Assembly: GCA_022842445.1 (NCBI GenBank)
Contig: JALHPO010000001.1
Span: 543,144 to 607,143 of the forward strand
DNA: 64,000 nucleotides
Origin: Nitrospira sp.
GTDB lineage: Bacteria; Nitrospirota; Nitrospiria; Nitrospirales; Nitrospiraceae
Reading direction: 5' to 3'
In this document: positions 1 to 64,000 of the stretch, piece by piece
How the letters are laid out: each line of letters begins with the position of its first letter
Position numbering within the stretch: position 1 is the stretch's first letter
Made by a program: the position numbers and the translations under genes
The notes under the pieces: generated by a model
What the model was told of the DNA's origin: nothing
What the model saw: the letters and a program-made list of their open reading frames with translations, nothing else
Database searches by the model: none

Positions 1-162
1 GAGGAGTGCGCAGAAAAACAAGGCCACTCCCCAAAGTGAGCTTAGTCAATACCTCCTCACATCCGTCAGCCTCCCAGGCAGACCCATCTTTCCCCTGAAC
101 AAGCTTGACATAATCTTGTACAGTATTTAGGCTGTCCTGGACGCCCTCAGGAGGAGGACCCC

Positions 163-444
163 ATGAGCATTACATCCAAAGACATCATTTCGCTGAGCCA
201 CGCACGCGCCAGGCTCACTGAACTATGCGACGAGGTGCAGACCAAGGGGAGCGAGAAACTCATTACGAAAAACGGCAGCAGCTGTGCGGCACTCATCGAT
301 GCGGACCGCTTGGACTATTACCATCGGCTGGAACGAGAACACATCCATCTCGGATTGCTGGAAGAAGCGATCAAGGGGCTCACCGACGTCAAGGCAGGCA
401 AGACGCTCAGTCTCGCCCAACTTAAATCGCGTCATGGCCGGTAA
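163..444 (+). CDS. Phd/YefM-family antitoxin (type II toxin-antitoxin)
   Basis: 93-aa ORF; N-terminal 'ISLSHARARLTELCDEV..GSEKLITKNGSSCAALIDADRLD' resembles Phd/YefM; overlaps downstream toxin-like ORF. Confidence 0.75.
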   Translation: MSITSKDIISLSHARARLTELCDEVQTKGSEKLITKNGSSCAALIDADRLDYYHRLEREHIHLGLLEEAIKGLTDVKAGKTLSLAQLKSRHGR

Positions 445-808
445 GCAGCCGCGTTTCACTGAAAACTTCTCGACCAATCTGACGGCCATTGAAGAATTCC
501 TCGGCTCGCACGGCAAGCGCGCGCTTCATCGGTTTCTCGACCATCTCTTCGACGACGTTATTCCCACCCTCTGCCGATTCCCGCAATCCGGTCGATCGTT
601 CCTGGCTCACCCCATCAAATCTGCAAAAGCGAAGGCGTTGACCAAGGAGCTACGCAGACTCCTCGGCACAGGAGACGACCTGCGCGAATTCGTGATGGAC
701 GACTATCTCGTGCTCTACCTGGTGCGCCGAGGCCAAGTGATCTTTCTCGCAGTAAAGCATCATCGGCAATTGTCTTTCGATCTCAAAGGATTCTGGAGCA
801 ACCAATAG
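434..808 (+). CDS. RelE/ParE-family toxin
   Basis: In-frame ATG at 434 inside ORF 284..808, overlapping the antitoxin stop; 'RFTENFSTNLTAIEEFL...LREFVMDDYLVLYLVRRGQVIFLAVKHHRQLSFDL' is RelE/ParE-like. Confidence 0.75.
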   Translation: MAGKQPRFTENFSTNLTAIEEFLGSHGKRALHRFLDHLFDDVIPTLCRFPQSGRSFLAHPIKSAKAKALTKELRRLLGTGDDLREFVMDDYLVLYLVRRGQVIFLAVKHHRQLSFDLKGFWSNQ

Positions 809-987
809 CAACTGCAAGGAATCTAGAACGTCCCTATTCTTTCCCCTCGGGCTTCTCAAATTGCTGAGCTCCGTGCTATTAGGATCGTTGTTCGATGAAT
901 CCGGCGAGCCCTTGCATGCCTCACTACAGCATGCAGGGACGGCGCTTGGCACCACCTCTTACACTGAGCGTTAGGGAAATTCCGTTT

Positions 988-2046
988 ATGGCTATCATTT
1001 TTCCTGTGAGAGCATTCACTGCCGGGCTTTGCTCAATCGTTGTCATTGGTTTTCTGGTTGTTTCCGGCTGCTCAGCGAGTTCAAAGAAGGATCCGGAGGC
1101 GATATACCGCGACGCGGCGTTGCTCGCCAGTACTGGTCGATATGAAGAGGCTGCTCAAATGTGGAAGAAAGCCGCCGAACTTGGGCATAGCAAAGCGATG
1201 AGCGACTTGGGTGCTTTATACAGCAACGGTCTCGGAGTGTCTGAAGATTGGGAGGAGGCCGTCAAATGGTGGACCAAGGCGGTTCAGGCTGGCGATTCGG
1301 ATTCTATTTACAATGTTGGAGTCTACCACTACAAGCAAGGCAGATTTAGCCAGGCGTTTTTGTGGCTAAATGAAGCTGCCACTCGGGGGATTGCTGCAGG
1401 AATGATGAGCGTAGGGTCTATGCATATGAAAGGTGAGGGGGTGCCTGAGGACAGTGAAGAAGGAATGCGTTGGGTTCGCGCCGCTGCCAAGGCTGGTCTT
1501 CCTGCCGCAAAAACTGTACTGGATCTCCATGAACGCGACGGTCAGGCTCTCAAAGACTCGGACATGCCTTACGTCATTTCGGTTGATACATGGCGACGGC
1601 TCTTACCCCATGTGTTTGACGGCAACACGCACGCAGCATTGAGCCTCATTCCCAACGTTTCAATTGATCATGCTTGCGGAGGCGCGGCCATCGCCACAAA
1701 TAGTCCTTCGCTTGCAGCACAACAAATCGGCTCCTTACTCCAGTGCTCTGTCGGGGCCGTCGCTAGCAAAGAACGGCAGCCCACCACCGAACGTTTACGC
1801 GGAGCGACTGTTGGGATTCTTCTTCAGAGATACGGTCTTGAGTTATGGAAGCCACAACTCTGGACCGATGAGGCCGGGAACAAGGTGTCGGCCCTTAGCT
1901 CCAACTACGACAAGATAGCAACGATCCGACACAACCTGGCAAAAAACCACTGGGCAGCTATCTTCGCCACTTCATATCAGAACCTCCTGCAAGCTGCACA
2001 AGGAAGCAACGCCCCCGTCCCGGACTATTATGCGAAGGGTTTGTAA
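988..2046 (+). CDS. Sel1-repeat lipoprotein
   Basis: Lipobox-like 'LVVSGCSAS'; repeats 'AAQMWKKAAELGHSKAMSDLGALYSNGLGV' and 'WTKAVQAGDSDSIYNVGVYH'; ATG at 988 preferred over 895. Confidence 0.8.
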   Translation: MAIIFPVRAFTAGLCSIVVIGFLVVSGCSASSKKDPEAIYRDAALLASTGRYEEAAQMWKKAAELGHSKAMSDLGALYSNGLGVSEDWEEAVKWWTKAVQAGDSDSIYNVGVYHYKQGRFSQAFLWLNEAATRGIAAGMMSVGSMHMKGEGVPEDSEEGMRWVRAAAKAGLPAAKTVLDLHERDGQALKDSDMPYVISVDTWRRLLPHVFDGNTHAALSLIPNVSIDHACGGAAIATNSPSLAAQQIGSLLQCSVGAVASKERQPTTERLRGATVGILLQRYGLELWKPQLWTDEAGNKVSALSSNYDKIATIRHNLAKNHWAAIFATSYQNLLQAAQGSNAPVPDYYAKGL

Positions 2047-2244
2047 CAGCACCCTGATGCCACTACCCTTGCACGCACGGCACGAGCGGCACTCGAGGAT
2101 TACTACTACCGCGTCATCGATCGTGGCAATGGTCGTGCTGTGGTCTTTTTGATCGAAAGGCTGGATGAGCGAATACCCGCACTCTTGGAGCTCGATGCGA
2201 GTCTCCGGCCCATCGGTCGTCCGCAGACACTGGTGGAAATGTAG
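2047..2244 (+). pseudogene. Relic of REP-associated/IS200-like tyrosine transposase (Y1_Tnp), heavily truncated
   Basis: Frame after the Sel1 stop reads 'ALEDYYYRVIDRGNGRAVVFLIERLDERIPALLELDASLRPIGRPQTLVEM*'; 'RVIDRGNGRAVVF' resembles the Y1 transposase N-terminal motif (YHVxNRGNGRxxVF). Confidence 0.4.
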
Positions 2245-2286
2245 AATGTCCCCATTCTTTCCCCCAGGTCTCCTGAATCTAGCAGG

Positions 2287-4050
2287 CTAATTCCCCCGGA
2301 CCACCGCAAGCCCACTGGATCCCATGGACACATAGAGGGCTCTCGGAACCACTGTGGTATCGATAACAATGCGTCTGGCATTTGAGATGCCTGGCCAAAT
2401 GCGCACAGACTGGTCAGCCGGATTGAATCGGAGGAGCCGGCCACTGCCATCAACGATCCACAAGGTGCCGTCCGGGTCTGCGGTCATATCCCTCAAGCCG
2501 GAGGAGGGAAGTCCTGGCACGTTAGTATAGGGTCGAATGCTCGCACCGTTGAAGCTTGCCAGGCCGTGAGTCAGACTTGCCATCCACGCGACACCGTCGG
2601 GCGTTAGGGCAACGCCGCGCTGATCTTCTCGATAACCTGCCGGCACATCCAAAGCATTAGGCCCTTGATTGTATGATGTGGCTGGTCCATAGGTGGTAAA
2701 TGCATACACAAACGATTCATTGACCCATGCACGAGGATCTGGATTCCATCTTTGCAAGCCGACGCCGTAGGCACCCCCCGTGAGTAGATCGCCGTTCGGC
2801 GCGACAAACAACCCGTATTGTTCCCCTTGTTTCTGGACTACGCGGCTACCGTCGGTAAAGTGATACAACGTTATGACATGGATGTGGTCCCCAAACACGT
2901 CGTTAAAGAGATGTGTGACGCCATGATCAAAGCCGATAAAGAGATGACCTGCTGCAGTCCCTTGATGAGCAAACGTCATGCGGCGGACGGAACGCTCCTC
3001 CCAGCAATTGAAACTGATGTCACAGATAAAATTGTAGTGCCGCACCTGGAGTGTGCCATTTGGATTCAGCGTAACCTTATCCGCCTGACCAACGGACCAG
3101 CGGGGGTCACTGAAGTCGGCGTTGGGAACACAGCAAGAGGGCGGTGCCGGAGGCGGGATCACCCCCTCGAATCCGTAATAGCCGACAAACACTTCGCCTG
3201 GCCTGCCCCCGGCGACGGCCGTAATGCTTGAGACAGTCGGTTGACCATTGGGATCTGTAAACGGCGTGATGTTCAGACCATCAGCAGCGGTAAAGCGTGT
3301 AAATGTGGTCTGCCCCGGTTGCAGAAGGTACAAGGCGTCAGGCGTGACCGCCCAGATGTTTTGTGCATCGTCGGGGCCTGCGTCGATCACATTACCGGTT
3401 AAACCCTGACTCGCGCCGAACACGGTGAGGTCTGTGATGGGCAAAGGTGTCGTAAAACTGGCCGTCACCGTCTGATTCGCATTGACCGGTACCACGCATG
3501 TTCCTGTTCCAGAGCAACCGCCACCCGTCCATCCCGCGAAGAGTGCTCCGTTCGTTGGCGTCGCCGTCAGCGTCACGGTCGTCCCTAAGCTGAAGCTGGC
3601 CGTACAACTCGCCGCACAGTTCGAAATGCCCCCGGGGGAACTACTCACGTTACCGGTGCCAGTGCCCGCGCTGGTTACAGTGAGATTCGCTGTGCTGGGT
3701 GGAGGTGTAAAGGTGGCAGATACAGTCTGCGCACCATTCATGACAACAACGCAACCACCCGTACCCGAGCATGCGCCGGACCAACCCGAGAATGTCGAAC
3801 CCGCCGTGCCATTGGCCCCAAGGGTGACAGAGGCACCGCTTTCAAAGTCCGCGCTGCAGCCGGTACCGCAATTGATCCCCGGAGGGTTGCTGGTTACCGT
3901 GCCGCTGCCACTTTTATTGACCGTCAAGAGAGCAGGCGCAGGAGGCTGAACATTGGGAGTGGGCGAGGATTGTATAGGCTGGTTATCAGACCCAGAACAT
4001 CCAGAGAGTAAACCGTACAGAATCCATACGATGGCGCGCTTGTGGTACAC
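2287..4050 (-). CDS. Secreted lipoprotein with divergent InlB-B/'GSGTVTSNPPGI' repeats and a beta-propeller-like C-terminus
   Basis: Lipobox 'LLSGCSGS'; repeated 'GSGTVTSNPPGINCGTGCSADFESGASVTLGA...FSGWSG.CSGTG.CVV' units; propeller-type 'MTADPDGTLWIVDGSGRLLRF'. Confidence 0.7.
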   Translation of the reverse strand: MYHKRAIVWILYGLLSGCSGSDNQPIQSSPTPNVQPPAPALLTVNKSGSGTVTSNPPGINCGTGCSADFESGASVTLGANGTAGSTFSGWSGACSGTGGCVVVMNGAQTVSATFTPPPSTANLTVTSAGTGTGNVSSSPGGISNCAASCTASFSLGTTVTLTATPTNGALFAGWTGGGCSGTGTCVVPVNANQTVTASFTTPLPITDLTVFGASQGLTGNVIDAGPDDAQNIWAVTPDALYLLQPGQTTFTRFTAADGLNITPFTDPNGQPTVSSITAVAGGRPGEVFVGYYGFEGVIPPPAPPSCCVPNADFSDPRWSVGQADKVTLNPNGTLQVRHYNFICDISFNCWEERSVRRMTFAHQGTAAGHLFIGFDHGVTHLFNDVFGDHIHVITLYHFTDGSRVVQKQGEQYGLFVAPNGDLLTGGAYGVGLQRWNPDPRAWVNESFVYAFTTYGPATSYNQGPNALDVPAGYREDQRGVALTPDGVAWMASLTHGLASFNGASIRPYTNVPGLPSSGLRDMTADPDGTLWIVDGSGRLLRFNPADQSVRIWPGISNARRIVIDTTVVPRALYVSMGSSGLAVVRGN

Positions 4051-4375
4051 GAGATCGCCTCTTGCTGAGAACTAGCATTATTGATACTACCCTCAAGGGT
4101 AAACCCATACTGGGTTATCCCCTGGGCTCCTCGAATTTTTCCTTGAAATACTGGGAAATACTGGGGTGAACTTGAGGTGGCCCCGAAAAAACAGACATGG
4201 TGATTAGGGCCTATTCACCTGCCGTTCGAACTCTTCCAGACTGCGAGAGCCGAGCGCCGGTCATAATTAGTAGTTTCTGACTCAGCCTACCCTCTCCTCA
4301 AAACCGATTCTCTTTCAATACTTTCCTAGCTGATCTTTTAAGAGCATTTTGGTCAGGTATACTTGCCAGAGAACA

Positions 4376-4741
4376 ATGAAGAACATTACATGGCTGGGCC
4401 GGACCAGGCAACAATGGAAAGTGTGGGTATTTCTGTTCATGATTGTGCTGAGCTTGGTCAATTTCGTGCTCTTTGTGTGGCGAGTGAATGTGCCGAGCCC
4501 AGGTGTTCCGGCTCTCCCTGGCCAAGTCACCCTAAGCTTCTGTTTCGTGATGTCCGGCGTCGTTTCATTATGCTGGTTGTGGCTGAGTGTCCGGTGCCCT
4601 TTCTGTAAAGCGAGTGTGGCAGGACACATTCTAAGGACCGCCCCAGCAGGCGTATGGTTCACAACTTTACTAGCACTGGAACAATGTCCACTCTGTGGAG
4701 ATCAAACCATCGATCCAGTTGGCGTACCATTCAATCACTAG
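4376..4741 (+). CDS. Small membrane protein with CxxC pairs
   Basis: Two hydrophobic stretches; 'CPFC' and 'CPLC'; ATG at 4376 preferred. Confidence 0.45.
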   Translation: MKNITWLGRTRQQWKVWVFLFMIVLSLVNFVLFVWRVNVPSPGVPALPGQVTLSFCFVMSGVVSLCWLWLSVRCPFCKASVAGHILRTAPAGVWFTTLLALEQCPLCGDQTIDPVGVPFNH

Positions 4742-4813
4742 GGTTATCACATTCATGTCAGACAGTTTAGGGAGAGAATTCTCACACCGCCTACAAACTA
4801 TGCGGTGGTGCGC

Positions 4814-5140
4814 ATGAGCAATCGCGAGCCACAACTCACAGCTGAAGCCTTTCTACAAGTCATGAAAGATTGACTTGCTGCTCTTCCCAGAAAGGAAATT
4901 GAATCATTGCCTGAGTATCCTGTCATTCCGCCCTTCTCGCTACATGTCCCACCAGAATTGCCCAACTATCAATTTACGCTAATGAAGGACACATTCGCTG
5001 ATGGAAGAATTCGGGTTGCTATTCAGAGTTACCGATATGGTTTTCTAGGCTTCGGCTACATCGCTGCCCATGGCTTTTCGTTATTACCAGATGGTTCACT
5101 CTGTGCATTAACCGAGAAAGACATATGGGATCTTACATAG
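4814..5140 (+). pseudogene. Hypothetical protein gene interrupted by in-frame TGA at 4871-4873
   Basis: ATG at 4814; 'MSNREPQLTAEAFLQVMKD*LAALPRKEIESLPEYPVIPPFSLHV...IWDLT*' continues in the same frame into ORF 4907..5140. Confidence 0.45.
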
Positions 5141-5485
5141 CGAATTGTGTTCATTTTGTGCTCAAGCCCACCTCACTCCAGCTCATTCCAGCCTACTCCG
5201 GCCAAGGTTCACTTTTTCTCCAACGGTTGGTTCTGATTGGCTCTAGTGAATTCCAGTAGGCCTGAGTAGGGTTTTTATTGCGCTTTCCTAAACCGTGGGT
5301 CTTACGAACGAGTCTCTTCCCCGATCATGTGTTTGGTGAACACTGGACAACTAGTATTGACAGACTGGTTCTCTAATGGTCTTGGGGTTGGAAGTCTTAC
5401 AGGATTTGTGAACGAAGGACTTTGAGACCCTCGGCCTCAACCTTGACTTCGGCCTTCACGAGACCGGCAGCCTCACCCTACCCTG

Positions 5486-5926
5486 CTATGGAAAATCGTT
5501 AAAGTCGTCGAGCGTGGATTGAATCGGAAGGAGAGGCGCCGTTTGGCGCGGGGGACCTGGCAAGACGAGCGGGTTCCCTGTTTGATTCGCGCCTTGAATG
5601 AGCCCGATCGAGAGCTGCGGCCCCAACGTCCCGACCGCTCCGCTCCAGGCCTGGCCGGTCGTCGGGTTGCGAAAACTGAATGTTTGGAAGTTTTGGCCCG
5701 GGTTATAGAGAAAGCCCTGTGTGCCCTGATTGTCGAGATAAAGACTCCCGCCGGGAAATCTGACCAGCGGCGCCACGCCGCCGCTGAATCCCCGGACACC
5801 CGACACGCTCTGAGCCCAGGCGGGGGACTCGACACACCCCACCGCAATCATCAGCGCAGCAAGACCCCACAACACCGGCGCGGCTGCGCGAGCAGAGACA
5901 AATCTCATGACAGTGTCCATCATCAC
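5486..5926 (-). CDS. Hypothetical secreted protein
   Basis: N-terminal signal-peptide-like sequence 'VLWGLAALMIAVGCVESPAWAQ'; 146 aa. Confidence 0.5.
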   Translation of the reverse strand: MMMDTVMRFVSARAAAPVLWGLAALMIAVGCVESPAWAQSVSGVRGFSGGVAPLVRFPGGSLYLDNQGTQGFLYNPGQNFQTFSFRNPTTGQAWSGAVGTLGPQLSIGLIQGANQTGNPLVLPGPPRQTAPLLPIQSTLDDFNDFP

Positions 5927-5973
5927 GGATTATAGTATGCTCACACTCTGGCTGTCGATCAAAGGAGTCAATC

Positions 5974-7539
5974 ATGGATCTCACCCCCTCAATGCATCGT
6001 CTGTGCCGCACCGCGATCGCGCTGGCCGGCTTGTGGATTATTCCGGCCCCGACCGACAGCTGGAGTCTGGATTCGACCGAACCACCACCGGCCGAACGCC
6101 GCGAGACGCTTTCGCTGGCCGATGCGGCGTTGCGCGCGCTACAGCACAACCTGGATATCAGCATCAGCCGCCACACTAGGGAAAGCCGCCTGGCGGACAT
6201 CGTCATCGAGCAGGCCAAATTCGATCCGACGTTCAGCATCAACGGCCAATACAACCGTGTCGCGAGCCCGCTCAACCGTCCGGTGTTCGGCGGAACCGGC
6301 GGCACGCTCAACACCATCACGACGTTCGACCAACGTACCAACTCCGTAACCGTGGATGCGACGCAAAGCCTGATCACCGGCGGAAGCGTGAATCTGAACT
6401 ACAGCCCGTCCCGCACCAACGTCAACCAGGATGTGGCAAGAGGCTTCCTGTTCAATCCATCCTGGACGGGCGGACTGGGAGTGACGTTGACCCAGCCGCT
6501 GCTCAGGAATGCCGGGATCGATGTGAATAAGACCTTCATCAAGGTCGCGCAGAACAACGCCGATGTTGAACAGCATGTGTTTCGAGACCGCGTCTTGACC
6601 GTGATCGCCTCGGTGGAACAGACCTATTGGGAAGTCGTCTTTACGTACGAGAACTTGAAGGTCGCGCAGGCCGCCCTCAAGGCCGCGGAAGAATTGCTGG
6701 CAACCAACCGTGCCAAATCGAAAGCCGGCATCATGTCCATCGTGGATGTGCTCCAGGCCGAAGCCGCCGTGGCCTCACGCGTCGAGCAGGTGTTAGTGAC
6801 GGAAAAGGCCATTCGCGACCAGGAAGATCAGCTGCGACGACTCTTGAATCCGGGTGAGGAAGACCTCCGGCAGGATGTGCGCCTGACACCCACCGATCCG
6901 CCTGTCACCGCCCTCGAGCCCATCAGTCTTCAGGAAACCATCGACATCGCCATCGACCAGCGCCCGGAAATCATCCAAGCGAAGAAGAACGTCGATTCGG
7001 GGGAACTCAACCAGCAATTTGCCCGCAACCAGATGCTGCCCACCCTGTCGCTCCAAGGCACAATGGGCATGGCCGGACTGGGCGGTGACTATGGTGACTC
7101 CTTCACCAGAAATTTCAGCGGCGACTTTTACAACTACGGCGCCGGCCTGGTACTGAGCTATCCCCTCGGCAACCGTGCGGCTATCAGCACCTACAACAAA
7201 CGCCAACTGGAAGCCCAGAATGCCGAGGTTGCGCTTGTGCGCGCCCGCCAGCAAGTCATCGTCGGTGTCCGTGAGGCCGTCCGCCGGGTCCAAACCGATT
7301 TCAAGCGCATTGAGACGACCAGGTCGGCCCGCATCATGGCTGAGAAGCAGCTGCAGGCCGAGCAGGAACGCCTGAAAGTGGGAATGAGCACGACACGCTT
7401 TGTCCTCGACTTCCAGCGGGACCTGGCCACGGCCAGAGGAAACGAGCTGCGCGCCACCGTCGATTACAACAAGTCGCTCTCGAATCTTGCACGGCACAAG
7501 GCGACCACGCTGGACCGGTACAATTTTCAATTGGAGTAG
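5974..7539 (+). CDS. TolC-family outer membrane efflux protein
   Basis: 521 aa; 'LSLADAALRALQHNLDI', 'VTLTQPLLRNAG', 'YPLGNRAA' typical of the OEP family. Confidence 0.88.
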   Translation: MDLTPSMHRLCRTAIALAGLWIIPAPTDSWSLDSTEPPPAERRETLSLADAALRALQHNLDISISRHTRESRLADIVIEQAKFDPTFSINGQYNRVASPLNRPVFGGTGGTLNTITTFDQRTNSVTVDATQSLITGGSVNLNYSPSRTNVNQDVARGFLFNPSWTGGLGVTLTQPLLRNAGIDVNKTFIKVAQNNADVEQHVFRDRVLTVIASVEQTYWEVVFTYENLKVAQAALKAAEELLATNRAKSKAGIMSIVDVLQAEAAVASRVEQVLVTEKAIRDQEDQLRRLLNPGEEDLRQDVRLTPTDPPVTALEPISLQETIDIAIDQRPEIIQAKKNVDSGELNQQFARNQMLPTLSLQGTMGMAGLGGDYGDSFTRNFSGDFYNYGAGLVLSYPLGNRAAISTYNKRQLEAQNAEVALVRARQQVIVGVREAVRRVQTDFKRIETTRSARIMAEKQLQAEQERLKVGMSTTRFVLDFQRDLATARGNELRATVDYNKSLSNLARHKATTLDRYNFQLE

Positions 7540-7548
7540 CCACGCATA

Positions 7549-8256
7549 ATGCCACCCCGGCCGGATCGGCTCGTGCACGCTCCGGCGGCGGAATGGGGAC
7601 CGGCGCTTGCGCTGTTACCCCTGGCCGCAACGCTCGCGTACTACGTTCTTCCCGCGTCACTCCAAGCACAGACCTCTGTTCAGTTCGCACCGCAACTGCT
7701 CGCCTATGCCGCACTGTTCCTCTGGGCCTCCCGCAATTCGGCTGTCCGGTTTCGACTCGGGCTCGACCGGGCACAGGTGCGAACCGGCCTGCGCCAGGGA
7801 CTGATAACCGGCCTCGCGCTCGGCGGCCTGAACACCGGCGTGATTCTGGCAGGCTTTCCCTTTCTCGGTTACGACATCACCTTCTTACGGCAAACCCCGC
7901 ATGGCCTGCTCCCCCTGTTCGTCATGATCCCTTGGATGATCGGGATCATCGCGTTCTTCGTGGAACTCAACTTCCGTGGTTTCATCTTAGGCAGGCTTGC
8001 CGCGTTGGAGTGCCGTCTATGGAAATCCGGCGCAGCTAGCCGTTTCTCACCTCTTGCCCTGTTCATTACAACCCTGCTCTTCGCGTTCGATCCGTTTATG
8101 GTGCATACGTTTCAGCACCTCCACTGGATCGCTGTATGGGATGGGCTGATCTGGGGCGCAATCCGGCTGCGAACAGGAAACCTCTACACCACCATTGTCG
8201 CGCATGCGGTCGAGGTCCTCATCATGTATAGTGCGGTGAAAATGGCGCTCGACTAA
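7549..8256 (+). CDS. CPBP-like intramembrane protease family membrane protein
   Basis: Multi-TM; 'FFVELNFRGFILGRL' and 'GNLYTTIVAHAVEVLIM' resemble CPBP motifs, with a degenerate glutamate pair. Confidence 0.6.
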   Translation: MPPRPDRLVHAPAAEWGPALALLPLAATLAYYVLPASLQAQTSVQFAPQLLAYAALFLWASRNSAVRFRLGLDRAQVRTGLRQGLITGLALGGLNTGVILAGFPFLGYDITFLRQTPHGLLPLFVMIPWMIGIIAFFVELNFRGFILGRLAALECRLWKSGAASRFSPLALFITTLLFAFDPFMVHTFQHLHWIAVWDGLIWGAIRLRTGNLYTTIVAHAVEVLIMYSAVKMALD

Positions 8257-8334
8257 TCAGGGGCTCATGTGTCCGACAAGCGATCAAATCACGGCACAGA
8301 TTCAATAAATCACTGAACTGATGGTTCCCTTCCG

Positions 8335-9354
8335 ATGAATCCTTCTTTCTCCAGCTATCTGGTCAACGACGTGTTCGGCGACCCCGGCGTCTATGTGGAC
8401 ATTCGCTGGTCCAGACGGGCACTGCTCTTTGACGTCGGACATATCGACGGACTGGGGCCGACCCGATTGCTGCGGGCCGGTGAGATTTTCGTATCTCACA
8501 CGCACATGGACCACTTCATCGGATTCGATACCGTTCTTCGCGTCGCGTTGGGGCGAGGCAAAACGCTCAGGCTGTTCGGCCCTCCCGGACTGATCGACAA
8601 CGTGCAGGGCAAACTCCGGGGCTATACGTGGAATCTTGTGGATGGCTACCCGCTGACCATCGAAGTTCAAGAGTTCCACGCGGAAACAGTCCGGCAAGCC
8701 TGCTTCCGCGCCGCCGATGCCTTCCGTCTGTCCGAACAGCCTGTTCAGCCATTGAGATCCGCTCACCGTACGGATGGCTTCACGGTTCTCGAAGACCCCA
8801 TGTTTACCGTGCAGGCCGTCGCGTTGAACCATCGCATTCCCTCGTTCGCCTACTCGTTGGAAGAGCAGTTCCACATCAACGTCAACAAGCAGAAACTGCA
8901 TGAGTCCGGGTTGCGGGTCGGCGCCTGGCTCAAAGATGTCAAGGAACACATCTGGCTGGGCCGGCCGGACGACTTCCGTTTCACCGTTGCACTCTACGAC
9001 GAGCATCGACGGGAGGAGCGGGAGTTTGTGCTGGGGGAAGTGAAGGAACGGTTCCTGACGATCACGCGGGGGCAAAAGATCGCCTACGTGGTCGATGCGC
9101 GATACGACGAGGAGAATGAGGCGAAGATTGTAGCCCTCGCCCAAGGCGCGGACCTGTTCTATTGTGAATCACCCTACCTGGATATCGATGCTGAAAAGGC
9201 CCGGGACCGGCATCACCTGACGGCCAGACAAGCAGGACTTATGGCGCGCAAGGCTCACGTCCGCGAACTCGTGGTGTTCCATTTCTCGCCGCGCTATACG
9301 GGCCAGGGCGAAGCGCTGGAACGGGAAGCGATGGAAGCGTTTCAAGGATTCTGA
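8335..9354 (+). CDS. RNase Z-like metallo-beta-lactamase-fold hydrolase
   Basis: 'VSHTHMDHFIGFD' HxHxDH motif; 'CESPYLDIDAEKARDRHHLTARQAG' and 'VVFHFSPRY'. Confidence 0.8.
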   Translation: MNPSFSSYLVNDVFGDPGVYVDIRWSRRALLFDVGHIDGLGPTRLLRAGEIFVSHTHMDHFIGFDTVLRVALGRGKTLRLFGPPGLIDNVQGKLRGYTWNLVDGYPLTIEVQEFHAETVRQACFRAADAFRLSEQPVQPLRSAHRTDGFTVLEDPMFTVQAVALNHRIPSFAYSLEEQFHINVNKQKLHESGLRVGAWLKDVKEHIWLGRPDDFRFTVALYDEHRREEREFVLGEVKERFLTITRGQKIAYVVDARYDEENEAKIVALAQGADLFYCESPYLDIDAEKARDRHHLTARQAGLMARKAHVRELVVFHFSPRYTGQGEALEREAMEAFQGF

Positions 9355-9366
9355 GGAGGAGGCACT

Positions 9367-9705
9367 GTGAATGACGTGGTGAAGTATGCCGTGTACTTTT
9401 TGCTGGGTGGAACGATCGTCAGCATTTCGACCTATCTTGGCTCACAAGGCAAATCGTTTCTGGCCGCCTTTGCCAGCACCTTTCCCGCTATTACCGGTGC
9501 GACGTTTGTGCTGATGTATCTGAATGGGGGGAGCGACGCGATCGTCGGTTACGCCAAGAATCTGCTGTGGTTTGTCCCGCCCTGGATCGTCTATGTCCTG
9601 TCCATGATCGCCGGCGTCCCCCGCTTCGGCTTCTGGCCGACCATGGTTGGCTCGCTCGTGTTGTATATGGGATGTGTAGGGCTGGTGAAGATAGTGTCGC
9701 GATAG
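9367..9705 (+). CDS. Small integral membrane protein (DUF3147-like)
   Basis: 112 aa, about four hydrophobic segments. Confidence 0.5.
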   Translation: MNDVVKYAVYFLLGGTIVSISTYLGSQGKSFLAAFASTFPAITGATFVLMYLNGGSDAIVGYAKNLLWFVPPWIVYVLSMIAGVPRFGFWPTMVGSLVLYMGCVGLVKIVSR

Positions 9706-9783
9706 GCTGAGCAGGCCCAGAAAAGATTTCTGGCTCAAAGAAGCTCTATTGATTATCTGAGCTTCTCTTGGTTTCAATTCTCT

Positions 9784-10149
9784 TCAGAAAAGGATTAATC
9801 CATTCTTCTTGCCACGATGGGTCGATCTCGCCAGTTCTATTAAAACAGTCAACGCCTGATCATATTCTTCTCTCTCGAAATGAGCCTTTCCTAAAAACCA
9901 ATACGCGTAGGCGTCCTTTGGTTTTTTCTTGAGATGCTCATGGCAGTAGTCAATGAGTTCTTGATGCTGGCCGGTTTCATACATTGCCCTAGCAGAAGTA
10001 TAAAACATGTTTTCAATCTCGGACTTTATTGTCCGATATGAAGCCGCAATGGCTCTAATCAGGTTGAGGCACACACCAGCACCGACCAAGTAGACAAGTG
10101 CCCACATGCCCTGATTAATCTCCCGCAGAAGCATGACTTGCTGTTCCAT
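9784..10149 (-). CDS. Membrane-anchored TPR protein
   Basis: N-terminal TM followed by 'ARAMYETGQHQELIDYCHEHLKKKPKDAYAYWFLGKAHFEREEYDQAL'. Confidence 0.65.
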   Translation of the reverse strand: MEQQVMLLREINQGMWALVYLVGAGVCLNLIRAIAASYRTIKSEIENMFYTSARAMYETGQHQELIDYCHEHLKKKPKDAYAYWFLGKAHFEREEYDQALTVLIELARSTHRGKKNGLILF

Positions 10150-10175
10150 ACTTTTTTACCAAACGAGTCGATTCG

Positions 10176-10750
10176 TTAAACCGCCCCGCTGAAATGGAGC
10201 TGGTTGATCTCTCCAAGGGCCGCGACCATCTGACTGAACGTCGCGGTGACGGAACCGCTTGCGGCTTGAAAGAGGCCATCGTCGCTGGCCCGGAGGTCAG
10301 GAGGGTTCTCGATCTCTCGCACGTTCTGACAGAATCGAAGAATGATTCCATTCCAATTGAGAGGCCCAGCCCTTCATCAAGAAAATCGGCGCGGTCCTTT
10401 GAGAAAGGCTGATCGAATTCCCTGGCCCGCTGCTGCCACATCCGCTCCATCGCCTCCCGGCGATCCGGACTGAGCTCTAACCCGCCGGCCCGTTCATTCA
10501 GCGCCGCGAACAGCCCCCCGACCACATAATCGACCTGCGACTCTGCAAAGACACCAATACAGGCTTGCATCAATACATATTTGTGAAAGAGAAACACTTC
10601 GGCCCTGATGCGGACTTCGTCGGCGGAAGGATCGTACACCCGGGCAAGTTCCCGGAGCGCCTCAGCAGACGGCCCCTCAAAGGCAGAGCCCAGGAGTCCC
10701 GCGATCTGGCGGCCAAGCATAAGATATTCGACATTCGCGAGGAGTGTCAT
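10176..10750 (-). pseudogene. Hypothetical protein with probable 1-nt frameshift near 10361-10372
   Basis: ORF 10115..10750 changes character after 'DEGLG'; another minus frame continues as 'PLNWNGIILRFCQNVREIENPPDLRASDDGLFQAASGSVTATFSQMVAALGEINQLHFSGAV*', stop at 10176-10178. Confidence 0.6.
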
Positions 10751-10759
10751 ACGTGCCTG

Positions 10760-11080
10760 CTATTCAACGACGACTGCCGTGCCGCTCGCGCTGACCATCA
10801 GCATGCTGGCGTTGGCGCCGATGGTTTCGTAGTCGATGTCGATGCCCACGATGGCATTGGCGCCCAGGTGTTTGGCCTGCTCGCGCATTTCACCGAGAGC
10901 GATGTCCTTGGCCTTGCGCAGCTCTGCTTCGTAGGCCGCCGATCGGCCGCCGACGATGTCGCGAATCGACGCGAAGAAATCCCTGAAGATGTTTGCCCCG
11001 AGGATGGCGTCCCCGGATACCAAGCCGAGATACTTGACCGCTTTCCTGCCTTCGATGTTGTGTGTCGTGGTGAGAATCAT
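10760..11080 (-). CDS. YbjQ/UPF0145-family heavy-metal-binding-like protein
   Basis: '[47 protein letters not shown]...[14 protein letters not shown]'; internal Met at 11080 preferred as start. Confidence 0.88.
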
Positions 11081-11150
11081 TCGGCATCTCCTCCCTGGAG
11101 AAGCTATGGTCTCATTGACGAGGCCATTCACCAAGACTTTCCCGAATCCT

Positions 11151-11200
11151 AGGAGCCTGTCCGACACTGGCCGTTCTACTGCCGTATTGGACAGGCTCCT
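11151..11200. repeat. Perfect 12-bp inverted repeat (AGGAGCCTGTCC/GGACAGGCTCCT), 26-nt spacer
   Basis: Arms 11151-11162 and 11189-11200, lying between the divergent ybjQ-like and uvrA-like genes. Confidence 0.85.
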
Positions 11201-11261
11201 CGTTGAAGCGGGTGCACGAGCCTGCTAGGATCGTGCATTTACCAAGTCTGGAGCTTGTCTC

Positions 11262-14051
11262 GTGAACTCTACCCCTCTGCCTCACGGCCGGCCTTTGGAC
11301 TTAATCGTCGAGGGCGCGCGGCAGAATAATCTGAAAAACATCTCGCTCCGCATTCCCCATGATCGAGTGACGGCCATCACCGGCCTGTCCGGATCGGGAA
11401 AATCGTCATTGGCCTTCGATACGCTTTTTGCAGAGGGCCAGTGGCGCTATGTCGAATCCCTCTCGACCTACGCCCGCATGTTTCTCGACAAGGTGGCCCG
11501 CCCCGATGTGGATCGTATCCAGAATGTCCGCCCGGCCATCGCGATCGAACAGAAAAACCAGGTTCGCACCGCCCGCTCCACCGTCGGCACCACGACAGAA
11601 ATCGCCGACCTGCTGCGCCTCCTCTTTGCCAAGATCGGCAAACCGACCTGCCCGGACTGCCGCCGGGAAGCGCGCGCTTTTCAGCCGGACTCAGTCGCCG
11701 ACGATCTCCTGACTCGCTTTCCCGGCGCGCGGGCCATGGTCCTCTTTCCTATTGCATCTCCCTCGTCGAAACAAACCGCCCTCTTTATTCAATCGTTGTT
11801 AACCCGTGGATTCACCCGGCTCAAGACAGCCGATGACATCCTCGATCTCCATGAGACTACGCCGGCAGCGCTGCACGGACACTCGATCCTGTACGTCGTG
11901 CTCGATCGGCTGGTGATCGGCACAGACAATCGATCACGCCTGGTGGAAGCCGTGGAAACTGCATTTCGCGAAGGTGATGGCAGCTGCGCCGTCGATGTGA
12001 TCGGCCAGGGTCTTCAGAAGTACAGCACATCGTTCCTGTGCCAACAGTGCGGTCGGACGTTTGAGCCCCTCAGACCGGTGCTCTTTTCGTTCAACCATCC
12101 ACTCGGCGCCTGCCCCGATTGCAAGGGCTTCGGCAACGTGCTGCGCTACGATCCGGAATTGGTCATTCCCGACCACGACAAGTCGCTCGCCCAGGGCGCC
12201 ATCGAACCCTGGAGCAAACCCAGCGCGGACTGGTGGCAGAAGCGGATGCTGCTGGCCATGAAACGGCAGGGCGTGAACATCACGGCCCCGTTCAGGCTGC
12301 TGCCCAAAGAGACACAGCATTCGCTCTGGAATGGCGGTAAGTCGTTCGAGGGCATCAACGAGTTCTTCGAATACCTGGAAGGCAAACGGTACAAGCTGCA
12401 TGTGCGCGTGATGCTCAGCCGCTACCGCACCCCGTTTGACTGCCCCGGCTGCCACGGGAGCCGTCTGAAGCCGGGCGCGCGCTTCGTGAAGATCGCCGGG
12501 AAAGACATTCATGACGTCACGGAATGGACGATCGAGACGCTCGGTTCCTGGCTCGATTCGTTGGCCCTGCCGCCGTTCGAACGAACCATCGCCGCAGATA
12601 TCTTGCGGCAGCTGAACGCTAAGCTGGGGTTTCTGCTGCGCGTCGGCCTGAGCTATCTCACGCTCGCCCGGCAGACCAAAACGCTTTCGGGCGGCGAGGC
12701 ACAACGGGTGTCGCTGGCCAACCAGCTCGGCGCCAGGCTGGTCGGTACCCTCTACGTGCTTGACGAACCCACGATCGGGCTCCACGCGCGGGATACGGAC
12801 CTGCTTGCAGGGATTCTCAAAGAGCTATCAGCCGCGGGCAACACCGTGGTCGTCGTCGAGCATGACCGGCGCATGATCGAGTCGGCCGATCACATCGTCG
12901 AAATGGGGCCACGCTCAGGCGAACAGGGCGGCCACATCGTTTGCGCCGCTCCCATCGAAGTTTTTCGCCAGGATCCCAGCGCAATCACGGCACGCTACCT
13001 CCGGGGCGAAGACTCGATCCCATTGCCGGCATCACGCCGCTCAGGGTCGGGCAACTTTCTCGTCATTGCCGGCGCGGCGGAACATAACCTGAAAGACCTG
13101 CTCGTCCGCCTTCCTCTCGGCATGTTGATCTGCATCACCGGTGTCTCCGGATCCGGCAAGAGTACGTTGGTCGAGGACACTCTGTATCGGGCGCTCGCCC
13201 GCGCCTTCCGTGTAGAGTCGCTCCCGATGGGCCGCTTCACCGCCATCAAAGGGATCGAACACCTGCAGGGTGTGCGCCTGATCGACCAGCAACCGATCGG
13301 ACGCACCCCTCGATCAAATCCCATCACCTATCTGAAAGCCTTCGACGATATCAGGAAGCTCTTCGCGTCTGAACGCCAGGCGATCCGGCAGGGTTTCACG
13401 GCAGGCCATTTTTCTTTCAATGCAACGGGAGGGCGATGCGAGCGGTGCGAGGGCAGCGGCGTGGAAAAACTGGAGATGTATTTCTTCGAAGATATCTACG
13501 CCCCTTGTGAGATCTGTGACGGCAAACGGTTCAAACCTGAAGTCCTGGCCATCCGCTATCGAGGCAAAACCATCTCCGACGTGCTCGCGATGACCGTAGA
13601 CGACGCGCTGGCCTTCTTTTCCGGCGCACCGAAACTCCAGGAGCGGCTGCATGTTCTGTCCTCCATCGGCCTCGGCTATCTGCGTCTCGGTCAATCGGCA
13701 ACGACCCTGTCAGGAGGCGAGGCCCAGCGATTGAAAGTGGCGGCTGAGCTCAAAGACGCTTCCGCGAAAAACATCCTCTACATCATGGATGAACCCACCA
13801 CCGGCCTGCACTTTGACGACGTGAAGAAACTCCTCACTGTGCTCCACAAGCTCGTGAATGCCGGCAATACGCTGGTCGTCGTCGAGCACAATCTGGATGT
13901 CATTAAATCGGCAGACTGGATCATCGATCTCGGCCCGGAAGGGGGTGCAGCCGGAGGGCAGATCGTGGCAGAAGGACGACCTGAACAGGTGGCGAAAGTG
14001 GCCGGCTCCTATACCGGACAATTTCTTGCGCAGACCCTCGACCTCCACTGA
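11262..14051 (+). CDS. uvrA: Excinuclease ABC subunit A (UvrA family; possibly a paralogue)
   Basis: 929 aa; two Walker A motifs ('GLSGSGKSSLAFDTLFAEGQ', 'GVSGSGKSTLVEDTLY'), two 'LSGGEAQR', UvrA zinc cysteines; GTG start. Confidence 0.9.
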   Translation: MNSTPLPHGRPLDLIVEGARQNNLKNISLRIPHDRVTAITGLSGSGKSSLAFDTLFAEGQWRYVESLSTYARMFLDKVARPDVDRIQNVRPAIAIEQKNQVRTARSTVGTTTEIADLLRLLFAKIGKPTCPDCRREARAFQPDSVADDLLTRFPGARAMVLFPIASPSSKQTALFIQSLLTRGFTRLKTADDILDLHETTPAALHGHSILYVVLDRLVIGTDNRSRLVEAVETAFREGDGSCAVDVIGQGLQKYSTSFLCQQCGRTFEPLRPVLFSFNHPLGACPDCKGFGNVLRYDPELVIPDHDKSLAQGAIEPWSKPSADWWQKRMLLAMKRQGVNITAPFRLLPKETQHSLWNGGKSFEGINEFFEYLEGKRYKLHVRVMLSRYRTPFDCPGCHGSRLKPGARFVKIAGKDIHDVTEWTIETLGSWLDSLALPPFERTIAADILRQLNAKLGFLLRVGLSYLTLARQTKTLSGGEAQRVSLANQLGARLVGTLYVLDEPTIGLHARDTDLLAGILKELSAAGNTVVVVEHDRRMIESADHIVEMGPRSGEQGGHIVCAAPIEVFRQDPSAITARYLRGEDSIPLPASRRSGSGNFLVIAGAAEHNLKDLLVRLPLGMLICITGVSGSGKSTLVEDTLYRALARAFRVESLPMGRFTAIKGIEHLQGVRLIDQQPIGRTPRSNPITYLKAFDDIRKLFASERQAIRQGFTAGHFSFNATGGRCERCEGSGVEKLEMYFFEDIYAPCEICDGKRFKPEVLAIRYRGKTISDVLAMTVDDALAFFSGAPKLQERLHVLSSIGLGYLRLGQSATTLSGGEAQRLKVAAELKDASAKNILYIMDEPTTGLHFDDVKKLLTVLHKLVNAGNTLVVVEHNLDVIKSADWIIDLGPEGGAAGGQIVAEGRPEQVAKVAGSYTGQFLAQTLDLH

Positions 14052-14160
14052 CCACTCAACCATCACACGAACCCGCCATTCGGCGTCGGTCCATAATCTC
14101 AACGTAGGTTGCCTCTGGTAGCACAATCTGCTACGCGTGCGGCCATACGAAGCCTGCCGC

Positions 14161-15540
14161 CTATTCTTCCGGCTTGTCCGCTTTCGGCGCCGGCTGCTCG
14201 CCGGTCAGTTTTCTATGCAGGAACTTCTTGCTGACCACCGTAATGGCAAAGGCGAGCCCGATGGCAATCGGAACAAAGATCGCCGACGCAATATTCGCAT
14301 TCTGCAGCCATCCCACTTCTGACAACCCCTTGAAGACATACCCTGCCAGGCCGGCAAGGTAGTAGGCGATCACGATAACCGACAATCCTTCCACGGTATG
14401 CTGAAGCATGACCTGGCTCTTCGTCGTCTTATCGACGCTTTGGAGAAGGGCGAGATTCTGTGCTTCCACAATCAGATCGACACGCGTGCGGATGATGGCA
14501 ATGATCCCCTCAAATCCATTCCGCAACGTATCGATCCGCCTCAATAATTGCTGATACCCCTCAGCTACGCCGGTGATGCCGCTTAATACATAGTCAGAGA
14601 TCGGCCGGTAGGACTCCAGCGGCTTCTCCGCCAATGACGCCAGCGTCGCATGGACGATCTTGTCGTACGGCGTCGACGAGGACAGCTCGAAATGCAGCTT
14701 CCCGGCCATCCGGTTCGTCTTCAGTAAGTCCTGCGTCAGGGTGTTCATCCAGCGCTGCAGTGCCTGCGGGTCGGCGTGTGCGATATGACTCGTGATGATT
14801 TCACGTTGTTGCAGATGCACCTGCTCGAACTTGTAGACCTGATCGATCGCGGCGGAGAACAGCGGCTTCTGCATCAGCAACAGATGATAGTAGGTCTCGA
14901 TCCTCACAATGGCATCGACGATATCTTTCAGATGCGACGCGTTGGAGCGCGACGGCCCGGCCGTGACCCAGTAGCGTTCCCTGCCCTGTTGATCCGGTGT
15001 AAAGCTGGTGATCACGGTCGTGTGCTCATTGAGAATCCGGCTCCCATAGAGCACAGGACCGGGAAAACGCGAGCGCATCCCTTCTCGGGACGGCGGGGCC
15101 TCTGCCGACAAGAGGATATCCAACCGGCACACTTCCGTTCCCAAGTCCGTATTCGGAAATTGATAGGCGGGAAAGGTCAGCGGACCGAACGCAAGATCCT
15201 GATTCCCCGGCGGGGGCAAATGCCAAAGCTGGTAGTTATAATACTCGGTGTGGGCCTGCCAGATAACGATGAGCCGGTCGCCGGTTGCTTCCTCCTTGAC
15301 GCCATAGCCGAACGTTTCACGCAACACCACGTTCTTTTGGGAAATCTGGAGCGTCCCCAGCAACGACTGGAATTCCTGCCGGCTTGCGGGTCGTTGCGCC
15401 GGCGGGTCAGCCATGCGAAAGGCTTTGTAATGCACATGCGCCGGAGCCCGTAGCCAGTGAGTCAACGGAATCTGCGGCTGCTCATGCAATTTTCGCAACA
15501 AAGCATCTGTTGCCGACGGCACTCCTGGCGATTGATCCAC
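14161..15540 (-). CDS. DUF3422-family membrane-anchored protein
   Basis: GTG start at 15540 with upstream GGAGGG; 'PSRSNASHLKDIVDAIVRIETYYHLLLMQKPLF' and C-terminal TM helices. Confidence 0.75.
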   Translation of the reverse strand: MDQSPGVPSATDALLRKLHEQPQIPLTHWLRAPAHVHYKAFRMADPPAQRPASRQEFQSLLGTLQISQKNVVLRETFGYGVKEEATGDRLIVIWQAHTEYYNYQLWHLPPPGNQDLAFGPLTFPAYQFPNTDLGTEVCRLDILLSAEAPPSREGMRSRFPGPVLYGSRILNEHTTVITSFTPDQQGRERYWVTAGPSRSNASHLKDIVDAIVRIETYYHLLLMQKPLFSAAIDQVYKFEQVHLQQREIITSHIAHADPQALQRWMNTLTQDLLKTNRMAGKLHFELSSSTPYDKIVHATLASLAEKPLESYRPISDYVLSGITGVAEGYQQLLRRIDTLRNGFEGIIAIIRTRVDLIVEAQNLALLQSVDKTTKSQVMLQHTVEGLSVIVIAYYLAGLAGYVFKGLSEVGWLQNANIASAIFVPIAIGLAFAITVVSKKFLHRKLTGEQPAPKADKPEE

Positions 15541-15551
15541 GATGATCCCTC

Positions 15552-16817
15552 CTACAATCCAGGCCTCTTCTCCGCAATGACCTGCACATCGAGGAATTGC
15601 TCCCCCCGCATGACGTCGAGCTGCAACCTCCGCCCTGACTCGACTTGGCAAATCCGCTTGGCATCGCGCTCCGTTTTGACGTCGGCCAGCGGCAACCCGT
15701 TGCACCCGATCACACGATCGCCGACTCTCAGACCGGCCTTCTCAGCCGGCAAGCCGCTTCGCAGTTCTCTCACAAGATAGAATCGGTCTCCCCGTTCTTC
15801 CTCCAACTGCCAATGGACCCCGATGCGCCCGGATCCCAACAAACCGGTCTGAGATCCGAACAGGGTAAGAATCCGGTGGACGATCACACGCGCCGAGCTT
15901 TCCGGATTATCGGTCGTGGGATCGGTCAAATGCCCTTGTCCGCTGAAGAGCAGCAAGCCCGTTTCGACATCGATCATCCGCAGCGCCAACGACACGCTGT
16001 TGGTGTGTTCCTGCTGACGCTGTTCCCATTGCTGCACTTCCCCCACGATAATCGCTTCCGCGCCGACCAGTTTGCCCACCTTCAGAACATTCGCATCATC
16101 GGCATGGGTCAGCTGAATAACCTGTTCCTGCAACACTTCATCCAGTTTCGCCCGTTCAACCATCCGCATATCGAGATCCAGCATGAGCGTCGTGACGATG
16201 CCTGCCACACGAGACCCGGTGCCCGGCACATCGGCCATGTCTTCAAAAAGCATGACCGCCATCGTCCGGTACTGGTCGATCGATTCGCGGTCGATCGGGC
16301 CCCTCCCCGACACCACCGGCTCCGGCCTCGCCGCAGAACCATCCATGGAGGCCGGCGCTCCAGCCGTGGCACACGTGCGCCGTCTCTGCATAATGGCAGC
16401 CGGTGGACCCCAGGCACAGAGTTCATTGTCGATCAGAACGACATGGTGCGGATACTCGCGCTGATCGGACGCGATATTGGTAAAGGGATACACAAGACAC
16501 CCTCCGATCACCATTGACAACGGGCAATACAGCAGCTCATATGCCCACTGTTTTCTCGCCGTCAGCGAATACTCCCAGATCAGCATGCGCCCATCATCCC
16601 TCAACACGCGATCCGGGTATCCGATGTTCTCGAGCACCTGCGCTTTGGTCATGGGAACGGTCAGCCGATCCAGCTTGGCCTCCGATTTGATGATGGTGTA
16701 GCCGAGCCCGCAGCCAGATAGCAGCGCCACTATCATGCCCGCAACCACCGTTTGAGCCACCGCATACAGACGCGATCGACTGTTTGGCGTACCATGCATA
16801 GAGGACAACCCTAGCAT
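15552..16817 (-). CDS. Lipoprotein with CsgG-like and PDZ domains
   Basis: Lipobox 'ALLSGCGLG'; 'MLDLDMRMVERAKLDEVLQEQ...VGKLVGAEAIIVGEV' (CsgG-like); C-terminal 'GLPAEKAGLRVGDRVIGCNGLPLADV' (PDZ). Confidence 0.7.
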   Translation of the reverse strand: MLGLSSMHGTPNSRSRLYAVAQTVVAGMIVALLSGCGLGYTIIKSEAKLDRLTVPMTKAQVLENIGYPDRVLRDDGRMLIWEYSLTARKQWAYELLYCPLSMVIGGCLVYPFTNIASDQREYPHHVVLIDNELCAWGPPAAIMQRRRTCATAGAPASMDGSAARPEPVVSGRGPIDRESIDQYRTMAVMLFEDMADVPGTGSRVAGIVTTLMLDLDMRMVERAKLDEVLQEQVIQLTHADDANVLKVGKLVGAEAIIVGEVQQWEQRQQEHTNSVSLALRMIDVETGLLLFSGQGHLTDPTTDNPESSARVIVHRILTLFGSQTGLLGSGRIGVHWQLEEERGDRFYLVRELRSGLPAEKAGLRVGDRVIGCNGLPLADVKTERDAKRICQVESGRRLQLDVMRGEQFLDVQVIAEKRPGL

Positions 16818-17017
16818 CTGTGCTCGGAGCGCTTCAAGAGAACATGGGGGATGTTTCGGGTTTCAAGTTCCGGGGTTCGAGTTTTCGGAGCATCGTTCCT
16901 GACAACGCGAAACATGAAACCCGAAACTCGCAACTCGTTCCCCGGACTAGCGGATCGGTGGTGCCTCAGCTCACAGAGACGGACAGGTGCGGCAGAGCCC
17001 CGCGTGACGAATGCAGG

Positions 17018-17578
17018 TCAGTTACAGGACGGATCGAACGGCATCTCCGCATATGGACGGTAGGTATCACCAAGGGTGAGCAACAGATCACGCCAGACCG
17101 AGGACGGATCCTTTTCGAAGAGTAAGTTGGGGTCGGCAGGCACTACAATCCAGGAGCCGGTTTTCATCTCGTTTTCCAATTGACCGGGCCCCCATCCCGA
17201 ATATCCCAGATACGCGCGGAAGGCTTCCTGACTGCCGACATTGGTGAGAATCCGTTCCACCATCCCCATGTCGCCGCCCAGACAGACTCCGTCGAATACA
17301 TGATGCGCGTTCTCCGGAAACTCTCTGCCGCGGTAGAGCAACATGACCTGGTTGGTCTGCACGGGGCCACCGGCATAGAGAACGTGGCCGGCCCCTTCAA
17401 TGATCGGGACCTGCGGCAGCGCCTCTGAAATGGACATGGCCGTAGGCCGGTTGACGACCACGCCTAAGGCGCCTTCCGGCCCATACTCGCACAACAGCAC
17501 CACGGTCTGGCGAAAGTTGGGATCGCGGAGGCTGGGCGCGGCAATGAGAAATATGCCTTTACCAAGTGTAAGATCCAT
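17018..17578 (-). CDS. YqgE/AlgH family protein
   Basis: 'GKGIFLIAAPSLRDPNFRQTVVLLCEYGPEGALGVVVNRP..YAGGPVQ' matches the YqgE/AlgH family. Confidence 0.9.
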   Translation of the reverse strand: MDLTLGKGIFLIAAPSLRDPNFRQTVVLLCEYGPEGALGVVVNRPTAMSISEALPQVPIIEGAGHVLYAGGPVQTNQVMLLYRGREFPENAHHVFDGVCLGGDMGMVERILTNVGSQEAFRAYLGYSGWGPGQLENEMKTGSWIVVPADPNLLFEKDPSSVWRDLLLTLGDTYRPYAEMPFDPSCN

Positions 17579-17662
17579 ACACAAATCCTACTGCGCTTGC
17601 CGGTCTTGCGCAAGCATGAACCCCAATGGACATTCGTTCCAGGTGCAGCATATCCCGTTTGA

Positions 17663-17763
17663 GAAAAGAGCTGATAGCTGATGGCGTATAGCACGTGATC
17701 GGATCACGCTTCGATTCTCTCTCCGGTCCCATGCCATAAGCCATACGCTATAGGCTCTTTAGA
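17663..17763. repeat. Dispersed intergenic repeat, family A (AAAAGAGCTGATAGCTGATGGCGTATAGCACGTGATCGGA)
   Basis: Near-identical reverse-complement copy at ~30594-30632; a second arm 'GCCATAAGCCATACGCTATAGGCTCTTT' forms an imperfect palindrome. Confidence 0.8.
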
Positions 17764-17848
17764 CCGATGCCGCTTCACGAGATACGAGCAACGAAACACA
17801 GAACAGCGGATTCGGTGATTACAAGAGCGGGCTCATGAATCATGCGGA

Positions 17849-18640
17849 CTACGTCTTGTACAGAGATGTCCGGCGGTCACGAAGCAGGTCGTTGTAGCGG
17901 TTCAGGCTCTTGTTGCGAGCCTCGGCCGGATCAATATCGAGGACCGCAAGATCTTCCCGATCCCGGGAAGCCCGATACTGAATGACACCCTTGGGTGTCA
18001 CGACTTCACTGTGGCCGATGTAGGTCAACGGATCCTTCCCTCCACGAGCTTCACTGCCGATACGATTACACGTAATGGCAAAGACCCGGTTCTCCAGACA
18101 CCGCACCGGCATAGAATCCGGGCAGTTCGGCAACACGAGGTTGGACGGATGACAGATAATGTCGGCGCCCTGCACCGCCAAGGAGCGGGCCGCTTCCGGG
18201 TAATACCAATCGAAACAAATCATCACTCCGATTTTCGCCGGCCCGATATCCCACACCTGAAATCCGGAATCGCCTGGTGTGAAGAAGAGTGTCTCTTCAT
18301 AGAACAGATGCGTCTTGCGATAGCAGCCGATGAGTCCAGCCGGCCCCACGACCACGGCAGAGTTATAGCACGCCGGTCCGGCCCGTTCCGGAAGGCCAGC
18401 CACAATGTGGAGCCGGCGCCGCTTGGCAAGCTCCATCAAACGACGCGTAGTCGGACCGTCAGGCACCGGCTCAGCCAGCTGATGCGCCTCTTCCTGCGAT
18501 ACAAATTGATAGCCCGACGCAAACAATTCAGGCAGCACGATGAGATCCGCTTCAACCCGCTCCAACGCAGCCGCCACCGCATCAAGATTCTTGGCGACCT
18601 CGCCGAACGACGGATTGTATTGATAAAACCCGACTCGCAT
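17849..18640 (-). CDS. Carbon-nitrogen hydrolase (nitrilase superfamily)
   Basis: 'MRVGFYQYNPSFGEVAKNLDAV', 'LPELFASGY', 'YRKTHLFYEE', 'GVMICFDWYYPEAAR' give the Glu-Lys-Cys triad. Confidence 0.9.
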   Translation of the reverse strand: MRVGFYQYNPSFGEVAKNLDAVAAALERVEADLIVLPELFASGYQFVSQEEAHQLAEPVPDGPTTRRLMELAKRRRLHIVAGLPERAGPACYNSAVVVGPAGLIGCYRKTHLFYEETLFFTPGDSGFQVWDIGPAKIGVMICFDWYYPEAARSLAVQGADIICHPSNLVLPNCPDSMPVRCLENRVFAITCNRIGSEARGGKDPLTYIGHSEVVTPKGVIQYRASRDREDLAVLDIDPAEARNKSLNRYNDLLRDRRTSLYKT

Positions 18641-18730
18641 GAAGTACTTCACTCCATATGAGAACGGGCAGGGACTACTCCCTGCCCGTTTCGACTCAGC
18701 TGTCATCCGACAGCTATCGGCTCATTGACG

Positions 18731-19078
18731 TTACTTCACTTCGGCTAAGTGCGTGGCGCCGCCTTCCGCGTGATCCTTGCACGCATCGGCATGCCCGGCC
18801 TTGCCATGTTGAACGGCTTCCTTCAGATGTTTCACACCCTCGTCCAAATGCGGGTTTTTCACGCCGGCACCCTGCGCATGCTTGAGCGCTTCTTCCGCAT
18901 GCTGGACACAGGCGTCGGCATGTCCCTCTTTCCCGTGCGACGCGGCGCCCCTGGCATGTTCAACCGCCTCATCGACATGTTTATTGCCGGCCAACGCCAC
19001 GCCATTCAGCATGGGCATACCCACAAGCGCCCCAACCGCGGCCAACGCCATGACCCTGTGGCTGATCTTGATTGTCAT
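18731..19078 (-). CDS. smbP: Small metal-binding protein SmbP-like, His-rich repeats
   Basis: Signal peptide then repeated 'HVDEAVEHARGAASHGKEGHADACVQHAEEALKHAQGA' heptad-like His repeats characteristic of SmbP. Confidence 0.82.
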   Translation of the reverse strand: MTIKISHRVMALAAVGALVGMPMLNGVALAGNKHVDEAVEHARGAASHGKEGHADACVQHAEEALKHAQGAGVKNPHLDEGVKHLKEAVQHGKAGHADACKDHAEGGATHLAEVK

Positions 19079-19161
19079 CGTGAGTCCTCCCTGGTTAGAT
19101 TGCGCCACTCCTGCGAATCAGATCGATCGTGCATGCACCTTACACAGCGTTCCAAAACCTG

Positions 19162-20052
19162 TCAAGAAGGCTTCCCGGAAGGGCCGGCCGCTTGGTCGAA
19201 CCCAAGAATCTTTTGAAGCATGTGCATGTCTTTCTCAACCGGGCAAGCGAAATCCCGGCTCCACTCCCACCACGACCCCGGGTAATTTCTGATCGCCTGA
19301 TACCCCGCTAGCTTGAGGATGACATAGAGCCAGGCCGACCGAACACCGCCGGTGCAATAACAGATCACTTCCTGATCGCTCCGAATGCCCTTGTCTTCTA
19401 GCATCGCTCTGATCACGTCGAGATCCTTAATCGTCGCATCCTTGTTGAGAAATCCGTTCCACGCCATGTGAATCGCCGAAGGGATATGGCCTGGCCGCGG
19501 GATGCCGGAGACTTCTTTTCCCAGATACTCTTCGAGGCTCCGGGCATCCACGATCGCCGTCCGCTCATGCGGCATTCGTACGATACGCTTCAGCTCCTCT
19601 TTCACAATCGCCAGCGCCTTTACCGGCTGAGCCTTGAAGTTTCCTGTGGCAGGCGGCGCCAGACCATGCTCGAACGGCCGCTTCTCTGCCGTCCATTTCA
19701 CCCAGCCACCGTCCAGAATGCGCAGATTCTTGTGGCCGAGATATTCGAGCATCCAGAACATCCGGCCTTCATCGCCCCAATTATCGAACGGATTGGAGTA
19801 GATGACGACGTCGCTCTCCTGATTGATTCCAAGCCGCCGAAGCGTCTGCTCGATCGCGCCGAGATCCGGATTCAACAATCCCTTCGGGACCGCATTCGGA
19901 TCGCTGTACTCATGCCAGGTGGTATGCACGGCGCCGGGAATATGCCCGCCGAACTCATACGCCGACCTGCCGCGCACATCGAGTACCACCAAGCCCGGCT
20001 GGCCCAATCGGTGCTGCAATGTGTCGGTATCGATCAACAACGGATGATTCAT
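19162..20052 (-). CDS. Sulfurtransferase with tandem rhodanese domains
   Basis: 'VVLDVRGRSAYEFGGHIPGAVH', 'AIVDARSLEEYLGKE..RPGHIPSAIHMAW', active-site loop 'YCTGGVRS'. Confidence 0.88.
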   Translation of the reverse strand: MNHPLLIDTDTLQHRLGQPGLVVLDVRGRSAYEFGGHIPGAVHTTWHEYSDPNAVPKGLLNPDLGAIEQTLRRLGINQESDVVIYSNPFDNWGDEGRMFWMLEYLGHKNLRILDGGWVKWTAEKRPFEHGLAPPATGNFKAQPVKALAIVKEELKRIVRMPHERTAIVDARSLEEYLGKEVSGIPRPGHIPSAIHMAWNGFLNKDATIKDLDVIRAMLEDKGIRSDQEVICYCTGGVRSAWLYVILKLAGYQAIRNYPGSWWEWSRDFACPVEKDMHMLQKILGFDQAAGPSGKPS

Positions 20053-20065
20053 GATATTCCTTTTA

Positions 20066-20189
20066 CAGGATGCTGAAAAAGCCCGCCAGCGTCGTTCTCG
20101 CATCGCTCAGAGGCTCAACGTACGGCACGGAGTACGATTCGCCTCTTCGCTCGCTGCGGCCTTGCTGGACGGCCATTTTGAGCATCCTG
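20066..20189. repeat. Dispersed ~120-bp element, family B, copy 1
   Basis: Bounded by CAGGATGCT...AGCATCCTG; inverted copy at 29689..29809. Confidence 0.85.
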
Positions 20190-20235
20190 TATCACTCCTT
20201 AGGCTTGTTTCAACCCTCGCGACCTGTGCTGACAA

Positions 20236-21522
20236 TCATCCTTTGATTCCGGCCTTGCAGCTGACACCATCCGGGCCGCCACTGACGACTACCGATCGGC
20301 CTCCTGCGCGTAACGCCGCAGCCAACTCGCCGGAAAGGGGAAACTCCCGCTCATCAATGACAAACCGATAGGGATCGGTTCCCGTCAGCCCGTACTTGTT
20401 CCGCAGCATCTCATGCTGCCCGTCAGTCAGAATGTGGTACTGCACCTTGGTTTTCAGAATCAAGCCCTTGGCGTCCGACGGAAGTCGATAGGCGAATTGA
20501 TAGTCGCGGCTCGCCAAGGGCAACAACCGGTTATCGTACAACTCCACAATCACCGGCTGCCAGAGAATCCATCGGCCCATCGTAGACGATTGCCGCTCCA
20601 GAACCTTCCCCTGTCCATCCTCCACCGTAAACTCTACCGTAAAGAATCGATCAGGATCTCCGGTGGGAATCTTATGGCCGGCCCCGGCATTGACCAGGGT
20701 CAGCGTAACACCCACCCGATCACCCGGCTTGGGAGCGCCCGTATCGGTCTTCACCTGAATCTCCACCGCCCGCTTGATCATATTGGGGTCGTGCCCGCCC
20801 CGCCACAGGTGTTGCCGGCCCCGGCGGATGGGTCCTCCCACGGCCACCGGCCGCTCAATCTCCGGCATGTGGCAACTCTGACAGATAAAACCGCGCTCCT
20901 TCATCCAGTACTGGCCTTCATACTCCGCATAGGTCCCGCATGGCCCCACGTTGTAGAACTGGGCCGGGCCTGACACGACGTTGTGGCACCGGGAACAGAA
21001 TTCGGCGCTACGGAACGTCGGGTCGAATTTCGTGGGATGTGGTGCAATCGAATCCTCGAACGGTCCCAGGATCACCCCGTCCCGCACATGACAAGCAGCA
21101 CAGGTGACTGATTCCTTCTGATACTCTGGGTCGAAATTCGGATTCGGCTTCTGCTCGGCACGTTCGACTCGGCCACGAGGAATCGCACCGATCAACATCG
21201 GCTGCTGATTTTCCAGCGGCGTATGGCAGTTGAGACACACCCAGATGTTTTTGTCCTTCTTCCAATAGGCCTGAAAGAACGGATCTTCATAGGCGTGCGC
21301 ATGAATGCTGGTTTTCCATTCTTCATAGATCTCGCGGTGACATTGCCCGCAGGATTCTGCCTTCAAGCTCGCGAGCCCGTCAGGGACCTTTTGAAACGGA
21401 ATCGCATGGGCATAGTCATCGCGCAGCCCGAAAATCACGACCGGTTTGACCTCGGTGTAGTAGAGATACACCAACCCGGCCGCCACTACAGCCCCAATAA
21501 CAATTTGGTGCCACCTACGCAT
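20236..21522 (-). CDS. Pentaheme cytochrome c (cytochrome c554-like), membrane-anchored
   Basis: Five CXXCH: CGQCH, CLNCH, CAACH, CSRCH, CQSCH; N-terminal TM; C-terminal beta-domain 'AGHKIPTGDPDRFFTVEFTV'. Confidence 0.9.
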   Translation of the reverse strand: MRRWHQIVIGAVVAAGLVYLYYTEVKPVVIFGLRDDYAHAIPFQKVPDGLASLKAESCGQCHREIYEEWKTSIHAHAYEDPFFQAYWKKDKNIWVCLNCHTPLENQQPMLIGAIPRGRVERAEQKPNPNFDPEYQKESVTCAACHVRDGVILGPFEDSIAPHPTKFDPTFRSAEFCSRCHNVVSGPAQFYNVGPCGTYAEYEGQYWMKERGFICQSCHMPEIERPVAVGGPIRRGRQHLWRGGHDPNMIKRAVEIQVKTDTGAPKPGDRVGVTLTLVNAGAGHKIPTGDPDRFFTVEFTVEDGQGKVLERQSSTMGRWILWQPVIVELYDNRLLPLASRDYQFAYRLPSDAKGLILKTKVQYHILTDGQHEMLRNKYGLTGTDPYRFVIDEREFPLSGELAAALRAGGRSVVVSGGPDGVSCKAGIKG

Positions 21523-21541
21523 CTGACTTCCAATGCTTGCT

Positions 21542-21627
21542 GAGCTGACATGCTGACAGGACAGCAGGCTGACAGGTCCGCACTGTTGAATATCCTGTCA
21601 GCTTGTAGCCTGTTTCCCTGTCAGCTC
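21542..21627. repeat. Imperfect ~35-bp inverted repeat with CTGACAGG sub-repeats
   Basis: GAGCTGACATGCTGACAGGACAGCAGGCTGACAGG versus CCTGTCAGCTTGTAGCCTGTTTCCCTGTCAGCTC, in the spacer between two minus-strand genes. Confidence 0.7.
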
Positions 21628-21647
21628 GTTAGCGTACAGCCGCCTTT

Positions 21648-22592
21648 TCAACAATCTAAGAGTGCCGTGATATGGGCATCCACCGATGCGGCCAGTGCCG
21701 TCAAATTGTAGCCGCCTTCGAGCGAAGAAAGGATGCGGCCCTGCGCATGGCGCAGGGCGAGGCCGGAGACGATGCCGGTCAGCTCCGCATATCCCTTTTC
21801 CGTCAAGCCCATGCTGGCCAGCGGATCATCTTTATGCGCATCGAACCCGGCTGAGATGATGACGAACTCCGGCTTGAACTCATCGGCCGCCGGCACCAAT
21901 GTCTTGTGGAAGATCGCGAGATACTCGTCATCCCCTTCACCGGCTTCCATCGGCACATTGATCGTCAATCCTTCGCCCGCCCCCGTGCCCCGTTCACTCG
22001 CCCGGCCTGTGCCCGGATAATGGGGATATTGATGGGTGCTGAAAAAGAGCACGGAGGGATCGTCCTCGAAGCTGTGCTGAGTGCCGTTCCCGTGATGGAC
22101 ATCCCAATCGACAATCAGCACCCTGGCCACAGAATACTTGCGCTGGACATAGCGCGCAGCAATCGCCACATTGTTGAGCAGGCAAAATCCCATCGCCCGC
22201 CCGGCTTCGGCATGATGGCCGGGCGGGCGCACGGCACAGAAGACGTGATTCACCTGCCCGGCCATAATCGCATCAACGGCGGCCAATGCCCCACCGACTG
22301 CCAGATAGGCGGCATTCAAGGAGCCTGGCGACATCGAGGTGTCGGGATCGAGGGAAACTCGTCCGCCGCCAGGCGACTGGTCTTTCAGCATCGCAAGATA
22401 CGCTGCGCTATGGACCTGGGTAATCCATTCATCTTCGGCCTTGCGCGGCTCGATTCTGGTCACCTTCGCAAGCGTCCCGCTCTGTTCGAGTTGCTGCATG
22501 ATCGCGCGCAGCCGATTGGGCGACTCAGGATGGCCCATTCCCATGTCGTGTTCAAGATAGGCCGGATGGTAGACGAGACCGGTTTTCGCCAT
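21648..22592 (-). CDS. Histone deacetylase/AcuC/AphA family protein
   Basis: 'RPPGHHAEAGRAMGFCLLNNVAIAARY', 'VDWDVHHGNGTQHSFEDDPSVLFFSTHQYPHYPGTG'. Confidence 0.93.
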   Translation of the reverse strand: MAKTGLVYHPAYLEHDMGMGHPESPNRLRAIMQQLEQSGTLAKVTRIEPRKAEDEWITQVHSAAYLAMLKDQSPGGGRVSLDPDTSMSPGSLNAAYLAVGGALAAVDAIMAGQVNHVFCAVRPPGHHAEAGRAMGFCLLNNVAIAARYVQRKYSVARVLIVDWDVHHGNGTQHSFEDDPSVLFFSTHQYPHYPGTGRASERGTGAGEGLTINVPMEAGEGDDEYLAIFHKTLVPAADEFKPEFVIISAGFDAHKDDPLASMGLTEKGYAELTGIVSGLALRHAQGRILSSLEGGYNLTALAASVDAHITALLDC

Positions 22593-22812
22593 AATGCACA
22601 GGTATTGTTACTCGTGAAGCGTATCTCGTTGGTGGCGCGAGACTCGCGAGACCGGCGAGACACGTGTGATAGGCTGAGGCAGTTGTCCGGCCGAGTCCCG
22701 CCTTTCACGCACATCTCGCCCTTCTTGTGGTTTTAGATTAGCACGCAGGAAAGCACGTAGACAACGAGCGTTCTCCACTGCTATCGTCGGTCTTCACAAT
22801 ACGGAGTATCCG

Positions 22813-23130
22813 ATGCCTAATCCAAGAATTGAACCGCTCAAGAAAGTCCTCGCGATCGACCCAAACGACGATGTCGCCTGGTTCGGACTCGGCAAAGCCT
22901 ATATGGACGATGGAAACTTTGAAGAGGCCGCGAAGGCTCTGCGGCAATGTGTCACGGTCAAACCTACCTATTCGGCCGCCTATTTTGCGTTGGCGCAGTC
23001 GCTCCGCACCTTGAACCAGCTCGACGAATGCCGCACCGTCATCGTCACAGGCATCGAGGTCTCGACGAAGAACGGCGATGCGATGGTGACGAAGAATTTA
23101 GAAGCGATGAAGAATTCACTGCCGTCGTGA
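22813..23130 (+). CDS. TPR-repeat protein
   Basis: 'DDVAWFGLGKAYMDDGNFEEAAKALRQCVTVKPTYSAAYFALAQSL'. Confidence 0.78.
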   Translation: MPNPRIEPLKKVLAIDPNDDVAWFGLGKAYMDDGNFEEAAKALRQCVTVKPTYSAAYFALAQSLRTLNQLDECRTVIVTGIEVSTKNGDAMVTKNLEAMKNSLPS

Positions 23131-23720
23131 CCACGCGCCGCTCTTCCACCTCCCCCTTCCAGCTGCCACAGTGGGCTATCCGACTGGCGCGGAGCCGGCA
23201 CACGCCGTTTCTCTCAAAGGAAAGCCGCATGCGGTTTGTCATCGCATTGGCCTCGACCAATGTCGCAAGAGGGACCGGCGGCCCCTTTGGCGCCGCCGTG
23301 TTTGAGCGTACCGGATGGCGGCTGGTGGCGATCGGCGTCAACCTCGTCGAGTCCACCCGTTGCTCTCATGCGCACGCGGAAATGGTTGCGCTGGCCAACG
23401 CGCAACAGACCGTCGGGCGGTTCGATCTCAGCGCGGCAGGATTCCCAACACACGAGCTGGTAACAAGCTGTGAGCCTTGCGCCATGTGTTACGGCGCCAT
23501 CCCCTGGTCCGGCATCCGCAGCGTGCTGTGCGGCGCCCGCGCCAGCGATGCAGAAGCGATCGGATTCGATGAGGGGGCGAAACCGAAGAACTGGGTGGCG
23601 GAGTTCAAGAGACGCCGCATCACGGTCGTCCGCGACCTGTGCCGGAAAGAAGCAGCCGCCGTGCTTCAAGCATATAAGAAGGGCGGCGGCGCCATCTACG
23701 GCGCCCGCAAGACGTCGTGA
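23127..23720 (+). CDS. Nucleoside/cytidine-deaminase family deaminase
   Basis: GTG start at 23127 overlapping upstream stop (GTGA); 'HAHAEMVAL' and 'SCEPCAMCYGAIPWSGI' zinc motifs. Confidence 0.85.
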   Translation: MTTRRSSTSPFQLPQWAIRLARSRHTPFLSKESRMRFVIALASTNVARGTGGPFGAAVFERTGWRLVAIGVNLVESTRCSHAHAEMVALANAQQTVGRFDLSAAGFPTHELVTSCEPCAMCYGAIPWSGIRSVLCGARASDAEAIGFDEGAKPKNWVAEFKRRRITVVRDLCRKEAAAVLQAYKKGGGAIYGARKTS

Positions 23721-23823
23721 TATCTCGACCGCAGACGGGATGCGGTCGAGACATCCGGCCTGATCCACTGTCACATCCCGGCCCGGCGATTGCGCATTAT
23801 CCGCAGACCGGGCGGCCCGATTT

Positions 23824-24687
23824 CTATCCCAGCAACTGCACAAACACCTCAGCTTGCCGTTCGCTGAGCGGCGATGCAGCGCCGGGATTATGAATCAACA
23901 ACCGCACGCGCGGATGAGTTCGTTGAGTCTTAGGACGCTCGACCAGCTCGACGTTCGCCAATCTGGTCCCCGCTTTCGACGGCAGCGGTTCCACATCCCA
24001 CAATGAAATCAGTACGGCGCTGAGATGCCGCAAGCCGGTCAGCAATACGGTGACGGCGCCTGACAATACCTTCACATCCAGCCAGATGGCCTCCGGCCGT
24101 CCACTCTTTCCGCTTTGCAAATCGGCGCGGGGGATGGAGATATGCAGCACGACAGGATCGCAATAGTCGGCCAGCTGTTTCGCCTTCTGTTGAATGCGTG
24201 CCAGAATCCGATGGAGCAAGATCACGCCGCGATCCTCCTCTTCTCCCTGTTCCTCATCTCGCGCGATTCCTCGAAGCGGCATCCGTCGACGCGCCGCCGA
24301 TCCCACCATGGCCGTGACTTCGACCAGAAACCGATCCCGGCCCAGATGGCACTCCAGATCAGCGCTGCGGGTCTTCGATTCAGGCAGAAATGTGACACGA
24401 ACTCGGGCACGAATCAGCTGCGTGGCCAGCTCCAGTTCAGCCAACGCCGATTCTTTCACGCCGGGATCAGAATGGGTGAGGCGATGCAGGAGCCGTCCGA
24501 GCCGAAGATGGCTCGACTGATCGGCACAGTGCCGGTGAAGCTGGGTCAAACGGTCTTCTAGATCGGAAGAGAGCCCTTCTCGTGTCGTGCGTTTCCAGGA
24601 GACGGCGGGCACACCATATCCATCCCGAAAAGAAGAGTAGACCTTCACCGACCGTCGCGATCGCCATCGGGCCATCCCACACTCCAT
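23824..24687 (-). CDS. Hypothetical protein
   Basis: 287-aa ORF. Confidence 0.45.
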   Translation of the reverse strand: MECGMARWRSRRSVKVYSSFRDGYGVPAVSWKRTTREGLSSDLEDRLTQLHRHCADQSSHLRLGRLLHRLTHSDPGVKESALAELELATQLIRARVRVTFLPESKTRSADLECHLGRDRFLVEVTAMVGSAARRRMPLRGIARDEEQGEEEDRGVILLHRILARIQQKAKQLADYCDPVVLHISIPRADLQSGKSGRPEAIWLDVKVLSGAVTVLLTGLRHLSAVLISLWDVEPLPSKAGTRLANVELVERPKTQRTHPRVRLLIHNPGAASPLSERQAEVFVQLLG

Positions 24688-25058
24688 TAGGCCGATGCCG
24701 CCTCATCCTCATCGTTCGATGATTGCCGCAAGAGATCCGGCTGCTGCTTGGCGATCTCCTCATAGACTTCATCCAGCCAGCGGCCGGCACAGCCCAGCAC
24801 TTCGCGTACCAGCGTTTCGGGCTGCCCGGTTCTCTTGATCGTCCATTGCGACACATACTCCAGCAGAGTCTCGCGTTCGAACTGTCGAGTCGAGCACGTG
24901 GCCATCGCAGCGAGTTCGCCCAATCCTGTTTTCAGAATCTCGGCGACCGTGTCTCGCGCATACGAGGTACTGGCCGTCACATATTGGACTACTCGATTGA
25001 GCTCTTGATCTGTCATCATCACACTCACAACCGAGTCGATGCTGCGGGATTTTTGCAT
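24687..25058 (-). CDS. Hypothetical protein, adjacent to 23824..24687 and likely co-transcribed
   Basis: ORF abutting the downstream start; 123 aa. Confidence 0.4.
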   Translation of the reverse strand: MQKSRSIDSVVSVMMTDQELNRVVQYVTASTSYARDTVAEILKTGLGELAAMATCSTRQFERETLLEYVSQWTIKRTGQPETLVREVLGCAGRWLDEVYEEIAKQQPDLLRQSSNDEDEAASA

Positions 25059-25081
25059 CCCTCCCGAACTCTGTCAATGTG

Positions 25082-25277
25082 CTAGCCCGCATTATTCATG
25101 ACAGTTCGTCGCGAAATCGCCAAGCCGCGTCGTGAGACCGGCGCGCGGAGCCCGGAGGACCTGAGGCGTACTCGTGCAGTACCTGGAAGGTCCGAGGGGC
25201 GAGCCCGCCGGCCGCAGGCTTGTCGCAACAGCGGATCGGCGATTGCAGCAGAAGGGTTCATGAATAATGCGGGCTAG
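25082..25277. mobile_element. MITE-like element with perfect 20-bp terminal inverted repeats (family C)
   Basis: CTAGCCCGCATTATTCATGA at 25082-25101, exact reverse complement at 25258-25277; one-end homologues at ~17790-17850 and 30342-30396. Confidence 0.75.
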
Positions 25278-25372
25278 AGGATGGCCGCCCCGCATTTTTT
25301 CTCCTCGCCATGCAGAGGGCAATGGTATGATCGGTCCGGCCCAGAGCCGGTTACAGTTTGAAGGAGAACCGT

Positions 25373-27184
25373 ATGTCAACACAGCTCCCTATACGACGGG
25401 CCTCAACAGCCCCGCGGGCCGCGCGCCCCTCCTATCCCGATCATTGGGACCTGACTCATTTGGTCAAAGATCCGTCGAAGGAGATCGACTCTATCCTGTC
25501 ACAACTTGAGACCGTGGTCTCTCAAGTCGAAGCGGCTCGTCCGACATTGACGCCGTCGATCACCGGTCACGACTTCCAGGCCCTGCTGACACTCAGCGAG
25601 ACATTCGCGCAGGGGTCATCCAAGCTGGGAGCCTATGCCTACCTTCGGTTCTCCGAGAACACCAAGGACGCCGGGGCCCGTTCGCTCAAGGCCCGCGTCG
25701 AAGAACGTGTGACGGCCCTCAGCAATCGCCTGCTTTTTTTCGACCTCTGGTGGCAGAGTGTCGATAGCACCAACGTAGCGCGGCTGATGGCCGACGCGGG
25801 GGACTTCCGCTATCACCTGGAGACGATCCGGCGGTTCAAACCGCATACGCTGTCCGAACCGGAAGAAAAGATCGTCCATCTCAAAAACGTCACGGGCCGC
25901 AGCGCCGTTCATACCTTTTACGATGTGGTCACGAACGGATTGACCTTCACGCTGACATTCGGCGGCAAGAAGAAGTCGGTCAATCGCGAAGGACTGATGG
26001 CGTACGTGCGGAGCCAGAAGGCCTCGGTGCGTCAAGCCGCCTATCAAGAGCTCTATCGGGTCTTTTCAACACAACAAGACCTGCTGGGTGAAATCTACAA
26101 GACGCTCGTAAACGACTGGAAATCTGAAAACCTCGGTCTCCGCCACTTTGCCTCTCCCATTGCGACCCGCAACCTGAGCAACGATGTGCCTGATCAGGCC
26201 GTCGATATGCTGTTGACGTCCTGCGCGAAGAATGCCGACATCTTTCATGCTTATTTTTCGCTGAAGGCAAAAATCTGCAAGATCAAGCCGATGAACCGGT
26301 ATCACATCTATGCCCCACACCGCACAGAGGCCAAGAAATACAAGTACGCTGATGCTGTGCGTATGGTCCTTGACGCTTATCGCGGCTTCTCACCACACCT
26401 CGCCGATCTGGCTGAACAAGTATTTCGCGATCGGCATATCGACGGCCCGACCAGGCCCGGAAAAATCGGCGGCGCCTATTGTTACAGCACAGTCCCGGGG
26501 ATGACGCCCTATGTGATGCTGAACTACACCGGGGAGGCCCGCGACATCGCGACGATGGCACATGAACTTGGCCATGCCGTCCACGGCATGATGGCCAAAG
26601 ACCATTCAGTCTTTACGTTTCATTCCACCCTCCCATTGGCGGAAACCGCCTCGGTGTTCGGTGAGCGGATTCTCTCCGATGCCTTGATGTCCCACGAACG
26701 CAATAAGGCCGTTCGGCAAGGCTTGCTATTGAGCCAGCTGGACGACATCTACGCAACGGTTTTGCGGCAGGCCTATTTTGTGCGCTTTGAAAAGTTGGCC
26801 CATCAGATGGTCGCAGACGGTGCAACCGGCGATCAGCTGGCCAAGGCCTATTTCGATGAGTTGCGCCAGCAGTTCGGCAAAGCAGTGAAGGTGCCGGATG
26901 AGTTCCGATGGGAATGGCTGACCATCCCCCACATTTTCGCCAGCCCGTTTTACTGTTACGCCTACAGCTTTGGAAATTTGCTCGTACTGGCGTTGTACCG
27001 CATGTACAAGGAACAGGGTGCCTCGTTCGTGCCGAAGTATCTGAACCTCCTCGCTACCGGTGGCTCAGAAGCCCCGCAAGCGATCCTGAACAAAGTCGGC
27101 GTGGACATGACCTCCGAAGTCTTCTGGCAATCCGGATTCGATACGATCCGTGACATGGTCGGGCAGTTGGAAGAAACGATGTAA
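25373..27184 (+). CDS. M3-family oligoendopeptidase (PepF-like)
   Basis: 'MAHELGHAVHGMMAKDHSVFTFHSTLPLAETASVFGE' HExxH...E; RBS AAGGAG before ATG at 25373. Confidence 0.9.
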   Translation: MSTQLPIRRASTAPRAARPSYPDHWDLTHLVKDPSKEIDSILSQLETVVSQVEAARPTLTPSITGHDFQALLTLSETFAQGSSKLGAYAYLRFSENTKDAGARSLKARVEERVTALSNRLLFFDLWWQSVDSTNVARLMADAGDFRYHLETIRRFKPHTLSEPEEKIVHLKNVTGRSAVHTFYDVVTNGLTFTLTFGGKKKSVNREGLMAYVRSQKASVRQAAYQELYRVFSTQQDLLGEIYKTLVNDWKSENLGLRHFASPIATRNLSNDVPDQAVDMLLTSCAKNADIFHAYFSLKAKICKIKPMNRYHIYAPHRTEAKKYKYADAVRMVLDAYRGFSPHLADLAEQVFRDRHIDGPTRPGKIGGAYCYSTVPGMTPYVMLNYTGEARDIATMAHELGHAVHGMMAKDHSVFTFHSTLPLAETASVFGERILSDALMSHERNKAVRQGLLLSQLDDIYATVLRQAYFVRFEKLAHQMVADGATGDQLAKAYFDELRQQFGKAVKVPDEFRWEWLTIPHIFASPFYCYAYSFGNLLVLALYRMYKEQGASFVPKYLNLLATGGSEAPQAILNKVGVDMTSEVFWQSGFDTIRDMVGQLEETM

Positions 27185-27220
27185 TCGTCGCGTAAGAGGC
27201 CATGTGACAAGCGTAGCCCC

Positions 27221-28138
27221 ATGAGAATCGTGATCAGCGGCGGAACGGGGTTCATCGGCCGTGCGTTATGCGTATCTCTTTGTCACGACGGACATCAGGT
27301 CAGCGTGCTGACCAGAAACAAGGAAACGGCACAGCAGACTTGCGGCCCCAAGGTCACCGCCATCGAGTGGAATGGCCGAGAGACAGCCACCTTGGCATCT
27401 TGTCTTGAAGGCGCCGACGCTGTGATCAATCTCGCCGGTGCGCCGATTGCCGACGGACGTTGGACCGATTCCCGCAAACAGCTTCTCACGGAAAGCCGGG
27501 TCCTCGCCACTCGATCGCTGGTGGACGCCCTCTCGCGCTGCTCATCAAAACCTCTCACGCTGATTAACGCGTCCGGCATCGGCTATTACGGAGCCAGTGA
27601 CGATCGTGTGCTGGATGAGGGCAGTCAACGTGGGCAAGGCTTTCTCGCCGATCTCTGTGTTGCATGGGAAGCAGAAGCGCTCCGGGCTCAGGAATTCGGC
27701 GCGCGGGTCGTCACGTTGCGGACGGGAATGGTCCTTGGAAAAGACGGCGGCGCGTTGCCAAAGATGTTACTGCCATTCAGACTGTTCGTAGGCGGCCCCA
27801 TCCTGCCAGGTAGTCAGTGGGTGTCCTGGATCCATCGAGAAGACCACATCGGCATGATTCGATGGGCGCTCACGACGCCAACCGTGTCCGGTCCGGTTAA
27901 CGCCGTGGCACCAGAGCCAGTGACCATGAGTCAGTTTTGCAAAGCACTTGGACAGTCGCTCCATCGTTTTTCCTGGCTTCCTGTGCCAGGCTTCATATTG
28001 AACATTGCACTAGGTGAATTGGCGACGCTCATGACCACAGGTCAACGGATCTATCCGGAGAGAGCTCTGTCTGGTGGATATGTCTTCCATTACAAGACAT
28101 TAGCGCCAGCATTGCAGCACATCCTGGCAGCAGAATAG
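27221..28138 (+). CDS. TIGR01777-type NAD-dependent epimerase/dehydratase (YfcH-like)
   Basis: 'MRIVISGGTGFIGRALC', 'INASGIGYYGASDD', 'VSWIHREDHIGMI'. Confidence 0.9.
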   Translation: MRIVISGGTGFIGRALCVSLCHDGHQVSVLTRNKETAQQTCGPKVTAIEWNGRETATLASCLEGADAVINLAGAPIADGRWTDSRKQLLTESRVLATRSLVDALSRCSSKPLTLINASGIGYYGASDDRVLDEGSQRGQGFLADLCVAWEAEALRAQEFGARVVTLRTGMVLGKDGGALPKMLLPFRLFVGGPILPGSQWVSWIHREDHIGMIRWALTTPTVSGPVNAVAPEPVTMSQFCKALGQSLHRFSWLPVPGFILNIALGELATLMTTGQRIYPERALSGGYVFHYKTLAPALQHILAAE

Positions 28139-28220
28139 CGACAGACGTCGGGGGCTTGACAGATACTTGGCACGATGGCATACTGATAACGCTTCTCATA
28201 ATCGTCAAGGAGAGAGCGCT

Positions 28221-28427
28221 TTGTACCTCTGCTTATGCAACGGGATTACAGAGTCGGATGTACGCGAGGCTGGACGGACCGGCTGTGTGATGCCCTGCCA
28301 GCTCAAATCCAAGTTCAGGCTCAAGCACACGGGCTGCTGCGGACGCTGCGCCAAGAATATTGATACGTTCGTCGAAATCGCCGTTCAGGGCGCATCGACA
28401 CCCTGTCCCACCATGTCGGACCGCTAG
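28221..28427 (+). CDS. Bacterioferritin-associated ferredoxin-like [2Fe-2S] protein
   Basis: 'LCLCNGITESDVREA...TGCCGRCAKNI' BFD-like cysteines; TTG start with AAGGAGAGAG upstream. Confidence 0.7.
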   Translation: MYLCLCNGITESDVREAGRTGCVMPCQLKSKFRLKHTGCCGRCAKNIDTFVEIAVQGASTPCPTMSDR

Positions 28428-28575
28428 ACTGCCCCTCAGGTTTCTCACTGCAATCGCTGGTTCGTTCCGTTGAGAATGAAGTTGCGAGTTTCATGCTCCG
28501 GGTTTCGTATTGTCGGAAAACACGTTCCGAAAACTCGAAACCAGAAACCGTATGTTCGGCGAAGCCGGGAACGAA

Positions 28576-29175
28576 CTACTGCGCGGAAGCCCTGCTGATG
28601 AGCTTTGCAACATCTGCGACACGACGGCCCAAGGCCTTGGCCTCGGCCAGCTCTTTCTTGTCGATCCCCGGACTATCACCTTCCGTCGTAGCGGACGCCC
28701 CGAATGCGCCGCCGCCGCTGACGACGATCATTTGATTTCCCAACATCGCGGCGAGAATCGTCAACATCGTGATCTCCTTGCCGCTGGAAATCTGGCCTCC
28801 GGTGGCAAAGGCCGCACCGACCTTGTTCTTCATCTTAAAATCGGGAAACACGCCGAACTTGAACTGCCAGTTGTCGAAGAACGTCTTGACCTCCCCCGAC
28901 ATATTGGACCAATAGACTGGGGAGCCGACAATCACAGCATCAGAGGAAAATAGGTCATCCGCCGTCACCTGGCCGACTCGCTTAAGCACCGCGAGAGTGC
29001 CCGGAACCGACCTGACCCCCTCGGCCACTGCGTCAGCCATCTGCTCCGTATTCCCCGACAACGAATGATAGGTCACCAGAACTTTGACCGGGGGCGAAGC
29101 CTCTTCGGCCCATGACCACGAAGGGGTGTTGAAGATAATGAGGAGAGCCAATACGGATGCGAGGGGGTTACTCAT
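28576..29175 (-). CDS. Exported flavodoxin/WrbA-like protein
   Basis: Signal peptide 'MSNPLASVLALLIIFNTPSWSWAEE', then 'VLVTYHSLSGNTEQMADAVAEG', 'VGSPVYWSNMSGEVKTFFD'. Confidence 0.8.
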   Translation of the reverse strand: MSNPLASVLALLIIFNTPSWSWAEEASPPVKVLVTYHSLSGNTEQMADAVAEGVRSVPGTLAVLKRVGQVTADDLFSSDAVIVGSPVYWSNMSGEVKTFFDNWQFKFGVFPDFKMKNKVGAAFATGGQISSGKEITMLTILAAMLGNQMIVVSGGGAFGASATTEGDSPGIDKKELAEAKALGRRVADVAKLISRASAQ

Positions 29176-29339
29176 AGCACCAGAAACACAGTACACGTAG
29201 TGCAGTCGAAGGCGCCTATGGCGTATGGCACGAAACCGAAAAGCACACCTGTGAGAGCCATATCCCTAATCCGATCACGTGCTACATGCCATCAGCGAGA
29301 TGCTCCGGCCCTCAGTCAAGGGCCTCGCGTTCAATCTGG

Positions 29340-29525
29340 CTAGCGCCTGATCGTCTCTTCTTCCATGTGTTCTTCAACCGACACCTCCGTCAAGGTGCCT
29401 CGGTAGGTACAGCGGTGACACCGGATACGCCACTCTTCAATCCACTTTTCTTGCACATACGACTGCCGGCAGGTTGGACACACAAACACGCCCTTTTTGT
29501 AGAGTACGCGACGCTTTTCTTGCAT
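29340..29525 (-). CDS. Small zinc-ribbon-like protein
   Basis: 61 aa; 'VCPTCRQSYVQEKWIEEWRIRCHRC'. Confidence 0.5.
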   Translation of the reverse strand: MQEKRRVLYKKGVFVCPTCRQSYVQEKWIEEWRIRCHRCTYRGTLTEVSVEEHMEEETIRR

Positions 29526-29688
29526 GACAGCCTCTCTCTAAAATTCGCCTGGAGGATGGCACACTCTCCGCCGGGATTGCAAGAACGAGAGCGCGGATCG
29601 GCGCAGGTCTAGCAGGCTACGGAAAAACTCGGTTTATTCATAAAATGCCAGTGACGTCTTACATATGGCACTGGCATCACAATAACCA

Positions 29689-29809
29689 CAGGATGCTCAA
29701 AACGGCCATCCAGCAAGGCCGCAGCGAGTGAAGAGGCGAGGCGTACGCTTCGGTACGTTGAGCCTCTGAACGATGCGAGAACGCCGCTGGGGGACTTTTC
29801 AGCATCCTG
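29689..29809. repeat. Dispersed ~120-bp element, family B, copy 2 (inverted relative to copy 1)
   Basis: Bounded by CAGGATGCT...AGCATCCTG; shared internal 'CGTACGTTGAGCCTCTGA.CGATGCGAGAACG' segment. Confidence 0.85.
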
Positions 29810-29866
29810 CTAGACATTGCCGGAACCCGCCTTGACTCGGCCTAGACCGGCCGCTACGATGCGCGC

Positions 29867-30343
29867 ATGCGCGTGAACAATTCCCCGATCGTCCTTCTAT
29901 CTATCCTGCTCATGGCACTCGCCGTTGCTGAGGCCCCCTCGCCCGCGCTAGCCAAAGATTCTGAACTGCTGCCGATTCGCACGCCGGCCGGCATCATCAT
30001 ACAAGCCGAGATCGCCGACACAGCGGTGAAACGCGCCACCGGCCTCATGTACAGAGAGCGTTTGGATAAAGACCATGGCATGTTGTTCATCTTCGGCCAA
30101 CCGTTACCCTGGACCATTTGGATGAAGAACACGAAGATCGCGCTGGACCTGCTCTGGCTGGACGAGAACAAACGAGTCATTCACATCGAGCGGCAGGTTC
30201 CCATCTGCACCAAGAGCGACGACTCTTGCCCGCAATATCGCCCGAATAGCTCCGAAGCGATCTATGTACTGGAAATTGCCGGTGGCACAGTGGATAGCTA
30301 CAAGATCGAGAAGGGATCGAAGCTGGAGTTTAAGTCCCCATAG
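29867..30343 (+). CDS. DUF192-family protein
   Basis: 'IIIQAEIADTAVKRATGLMYRERLDKDHGMLFIFGQPLPWTIWMKNTKIALDLLWLDENKRVIHI'. Confidence 0.88.
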   Translation: MRVNNSPIVLLSILLMALAVAEAPSPALAKDSELLPIRTPAGIIIQAEIADTAVKRATGLMYRERLDKDHGMLFIFGQPLPWTIWMKNTKIALDLLWLDENKRVIHIERQVPICTKSDDSCPQYRPNSSEAIYVLEIAGGTVDSYKIEKGSKLEFKSP

Positions 30344-30439
30344 CCCGCATGATTCATGACAGTTCTACTGCAACCGCCGATACGCTGTTCTGTTTTTGTC
30401 GCTTGCCGCTCGTCGCTCATCAAGCGCCATCGGTCTTAA

Positions 30440-30632
30440 GAGCCTATAGCGTATGGCTTATGGCACGAAAAGGCTGGGAGCTTATGGCTGATAGCCTGTG
30501 GCACGGGACAGAACAATGAGCCGTCAATGATGTGATGTTCCGATTCCCTCTCGTGCTATAGGCCATACGCTACACGCTCTTGTCCCCTCCGATCACGTGC
30601 TATACGCCATCAGCTATCAGCTCTTTTTCCCA
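30440..30632. repeat. Family A repeat cluster in a convergent intergenic region
   Basis: AGAGCCTATAGCGTATGGCTTATGGCACG...CGTGCTATAGGCCATACGCTACACGCTCTT...CCGATCACGTGCTATACGCCATCAGCTATCAGCTCTT. Confidence 0.8.
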
Positions 30633-30673
30633 ACGAGATACGATTCACGAGGAACGAGCTTCCGAGCTAGCTG

Positions 30674-32851
30674 TTAGTCCCTCTCCTGCCAGGACCTGAT
30701 GCGTCGCGCGGTAATGACGCCTTTCACCCGTTCAATGGCTTTCATCACGCGGCTCAAATGGGCCGTGTCGGCAATCTCCACTATGAAATCCAGCTCCGCC
30801 TTGCGATCTTCGCGCGTGATGATTTCGGCGCGGCTGATATTCGCCTGACATTCCGCAATGGCTGACGAAACGTTGGCCAGCACACCGGTCTTGTCCTCGG
30901 CAATCACGGCCACCTTGACGGAATGCCGGCCTGGGGTCGCCGTATCCCACTCCACCTCCACCAACCGCTCCCGATCGTAATCCAGCGCTTCCAGGTTGGG
31001 GCAATCGACAGAATGGATCGTGAGGCCGCGACCTCGTGTAATGTATCCTAGAATTTTATCGCCGGGAACGGGATTGCAGCAGCGGGACAGTTGCATCAAG
31101 AGGTCCCGCGAACCCTTGACTTGAATCCCCTGGTCCCCGCCTCTGCCGACTAACGGTTTCGGATGGCTCGGCGGTTCCGCAATCGGCGTGCTGTCAGAGG
31201 CAGGAGCAGCCAACCGTCCGATAACCTGGGCTGTCGACACGTGCCCGAATCCGACGGCTGCGACCAGCTCATCAGCAGTCTCATACCCTTCATGCTTCGC
31301 CGCCTCGAGGAACTGGCTGGACTTGAACATCTGGGCAGGCGCCAAATCATGACGTCGAAGCTCGGCTTCCAGCAGCCGCCGGCCGATTTCCAGGCTCCGA
31401 CTCTGCTCTTCAGATTTGATCCAATGTTTGATTTTGGTTTTAGCGCGCGACGTCCGTACAAACTTGAGCCAATCCTTGTGCGGCGTCTGATTGGGCGACG
31501 TCAGGATTTCGATGGTATCGCCGCTCGTCACTTCATGCTTCAGCGGGACGATCTTGCCGTTGATTTTCGCGCCGACACAGTGGTCACCCACTTCAGTGTG
31601 AATCGCGTAGGCGAAATCGACCGGCGTCGATCCCTTGGGCAGCTCCTTCACCGATCCTTTGGGCGTAAACACATAGACCACGTCGTGGAACAGTTCGAGT
31701 TTGACCGAGTCCATGAATTGCCGGTTGTCGGGTAAATCCTTCTGCCATTCGACAAACTGCCTCAGCCATCCAAAAGCCTTGCTGTCTTTGTCGTCGATCC
31801 GGTCCTGTTCCTTGTACTTCCAATGCGCCGCAATTCCATATTCGGCCACACGATGCATCTCCTCCGTCCGAATCTGAAACTCCACGTGCTCACCCTTCGG
31901 CCCCACGACGGTTGTATGGAGCGACTGGTAGAGATTGGATTTTGGAATTGCGATGTAGTCTTTGAACCGGCCCGGTAACGGACGCCACAGCGAGTGGATC
32001 ACGCCGAGCAACGCATAACAATTCATCTTCGTGTCGGTGATGATCCGTAATGCGGTCAGATCGTAGACTTCATCGAAGGAGATCGACTGTTTATTCATCT
32101 TCTGGTAGATGCCATAGAGGTGCTTGGGCCGGCCATAAATCGCCCCGACCAGTCCGTTTTCCTCCACCGCCTTCTGCACCAGCGCGCCGACTTCCTGAAT
32201 ATACTGCTGCCGGTCCTCGTCCCGCTTTGCCACGCTGACACGCAGCATTTCATAGACATCCGGCTTCAAGTGCTTCAAACAGAGATCTTCGAGTTCGTTC
32301 TTGACCCAGCCGATCCCGATGCGATTGGCCAGCGGCGCATAAATTTCCAGCGTCTCCTGCGCAATTTCCTGGCGCTTGCTCTCGCCGAGATGCTCGAGCG
32401 TGCGCATATTATGCAGCCGATCGGCCAGCTTGATGATCACGACGCGGATATCGTCCGCCATCGAGAGCACCATCTTGCGGAAATTCTCCGCCTGCTTTTC
32501 CTCGGAACTCCTAAATGTAATTTTCCCGATTTTGGTGACACCGTCGACCAGATGAAGAACCTCTTTGCCGAATTCCTGTTCCAATTCATCGGTCGTCGCC
32601 ACTGTGTCTTCCAGCGTGTCGTGGAGCAAGCCGGCCACAACTGCCGCGACATCGGTCTTCAGCAGGGCCAACACGCCCGCGACCGCCACTGGATGCTGGA
32701 CATACGGCTCCCCTGATCGCCTGGTTTGCCCATGATGCGCCTTGGCGGAAAACTCGTATGCTTTGCGGATCATGCCCAGATCGGCATCCGGCTGGTAACT
32801 CCGGAGTCGCGCCAACAATTGATCGATATCGGTAACGGTTTCGTAGACCAT
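30674..32851 (-). CDS. relA/spoT: Bifunctional (p)ppGpp synthetase/hydrolase RelA/SpoT (Rsh)
   Basis: HD domain 'VAGLLHDTLEDT', synthetase 'YDLTALRIITDT', TGS 'PKGSVKELPKGSTPVDFAYAIHTEVG', C-terminal ACT. Confidence 0.95.
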   Translation of the reverse strand: MVYETVTDIDQLLARLRSYQPDADLGMIRKAYEFSAKAHHGQTRRSGEPYVQHPVAVAGVLALLKTDVAAVVAGLLHDTLEDTVATTDELEQEFGKEVLHLVDGVTKIGKITFRSSEEKQAENFRKMVLSMADDIRVVIIKLADRLHNMRTLEHLGESKRQEIAQETLEIYAPLANRIGIGWVKNELEDLCLKHLKPDVYEMLRVSVAKRDEDRQQYIQEVGALVQKAVEENGLVGAIYGRPKHLYGIYQKMNKQSISFDEVYDLTALRIITDTKMNCYALLGVIHSLWRPLPGRFKDYIAIPKSNLYQSLHTTVVGPKGEHVEFQIRTEEMHRVAEYGIAAHWKYKEQDRIDDKDSKAFGWLRQFVEWQKDLPDNRQFMDSVKLELFHDVVYVFTPKGSVKELPKGSTPVDFAYAIHTEVGDHCVGAKINGKIVPLKHEVTSGDTIEILTSPNQTPHKDWLKFVRTSRAKTKIKHWIKSEEQSRSLEIGRRLLEAELRRHDLAPAQMFKSSQFLEAAKHEGYETADELVAAVGFGHVSTAQVIGRLAAPASDSTPIAEPPSHPKPLVGRGGDQGIQVKGSRDLLMQLSRCCNPVPGDKILGYITRGRGLTIHSVDCPNLEALDYDRERLVEVEWDTATPGRHSVKVAVIAEDKTGVLANVSSAIAECQANISRAEIITREDRKAELDFIVEIADTAHLSRVMKAIERVKGVITARRIRSWQERD

Positions 32852-32857
32852 CGTTCG

Positions 32858-34561
32858 CTACTCACCAGACGTTGGACGCATGTCGCGGATACGTAACTGA
32901 ATCCGATCTTCCCCGTTCCAATGGTTCCATTCAGGCGTGAACGCCACATCCACCGGCGTTCTGAGCGAGAGGCCCTGCGCTTCGAGCGATTTCATGCCGA
33001 ATCCGATCCCGTCGAACGCCGGGGATCGCCCCTGGCGAAGCGTCATCTTGAGATGTTTCTCGCCCACGACACGAGCGTTCATAATCTCCAGCCGCCTCCC
33101 CGCAAACATAGGCTCCGGATTGCCGGCCCCGAAAGGATGCAGCGAACCGATTTCATGCAGGAGGCGGTGCGTAACTTCGTCCAAGCGCACTTCGGAATCG
33201 ACGTGCAGCGAGGGAACATGCCCGGCTGAGTGCGCCCACTGGCTCGCCGCCGCAGCGAACCGCTCGGAAAATTCAGACAATCGGTCTTCATGAACGGTTA
33301 CCCCTGCGGCGCTGGGATGCCCGCCGAACGCCACCAGCAGATCACGGCACGATGCCAGGCCTTGGTAGAGATCAAAACCGGGAATGGTACGGGCCGACCC
33401 CTTGCCGACCCCCTGCTCATTGACGGCGATCACAATGGCCGGACGGTGAAACCGTTCGACGAGACGCGCCGCCACAATGCCGACTACGCCCAGGTGCCAA
33501 CGGCGAGAGGCCACCACGATAGCGCCGGGGAGTTCACCAGACTCCACCACGGCAAGTGCTTCCCGCATGATCTCAGCTTCGAGCTGCTGCCGAGTCCGAT
33601 TCAAGCGGTCGAGTTCATCGGCCAACTGTTTCGCATCCGACTCTGACTCCGTCGTGAGCAACTGGACCCCCTTGATCGCCTCATCCATTCGGCCTGCTGC
33701 GTTCAGCCGGGGGGCCAGTTTGAATGCAATGGTCTCCGCCGTGCAGGGCTTCGTCACCCCGGACACCTGTTTCAACGCCCTGATCCCGCACCGGGCCCCG
33801 CGGGAAATTTGCGCCAACCCGTCGCGAACAAAGGTCCGGTTTTCATCTTGCAGCGGCACGACATCGGCAATGGTGGAGAGCGCGACCAAATCCAAAAGCG
33901 ACTCCAACGTGACCGATCCAGGCCCATACGTCGCCTCATACGCACCGGCCACTTTGTACGCCAGCCCGCCGGAGCACAAACCACGGAACGGATAGCGCGC
34001 ATCGCGCCGATGGGGATTCATGACGGCCAGCGCCGGAGGCAGATCCTCATCGGTCTGGTGATGGTCCGTGACGATCACGTCGAGTCCCAATTGATTGGCC
34101 ACCGCAATCTCATGATGCGACGTGGTCCCGCAATCCGACGTCACCAGGAGCGTGACACCCTCGCCTGCCAGCGTCCGGATCGCGCCTTCGTTCAATCCAT
34201 ACCCTTCGCGGACTCGATGCGGGACATACGCAGAGGCGTTGGCGCCCATCCCTCGGAAGAACGAGAGGTAAATGCTGGTCGCCGACATACCGTCGACATC
34301 GTAGTCGCCATAAAAACAGATCCGTTCCTGCCTGAGTATCGCCCGGTGGAGGCGTTCGACGGCCTTGCCCATATCGGGAATCAAAAAGGGATCGTGGGTC
34401 TTTCCGGAAGACATCCAGGCTGTCGCTTCATCGAGCGTGGTCACGCCACGAGCCATCAACAGCGACGCTGTGGCTGAAGAAATCGAGAGCGCCTGGGCCA
34501 GGGCCGCCCGCTGAGTCGGATCAATATCGCGAAAGATCCAGAGTTTCGAGTGCATCCTCAC
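32858..34561 (-). CDS. recJ: Single-stranded-DNA-specific exonuclease RecJ
   Basis: 'FYGDYDVDGMSATSIYLSFFRGMG', 'VTDHHQ', 'LAYKVAGA', 'GGHPSAAGVTV'. Confidence 0.94.
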   Translation of the reverse strand: MRMHSKLWIFRDIDPTQRAALAQALSISSATASLLMARGVTTLDEATAWMSSGKTHDPFLIPDMGKAVERLHRAILRQERICFYGDYDVDGMSATSIYLSFFRGMGANASAYVPHRVREGYGLNEGAIRTLAGEGVTLLVTSDCGTTSHHEIAVANQLGLDVIVTDHHQTDEDLPPALAVMNPHRRDARYPFRGLCSGGLAYKVAGAYEATYGPGSVTLESLLDLVALSTIADVVPLQDENRTFVRDGLAQISRGARCGIRALKQVSGVTKPCTAETIAFKLAPRLNAAGRMDEAIKGVQLLTTESESDAKQLADELDRLNRTRQQLEAEIMREALAVVESGELPGAIVVASRRWHLGVVGIVAARLVERFHRPAIVIAVNEQGVGKGSARTIPGFDLYQGLASCRDLLVAFGGHPSAAGVTVHEDRLSEFSERFAAAASQWAHSAGHVPSLHVDSEVRLDEVTHRLLHEIGSLHPFGAGNPEPMFAGRRLEIMNARVVGEKHLKMTLRQGRSPAFDGIGFGMKSLEAQGLSLRTPVDVAFTPEWNHWNGEDRIQLRIRDMRPTSGE

Positions 34562-34766
34562 CTCGTGACGGGCGTCGGTCTATGTGGAAATGCGTTTGCC
34601 GAGAATCACCTGACAGTATTCACATGAATCATAAGGAGTTACGCGGATGGTAATGGCTCCCCTTCCTGTTGTCAAACCGATCGTGCGGCACGGCCTCCCC
34701 GGTCTGCCTGGAAAAGCGTACTGACGGCTGGATGACAGAGAAACGGCGCACGGGGAGGGAGAGAGG

Positions 34767-34812
34767 AAAAGAGGGAATAGGAACCGGTTGGTTGGCTATT
34801 CCCCTCCCTTTT
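34767..34812 (-). terminator. Terminator-like hairpin overlapping the last codons of the Pup-like gene
   Basis: AAAAGAGGGAATAG (34767-34780) and CTATTCCCCTCCCTTTT (34796-34812) form an imperfect stem; T-run on the minus strand. Confidence 0.5.
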
Positions 34813-34993
34813 GGACGTAGTTCTTCACGAACTCTTCGGCGTTCTTCTCAAGCACGTCGTCGATTTCATCGACAAGCTTGTCGATATCTTCCTTCAGCTT
34901 CTTGCCGGCCTCGACGACTTTGGGATTGGCCTTGACCTCATCTTTGGCCTGAGGGTCGCGTTTCGGCTCCTGTTTGCGCTCCTGTTTTTCCAT
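34796..34993 (-). CDS. pup: Prokaryotic ubiquitin-like protein Pup, C-terminal GGE
   Basis: 65 aa, Lys/Glu-rich N-terminus and 'DKLVDEIDDVLEKNAEEFVKNYVQKGGE', closely matching the Pup C-terminal signature. Confidence 0.9.
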   Translation of the reverse strand: MEKQERKQEPKRDPQAKDEVKANPKVVEAGKKLKEDIDKLVDEIDDVLEKNAEEFVKNYVQKGGE

Positions 34994-35124
34994 TCGAGCA
35001 CCTCCAATATGATTCGGAGCACCTCTCGTGGATCAACGCTGCGCGTGATCCCCTGCTGTCAACTTACTCCAGGCCCTGCAAAGCCGTCAAGGCAAGGCCA
35101 AAAATCTCGCTTCGCCCGTCGAGG

Positions 35125-35276
35125 ACAAGAGCTGATGGCTGATAGCCGATGGCACGGCACTGAACCGGATAGTTGCGACTTGATAATATTGAAATGCATC
35201 TGAGAGCCCTCAGCACTCACAATCTCTAAATCTGCACCATCCATCTGCCATCAGCCATACGCCATCGGCTCTTCGA
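35125..35276. repeat. Family A repeats between hppA and pup
   Basis: AAGAGCTGATGGCTGATAGCCGATGGCACGG ... CATCTGCCATCAGCCATACGCCATCGGCTCTT. Confidence 0.65.
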
Positions 35277-35288
35277 GGATCGACGCAA

Positions 35289-37343
35289 TCAGACGATCAG
35301 CGAGACGATCAGCAGCGCGACGATGTTGATGACCTTGATCATCGGATTCACCGCCGGTCCGGCCGTATCTTTATACGGATCGCCCACTGTATCGCCGGTG
35401 ACGGCCGCCTTGTGCGTGTCTGTACCCTTCAACCCCTGCTCTTCGATAAACTTCTTCGCATTATCCCAGGCGCCGCCGCCGCTCGTCATCGAAATCGCCA
35501 CGAACAACCCCGTCACAATGCTGCCGACCAGCACACCACCGAGGGCCTGCGGCCCGAGAACCAGCCCGACGATCACGGGCGAGATCACCGGAATTAGCCC
35601 GGGCACCATCATTTTTTGAATCGCCGCCTTCGTCACGATATCGACACAGGTGCCGTACTCCGGCTTGCCGGTCCCTTCCATAATACCCTTGATCTCCCGG
35701 AACTGCCTCCGAACCTCTTCCACAATCAAACCGCCCGCTTCACCGACAGCTCTCATACAGAGCGAGCCAAAGATAAACGGCAGCATGCCGCCCAAGAACA
35801 ATCCGACCAGCACCTTGGGATTGGACAGATCGAACGCCGCCAGCGCCGGATTGTGCGCCGCGACTTCACGGGAATATTCCGCAAATAGCACCACCGCCGC
35901 CAACCCGGCTGAGCCGATCGCATAGCCCTTCGTCACCGCCTTGGTCGTGTTGCCGACCGCATCGAGCGGGTCCGTAATGTCGCGCACGGCTTTGCCCAAA
36001 TGTGACATTTCAGCAATTCCGCCTGCGTTATCCGTAATCGGGCCGAATGCATCGATCGCCACGACGATCCCGGCCATCGAAAGCATCGACACCGCCGCCA
36101 CAGCCACACCGTACAAGCCACCAGACTCCGCCCCGCCGCAGACCCAGAAGCTGCCCAAAATCGCCGCCGCAATCACCACCACCGGCGCCGCCGTCGACTG
36201 CATGCCGACTGCCAGCCCCGCGATGATATTCGTCGCATGACCGGTTTCGCTCGCCTTGGCGATATATTGCACCGGCTCGTAATTCTTCGACGTGTAGTAA
36301 TCGGTAATGAACACCAGGGCCAAAGTCACGATCAATCCGATCAGCGCCGCCATATAATAGCTCATCCCACTGACTCCGCCGACGCCGTTCATGATCGATG
36401 ACGTAATGGGATAGAATGCGATAGCCGCGATGCCGCCGGCCACGAACAAGCCCTTGTACAAGGCCGTCATGATCTCGCCGCCCTCGCTCACCTTCACAAA
36501 CAAGATCCCGATAATCGTCGCGAAGATCGTCACGCCGCCCAGCGCGAGCGGATAGAGAATCGGCGCGGTCGCCCCCTTGAACATTGTAAAGGCCAGGACC
36601 ATCGCCGCGACCGTCGTCACGGCATAGGTTTCAAACAGGTCCGCGGCCATGCCGGCGCAATCGCCGACGTTGTCGCCGACGTTGTCGGCGATCACAGCCG
36701 GATTGCGAGGATCGTCTTCAGGGATACCGGCTTCCACTTTTCCTACGAGATCCGCGCCCACGTCTGCCGCCTTGGTATAGATACCGCCACCGACCCGGGC
36801 GAAGACCGAGATCAAACTGCCGCCGAACCCGAGACTGAGCAACGCGTGAATGGCTTTCTCTTGCCCGGCCACCGATTGCGCGATCATATAGAAGGTCGTG
36901 ATGGCCAGCAGTCCCAGACCGATCAGCAACAGACCGGTCACCGCACCCCCTCGAAACGCGACAGTCAAGGCGGCGTTCATACCGTCATGAGCCGCCTGGG
37001 CTGTCCGCACATTCGCGCGCACCGCGATGATCATGCCGACATAGCCGGCGATGGACGAGGCTCCCGCGCCGACCAGAAATCCGATCGCCGTCAACAGACC
37101 GAATTTATCGGAAACGGCCCCTGCGCCCCAGAGCAGGACGAACAGCACAGCCGCCACCATCCCCACCGTCCGATACTGCCGATTCATATAGGCACTGGCG
37201 CCCTCCTGAATAGCCTTCGCAATCTCCTGCATCTTCGCGTTGCCCGCGTTGAGCTTGAACACCCACATGGCCAAATAGAGACCGTAGGCAATGCCGGCCA
37301 CGGCCGCGATCAATGCAAACGTAACAATCGCTGAATCACTCAC
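35289..37343 (-). CDS. hppA: Membrane-bound proton-translocating pyrophosphatase (K+-insensitive type predicted)
   Basis: 684 aa, many TMs; '[54 protein letters not shown]'; '[21 protein letters not shown]' (Lys at the K+-determinant position). Confidence 0.95.
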
Positions 37344-37718
37344 GGGATACCCTCCTAGTGGATAAACGCATTCCTTATGTCACACGGCTCCCCGTGGCTT
37401 CAACCCATCCAAAGTACATGAGGCGAGTGGGGAAACCGTAGAACGGCGCAGGAGCAGCGAGCAGCTAACTGCCTGAAAAGTTGGGCTATTCTATACGGGT
37501 AGGGGAAGAGGTGCAAGCCAAACTTTGCCCATCTATAGAGAGCGCATTAGGCTCAACATAACAGCATGTCGCAGACCATCACATAGACTGCGGACGATAT
37601 CCTATCCTTACGCAAACCGCGCTCATCAGGCGCTCGCCTCCGGCTCCGTATCCTTTACCATTCCATCCCGCTCGGAACCGGTTTACCATTGGCACTGACT
37701 TTGTTATAGTCCGCGCAG

Positions 37719-37985
37719 ATGGAGCAGCTGATGGAATTTGAGCCGAGCTATATCGTGATCGACGGGCAGACCTTCAGTAAAGCAAAGCTGGCGTTGGACA
37801 ATCATGTCTACAAGAACTGCCAGATCGACGACTGCGACATCTATTACAGCGGCGGGCAATATGAACTGCTCGATACCCACGTGACCAATTCACGCTTGAT
37901 CCTGAACCACCCGGCCAAAGCCATCTACTCGGCGCTCCAGATTTTCAAGATGAAGTCGCCGGGCTCCCGCATCGTGTTCGACTGA
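37719..37985 (+). CDS. Hypothetical protein
   Basis: 88 aa; followed closely by ORF 37995..38681. Confidence 0.5.
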   Translation: MEQLMEFEPSYIVIDGQTFSKAKLALDNHVYKNCQIDDCDIYYSGGQYELLDTHVTNSRLILNHPAKAIYSALQIFKMKSPGSRIVFD

Positions 37986-37994
37986 TCGCTCCGC

Positions 37995-38681
37995 ATGCCC
38001 TACACCTACGACTACACCAGCGTCGCCTCCGGCAACGAGAGCGCCTCTGCGCGCTATTTGCGCTTCGCCAAAATGACGCTGACGCGCTGGACGAGAGCCA
38101 AGACCTTCGTCTTCGACGGGCGGTCTTACCCCTACCTCTATCACTTCTGCAACAAGACCTGGAAAAATGAGCGCGGCGTCGAGATCCCGATCTTCCGGGA
38201 AATCCTGCTTCGCCATCAAGCCGAACGCATTCTGGAGGTCGGCAACGTGCTCGCGCACTATGTCCCGATCCACCATGACGTAGTCGATAAGTACGAGGTC
38301 GCACCCGGTGTCATCAATCAGGATATTGTCGAGTTTGCGCCAGCGGAACGATACGACCTCATTCTGAGCATCTCGACGCTGGAGCATGTCGGTTGGGACG
38401 AGGACCCGCGGGAGCCGGCCAAGCTGCTCCAGGCGATCGAACATCTTCGAGACCGCTGCCTTACCCCCGGGGGACAGATCGTAGTGAGCCTGCCGGTGGG
38501 CTACAACAAGTTTTTCGACGGGTTGCTCCGCGACGGCAAGAGCCCCTTTACCACGCAGCACTTTCTCAAGCGGATCTCGAAGCGGAACTATTGGGAGGAG
38601 TCGGATTGGAACGGGTGCAAGGACGCGACCTACGGCCGATTCGTCGCCCACGCCATCTGCATCGGAATCATCCAGGGATAA
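37995..38681 (+). CDS. SAM-dependent methyltransferase-like protein
   Basis: 'AERILEVGNVLAHYVP', 'YDLILSISTLEHVGWDEDPR', 'LTPGGQIVVSLPVG'. Confidence 0.65.
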   Translation: MPYTYDYTSVASGNESASARYLRFAKMTLTRWTRAKTFVFDGRSYPYLYHFCNKTWKNERGVEIPIFREILLRHQAERILEVGNVLAHYVPIHHDVVDKYEVAPGVINQDIVEFAPAERYDLILSISTLEHVGWDEDPREPAKLLQAIEHLRDRCLTPGGQIVVSLPVGYNKFFDGLLRDGKSPFTTQHFLKRISKRNYWEESDWNGCKDATYGRFVAHAICIGIIQG

Positions 38682-38866
38682 GCGTTCCCCTTGCAACAGG
38701 GGAACGTCCGTGAAGCGTGAATCGCAAACAAGAGTGCGCCGATGGGTTCCCGACCGATTGTCCCTCATAGGCCTGTCTGGCTAACAGCTGGCGGTTGAGC
38801 GGATAGCACCCATCGCCGCCATGCCCGTGAGGACATGGTTGTGTATCAGTCTACTCCAGCGCAAAA

Positions 38867-39655
38867 TTAGATGGGTGAGTTCGTCTTAGCAGAACTGACG
38901 AGCCCCTGCCTGAACTGAACGCACTGCTCCGACGAGAGAAGCCCTTGAAGATCGCTATACTCAAATGGGTTCGATTCGAGTCCGGCCTTCTTCTCCAGTA
39001 TCTTCCGAAACGTTTGAAGGAAGAGCGATAGTGCCTTGGGGTTCAATTCCTCGGATTCTTCGCCGAGAACCGCGTAATGGCCAAAAGGCGCGTTGCCGCG
39101 CTGTGGTCTTAGCAATAGGGCACCACGCTTGAGGGAATAGACAACATGTGGATAGCTCGCAACTTCGTTCGGCACGTCAACGGCTGCGTACCACTGATGC
39201 AGTGTGTCTGGCGCAAATGCAGCCGAGTCGAATGCGAACACTAGGGTCGGAAGATTTCGACCTGGCGATGCAGCAGCGCCAACCCGCTTGAATGAGTACT
39301 GATTGCACATAGCCTGAAGAAATGTTGCCTTCGATAGCTGCGTCTTGACCTCTACGACACAGGCGAGGGCTCTTGGATGAACAACGACAAGATCGCCCAT
39401 CTGGAAGAAATACGGTGCCGGGTCTGACTCATCGACTACTAGGATGTCGCCCTGGCTCGATGTAGTGGAGCCGTCCAGAAACGTGAAGCCGGTCCGGAGG
39501 GAAAAACGCCGTGACATTAACGGGCGCATCGCCTCTCGGACGATCTCCTCGTGATGAAGGCCAATTGAGGGCGCGTGACCAGTGAAGGATGCGAGGCGTC
39601 GCACCTTCCCTGTGATCTCAGTCGCAAGCCCCAGATAGAAGTTCGGATCGACCAT
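38867..39655 (-). CDS. DUF6602-like protein with putative PD-(D/E)XK nuclease core
   Basis: 'SSQGDILVVDE...RALACVVEVKTQLS' fits (E/Q)GD...(V/A)xVEVK. Confidence 0.55.
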   Translation of the reverse strand: MVDPNFYLGLATEITGKVRRLASFTGHAPSIGLHHEEIVREAMRPLMSRRFSLRTGFTFLDGSTTSSQGDILVVDESDPAPYFFQMGDLVVVHPRALACVVEVKTQLSKATFLQAMCNQYSFKRVGAAASPGRNLPTLVFAFDSAAFAPDTLHQWYAAVDVPNEVASYPHVVYSLKRGALLLRPQRGNAPFGHYAVLGEESEELNPKALSLFLQTFRKILEKKAGLESNPFEYSDLQGLLSSEQCVQFRQGLVSSAKTNSPI

Positions 39656-39782
39656 CGGCGCTATACCATCACACCTTCATTCCAACCGTCTTCGCCCGTC
39701 TAACGTCAGAATTCAGCGGGTGGGAAAAGTGCTGCTTCTTGGTGGTCGGCCTGAATAACTTGTTCGGCACGTCTCTTTCCAT

Positions 39783-40211
39783 TCAACGGATGTTCGTTGC
39801 CCCGCTGAACCCAGGCTGAAGTTGTTCTGTTGTGTAGCAATGCATCCCTCCAGTACCCACTGGGGTGTATTTGGCTACCTTTCCGTCTCGGACAAGAAAG
39901 ATGTTATTACATGCGGCGAACCGCTGAACGCAGCTCGAAAATATACTATACGTTGCGTAGTCAATAATCCCTCTGTAAATACTACCGCTGCCAGTACATT
40001 GGCCAAGATTGGCACCATTAACGTAGTTCCAGATTTCCGTACCATCCGATGCTCGTGTCCTTACAACTGGGATCGTCAGGAAGATCGGATGTGTTTCAAG
40101 TGCCACTACCGGCTGTCCAACCCATGCATCCAAATCCACTTGCCTGACCGCGGGAATGGCGCAACCAGTAAGAAGCAGTACTGCAATTGCCGCCAAGGCA
40201 ATTTTCTTCAT
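39783..40211 (-). CDS. Small lipoprotein
   Basis: 'MKKIALAAIAVLLLTGCAIPAV' lipobox; internal Met of ORF 39783..40385. Confidence 0.65.
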   Translation of the reverse strand: MKKIALAAIAVLLLTGCAIPAVRQVDLDAWVGQPVVALETHPIFLTIPVVRTRASDGTEIWNYVNGANLGQCTGSGSIYRGIIDYATYSIFSSCVQRFAACNNIFLVRDGKVAKYTPVGTGGMHCYTTEQLQPGFSGATNIR

Positions 40212-40432
40212 TATTTCGCCCTCAGACTTGAAGGAAATCGTGTTCCAAACTAGTGAGCATCTTGAATATTGCGACCACATTCCAATAAGTTTGGCGATTC
40301 TCCTAACTTCCCAATGACGTGTCAAGCCGCAGAGGCACGTCATCCGCAAAGCGTACCTCGTGAAGCACAGGACGGGAAGAGACACGTCTCATATTAGCTT
40401 GCGAGATACGCTTCACGAGAGACGAACGACGA

Positions 40433-41683
40433 CTACTTACCGACGGGAATGTTCTCCACCCTCTTGACGATTTCAATCGGCTGGAAGACGGGGTCCTGTA
40501 AGCCCTGGGAGGACTCGGCTTCGACCCGCTGAAGAAATGGTGGCGGGCCTGTAATGGCCCCGTAACTGAGGGTGACTTCGACATCGAAGGTCTTGGTGTC
40601 TTTCGGCGTCGGAAATGAAAACGTCTCGACTCTCGTTTCGTCCGGCTTTAACACCGTATCGTCCACGACCTTCACCGCCTCGAAATCAAAAACGGTCTTC
40701 TGCCCCTTGGCATCCACATAGGTCCGGCCATAGATCCGCTTGTCGGCGAACACGGTCTTGAGATTCTTCCCTTTCACATCGAGATCCAACACGACCGTGG
40801 CCCATGCCGGATGGGTCGCAGGCAAATGGTGCGGCACCAGACTCTGGACCTTCACGGTCACCGTCGTCTTGTCGCCCTCAATCTTCGTCTGCACATCCAA
40901 CTTTGCCGCCTCCTGGCGGAGCTTGCCGAGACGGCCTGGAAACGTGTGGTTGGCGACTTTGCGCTTCTTCTCCCCGTTCGCCGACTCTCCCACCTGTTCA
41001 GGCATGTGGCAATGCTGGCATTCCTTGCCGGACTTGACCGCCTGGCTCTGGTCCCAGTTGCCGAGCAAATCGTTGGCCTTGCCGAGATTGGCCGCCGACG
41101 GCACCGATTGGTGGCAGTTCAGACAGAGATCGGACTTCTGAAAGAGCCCTAATTCCATCGATTGGTGCGCGAGATTTTGAACGAAATCCTTGTAGGGCCC
41201 GTAGAGCGTCTTGCTGCCGATTTCATATTTCGGATCCGGCGGATGCTTGGCGCGATCCACCTGCTTGATCAAATGACACTGCGCACAGGCGACACCGTCC
41301 AGAGAGGGATCGCCGGACTTTGCCTGGTCGATGAACAGCTGCGCCTGATCGGAAAACTCGCGCACATGCGGCGCATGGCATCGAAAACAGAGCGCTTTAT
41401 CTTTACCGCCCGGCGAGTTGAGATAGGCATCGAGCGACGCGCGGAACGCCGGAGAATGGATGGACTTCGACAGCGGCGAGGTTTCCCATTCTTCAAAGAC
41501 ACGCTCATGGCAACGTTTGCACTTATTGGAATGGGGAAAAGCCTTTTCAATGAACGCTTGCCCCTTAGCGTCCTGGGCCAGCGCTTCGGAAGTTCCCCCT
41601 CCATACAGGCAGATAAAGCCTGTGAGCACAGCCGCTATAGCAAACTCCACCACTCTGTAATTGGATCGCGGCTTGTTGTCCAT
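40433..41683 (-). CDS. Pentaheme cytochrome c (c554-like)
   Basis: Five CXXCH: CKRCH, CFRCH, CAQCH, CLNCH, CQHCH; signal peptide. Confidence 0.9.
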   Translation of the reverse strand: MDNKPRSNYRVVEFAIAAVLTGFICLYGGGTSEALAQDAKGQAFIEKAFPHSNKCKRCHERVFEEWETSPLSKSIHSPAFRASLDAYLNSPGGKDKALCFRCHAPHVREFSDQAQLFIDQAKSGDPSLDGVACAQCHLIKQVDRAKHPPDPKYEIGSKTLYGPYKDFVQNLAHQSMELGLFQKSDLCLNCHQSVPSAANLGKANDLLGNWDQSQAVKSGKECQHCHMPEQVGESANGEKKRKVANHTFPGRLGKLRQEAAKLDVQTKIEGDKTTVTVKVQSLVPHHLPATHPAWATVVLDLDVKGKNLKTVFADKRIYGRTYVDAKGQKTVFDFEAVKVVDDTVLKPDETRVETFSFPTPKDTKTFDVEVTLSYGAITGPPPFLQRVEAESSQGLQDPVFQPIEIVKRVENIPVGK

Positions 41684-41690
41684 TCTTGCC

Positions 41691-43043
41691 TTACAGCGCT
41701 TTCACACGATAGGTCAGCATGCGCGGCTGCGTGTACTCGTGAACGATCTTCTTCGCTTCGTCCCGCTCTTTGTCGCCCTTCAATGTCGCGAGATAGTTAT
41801 CCATCAATGCCGGGGCGGGAGTCGGGATCAGGGCATAGGTGAGCACCGCTTCCACCGTCGCCGCCGTCCCGGCCGGCAGCGCCAAGGCAAAGGGAACTTT
41901 TCTGGTGTTCCCCCCCTTGATGAACGGATCAGGGATCGGGCCACGCAAAATCTTGTCGTACGGCAATCCGAACCGCTTCGTCTCTTCGGCCAGCACCAGG
42001 CCCTGTGCGTCTTTCGCCGTCAGGGTCAGAAAGAACTGCTTCAGCACCGGGTCGCCGTCGGGAAAACTGTGCGGGAGACTCCCGATCTTCACGAGCGCAG
42101 TCCCCTCAACAGTACCGCCCGTTCGTTTCACGTCGAGATCGATGCGCGGCGCCCACTCAGCTTGAAGATTGCGATTTTTCAACATGGTTCCGGCGCCGAC
42201 CACGCCACGAAACCAATGGCGGCCAATGGGTCTGGTCATGGCTCCACGCCTCGACGTCGAGCTGCCAGTCGAGGGCTCCATATGGCAGTCCTGACAGATC
42301 GTGCCCTGGAGAATTTCTCCCGGCAGATCCTTCTGCGTCACGTCTTTGACTTTGTCGAAATGGCACGAGGCACAAAAGGATGCCTCGCGGAACAGGCTCG
42401 CCCGCTTGGCTTGATGCACCAGATTTTCTTCCGGGTCGGCGTATGGTCCGTAAAGGACAGGCCCAGGCCCCGGCTGTACTTTGAATGTAGGCGGAGCAGC
42501 CGGTCCACGTTCCACATCGTGGATCAAATGGCACGACGCACACCCAATCCCTTCGATCTGAGGTTTGCCCGCCAGGATCTGCTGCATCAATGTTCCGGCA
42601 TGCTGGGGAAAGACCGTCATCGCCGGCGCATGGCACGACAGACAGCGGCTCTGCTCCTCCGCAGTCGGATTCGTCTGCGCCCAGAGACCCAACACGGTTT
42701 TGAAGATCGGCGATTCCAGCGAGCTGCCGTGCAGCAGGGCCGCATCAACCCGTCCGAACGTTTTCAAATCGGGCGTTTGCTCTCTGGCGCCCTTCCACTC
42801 TTCATAGTGCCGTTCATGGCACTGCTTGCAATCCTCCGAGCGGATGAACACGTTTTCGATTTCGTCTACCCAATCAGGCCGTATATGCCCCTCCGCCTGT
42901 TGGGCGATTGCCTGCCCGTGATGATATAGAGCGCTCAGACTGACAAGCGACAGGAGACAGAACGCCGTGACGCCCCATCTCCACCGCAATCGACCGCCAG
43001 TTCTGCTCGCCTTACCCCTCACTTCCCACTCCTCACCATTCAC
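41691..43043 (-). CDS. Pentaheme cytochrome c (c554-like); start may be further downstream
   Basis: Five CXXCH: CKQCH, CLSCH, CASCH, CASCH, CQDCH; TM/signal 'VTAFCLLSLVSLSALYHHGQAIAQ'. Confidence 0.9.
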   Translation of the reverse strand: MNGEEWEVRGKASRTGGRLRWRWGVTAFCLLSLVSLSALYHHGQAIAQQAEGHIRPDWVDEIENVFIRSEDCKQCHERHYEEWKGAREQTPDLKTFGRVDAALLHGSSLESPIFKTVLGLWAQTNPTAEEQSRCLSCHAPAMTVFPQHAGTLMQQILAGKPQIEGIGCASCHLIHDVERGPAAPPTFKVQPGPGPVLYGPYADPEENLVHQAKRASLFREASFCASCHFDKVKDVTQKDLPGEILQGTICQDCHMEPSTGSSTSRRGAMTRPIGRHWFRGVVGAGTMLKNRNLQAEWAPRIDLDVKRTGGTVEGTALVKIGSLPHSFPDGDPVLKQFFLTLTAKDAQGLVLAEETKRFGLPYDKILRGPIPDPFIKGGNTRKVPFALALPAGTAATVEAVLTYALIPTPAPALMDNYLATLKGDKERDEAKKIVHEYTQPRMLTYRVKAL

Positions 43044-43080
43044 CCCTCACCCCTTGCTACTTACCACTTACAAACTTTCG

Positions 43081-43545
43081 TTAATCCCGCTTGCAGCCGA
43101 CAAAATGGAAATTGACGCCCCACCCGACCGGATCGCCAGGATCAGCCGGTTCGTAGGTTCCGACGGTGAAATTGCATTCCTTCATGGCCTTCTTGATGGC
43201 CGATCCGAAATCCGCCATGGTGCGGATTTCACGCTTGTCGATTTCCTTGATGACCGAACGGACCTTGATGCCCGCATAGTCGGCCCGTGAATTACCGATT
43301 ACCTCGAACACGGCGACACCCTGCGGACGCTCGAGCTTCAGTTCTTTCTGAATGTCTTCGTCCACGGCACCGACGACGATCCCGAATTCCTCACCGAGCC
43401 GGGCCGCTTCTTCCTCCGTCATCACCGGCTCTGTTGCGGCGCTCACAGATCCCACAGCAACAATGAGCAACCAGCTCAGCATGAGGGCTCCCGCCACAAG
43501 TCCCTCTTTCACGCTTTTGCCTCCACACCAAACTGTGCGCATCAT
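43081..43545 (-). CDS. Secreted PDZ-domain protein
   Basis: Signal peptide then 'GVAVFEVIGNSRADYAGIKVRSVIKEIDKREIRTMADF'. Confidence 0.75.
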   Translation of the reverse strand: MMRTVWCGGKSVKEGLVAGALMLSWLLIVAVGSVSAATEPVMTEEEAARLGEEFGIVVGAVDEDIQKELKLERPQGVAVFEVIGNSRADYAGIKVRSVIKEIDKREIRTMADFGSAIKKAMKECNFTVGTYEPADPGDPVGWGVNFHFVGCKRD

Positions 43546-43660
43546 TCATAAACGAATTCGGCGGGAAAACCCTCGGCCGTTCTACCGCTCACCCTTTATC
43601 GCTTATGTTTCCCCAATCCCCTCACCCCTAACCCTTCACCCCTTACGTGTCCCCGTGCCG

Positions 43661-44494
43661 CTACAGCTTGGCGACAGGATCGATGCTCAGCTGAAACCAC
43701 GGCGCCACCGCCTTCTGGCCGTTACGTTCTTTGTTTTCCCCGTTCCACACGGCGAAGGAAACGGTTTGCACACGGCCGGGAATGAGTTTCGCTTCGTTCT
43801 CTTGTTCTTCGCTCACGAGGGGACGCTGCATGACGACATGCCAGACTCCATCCTTCCACAAGGCCTTTCCCTGCACCCGGCCTTGCTTCTCTTTCGTCGT
43901 CAGCGTGCTGAAGCCACCGCCGATCAGATCTTCCACCGAGGAGATCCGGCGCGGAATGACTTCGAATGTCCGCACGCCGCCCTCTTTCTTCTCGGAACTC
44001 CGCGAAGCCCGCCGGTCGATGTCGCTTTGCCAATCCGCTTTCCAATGCCAGATGTTGATGTAGTGGTCCAATTGCCCCATGCAGAAAAATGCCGGCGCAT
44101 CGCCAAGGGGAAGACCGATCGCGACCCCGTCCCGGAACGTGCCCGGCGTCAGTCGATCGTTCTTGGTGTTGTCCTGCCACTCAAGGAGAAACGCAATGTC
44201 GTTACCATTATGAAGCGACCGCACCACCAGCGCCCGCGCAGTCGGCTCCGGCCACACCGGACGCGTAATGACCTGGCCGCTCAATGGAATCGTCATGGGC
44301 GGGATCGCGCCCCACGCGGCGTCATCAGGCGACTGGGGAAGCTCCCCCTCGACCCAATGTGATCGGATCGTCAGCCCTTCTGAACTGACAAGCGGAATTC
44401 CGAATCCACCAAGGATGCTGGCTGCCAGGAGAAGACCGGACAAACACAGGAAGAGGAGAGGGCGAGATCGGCAGAAGTTCGTCATGCCCACCAT
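43661..44494 (-). CDS. Ethylbenzene dehydrogenase/NxrC-like heme b gamma subunit (copy 1)
   Basis: N-terminal signal; 'IPPMTIPLSGQVITRPVWPEPTARALVVRSLHNGNDIAFLLEWQDNTKND', 'FFCMGQLDHYINIWHWKADWQSD'. Confidence 0.78.
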   Translation of the reverse strand: MVGMTNFCRSRPLLFLCLSGLLLAASILGGFGIPLVSSEGLTIRSHWVEGELPQSPDDAAWGAIPPMTIPLSGQVITRPVWPEPTARALVVRSLHNGNDIAFLLEWQDNTKNDRLTPGTFRDGVAIGLPLGDAPAFFCMGQLDHYINIWHWKADWQSDIDRRASRSSEKKEGGVRTFEVIPRRISSVEDLIGGGFSTLTTKEKQGRVQGKALWKDGVWHVVMQRPLVSEEQENEAKLIPGRVQTVSFAVWNGENKERNGQKAVAPWFQLSIDPVAKL

Positions 44495-44531
44495 GCAACG
44501 CTTTCGTGAACCGGGCGCGCGGCGATGCGGC

Positions 44532-45815
44532 CTACGCGAGCTTCAGCCGGCGTATTTTGTTTTCTCCGCGTTCGCAAATATAGAGGTGTCCTTGCGAATC
44601 CAGGGCCAGGCCGACCGGGGCATTCACGACCGCCTCGACTCCCAGCAACCCGTCACCATGCTTGAGCGTGCCGGCCGACTCTTTTGCGACGAACCGCGCT
44701 GCGCCGCACCCGCCCATATGCTTATCTTCGTACCCGCTATCGCCGTTGCCCGCCACCGTCGTAATGATGCCGGTGCCGGCATCCACCTTGCGCACCCGGT
44801 GGTTCATGGTATCGGACACATACAGATTATCCTCGCGGTCGAAGACGACTGCCTCCGGTGCATGCAACATGGCTCTGACAGCCGGTTTGTCGTCGCCGTC
44901 ATAACCATACCGGCAGACGCCCGCGACGGTCGAAATCAGACCCGACTGCCGGTCGATCTTTCGCACACGGTTACTGCCTTTATCGACAAGATGCACATCG
45001 CCCTTGTTGTTCACCGCCAAGCCCACGACATCGTACAGACGCGCCTCCATAGCGGGCCGCCCGTCGTCCAGATACATCGACAGGTCCAGACCATCCGAAC
45101 AGACCGGCATAAGCCATCCCTGATCGTCGCTGAAATCGATGCCGATCGCATCGCCTGACAACACCACGAGATTACGGGCGACCAGCGGCTGCTCGCGAGC
45201 CTCATCCTCGGCCGTCCAGGCTCCGGCGATCGTCGTGACCATGCCGGTCTTAGGATCATACCGCCTGACCTTATGGGCCTGTGTATCGGCGATATAGAGC
45301 ACGCCGTCCCGATCGAACGCGATCGCGGCAGGCCAGGTCAGATTCACCTCTAGCGCAGGGCCATCTCCGTTAAACCCATGCTGTCCCGTGCCGACCACCG
45401 TCGTGATAAAGCCGGTCTCGTGATCGATCTTGCGAATCCGATTGCTTCCGGAATCGCAGATATACAAATTGTTCCGGGAATCAAACGCCAGACCCAACGG
45501 CAAATAGAGGCCGGCCTCACCGCAAGGGCCGTCGTCTCCGCAGTAGCAGGTTTCGCCGATGCCGGAAAAATTGTGGAGCGTGCCGGCCTGAAGATTGACG
45601 CGGCGGATGCGGTCCGAACCGGACTCCGCAAAATACAGCCACTGCTCGTCGACATCCAGCGCGACATCATGCGGGAGCGGAATCCCCGCTTTCACCGCTA
45701 TCTTCCCGTCACCGGTGCTGCGCGCTTTTCCGTTTCCCGCAAAGGTTTCGATAAAGCCGCCGGCTAACTCTACTGCGGTACCCATAGATATCCCCTGCCT
45801 CTCCATGACTGACAA
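44532..45815 (-). CDS. NHL-repeat beta-propeller protein
   Basis: Repeated 'LPLGLAFDSRNNLYICDSGSNRIRKIDHETGFITTVVGTGQHGFNGDG' units. Confidence 0.9.
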   Translation of the reverse strand: MSVMERQGISMGTAVELAGGFIETFAGNGKARSTGDGKIAVKAGIPLPHDVALDVDEQWLYFAESGSDRIRRVNLQAGTLHNFSGIGETCYCGDDGPCGEAGLYLPLGLAFDSRNNLYICDSGSNRIRKIDHETGFITTVVGTGQHGFNGDGPALEVNLTWPAAIAFDRDGVLYIADTQAHKVRRYDPKTGMVTTIAGAWTAEDEAREQPLVARNLVVLSGDAIGIDFSDDQGWLMPVCSDGLDLSMYLDDGRPAMEARLYDVVGLAVNNKGDVHLVDKGSNRVRKIDRQSGLISTVAGVCRYGYDGDDKPAVRAMLHAPEAVVFDREDNLYVSDTMNHRVRKVDAGTGIITTVAGNGDSGYEDKHMGGCGAARFVAKESAGTLKHGDGLLGVEAVVNAPVGLALDSQGHLYICERGENKIRRLKLA

Positions 45816-45827
45816 CGCACGATCTGC

Positions 45828-46100
45828 TTACACGCGTGGAGCAGGCTGCGCAGCTGCTGCGGTCTGATTGGCTGAGACGGTCTGCGCCGACGAGTCGGCC
45901 ACAGCCTGGGGGGCCGTCGCCTGCTGTGCCGCCGCCTGGGCCTCGGCTTCGATAGCCTCCGCCTCGTGTACGGACTTCTTGAATCCCTTGATCGCCTTGC
46001 CCAATCCCTCTCCCAATTGCGGCAACTTGCCTGCCCCGAAAATAATCAGGACAATGACCAGGATCAGGATCAGTTCTGTAAATCCAAGACTCCCAAACAT
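45828..46100 (-). CDS. tatA: Sec-independent translocase protein TatA/TatE
   Basis: '[48 protein letters not shown]'. Confidence 0.93.
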
Positions 46101-46125
46101 GGCGCGCTCCTTCGTAAAGGGTGGA

Positions 46126-46941
46126 TCAGGCTCCTGAACTGTCTTTCGACTTTTTTGCGAATCGCTCTCTCAATCGTTTGCGGGCGGCTTCGGCCTTTTC
46201 GAACATTTTGCACTTGTCGTACACGCTGATGAGATTGTAGTAGGCCAGCGGCTCATCGGGATTCTGCTCAACGGCATTTTCCATGACCGTGACCGCCAGA
46301 TCGGTCTTCTTGTGGTTAAGGGCAATCTCCATCAGCTTGAAGCTCGACTCCAAATGTTTCGGGTCCAGTTCGAGCGTTCTGAGGTAGCACTGAATCCCCA
46401 TATCGATCGTGTTGTAATCGGACACTTGGGGATTGTCCAACTCAATATACACGCCGGCCAGGTTGTACCACGCAATCGGATCGTCCGGAGTGATTTCGAC
46501 GAGGCGCTCATAGTAGCCTTTCGCCTCCATGTGCTTCTTCTTATCCGCATAGACACGTCCGAGATTAAACAGTGCCAGCACATCGTGAGGAAACACGTCC
46601 AACGCATGCCGAAACTCAGCCTCGGCTTCGTCCGTCATGTTCTTCGTGGCATAAATCGTGCCGAGATTCGAGTAATACATGGCCAGCGAGCGATTCATTT
46701 CCGCGCGCAAGCCTTCGGCCATTTCAATCGACTTCTTCACCTCCGCCAGCGCATCATCAAGCCGCCCCTGGCTGAAATACAGCTCACCGAGGCGGCAGCG
46801 CGCCTGGAAATCGTCCGGTTCGACCGCGAGCAATTTTTCGATCGCGGAGATTTCTTCTTCCGGCGAGAGCGGCTGATCGCCAGGATCCACTGCGGCAGCG
46901 CCAGGCTGCATCGGTTCCGACATCGGTGTTTGTGCGTCCAT
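46126..46941 (-). CDS. TPR-repeat protein
   Basis: '[61 protein letters not shown]'. Confidence 0.85.
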
Positions 46942-46973
46942 ACGAATCTCGATTCCTGTGGTTCAGTACCTGT

Positions 46974-48095
46974 CTACGCCTCTTCGGCGATCATCCGTTC
47001 CGGCGATCTCAGCAAAGGGCTGTTGGCATCAAGCGACGATTCCGCGACGGGCGGCCTGACCCGGTCGAGCGTCAACAACATCACGCCGAGAATCACCATC
47101 AGCGTCAAATTGGAAAACATCAATGCGTATCCGGCGATGAACATGAGCCCAAGGCCGTACCCGGCCAATCGCCCCATCATCAACAGCTTGATGACCGTAT
47201 ACGACCAACAGAGCAAGCCTCCGATGTAAATCGCAAAGGGAAGATAGAATGTATAGCCCATCCCGAACTGGAAAATCCAACCGATCCCCTGCGACGCCTG
47301 CCTGACCGCCGAGGCCAACGCCGGATTATACAGGTCCAGCACATAATCCGTGAAGATCAGCGCCGTGAAAATCGTGGCCGTCGTCGTCCAAAACCAGATC
47401 GCCCGATGCCGCTGTCGCCGGTTCTTCGTCCACAACGAGAGTCCCTGTCCGTACGCCGCGAAGACAAGAATGCTCGCCAATACCATAAGGGCTTCGCCGG
47501 CTCGATGAACTTCGTACACCAGCGGCGGAGCCGCCACTGTTCCGGACAACCCATAGATCGTCGACACGACCTGATAATACAGCCAGCCGGATATTCCAAG
47601 GTAATAGGCTGCCACTAGAAAGCGCTGTGCAGGTTCCCGATGGGCAGTGAGGTACTCCGCCACGAACAAGGTGAGCGTCACCAGCGCCACACTGTTGTAG
47701 ATGATGGCGCCCAGCATCCCCGGCTGCACGAACAGAAACGCGATGGTCAACAACAATAAGAGCGCGGCACTGGCGATCCCGGATTTGGCCAGCCGGCCGG
47801 TATCCTGCCCGATGCCCCGATTGACCATTGTCAACGTGAGGCTCAAGAACAACAGTACCGCGACAATATTCAGCAGCCACGCGCCTACCTCCGTGAGGGT
47901 GGTGAACGTCGGCGTAATCCATGGATGCGTCCCCGCCAGCTTGCTCAGGTGCATGCCCAAACGAGACATCAGCCGATACAGCACCAGCTCCAAGAAGGAC
48001 GCCAGCAAGACCAGCTTGATGGCATATTCGAACAAAAGACCGAAGTCCCCTACTTTTCCGGTCGGCCGGTCGCCTATCGCCGCAGCCTTGATCAC
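46974..48095 (-). CDS. Polytopic membrane protein of unknown function
   Basis: 373 aa with ~9-10 hydrophobic segments. Confidence 0.65.
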   Translation of the reverse strand: MIKAAAIGDRPTGKVGDFGLLFEYAIKLVLLASFLELVLYRLMSRLGMHLSKLAGTHPWITPTFTTLTEVGAWLLNIVAVLLFLSLTLTMVNRGIGQDTGRLAKSGIASAALLLLLTIAFLFVQPGMLGAIIYNSVALVTLTLFVAEYLTAHREPAQRFLVAAYYLGISGWLYYQVVSTIYGLSGTVAAPPLVYEVHRAGEALMVLASILVFAAYGQGLSLWTKNRRQRHRAIWFWTTTATIFTALIFTDYVLDLYNPALASAVRQASQGIGWIFQFGMGYTFYLPFAIYIGGLLCWSYTVIKLLMMGRLAGYGLGLMFIAGYALMFSNLTLMVILGVMLLTLDRVRPPVAESSLDANSPLLRSPERMIAEEA

Positions 48096-48111
48096 AAACG
48101 AACCTCGCTAC

Positions 48112-49893
48112 TTATAACCCGATCGGTTGAGGCGCCTGCACTGCCTCCTCCTTGGCTCTCGCAATATACAGCAGTCCATCAGCCATCGAGTAGTTGAACG
48201 GCAACTCGCAAACCACTTCACTGATCCGCTCATAGACATGCTGATAAAGCGTCTCCGCTTGATCCGGTGTCATGCCGCCTTGCACCTCATAGAAGAATCC
48301 CAAGCTGAGATCCTCCGACGAGGGGCGCATAATCCGCCTGATGCCGTACGCCGCCGGATCGCTCATGATCGGAGCTTCCTTCTCCAAGTCGAACAGGCAG
48401 GGCTGGCAGGAAAACCCGAATGACTCATGCAGCTTGGCGTTCTCAACGATGAAGTTCATCGTATCCAGCGCTTCCGCTTCCGTTTCCGTGGGGAACCCGA
48501 CAATGATGTAGCAATGCACCGCAATCCCCAGATCAACGCAGTCGCTCGCGATGCGGCGGACCCATTCCTGCTTGATCCCCTTCTTCATCAGATCCATGAC
48601 GCGCTGATTGAAGGACTCCAGGCCAAACACAATCTTCAAGCAGCCGGCATCGCGCATCGAGGCAAGCAGGTCGCGCGTGAGGTTCTTCTCGAACCGCATT
48701 TCGCAGGTCCATCTCACCTTAAGCTGTTTCTCGATGATCTGCTGGCAGAGCCGTTTCGTCGGCGCCAGGGCAAAGCACTCGTCGGTGAAGAAGAAATTCC
48801 TGGCGCCATACCGCTGTGAGAGCCACTCCAATTCATCGACTGTCCGCCCCGGATCCTTCTGCCTGAAGTTCTGGTGATCAAGTGTCAGCGCGCAAAATGC
48901 GCAGTCCTTGTAATAGCATCCGCGGGAAAACTGAATCGGCAGCACCGGCTCCGGCGACAGGTATCGATCGAGCGGAAAGCCATCGTAGTTCGGAGCAGGC
49001 AGCTGATTCACGTTTTCGGAATAGAAGGGCTGATTGACCGTGATCTTGCCGTCCTTCCGGTAAATCAGATTCGGGACTTTGCTGTAGTCTTTCTTACCGG
49101 CCAACTGGTTCACCAATTCCAACAGCGCCGTTTCGCCTTCGAAGACGACGATGTCGTCGGCCAATTCAAAGAGGTTGGGACAGCGGCGGACATTGTCGAC
49201 GAGCCGTGTGAAGATGCTCCCCCCGATCGTGACGTGGAGGTCCGGCGCCGTCTCCTTAATCAGCTTGCAGAGCGTCAGGCCGGGAATAATTTGCGAGGTC
49301 GCCGTGATGGACACGCCGATCAAATCCGGACGATCCTTGACGATCGAGGAAATGAACAGGTCGCGGAAGAGACTGCGGTAGGGATTCTGCGCGTCGTCTT
49401 GAATGACCTTCATCAGGTCTTTCGACGAGTAGATCGAGTAATTGCCGAACTGATTATCAACGACAGTCAGTCTGGTCGGGAAATAGATCGAGGACACCAG
49501 CTCCAGCCACTTGTCGATCATAAACAGACTGCCCCGGTAGGCATCCAGATCGTAAAAGCCTTCGCCGCGTAAGGTCTCCTTGGCCAGTTCGATCCGTTCT
49601 TCCAGATAGACGAATCGATCGAGCGAATCGGCCACCTTCGAATAATGTTCCCGGCTCCCGTGGCCCGTTTCTCCGGATTGGGACCGCTCAAGCTCGCGCT
49701 GCTTGCCGATCAATTGTTGATAGACCTGAGCGGCATAGCTCTTGGTCAGCATGCGATCCAACAACTCGATCCCAAGATCGCGTTGCGAGACATCCGACAC
49801 GCCACCTTGATGGAGAAATCCCGTGAGCGAAGGGAGACTGAGATACGGCTGGGACGGATGCCATGTCGGAGGAAAAAGGAGTGAGACTTTCAT
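48112..49893 (-). CDS. B12-binding-type radical SAM protein
   Basis: 'SRGCYYKDCAFCALTLDHQNFRQKDP' cluster motif (CX4CX2C); 'YIIVGFPTETEAEALDTM'; N-terminal 'VSLLFPPTWHPSQPYLSLPSLTGFL'. Confidence 0.85.
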   Translation of the reverse strand: MKVSLLFPPTWHPSQPYLSLPSLTGFLHQGGVSDVSQRDLGIELLDRMLTKSYAAQVYQQLIGKQRELERSQSGETGHGSREHYSKVADSLDRFVYLEERIELAKETLRGEGFYDLDAYRGSLFMIDKWLELVSSIYFPTRLTVVDNQFGNYSIYSSKDLMKVIQDDAQNPYRSLFRDLFISSIVKDRPDLIGVSITATSQIIPGLTLCKLIKETAPDLHVTIGGSIFTRLVDNVRRCPNLFELADDIVVFEGETALLELVNQLAGKKDYSKVPNLIYRKDGKITVNQPFYSENVNQLPAPNYDGFPLDRYLSPEPVLPIQFSRGCYYKDCAFCALTLDHQNFRQKDPGRTVDELEWLSQRYGARNFFFTDECFALAPTKRLCQQIIEKQLKVRWTCEMRFEKNLTRDLLASMRDAGCLKIVFGLESFNQRVMDLMKKGIKQEWVRRIASDCVDLGIAVHCYIIVGFPTETEAEALDTMNFIVENAKLHESFGFSCQPCLFDLEKEAPIMSDPAAYGIRRIMRPSSEDLSLGFFYEVQGGMTPDQAETLYQHVYERISEVVCELPFNYSMADGLLYIARAKEEAVQAPQPIGL

Positions 49894-50159
49894 ACGACGA
49901 GCACTCCAATTCTTTCGAAATATCAGAGAGTTTTGAGTTAAAACCTATGTGGGGTTATACCCTCCGCGCCGAATGAAATGCAACCCTGGAATCGTCGTCC
50001 ACCGGCAAGGATCTACGCACTACCACCGCCGAAGCGAAAAAAAGAGGCTCCGGACCAGTTCGTCATTGCATGACGCCGATCCGGAGCCTCAGTTCTGTTT
50101 CTCCAGGTGCCGGTCTCTCACCAATGGAGGCCCATCGCCTCCACAACCCTGCCCGCTGA

Positions 50160-51110
50160 CTACAACTTCAGCGTAAACCAGGTGGAGAGTGACTTCATCC
50201 CGTTCCGTTCAATATTCGCCCCATCCCACACCGCAAAGGCGATCGGGATAGACAGCCCGGACTTGAATTGCGTGTCGTTGGCATCGCCGGTTTCCAGCGA
50301 CCGCTTCACCACCACGCGCCACGTCGGACCAGAATAGGCCCCGCCTTTGACGGCCCCGGACGGCTCCCACACCCCGTTCCCGATGACATCTTGATGTGCT
50401 TGGGTGGTCAAGGTGCTGAACCCGTTCGCACTCAGGTCTTCGACCGAGCTCACACGCAGCGTCGGGTCGGACATGATGTTCCCGGACCAGATACCGGGAT
50501 TGAACGGGCCAAGGCTCCGGCCGATCCGATCCGGATAGGTCACACCTCCGGCCGGCTCTTCAAAGTAGAAGTCCCAGAAGATCCCGGGATATTGATCGTC
50601 AACATCCCAGATACCGGCGCTGTCCTTGCCGAGGTCCTTCTGCCATTCCGCATTCCAGCGCCAGATGTTCGTCGTTCCGCCGGATTGTCCCATACACTGG
50701 AACGGCGGCGCACCGGAAGTATTGACCGGGAACATGACGGCGACCTGATCCCGGAAATCCTGCGGGCCGATCGTCGTATCGTTCTTGGTCTGGTCGATCC
50801 ACTCTAAACGCATCGCGATTTCCTTGCCGTTCGTCATCGCCTTCACGAACACCGACTTCACCGAGATGTTCGGGTGCATCGGTGTGGTGACCAGCTGACC
50901 GCTCAGCGGAACCACGACCCCAGGCACACCTTCCCATACCGGGTTGGCCCCATCCATGGGGATCGGCCCCTTGATGGACTTCGCCGGGATTGTGACCGGC
51001 TGGCTGACCGCCAGCGGCACCTGCCCGATCGTCAGCATCGCGCCAACGGCGAGGGCAGAGAGAAGAATGGCAAACACCAAACTTTTGTTGGCCGTCTGCA
51101 CTACGCGCAT
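50160..51110 (-). CDS. Ethylbenzene dehydrogenase/NxrC-like heme b gamma subunit (copy 2)
   Basis: 'VPGVVVPLSGQLVTTPMHPNISVKSVFVKAMTNGKEIAMRLEWIDQTKNDTTIGPQDFRDQVAVMFPV', 'FQCMGQSGGTTNIWRWNAEWQKD'; signal peptide. Confidence 0.82.
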   Translation of the reverse strand: MRVVQTANKSLVFAILLSALAVGAMLTIGQVPLAVSQPVTIPAKSIKGPIPMDGANPVWEGVPGVVVPLSGQLVTTPMHPNISVKSVFVKAMTNGKEIAMRLEWIDQTKNDTTIGPQDFRDQVAVMFPVNTSGAPPFQCMGQSGGTTNIWRWNAEWQKDLGKDSAGIWDVDDQYPGIFWDFYFEEPAGGVTYPDRIGRSLGPFNPGIWSGNIMSDPTLRVSSVEDLSANGFSTLTTQAHQDVIGNGVWEPSGAVKGGAYSGPTWRVVVKRSLETGDANDTQFKSGLSIPIAFAVWDGANIERNGMKSLSTWFTLKL

Positions 51111-51196
51111 ATGACTAATCCCTCCTCTCAACGAATAAAGATTACAACACCCTGGAAGAGACCACTGCCATGAAGCTCGGCTTGGTGTCGAACCGC

Positions 51197-52168
51197 CTAC
51201 GCGGTCCCGACCGGCCCCTTCTCGTCCTTCTCCTTGTCCTTGTCCTTGCCATCCATGAACGACTGCGCGCCCACTTCATTGAGCAACAGACTCAGTTCAT
51301 TGCCCTGATCCTGTGCTCCACATTCATACGTTTGGCCTTCGGGAGAATTGAAGGTCGCCGGCCGATAATCGGTCTCCGTGTAGGGCTGCGGCGCCACTCC
51401 CAAAAACGCCGTTTCAAACTCCATCCAATCGGCCGTCATGTCCGCAACCAATCTGAAGAGACCGGAATCCGCTTTCTTGGACAGCATGCGGCAAAAGAGC
51501 GGCACCCACCGGCCGATGTGGTTTTTGACAAATTTCTTCTGAGCTTCAACGACAATCTGCGTTTTCTCGGCGCCGTCGTGACAGCGCGAGTACGACTCTT
51601 TGTAGGCGAGGAAATGCATGAACTCGAATTCGACACTCAGATGATCCAGCCGTTCGTGAATGTCCTTGGAGAGCTCCACGCCGAACGCCTTGTAGAACCC
51701 CGAAATATCGCCCATCACATGCGACTGTGCAAACACGTGATCGTTTCCAAACAACGTTTCGTACGGCGGGCAATCGAGCGTGATGACGTTACTGAATACC
51801 CTACGGTGCTCCGATTGCAAATCGCTGAGCTGCCAATTGGCGCATTCGGAAGCAATCAGTGTTTCCGCCAGATCGAATTGTTTCTTGAGCGCATGGATCT
51901 TCTGCACGGCGCGCTCGCCTCCCGCACCATCCAGCATGGCCTGCAAAGTATCCAGCGCGGCGCGGCCATCCTCCACAAATTCGCCGCAGCGGAGATAGTC
52001 GAGAAACTCCTCGTCTTCCGGATAGAGCAGGCTCCAGGAAATCAGCAGATACAATTTGCTGCGATTCAAAGCGCGTTCGACCGCAGGAGAATCCTTGATC
52101 GTCGAGGGAACCGGAATAACGGCAGCAGCGGAAGGAGAGGCACCCGACACAGGCTGTTTACTTGGCAT
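51197..52168 (-). CDS. TorD-like redox-enzyme chaperone
   Basis: 'LLISWSLLYPEDEEFLDYL...EHRRVFSNVITLDCPPYETLFGNDHVFAQSHVMGDISGFYKAFGVEL...DHLSVEFEFMHFLAYKE'. Confidence 0.85.
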   Translation of the reverse strand: MPSKQPVSGASPSAAAVIPVPSTIKDSPAVERALNRSKLYLLISWSLLYPEDEEFLDYLRCGEFVEDGRAALDTLQAMLDGAGGERAVQKIHALKKQFDLAETLIASECANWQLSDLQSEHRRVFSNVITLDCPPYETLFGNDHVFAQSHVMGDISGFYKAFGVELSKDIHERLDHLSVEFEFMHFLAYKESYSRCHDGAEKTQIVVEAQKKFVKNHIGRWVPLFCRMLSKKADSGLFRLVADMTADWMEFETAFLGVAPQPYTETDYRPATFNSPEGQTYECGAQDQGNELSLLLNEVGAQSFMDGKDKDKEKDEKGPVGTA

Positions 52169-52326
52169 TAATTTGTCCTCCGGGCTGTCGAGTCATGTCA
52201 GGAGACACCCGCCCCTCTCACAACGAACTCGCCCACCCGCGCAACAACCGGATTCTGAGACCGGAGACTGTGTATGTATATGAAATGACCGGCTGTATGT
52301 CAAGGCCGAACTGCTCCGGCAACCGG

Positions 52327-52926
52327 TCACCGATCGATCCCTGCAAGCCGGTCGGCCGGCATGACGCGGATCGCCACATGGTCATTGACGGTTTTACACA
52401 CCATCTCGCACATGCCGCACCCGGCGCATGCTCCGGCCGTCACGGTAAGCTGGAGCGACCCTACATCAACGGCAAGCGCGCTGGTCGGACATTTTGACAC
52501 ACAGGCATAACAACCTTGCCCGGCCGTACACAACCGATGGGATACCACCGCCATTCCCATTCGGACGTCGGCAATACCGCCGACCGGCAACAATGCTCCG
52601 GTTGCACAGGCTGCAATGCAGGGGAAGTCGTCGCACAACAGGCAGGGCGACCGGTCGGCGAATAAGACCGGCGTTGCATCGTGGCTGTGCGCGACAATCG
52701 AGCCGGGCGGACAGGCCTTGATACAATCCCCGCATTTGGTGCAACGATCGAGAAACAGCCCCTCCCCTACAGCGCCCGGTGGACGGAGCCAATCCGTACG
52801 AATCGGCATCGGCCCTTTCGCCGGAGCGGCCTCGGCCTCCCTGGAAAATTCTTGCGCGGCCTTCGCCACCGAGCGAACAGAATCCTTGATAAAGTCACGC
52901 CGGCCGTATGAGGGGTCAGTTGCCAT
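52327..52926 (-). CDS. NapG/MauM-like 4Fe-4S ferredoxin-type protein with twin-arginine-like N-terminus
   Basis: 'GRRDFIKDSVRSVAKA'; clusters 'CTKCGDCIKACPPG', 'CLLCDDFPCIAAC', 'CYACVSKCP', 'CAGCGMCEMVC'; start at the internal Met preferred. Confidence 0.83.
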   Translation of the reverse strand: MATDPSYGRRDFIKDSVRSVAKAAQEFSREAEAAPAKGPMPIRTDWLRPPGAVGEGLFLDRCTKCGDCIKACPPGSIVAHSHDATPVLFADRSPCLLCDDFPCIAACATGALLPVGGIADVRMGMAVVSHRLCTAGQGCYACVSKCPTSALAVDVGSLQLTVTAGACAGCGMCEMVCKTVNDHVAIRVMPADRLAGIDR

Positions 52927-53019
52927 GGGACTGTGCGGTTTCGAGTGTCGTGTTATATCCGCCTCTGACAAACCAGAAACCCGAAACTCCTATTCCACGA
53001 ACACCATTCATTTTTGTCA

Positions 53020-54018
53020 TTACATGACGCCGTCGGCACGCAGCTTATACACCTCTACGCAGCGATCACAGGCGCCAAATTCCACGTCCCATCCCGGATG
53101 ATTTTCCCGGATAAAGTCGAGGACATACGACTCGATCTTGCTCCCCATGTCTTCCACCCAGGAATAGGTGGGAAATCGGCACAGTGGGCAGGGAAATCCC
53201 GGCATGAGCATAACCTTATTTTCGCTCTCCGGCACTTCGCCGCCCTCGACATCGACCGCGCGATCCATCACGCGAAGGGTGTCGGTCGCCATCTCGATCA
53301 ATTCAGAATGCGTGAAATACGAGGTCTGCCACAGCCCTTCGAACACTGACTTCAGCTGAAGCGGCGCGATCTTCCGATACCAGGACCGGAACTCCTTGAA
53401 CCGATCCTCCTTGCTCAGCATCGGCTCTTTCCCCGCGGCAACCAGCCGGCTGTCCACACTCAAGCTCCACAGCACCCGGTAGCGCTGCAAGATCAGCGTT
53501 TCTTCGCCTGGATTCTGTCCCACTTTCGTGTCCGGATCGTACCCGAAGACCGGATCGATCATGTCGGAGATATGCATCAGCTCGTGGCGGCAGTACCGCG
53601 TCAGCGCCGGATCGTAGAATCGGCGGGGAATCAGCTTGATTCCGACGCCTTTGAGCCCCTTCTCCTCGAACTCCCTCGCCAATTCCTTTTCCACCGAACC
53701 CCACTTGCGCAGAATATCGACACCCTCCTGATCTTCTTTCAGGACACCCTTCACCAGCACAATCCCTACCTTGTTCTTCAATAACGGATACTCGTTAAAC
53801 GAGTCGCGTACGATATCGGAAAAGCCCCAGGTCCCGAAGAGATACTGATAAAGTTTCTTAAACTCCCCTTCCCGGTCTTCGAGCATGAATTTCTCGTAGA
53901 TCGGATCGGCATGTTCGTGAAACTCCTTGTAATAGGTCGGATCGCCTTCCCGCTCCGTCTTTTCGACGAAGGAGTCGATCACTTCTTGCAGCAGCGCGGG
54001 CTGAAACCTGATTTCCAT
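53020..54018 (-). CDS. Conserved-looking protein with HExxH motif and C-terminal CxxC pairs
   Basis: 'CRHELMHISDMIDP'; 'CPLCRFP...CDRCVEVY'; 332 aa. Confidence 0.6.
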   Translation of the reverse strand: MEIRFQPALLQEVIDSFVEKTEREGDPTYYKEFHEHADPIYEKFMLEDREGEFKKLYQYLFGTWGFSDIVRDSFNEYPLLKNKVGIVLVKGVLKEDQEGVDILRKWGSVEKELAREFEEKGLKGVGIKLIPRRFYDPALTRYCRHELMHISDMIDPVFGYDPDTKVGQNPGEETLILQRYRVLWSLSVDSRLVAAGKEPMLSKEDRFKEFRSWYRKIAPLQLKSVFEGLWQTSYFTHSELIEMATDTLRVMDRAVDVEGGEVPESENKVMLMPGFPCPLCRFPTYSWVEDMGSKIESYVLDFIRENHPGWDVEFGACDRCVEVYKLRADGVM

Positions 54019-54230
54019 GATGAGACCTCGGACCGTAAAGACAGCAATTTACAGGCAGTTCGGTGGTCGCCACAAACCGGCGATCTGAGGAACTCCGTGA
54101 CCGGCTTGACTTGCCCGCAGAGCATCTCTTACGATCTCGCAGGCTTGGCGAAAATTATACTGGCCTGATCGAACGGCAATCAAGGACCTGCCGGAGAAAC
54201 TTTTACCATCACCATGACACCGAACACACG

Positions 54231-55316
54231 ATGACGGCTTCTCTACCGGGCTCACTCCCAGGATCTGCACCGGACGCGACACAGACATCGTCGACCGACT
54301 TTCTGGACTATTGGAAACTCGATTGCCGCGAGGTCAGAACCTTCCGCGGCCATTCGCACGGCATCTGGGCCGTTGCGTTCTCCCCCGATGGACTGACCCT
54401 GGCCAGCGGCGGCGCAGAGCGCCTCGTCCGCATGTGGGACATCGAGACCGGCCGGCTTCTGCGCTCGCTGCGCGGCCACACCAACGATGTCCGGGCCGTC
54501 GTCTTTACACCGGACGGGCAGACACTCGCCACCGGCAGCGAAGACCGTACGATTCGTCTGTGGAACGGCAAGACCGGCGAGCCGACGAAAATTCTGTTTA
54601 CCCGATACGACCACAACGTGTGCAGTCTCTCCCTGTCGCCCGACGGCCTGATGCTGGCGCGCGGCAGCCACAACAAAGACATCAAGATCTGGGAAGTCAC
54701 CACCGGCACCGAATTGATGACGCTGCTGGGCAAAGACGAATACGACCATCACTGGTCCGTCTGCGTCGCCTTTTCACCCGACGGCATTCACCTTGCCCAC
54801 GGCACCGACATCGGGAAGATCAAGATCTGGGAAGTGCTCCCGAGCGGCGAGGAGAAGGTGCTACACGACGGGCATTGGCGGCGGGGCGTCGAAGACTCCA
54901 CCGAGACGCGCGGCTACTACATCGAAGACGACGGCGGCTTTCAAAAACCGATGGATTACTGGATCGGCGCCATGACCTTCACGCCGGACGCGAACACGCT
55001 GATCACCGGCAGCCGGGATCGCACGATCAAGTTGTTCGAGATGCCCCAGCTGGTCGAGAAGAAATCTCTCACCGGCCACACAGGCTGGATCCGCAGCCTC
55101 GCCGTATCACCGGATGGAAAAGTCCTGGTCAGCGCAAGCGACGACCAGACCATCAAATTCTGGGACCTGGCCACAGGCCGTAACTTCAGAACGCTTAAGG
55201 ACCACACCGGCGCCGTCCGCTGTGTGACTTTTTCACCCGACGGCAAACGGCTGGCGAGCGCCTCCTGGGATCGCACGATCAAGCTCTGGGAAGGCGGAGC
55301 GAAGGCGGAAGAGTAG
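54231..55316 (+). CDS. WD40-repeat protein
   Basis: Repeated 'FRGHSHGIWAVAFSPDGLTLASGGAERLVRMWDIETGRLL' units; ATG at 54231 preferred. Confidence 0.92.
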   Translation: MTASLPGSLPGSAPDATQTSSTDFLDYWKLDCREVRTFRGHSHGIWAVAFSPDGLTLASGGAERLVRMWDIETGRLLRSLRGHTNDVRAVVFTPDGQTLATGSEDRTIRLWNGKTGEPTKILFTRYDHNVCSLSLSPDGLMLARGSHNKDIKIWEVTTGTELMTLLGKDEYDHHWSVCVAFSPDGIHLAHGTDIGKIKIWEVLPSGEEKVLHDGHWRRGVEDSTETRGYYIEDDGGFQKPMDYWIGAMTFTPDANTLITGSRDRTIKLFEMPQLVEKKSLTGHTGWIRSLAVSPDGKVLVSASDDQTIKFWDLATGRNFRTLKDHTGAVRCVTFSPDGKRLASASWDRTIKLWEGGAKAEE

Positions 55317-55440
55317 TCACGGGCTCGTGACCAACCTGTATCCATAGATGCCCTCCACAATGAGTCACGTATGCGTCAAGGTATCCGTCAACCTTCGTGT
55401 GCGTTCAACTGTGAAGACGGCACTGAATAAACCTTGGCGA

Positions 55441-56172
55441 TCAATTCGGTGCGATTTCGTAGACCAGTGTCACGGTCGCTTCGACCTTGATTTGGCCCGG
55501 GGAGATCAGGGGTTCCCCTCCCCCCGTATCCATCGCCATCATCGACCGCGCCATGTGGGGCACGGGCCGAACCACATGGCCGTCTTCGTTGACTGAGAGC
55601 ACCCGCACAAGTTTCACACTCAATGTCTCGCTCAACGCAGCCGCTTTTTCATGGGCCTTGGCCGCGGCGCTCTTCAATGCATTCAATCTCGCCGGTTGCT
55701 CGTCGCGTAGAGCCCAGTGCAATCCCTGGAAATGGTTGACACCGGCAGCCAGAACATCCTCGATCACCCTCCCGAGCTTCTCCAGGTTCCGCACGTCCAC
55801 CGTCACAGTATTACTCATCAGATACCCGATGATCTCCGGCGGAGCATGCGTCGCGTCGCCGGAACGCTTGGGCGGCGGTTTGTACTGAGGAGACACCGTG
55901 AAGGAAGAGGTCTGGATGCGCTCTTTCTCGATGTTCTGATCCCGAAGCCGGTCCATGACTCTGGTCATGACAGCGTTGTTCTGTCGTTGCGCATCGGCCA
56001 GCGACCGGGCCGCAGTGTCCATACCGAACGTCACGAACACCTGGTCCGGCGCGAACGCCAGACTGCCTGTCGCCGATACCGTGATCGTCGACGGCTCCGG
56101 CCGAAACTCATCATGAGCCTGTACGACACCTGTCCATACTGCCAGCAGCGCGAGCACTGCAACAACAACCAT
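55441..56172 (-). CDS. SIMPL-domain (DUF541) secreted protein
   Basis: 'ITVSATGSLAFAPDQVFVTFGMDTAARSLADAQRQNNAVMTRVMDRLRDQNIEKERIQTSSFTVSPQY'. Confidence 0.9.
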   Translation of the reverse strand: MVVVAVLALLAVWTGVVQAHDEFRPEPSTITVSATGSLAFAPDQVFVTFGMDTAARSLADAQRQNNAVMTRVMDRLRDQNIEKERIQTSSFTVSPQYKPPPKRSGDATHAPPEIIGYLMSNTVTVDVRNLEKLGRVIEDVLAAGVNHFQGLHWALRDEQPARLNALKSAAAKAHEKAAALSETLSVKLVRVLSVNEDGHVVRPVPHMARSMMAMDTGGGEPLISPGQIKVEATVTLVYEIAPN

Positions 56173-56488
56173 GGGTCTCCTCCTGTCGTGGAAGCCACCG
56201 TCTCCGCAACGATCCTCATGCGACGTCAGCCTACCCCGCGGTTACATTCTGTGCAACCGGCCCGGCCCCCTTGCCTAACCGCGGATAGTTTGACGGCAGC
56301 CGCCCCGGCACTACAACACCCGTGAACCGCCCGCGACCCCACGCCGCAGTCGAAGCAATACTGGCAGGCAAACCGGCTGATCGCAATCAACGGGCGAGTA
56401 TCGGGTGCAGTATCAAGTGGAAGCGGGGTACGCAACTCTATGGCGGGCACGTGGATCGTCGAGTCGCTGTAGGCGCCAACCGGCATTC

Positions 56489-56910
56489 AACTTTCCACAA
56501 GAAATGATGACCGTCCTACAGGCAAAGTACCGGAAACTCCGAGACAAATTTATATTCGACGTTGAATCCTAACCCCCAACAGAATTGCGCGTGGTATCAC
56601 TCAAAAATATTTCTCAAAAAAAAGAGTTCCGTGCGCACTATTGGCATGAAAGCTCTCGGTCCCCATCTTCTGTGGATAATCCTGTGAATATGTTCGTGCG
56701 ACTGCGCGGAATAGCCTGAATTGACCGCGTATCGCTTCACAATGCCTACTTTTTAGGCGTCTGCCGCAGCATGGGCACGCCCCTACTAATTGTGGCTGGA
56801 AGCGCAATTTTTTATTTTTTTCCACATTCCTAGGCACAGACGCCTTGACATGAGGAAATCTACGCTCCTGGAGCGCCTCCTACATTGGTCATCCCATTTC
56901 TTATCCACAG
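56489..56910. other. DnaA-box cluster in AT-rich intergenic DNA
   Basis: TGTGGATAA at 56671-56679 and TTATCCACA at 56901-56909 (perfect); TGTGAATAT at 56683-56691 and TTTTCCACA at 56818-56826 (one mismatch each); A/T runs. Confidence 0.5.
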
Positions 56911-57072
56911 CCTCAACGCTTTTCTGGGGATCAGCGAAAAATATGCAGGACTGGAGAGACGTTCCAAATCTGTCAAGAGACAAGCTCAAAAATCGTCGAA
57001 GAGGGGATGATTGGAGAAGATCAAGAGAATCATTTACTTGTGAAACATCGAGACGCAGCGCGCTCAGCAGGA

Positions 57073-57249
57073 TTATTTTTTCCGATACACATTCAACCCC
57101 ACCTTCTCCTGACGGTCTGGGATTGTGACATTTCCTTCTGTTGAGGCAATGATGATCGTCTTGCCAGATGCTGACGGCCCGAACTCCTTCGACAGATCAA
57201 CTTTGATCGTCAACCATGTGCCCTGAACAGTCATCTCCACATTCTTCAT
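57073..57249 (-). CDS. 58-aa small conserved-looking protein, absent from the supplied ORF track
   Basis: MKNVEMTVQGTWLTIKVDLSKEFGPSASGKTIIIASTEGNVTIPDRQEKVGLNVYRKK*; resembles a small bacterial protein family I recall. Confidence 0.75.
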   Translation of the reverse strand: MKNVEMTVQGTWLTIKVDLSKEFGPSASGKTIIIASTEGNVTIPDRQEKVGLNVYRKK

Positions 57250-57322
57250 ATTCCAGTCCTTTCCGTCATACCATGGCAGAATGAATCGTCGACGGACCTC
57301 TTCCTACTCCATCTGATCTTAT

Positions 57323-57646
57323 TCATTGGGAAATCTCCGGCTTCACCTGTAGAAGCAGCTGATTCAATCGTTCCTGTTGGGGCTCTGCCATCGACACAAA
57401 ACTCACTCCGACTTGGCGCCCGCGATTCCACCGTACTGCCGCCCGCTCGATAAGAAGCGGCGCAGCCTCCGTCGGCACCTCGATACGAATCGCGACCGAC
57501 ATGCCGGCATACACCTGAGCGTCGCATTCAATGAGGCAGCCGGTTTTCGACAGATTCATAACCACCCCGGCCCATTCCTTGCGCGGGGCTCCGATCATGA
57601 TGCTCTGAAGTTTTACAGCGAACCGCTTCTGACGACGAAGGTCCAT
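57323..57646 (-). CDS. PilZ-domain protein
   Basis: 'MDLRRQKRFAVKLQSIMIG...GVVMNLSKTGCLIECDAQVYAGMSVAIRIEVP...AAVRWNRGRQVGVSFVSM'. Confidence 0.82.
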   Translation of the reverse strand: MDLRRQKRFAVKLQSIMIGAPRKEWAGVVMNLSKTGCLIECDAQVYAGMSVAIRIEVPTEAAPLLIERAAVRWNRGRQVGVSFVSMAEPQQERLNQLLLQVKPEISQ

Positions 57647-57772
57647 AACCGAGCCTCCTGGGAAAGTACCGGATGCCGCTCCATGCACGATCCAGTCTCT
57701 CGGCTTTCCAGACTGACCACCAACCGGATGGCATGGCTTTCCTGGAACCCTTACTCAAACCGCATACGTGGG

Positions 57773-58228
57773 TTAATAGCCCCGCCCTGTACTACCCCCT
57801 CGGCCCATTCGATCCAACGGCAGCGCCTCGTACCGCTTTTTTAAGTCTGGATGCCCGTTGAGAAAACCCTTCACCGCTGTATCGTCGGCGAAGATCTCCG
57901 GACTGCGTTTACGATAGTCCGCGACCGTCAAGTTATGCTTGGCAAGCAGCGTAGTGAGCTTCGCATTAATATCGGCTCCCATTTCTTTCATCTGTTCCGG
58001 AGAAGGCCGCTGCCCCTCGGCAAACTGTGGTCCGCCCTGAAAGTAATTCATCATCATCTCGCCGATTTCAATGCGGGCTTTCACAAACGTTTCTATTTCA
58101 ACCGGTTCCGCTGCCAAACCGACAACCGTGGAAAGCATGACACCCACTACAACGGCGAGCCCGTATCTGGCCTGAGTCATAGTCATAGTTTCCTCTTCTT
58201 CGTGTAAATCAAGGGAATGTCCGCACAA
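57773..58228 (-). CDS. Secreted hypothetical protein
   Basis: Signal peptide 'YGLAVVVGVMLSTVVGLAAEP'. Confidence 0.5.
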   Translation of the reverse strand: MCGHSLDLHEEEETMTMTQARYGLAVVVGVMLSTVVGLAAEPVEIETFVKARIEIGEMMMNYFQGGPQFAEGQRPSPEQMKEMGADINAKLTTLLAKHNLTVADYRKRSPEIFADDTAVKGFLNGHPDLKKRYEALPLDRMGRGGSTGRGY

Positions 58229-58366
58229 TGGAATACGATCATATCATCTTGAAGTCAGAAACAGATAGGCCCGTACTGCTGATCACCGTTCATCACGAAA
58301 CTGCGCCACCGTTACCCTCAACGATCTACACCGGCCGCGGCATCAGAAGCGGCATCACCACCGATC

Positions 58367-58969
58367 CTATTCGACTGATTGCCCCTGGAGAAAGAGTGCC
58401 TGCTCCAGCGTACGGAAGAATTGTTGATAGGGCGCGGGGTCTTCGACTGCGCGCAGGTAATATTGGGCGCTGGTTCGCACGACAAGTTGAGCGTCGTTAC
58501 GCTTGCGGACTGTGGCAGTGAGTCTCACAAGATCGCTGCGGTGGAAAAAGGGCCCCCAGGTATGGATGTTCCTGGAGAGAATCAACAGTGTGTCGGGACG
58601 ATACAGCAGATAAGAGGGGTCCAGGAACGCGGGCCGTTCCAGATCGACATATTTCTTGGCGGACACGATGCCCAGATCTTGATCCAATACGTCGACCATG
58701 AATCCGATGTCCTGCATGGTGGCGACAACCGCCTCAAGGATCGCCGTGCGGTCAGTCGTGTCAAAGACCCTACTCTGTGCCGCACGGAGTTTGACCTGAC
58801 TTTCTTCGGACAACCAGATCTGTTCCCGTGAATCCCACTGGTTTTCGTGCCTCGCTTCGTAGGGCAAGAGACAGCCGTTGAGCAGCAGGCTCAACCCCAC
58901 CCCCATCAGCAACACCCGGATCCCGCCAGCTCCCCACCGGCAGCTTTGTCTGTACCATCCGGATCGCAT
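58367..58969 (-). CDS. Lipoprotein, tandem family member 1
   Basis: Lipobox 'LLLNGCLLP'; 'LRAAQSRVFDTTDRTAILEAVVATMQDIGFMVDVLDQDLGIVSAKKY'; ends 'YQQFFRTLEQALFLQGQ'. Confidence 0.75.
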   Translation of the reverse strand: MRSGWYRQSCRWGAGGIRVLLMGVGLSLLLNGCLLPYEARHENQWDSREQIWLSEESQVKLRAAQSRVFDTTDRTAILEAVVATMQDIGFMVDVLDQDLGIVSAKKYVDLERPAFLDPSYLLYRPDTLLILSRNIHTWGPFFHRSDLVRLTATVRKRNDAQLVVRTSAQYYLRAVEDPAPYQQFFRTLEQALFLQGQSVE

Positions 58970-58977
58970 CGCCCGGT

Positions 58978-59415
58978 TCAGTCCTTCGTCACGAATAACG
59001 AACGTTCAAGCGTCGCGAAGAAATTCTGGTAGACCTTGGGGTCTTCGATGGGCTTGTTGTTATAGATGGCGTTGGCCCGGATCATCATCCGTCCGTCCGC
59101 TTGCGGACGGACGGTAACGGTGACACCCAACATATCGTAATAGTTTGGCTCGGCGAATCGGGCGGCACTGACCAGCCCAAGCGCTTCGTTGGCCCGCTCG
59201 ATGATGAAGCCCAAATCTTGGAGAGCCGCAATCACACTGCGCAGAGCAACCTGTCGATCCTTCACGTCGAAAGTCCTGGTCTGCGCACTTCGGATTTTCA
59301 TCTGGGCTTCGGTCGGCGCAAGCAGCTCAGGCCCTGGCTGCGGCGGCACACATCCGCACAACATCGCGAGGGTGGCTCCTACAACCATTCCCCACACGGC
59401 TCGTCGTGTCATCAT
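58978..59415 (-). CDS. Lipoprotein, tandem family member 2
   Basis: Start at MMTRRAVWG (59415); 'IRSAQTRTFDVKDRQVALRSVIAALQDLGFIIERANEALGLVSAARF'; ends 'YQNFFATLERSLFVTKD'. Confidence 0.75.
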   Translation of the reverse strand: MMTRRAVWGMVVGATLAMLCGCVPPQPGPELLAPTEAQMKIRSAQTRTFDVKDRQVALRSVIAALQDLGFIIERANEALGLVSAARFAEPNYYDMLGVTVTVRPQADGRMMIRANAIYNNKPIEDPKVYQNFFATLERSLFVTKD

Positions 59416-59425
59416 GACCTCTTCG

Positions 59426-60034
59426 TCAAAGCGTAAATTCTTCCAGGAATACTGCCTTCGAGAGTTTAGCGAAGAATTCCTGGTATAAAACGGGGTCGCG
59501 AAGCATTTCCATCTTTTGCTGACCGGGCGGAATGTACGTGCGATCGACCTGGCCATCCCCTTTCCAGACGACCCGGTAAAAGATAATTCGAACTTCTTGG
59601 CGCGTGGCCGCCGGATTGACCGCCCGCGCGACAAGAGAAGCCGAGATTTTCTGGTGGAGATCGACGGGCGTAAGCACTTTTCCCATGGACAGCACCAGCA
59701 CAAAAAACCGGCTGATATACTGGCCGTATTCCCTCGCACTCCGTTCCTTTGCCGCCCGCAGAAAGCCCACCTCCCGCACGCTTTCTTCGACCTGAAATCC
59801 CAAATCCTGTAAGACCGCCGCAGAGGCGGACAATAACTCTGTCTCATCCTTGGTCTCGAACATGCGGGTTTGCATGGCCCGGTTTGCAGCACTCTCGGGG
59901 GTCAGCTGAAAGAGTTCTTCCGGCTGTGAGTGCGTCACACACCCGGCGAGCTGGCCCGCAAAAACCAGGCTGAGGGCGACCAGGCACCATCGCCGCAGCA
60001 CGGCGCTCGCGCCCCGGTTAGAATTGCGTCGCAT
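59426..60034 (-). CDS. Lipoprotein, tandem family member 3
   Basis: 'NRAMQTRMFETKDETELLSASAAVLQDLGFQVEESVREVGFLRAAKE'; ends 'YQEFFAKLSKAVFLEEF'. Confidence 0.75.
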   Translation of the reverse strand: MRRNSNRGASAVLRRWCLVALSLVFAGQLAGCVTHSQPEELFQLTPESAANRAMQTRMFETKDETELLSASAAVLQDLGFQVEESVREVGFLRAAKERSAREYGQYISRFFVLVLSMGKVLTPVDLHQKISASLVARAVNPAATRQEVRIIFYRVVWKGDGQVDRTYIPPGQQKMEMLRDPVLYQEFFAKLSKAVFLEEFTL

Positions 60035-60410
60035 TGTAGGCAAAATCGCGAACCTTTTTGTCTTCATCATACTTAATGATGATGGTGAGCGTCCGCTGGC
60101 GCTGCGAACTGGAGCTGTCCCGCGAACTAGCGCCTAGAATGATGAGGCCCGCAAAGGTGGAGCTGGCCGTGTCGACCCGATCGGTGGATACCTTGTCGTA
60201 GATCCAGACCTCCCGGCGCTTCTCGTCTGTCGTAACAATATTGGGGCTCCCGAGCAATTCCGCCACCTGCGAGGCCGGCATCCCGACTTTGACCTCTCCC
60301 TGCACCTTCCCGACTGTCAGCCGGTCTTCTTTAATCTCGGCCTTTCCTCCGGCACATCCCGCCACAGCCACCACCAGACACAAACCCAGCGCCATCCATG
60401 TACGTGTCAT
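60018..60410 (-). CDS. SmpA/OmlA (BamE)-like lipoprotein
   Basis: 'CLVVAVAGCAGG'; 'VKVGMPASQVAELLGSPNIVTTDEKRREVWIYDK'. Confidence 0.7.
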   Translation of the reverse strand: MTRTWMALGLCLVVAVAGCAGGKAEIKEDRLTVGKVQGEVKVGMPASQVAELLGSPNIVTTDEKRREVWIYDKVSTDRVDTASSTFAGLIILGASSRDSSSSQRQRTLTIIIKYDEDKKVRDFAYNATQF

Positions 60411-60703
60411 TGGACATTCCTCCTGAAATACGACAGCTCTGTCTTCAACCGATGCCTCTCTCTTCTAGAATACACACTCCAAGGTTCGAAATCACCTTGC
60501 GAGCCAAGCCTCCCGTTACCACAAATACGAGCTTCCTTGGTCGTAACCCGCATGCCCCCGATAGCTTCCCATCAGATCCCCCCGACTTTAGTTTTGCTCG
60601 GACACGACCGATAGTGATATCAGGACGCCGCTTCGGACAAAACCGATGTACGCAACTGTCACAGCAGCGAACCTGTGTGCAGTCTACTCGGAAAGGCTCT
60701 GAT

Positions 60704-61561
60704 ATGACCTCAGCTCAAGAACTGATTCGATCCTGCTCCGCCATGTTTACACTCCCGGAAATCTATACCCGTGTCCGCGCGGTCGTCGATAACCCCGAAT
60801 CATCAATGGACGACCTGGCAAACGCGATCAAAATCGATCCGGCCATCGCGGCGCGTCTCTTGAAAGTCGTGAACAGCCCGCTGTATGGATTCCCGAAGCA
60901 GATTGACAGTATCAGCCGCGCGGTCAACATGATCGGCATGCAATCCGTCAGCGACTTGGTCGCCGCCACTACGATCGGGCGAACCTTCTCAGGAATGACA
61001 GCAGGCCTCATGGATCTTCCGTCCTTCTGGAGGAAAAGTGTGCTCTGTGCCCTGATGGCAGGGAAAATCGCCAAAGCCAGCGGCATCATGGAAAGCGAGC
61101 GCTTCTTTATCGAGGGGCTCTTGCGGGACATCGGACACTTAGTCCTCTATCAAACCGTGCCGCAACGGGCACAGTCTGCCCTGATCGAGTCCGGACATCT
61201 CGGAACAAGGCTGGCCGAAGTGGAACAATCGAATATCGGATGCGACTTTGCCGAAGTCGGTGCGGAGTTAGTTCGCTTCTGGGGTATGCCGCGTCCCATT
61301 GAGCAGGCCATCCGCTACCAGATCCATCCAGAGGAAGCGATTGAGTATCAGATGCACGCGTCGATCGTTCACCTGGCCGGAGTTGCCGCCGATGCCGCTC
61401 AATTGGAAACGAATCGGGCCGTCGATCCACCTCCGTTCGACCCGTTTGCTCTCTCCTGCACACAGTTCAACTTAAACAAGCACCAATCTCTACTGGCCGA
61501 GGCTCAGCAGGAGCTGCAGGACACGCTGGCATTTATTTCCCCGTTGGCGACGGCCGCATAG
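60704..61561 (+). CDS. HDOD-domain protein
   Basis: 'LPEIYTRVRAVVDNPESSMDDLANAIKIDPAIAARLLKVVNSPLYGFPKQIDSISRAVNMIGMQSVSDLV'. Confidence 0.88.
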   Translation: MTSAQELIRSCSAMFTLPEIYTRVRAVVDNPESSMDDLANAIKIDPAIAARLLKVVNSPLYGFPKQIDSISRAVNMIGMQSVSDLVAATTIGRTFSGMTAGLMDLPSFWRKSVLCALMAGKIAKASGIMESERFFIEGLLRDIGHLVLYQTVPQRAQSALIESGHLGTRLAEVEQSNIGCDFAEVGAELVRFWGMPRPIEQAIRYQIHPEEAIEYQMHASIVHLAGVAADAAQLETNRAVDPPPFDPFALSCTQFNLNKHQSLLAEAQQELQDTLAFISPLATAA

Positions 61562-61825
61562 GCCCCGGCAGCCGGCCCTTTCGATTTCGCCACCCCCCCG
61601 TCACGCATGAACGTTTGTTGCGAAACCGCATGGCACCCTGTTCTGCGTGAAGCGTATCCCGTCTCTCGCAACCAGGAATAGATCTGAACATATTCCTTCC
61701 GTCCTGCGCTGCACGCTCGCCTCGCTGAGTCGAAGCGGGCTTCACGAGATACAAGCGACGCGGAACGGAGCAGCAGATCACGCTTGCACCAGATGCTCAT
61801 GGAATGAGACAGGCTGGCCCACCGG

Positions 61826-63271
61826 CTATGCTTCGTCCTCGTCGCTCCTGTGGGCTGATGGAATTCCATAGCGTTTGCATTTCTCCCACAGTGCTTTGCG
61901 GGACAAGCCGAGGATCTTCGATGCCGCCGTGCGGCTGCCTTCGGCTCGCTCCAGCACAGACAGAATATACTCCTTCTCGAAACCCTCCCGCGCAGCAGCC
62001 AGTGAGGTCAGAACTGTATCTGCTTTCTTCGGTCCTCCGGTCAGACCCTCGCTGCAAAAGCCGCAGGAGTCTTGCGGTGGGCCGCCCAGGTACGGGCAGG
62101 ATTGGAAACCGCACAGGTCAGCCGGCTGAATCACATCCCGCTCATGCCCCAAGGCCACGGCCCGCTCGACCACGTTTTCGAGCTCACGCACGTTCCCCGG
62201 ATAGGAATAGCGCAGCAGCAGCTCGCGCGCAGGGAGCGAGAATCCCCGCAGCTTCTTGTTCAGCTTGCCTGAGCAGGTGTCCAGCACATGCTCGGCAATC
62301 ACCATGATATCCTCCTGCCGTTCCCGCAGCGGTGGAACAATCACCTGCACGACATTGAGCCGGTAAAAGAGGTCTTCTCGAAACCGTCCCTGCGCAACTT
62401 CCTTGCGCAGATCCTTTTGTGTCGCACACACCAGGCGAACATCCGCATCAATCGTATCGTTTCCCCCCACCCGTTCGAACGTCCGTTCCTGCAACACCCG
62501 CAATAGTTTCACCTGAACCGCCGCAGACAGTTCGCCGATCTCGTCGAGGAACAATGTCCCGCGATGGGCCAACTCAAATCGCCCCCGGCGCTGACGCATT
62601 GCCCCTGTAAACGCGCCCTTCTCATGCCCGAACAGCTCGGCCTCCAACAGTGTTTCCGGCAGGGCGGCACAACTCACCTTGATCAGCGGAGCATCCCGCC
62701 GGGGACTGTTCTGATGTACCGCATTGGCCACCAGCTCTTTCCCCGTTCCGCTTTCACCAAGAATCAACACCGTCGAGTCGGTCGCCGCCACCAGCTTGAT
62801 CTTGTCCAGCACCGCGCGCATCCGGCTGTTGACGCCCAGAATGCCGCCGAAGCTGAACTTGTCTTCCAGTACCGCCTTGAGATCCTGATTTTCCCGGCGG
62901 AGCGCGACCACATGGCCGATCCGCTCAACGATCAGCAGCAACTCATCCATCTGAAAGGGCTTCGTCAGATAATCGATCGCGCCCAGCTTCATCGCTCCGA
63001 CTGCCGTGTCCACGGAACCGTGCGCGGTGATCACCACCACCTCCGTCTCCGGCGCCTTGTCTTTGGCTGCCTTGAGCACCGTCAACCCATCGGCGCCGGG
63101 CAACCGCAAATCGGTAATCACAAGATCGAATTGTTCTTGCCGGATCGCATCGATCCCCTCGGTCCCGGATGCGGCCGCATGCACGTCGTACCCGATGGCC
63201 TCCAGCGCGTCCACCATCGACAAGCGCATCAGCGGTTCGTCATCGACCAGGAGAATCGTCAATCCCTTCAT
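61826..63271 (-). CDS. Sigma-54-dependent response regulator (NtrC/AtoC family)
   Basis: Receiver 'ILLVDDEPLMRLSMVDALEAIGYDV'; AAA+ 'GESGTGKELVANAVH', 'GAFTGA', 'GTLFLDEIGEL'; C-terminal Fis-type HTH. Confidence 0.94.
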   Translation of the reverse strand: MKGLTILLVDDEPLMRLSMVDALEAIGYDVHAAASGTEGIDAIRQEQFDLVITDLRLPGADGLTVLKAAKDKAPETEVVVITAHGSVDTAVGAMKLGAIDYLTKPFQMDELLLIVERIGHVVALRRENQDLKAVLEDKFSFGGILGVNSRMRAVLDKIKLVAATDSTVLILGESGTGKELVANAVHQNSPRRDAPLIKVSCAALPETLLEAELFGHEKGAFTGAMRQRRGRFELAHRGTLFLDEIGELSAAVQVKLLRVLQERTFERVGGNDTIDADVRLVCATQKDLRKEVAQGRFREDLFYRLNVVQVIVPPLRERQEDIMVIAEHVLDTCSGKLNKKLRGFSLPARELLLRYSYPGNVRELENVVERAVALGHERDVIQPADLCGFQSCPYLGGPPQDSCGFCSEGLTGGPKKADTVLTSLAAAREGFEKEYILSVLERAEGSRTAASKILGLSRKALWEKCKRYGIPSAHRSDEDEA

Positions 63272-64000
63272 GACGGCTTCTCCACAAGCGACGGTTCCGG
63301 CGACACAGGCAGGCACAGTGTGAACGTCGTTCCTTTGCCGACTTCACTCTCCACAAGAATCTTCCCGCCATGACGCTCCACGATGCCGAGATTCACGGAA
63401 AGCCCTAACCCCGTTCCCTCCCCCTCGCCTTTGGTCGTAAAGAACGGATCGAATACGCGCGGCAGGATGGAGGGGGGAATGCCCGACCCCGTATCGCCGA
63501 CTTCAACCAGGCAAATTCCCTCGGCTACGGAGGTCCGAATCGTCAACATCCCGCCGTGCTTCATCGCCTGCACCGCGTTCAAGAGCAAATTCATCAAGAC
63601 CTGTTCGATCATGTGGCGATCCACCAGGACGCTGGGCAGACCATGTCGCAATACAGTCTCCAGTGTAATCCGATTGGGGGCGAATAGGTGGGTCGTCAGC
63701 ACCAAGACCTGCTCGACGATCCGATTGATATCGGCCGGACTGAATTCCGGCTCATGCTGCTGAGAAAAATCCAGCAGCTGCCGGACAATTTTTTGTACCC
63801 GGCGGACGCCATGTTCCATAGACGCCCAATATTCCTCCTGACGAGCCTGGGATACCCCCCCTTTTCGAAGATTGTAGAGACAATTGAGAATCCCGCCGAG
63901 CGGGTTATTGATTTCGTGCGCCACGCCGGCCGCCAGTTTCCCGACGGAAGCCAGTTTCTCTGAATTGAGAATCTGCCGCTCCAGCTTCTTCGTCTCCGTC
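63268..64000 (-). CDS. Sensor histidine kinase, truncated by the window edge
   Basis: 'LNSEKLASVGKLAAGVAHEINNPLGGILNCLYNL' H-box; 'GDTGSGIPPSILPRVFDPFFTTKGEGEGTGLGLSVNLGIVERHGG' ATPase; frame open to the window end. Confidence 0.92.
   Translation of the reverse strand, partial: TETKKLERQILNSEKLASVGKLAAGVAHEINNPLGGILNCLYNLRKGGVSQARQEEYWASMEHGVRRVQKIVRQLLDFSQQHEPEFSPADINRIVEQVLVLTTHLFAPNRITLETVLRHGLPSVLVDRHMIEQVLMNLLLNAVQAMKHGGMLTIRTSVAEGICLVEVGDTGSGIPPSILPRVFDPFFTTKGEGEGTGLGLSVNLGIVERHGGKILVESEVGKGTTFTLCLPVSPEPSLVEKPS

Follow-up and report, generated by a model that had tools for sequence, protein, structure and literature searches.

A gene resembling pup, which encodes the prokaryotic ubiquitin-like protein, lies in a 64-kb stretch of Nitrospira sp. 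DNA (64,000 nucleotides, hereafter the window) in which the earlier note had seen no proteasome, ARC/Mpa, dop or pafA gene. This raises the question whether the gene encodes a genuine Pup and, if so, which enzymes and protease it would serve and how it came to be separated from them.

Identity of the window's Pup

The claim that a pup gene occupies positions 34796-34993 held up against profiles, structures and orthologues. The open reading frame lies on the minus strand, which had not been given, starts with ATG and encodes 65 amino acids with the C-terminus ...NAEEFVKNYVQKGGE. A search with Pup-family profile HMMs places it within the family, with scores above cut-off for both models: 77.1 bits against 27 for Pfam Pup PF05639 (E 1.9e-21) and 61.6 bits against 41.45 for NCBIfam TIGR03687. 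The protein also aligns with the Pup chains from solved Mpa-Pup, Dop-Pup and PafA-Pup structures, from residues 26-28 to 65 with chains 3m91, 3m9d and 7px9 and from residue 38 or 39 to 65 with chains 7oy3 and 4bjr; the last 38-40 Pup residues are aligned in the Mpa complexes and the last 27-28 in those of PafA and Dop. At the level of sequence alignment it comprises the region bound by Mpa, PafA and Dop together with the C-terminal GG[E/Q] signature, ending in QKGGE. Purifying selection on pup is strong among relatives (median dN/dS 0.05, from the 71 pairs whose dS was measurable), the C-terminal half with its GG[EQ] end is near-invariant across 43 pup genes of relatives, and orthologues were detected in 109 of 119 genomes of the family; a single Pup gene was found in the whole genome. 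The profile matches and the dN/dS value rule out a chance open reading frame, and the product is a genuine Pup. The profiles of the related tag UBact (NF033388 and PF20513) gave no match to it up to E 1, so that it matches Pup models only and is not UBact.

The terminal glutamate, to which the earlier note had drawn attention, is real but no peculiarity of this locus. Among 43 Pup sequences encoded by relocated genes (see below), two loci of which come from genomes sampled twice, 35 end in GGE and 8 in GGQ, and since both endings occur among close relatives, within the window's own genus (GGQ at L030), the glutamate is ordinary. Bypass of deamidation by a terminal Glu is a known situation in C. 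glutamicum, and the retention of dop despite a GGE end is to be expected because Dop doubles as depupylase (PMC3511204).

Partner genes and a second tag system

The genome's own Pup-ligase, ARC and 20S proteasome proteins have no match in the 64 kb, in agreement with what had been reported of the window, which lacks Pup partners because it is too narrow. A genome-wide search for prcBA, dop, pafA and arc/mpa found a complete cluster on the contig that carries pup and a second cluster elsewhere. The first, cluster 1, lies just outside the window, at about 515.6-521.9 kb of the pup contig (G000:C1, 647 kb), the pup-dop separation being 57.8 kb, and encodes, on one strand throughout, ARC (593 aa), Dop (499 aa), PrcB (276 aa), PrcA (228 aa) and PafA (464 aa). 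The assembly is a draft, 90% complete with 1.5% contamination, in which pup and cluster 1 share one contig. PafA (570.3 vs 551.3) and Dop (543.7 vs 492.3) pass the NCBIfam equivalog cut-offs, and so do 20S alpha, 20S beta and pup_AAA. Alignment to their solved counterparts shows that PafA and Dop keep the region of the catalytic Asp and that an extra N-terminal segment of Dop matches the Dop-loop region; residues 60-588 of ARC align with mycobacterial Mpa. The ARC protein terminates in GHYL, resembling the GQYL tail of Mpa. No second Pup was found within cluster 1, and none lies between dop and prcB.

Hence PafA, Dop, ARC/Mpa and 20S alpha and beta all occur in the genome of this Pup, and an orphan Pup without partners is ruled out by the complete partner cluster on the same contig. 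The description of the gene as stand-alone is correct in that it is detached from the proteasome and pafA genes, but not in the sense of lacking partners, given cluster 1 just beyond the window and the UBact cluster described below. The physical separation from all partners could also be taken to mean that the protein is a relic, or a small moonlighting protein without a role in pupylation; this is extremely improbable in view of the strong purifying selection, the near-invariant C-terminal half with its GG[EQ] end and the joint retention of pup and cluster 1 across the order.

Cluster 2 lies on contig C5 at about 71.6-78.5 kb (L012:5570-12515) and encodes an ARC-like and a Dop-like protein, a 64-aa tag ending in RYRQRTGE, PrcB, PrcA and a PafA-like protein. 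Scores of 80.7 bits with NF033388 and 77.7 bits with PF20513 identify the tag as UBact, and the PafA- and Dop-like proteins fall short of the Pup equivalog cut-offs. Cluster 2, whose tag ends in RTGE, is thus a member of the UBact system (Lehmann et al.), whereas the window's Pup is not. Unlike pup, UBact lies between Dop2 and PrcB2 in 20/20 family loci. Contig C10 (L014:4561-6504) carries homologues of HslV and HslU, as read from the open reading frames; the third proteasome-fold match found there is HslV beside HslU, and the proteasome-fold proteases of this genome are therefore three: the Pup-cluster 20S, the UBact-cluster 20S and HslV.

Pup-ligase homologues are found in all 119 family genomes and UBact in 95. 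According to lists compared by hand, both tags occur in 88 genomes, Pup by itself in 21, UBact by itself in 7 and neither tag in 3, which are 66-79% complete. Exactly two Pup-ligase genes are found in 16 of the 21 genomes in which UBact went undetected beside Pup, and genomes with both tags usually have four. In G066, which has UBact and no Pup, both ligase genes lie inside the UBact cluster, which suggests that the Pup system was genuinely lost there; some of the other UBact-only genomes, G070 for example, still have four ligase genes, and pup was therefore probably missed in a draft assembly. A binning artefact is an unlikely source of the dual system, as both tags are present in single-contig genomes of relatives, for instance G054, G074, G082, G103, G030 and G062.

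The frequent co-occurrence of the two systems and the G-E end common to both tags would be compatible with a detached Pup that works, exclusively or in part, for the UBact machinery (PafA2, Dop2 and ARC2), or with substrates or cores being shared. We regard such sharing as quite improbable, because UBact resides in a cluster of its own, the 16 genomes with Pup and without detected UBact have exactly the two ligase genes, G066 has the UBact cluster only, and the C-terminal half of Pup has kept its canonical form, as known from complexes with PafA, Dop and Mpa.

Position of pup across the order and its promoter-like elements

The neighbours of pup are those named in the earlier note, hppA and recJ. 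Upstream lies hppA (35289..37343, minus strand; Pfam H_PPase, 883 bits, and synteny), which encodes a membrane pyrophosphatase; downstream follow recJ (32858..34561, minus strand; Pfam DHH, DHHA1 and RecJ_OB), for a single-strand DNA exonuclease, and 3' of it a relA/spoT-type (p)ppGpp synthetase/hydrolase gene (30674..32851, minus strand; Pfam HD_4, RelA_SpoT, TGS and ACT, and synteny). In all loci examined of the window's own and the sister family, pup precedes (recJ)-relA, in most cases follows hppA, and adjoins hppA, recJ or relA. In 39 family genomes that have pup and dop on a single contig, the distance between them, worked out by hand from listed coordinates, ranges from 39 to 862 kb with a median of 48 kb; in three genomes of the sister family the gap between pup and the cluster measures about 84 kb, 113 kb and 1.4 Mb. 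Direct reading of cluster 1 in G000, G001, G030, G006 and G010 shows it complete but without pup, and in the sister family pup is likewise missing across dop-prcB (G189, G227, G255, G265, G224, G175 and G218). The detached position, which had been singled out as worth a look, thus proved to be an order-wide relocation: pup is adjacent to dop or pafA in none of the loci examined of either family, its detachment is a fixed trait of the order, and adjacency to these genes is a positional trait and not a functional requirement.

Outgroup Nitrospirota, from other orders of the class and from other classes, have the gene order ARC-Dop-Pup-PrcB-PrcA-PafA, over as much of it as their contigs cover. 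The exception is a single genome (G149, loci L107 and L069), where pafA adjoins pup and no further gene of the system was recognised. In this distant Nitrospirota MAG, pafA comes immediately after pup on the 13-kb contig of L107 (G149:C90), on which dop, prcBA and arc were not recognised; this is possibly a reduced system or a rearranged draft. Outgroups with pup still inside the cluster have recJ next to relA as well (L123-L126, L130 and L133), so pup arrived beside an existing pair. A contig titled Nitrospinota (L161, JADFRB010000100.1) shows pup-recJ-relA as in the Nitrospira order and is either a misassigned MAG or an instance of the same arrangement elsewhere.

Outside the Nitrospirota, pup was seen without dop or prcB alongside in MAGs titled Methylomirabilota/NC10 and Rokuibacteriota (L165, L166 and L173), and in two of these genomes a Dop-PrcB-PrcA-PafA cluster lacks pup (L221 and L220). 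The open reading frames around pup at L165 and L166 give a folE-mrp-mog-like context unlike that of Nitrospira, which suggests that the detachment in Methylomirabilota/Rokubacteria was a separate event, a lead drawn from fragmentary drafts.

Upstream of pup, a promoter-like element TTGACG-N18-TAAGTT (35061..35090, minus strand), identified from sequence only, belongs to a motif common to relatives, and a comparison of the upstream sequences of 43 pup genes marks a Shine-Dalgarno-like GGAGGTGCTCGA directly 5' of the ATG (34994..35005, minus strand), GGAGGTG preceding the pup ATG in most relatives. A second promoter-like element, TTGACA-17-TACCAT (34647..34675, minus strand), lies between pup and recJ and would serve recJ-relA; a similar motif is found in relatives. 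All 34 of 34 family loci have the pattern TTGAC[GC]-N-TAnnnT upstream of pup, where mononucleotide shuffling predicts 0.16, as do 7/9 sister-family loci, and TTGACA-N-TAnnnT lies between pup and recJ in 31/31 loci (0.46 expected). These counts are to be read in the knowledge that the patterns were chosen after inspection of the aligned sequences and that the loci are related by descent. No conserved terminator hairpin was found 3' of pup, the hairpin in the window being weak (z -0.84) and the relatives having no consistent structure there. Because pup has its own promoter-like motif in every family locus and recJ-relA a separate one, pup looks like an independent transcription unit; the motifs support separate transcription of pup and recJ-relA without proving it.

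These elements bear on the idea that pup moved in order to couple tagging to the stringent response, being co-regulated or co-transcribed with recJ-relA and rising with (p)ppGpp in starvation. It would fit the fact that relA is the most persistent downstream neighbour, with pup directly 5' of relA where recJ is gone (L029, L091 and L121), that pup, recJ and relA lie on one strand throughout, and that pupylation matters for Mycobacterium smegmatis in nitrogen starvation (PMC7947786). However, the promoter-like site between pup and recJ, in addition to that of pup itself, gives the genes the appearance of being separately promoted, and outgroups have the recJ-relA pair without pup next to it, so that the neighbourhood may be accidental. 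We therefore consider this coupling rather unlikely.

Proposed explanation and relation to known systems

The reading that we prefer, at a probability of roughly 85%, is that the gene encodes a functional Pup, the tag of cluster 1, which was relocated in the order's ancestor and is independently transcribed. In that ancestor pup would have been lost between dop and prcB and fixed 5' of the pre-existing recJ-relA pair, becoming a transcription unit of its own with a sigma-70-like promoter and a ribosome-binding site. The cluster 1 PafA could ligate this Pup through its GGE terminus without prior deamidation; tagged proteins would then pass by way of the ARC ATPase into the 20S core, with Dop removing or recycling Pup. 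The separate promoter probably sets tag abundance independently of the enzymes and the protease, and UBact would operate in parallel with its own enzymes, its ancestral gene order kept. The identity of Pup, the complete partner cluster, the relocation and the conserved promoter-like motifs are read from the genomes themselves; from these we infer conjugation of Pup, its pairing with cluster 1, and independent regulation with the benefit this may bring.

All six components of the actinobacterial Pup-proteasome system (in Mycobacterium Mpa/ARC, Dop, Pup, PrcB, PrcA and PafA) occur here too, Pup, PafA, Dop, ARC and 20S matching the family models and Pup, PafA, Dop and ARC the solved structures. 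In contrast to that system, pup lies tens of kb away in an apparent unit of its own instead of between dop and prcB, and Pup mostly ends in GGE, so that deamidation is unneeded in most species. Within the Nitrospirota, Leptospirillum ferrooxidans has two complete systems, L1 and L2, with identical gene context and a second Pup without GGE, according to a 2012 review (PMC3511204). The genome of the window likewise has two complete clusters and a second tag without GGE, but in it the Pup gene has left its cluster. The L2 system is probably UBact, and the presence of two systems in one Nitrospirota genome had thus been noticed previously.

As for the position of pup, its gene was described as invariably adjacent to that of PafA (Iyer et al., 2008; PMC2588565), and the gene order of the system as "rigidly conserved" in the 2012 review (PMC3511204), generalisations that the order-wide relocation contradicts. 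In the literature searched no account of a detached pup was found; the 2017 UBact paper lay outside this search, and earlier notice of the detached pup, or of both tags occurring together in Nitrospira, is possible. The gene family and the system are known; the order-wide detachment into an apparent unit of its own is a new arrangement.

A wider view, which we put forward tentatively and with more doubt than conviction, is that the order uncoupled its tag gene, independently promoted beside relA/spoT, while an orthogonal second system runs in parallel, the two pathways being differentially controlled by tag supply, and that the Methylomirabilota arrangement had a separate origin. Members of Nitrospira are among the main nitrite oxidisers and comammox bacteria, and annotation that leans on the neighbourhood of pup and its enzymes would miss pup in them. 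With Pup and UBact together in most genomes of the family, it can be asked whether the two tag systems divide substrates between them and, in these dual-tag genomes, whether tag supply is the control point.
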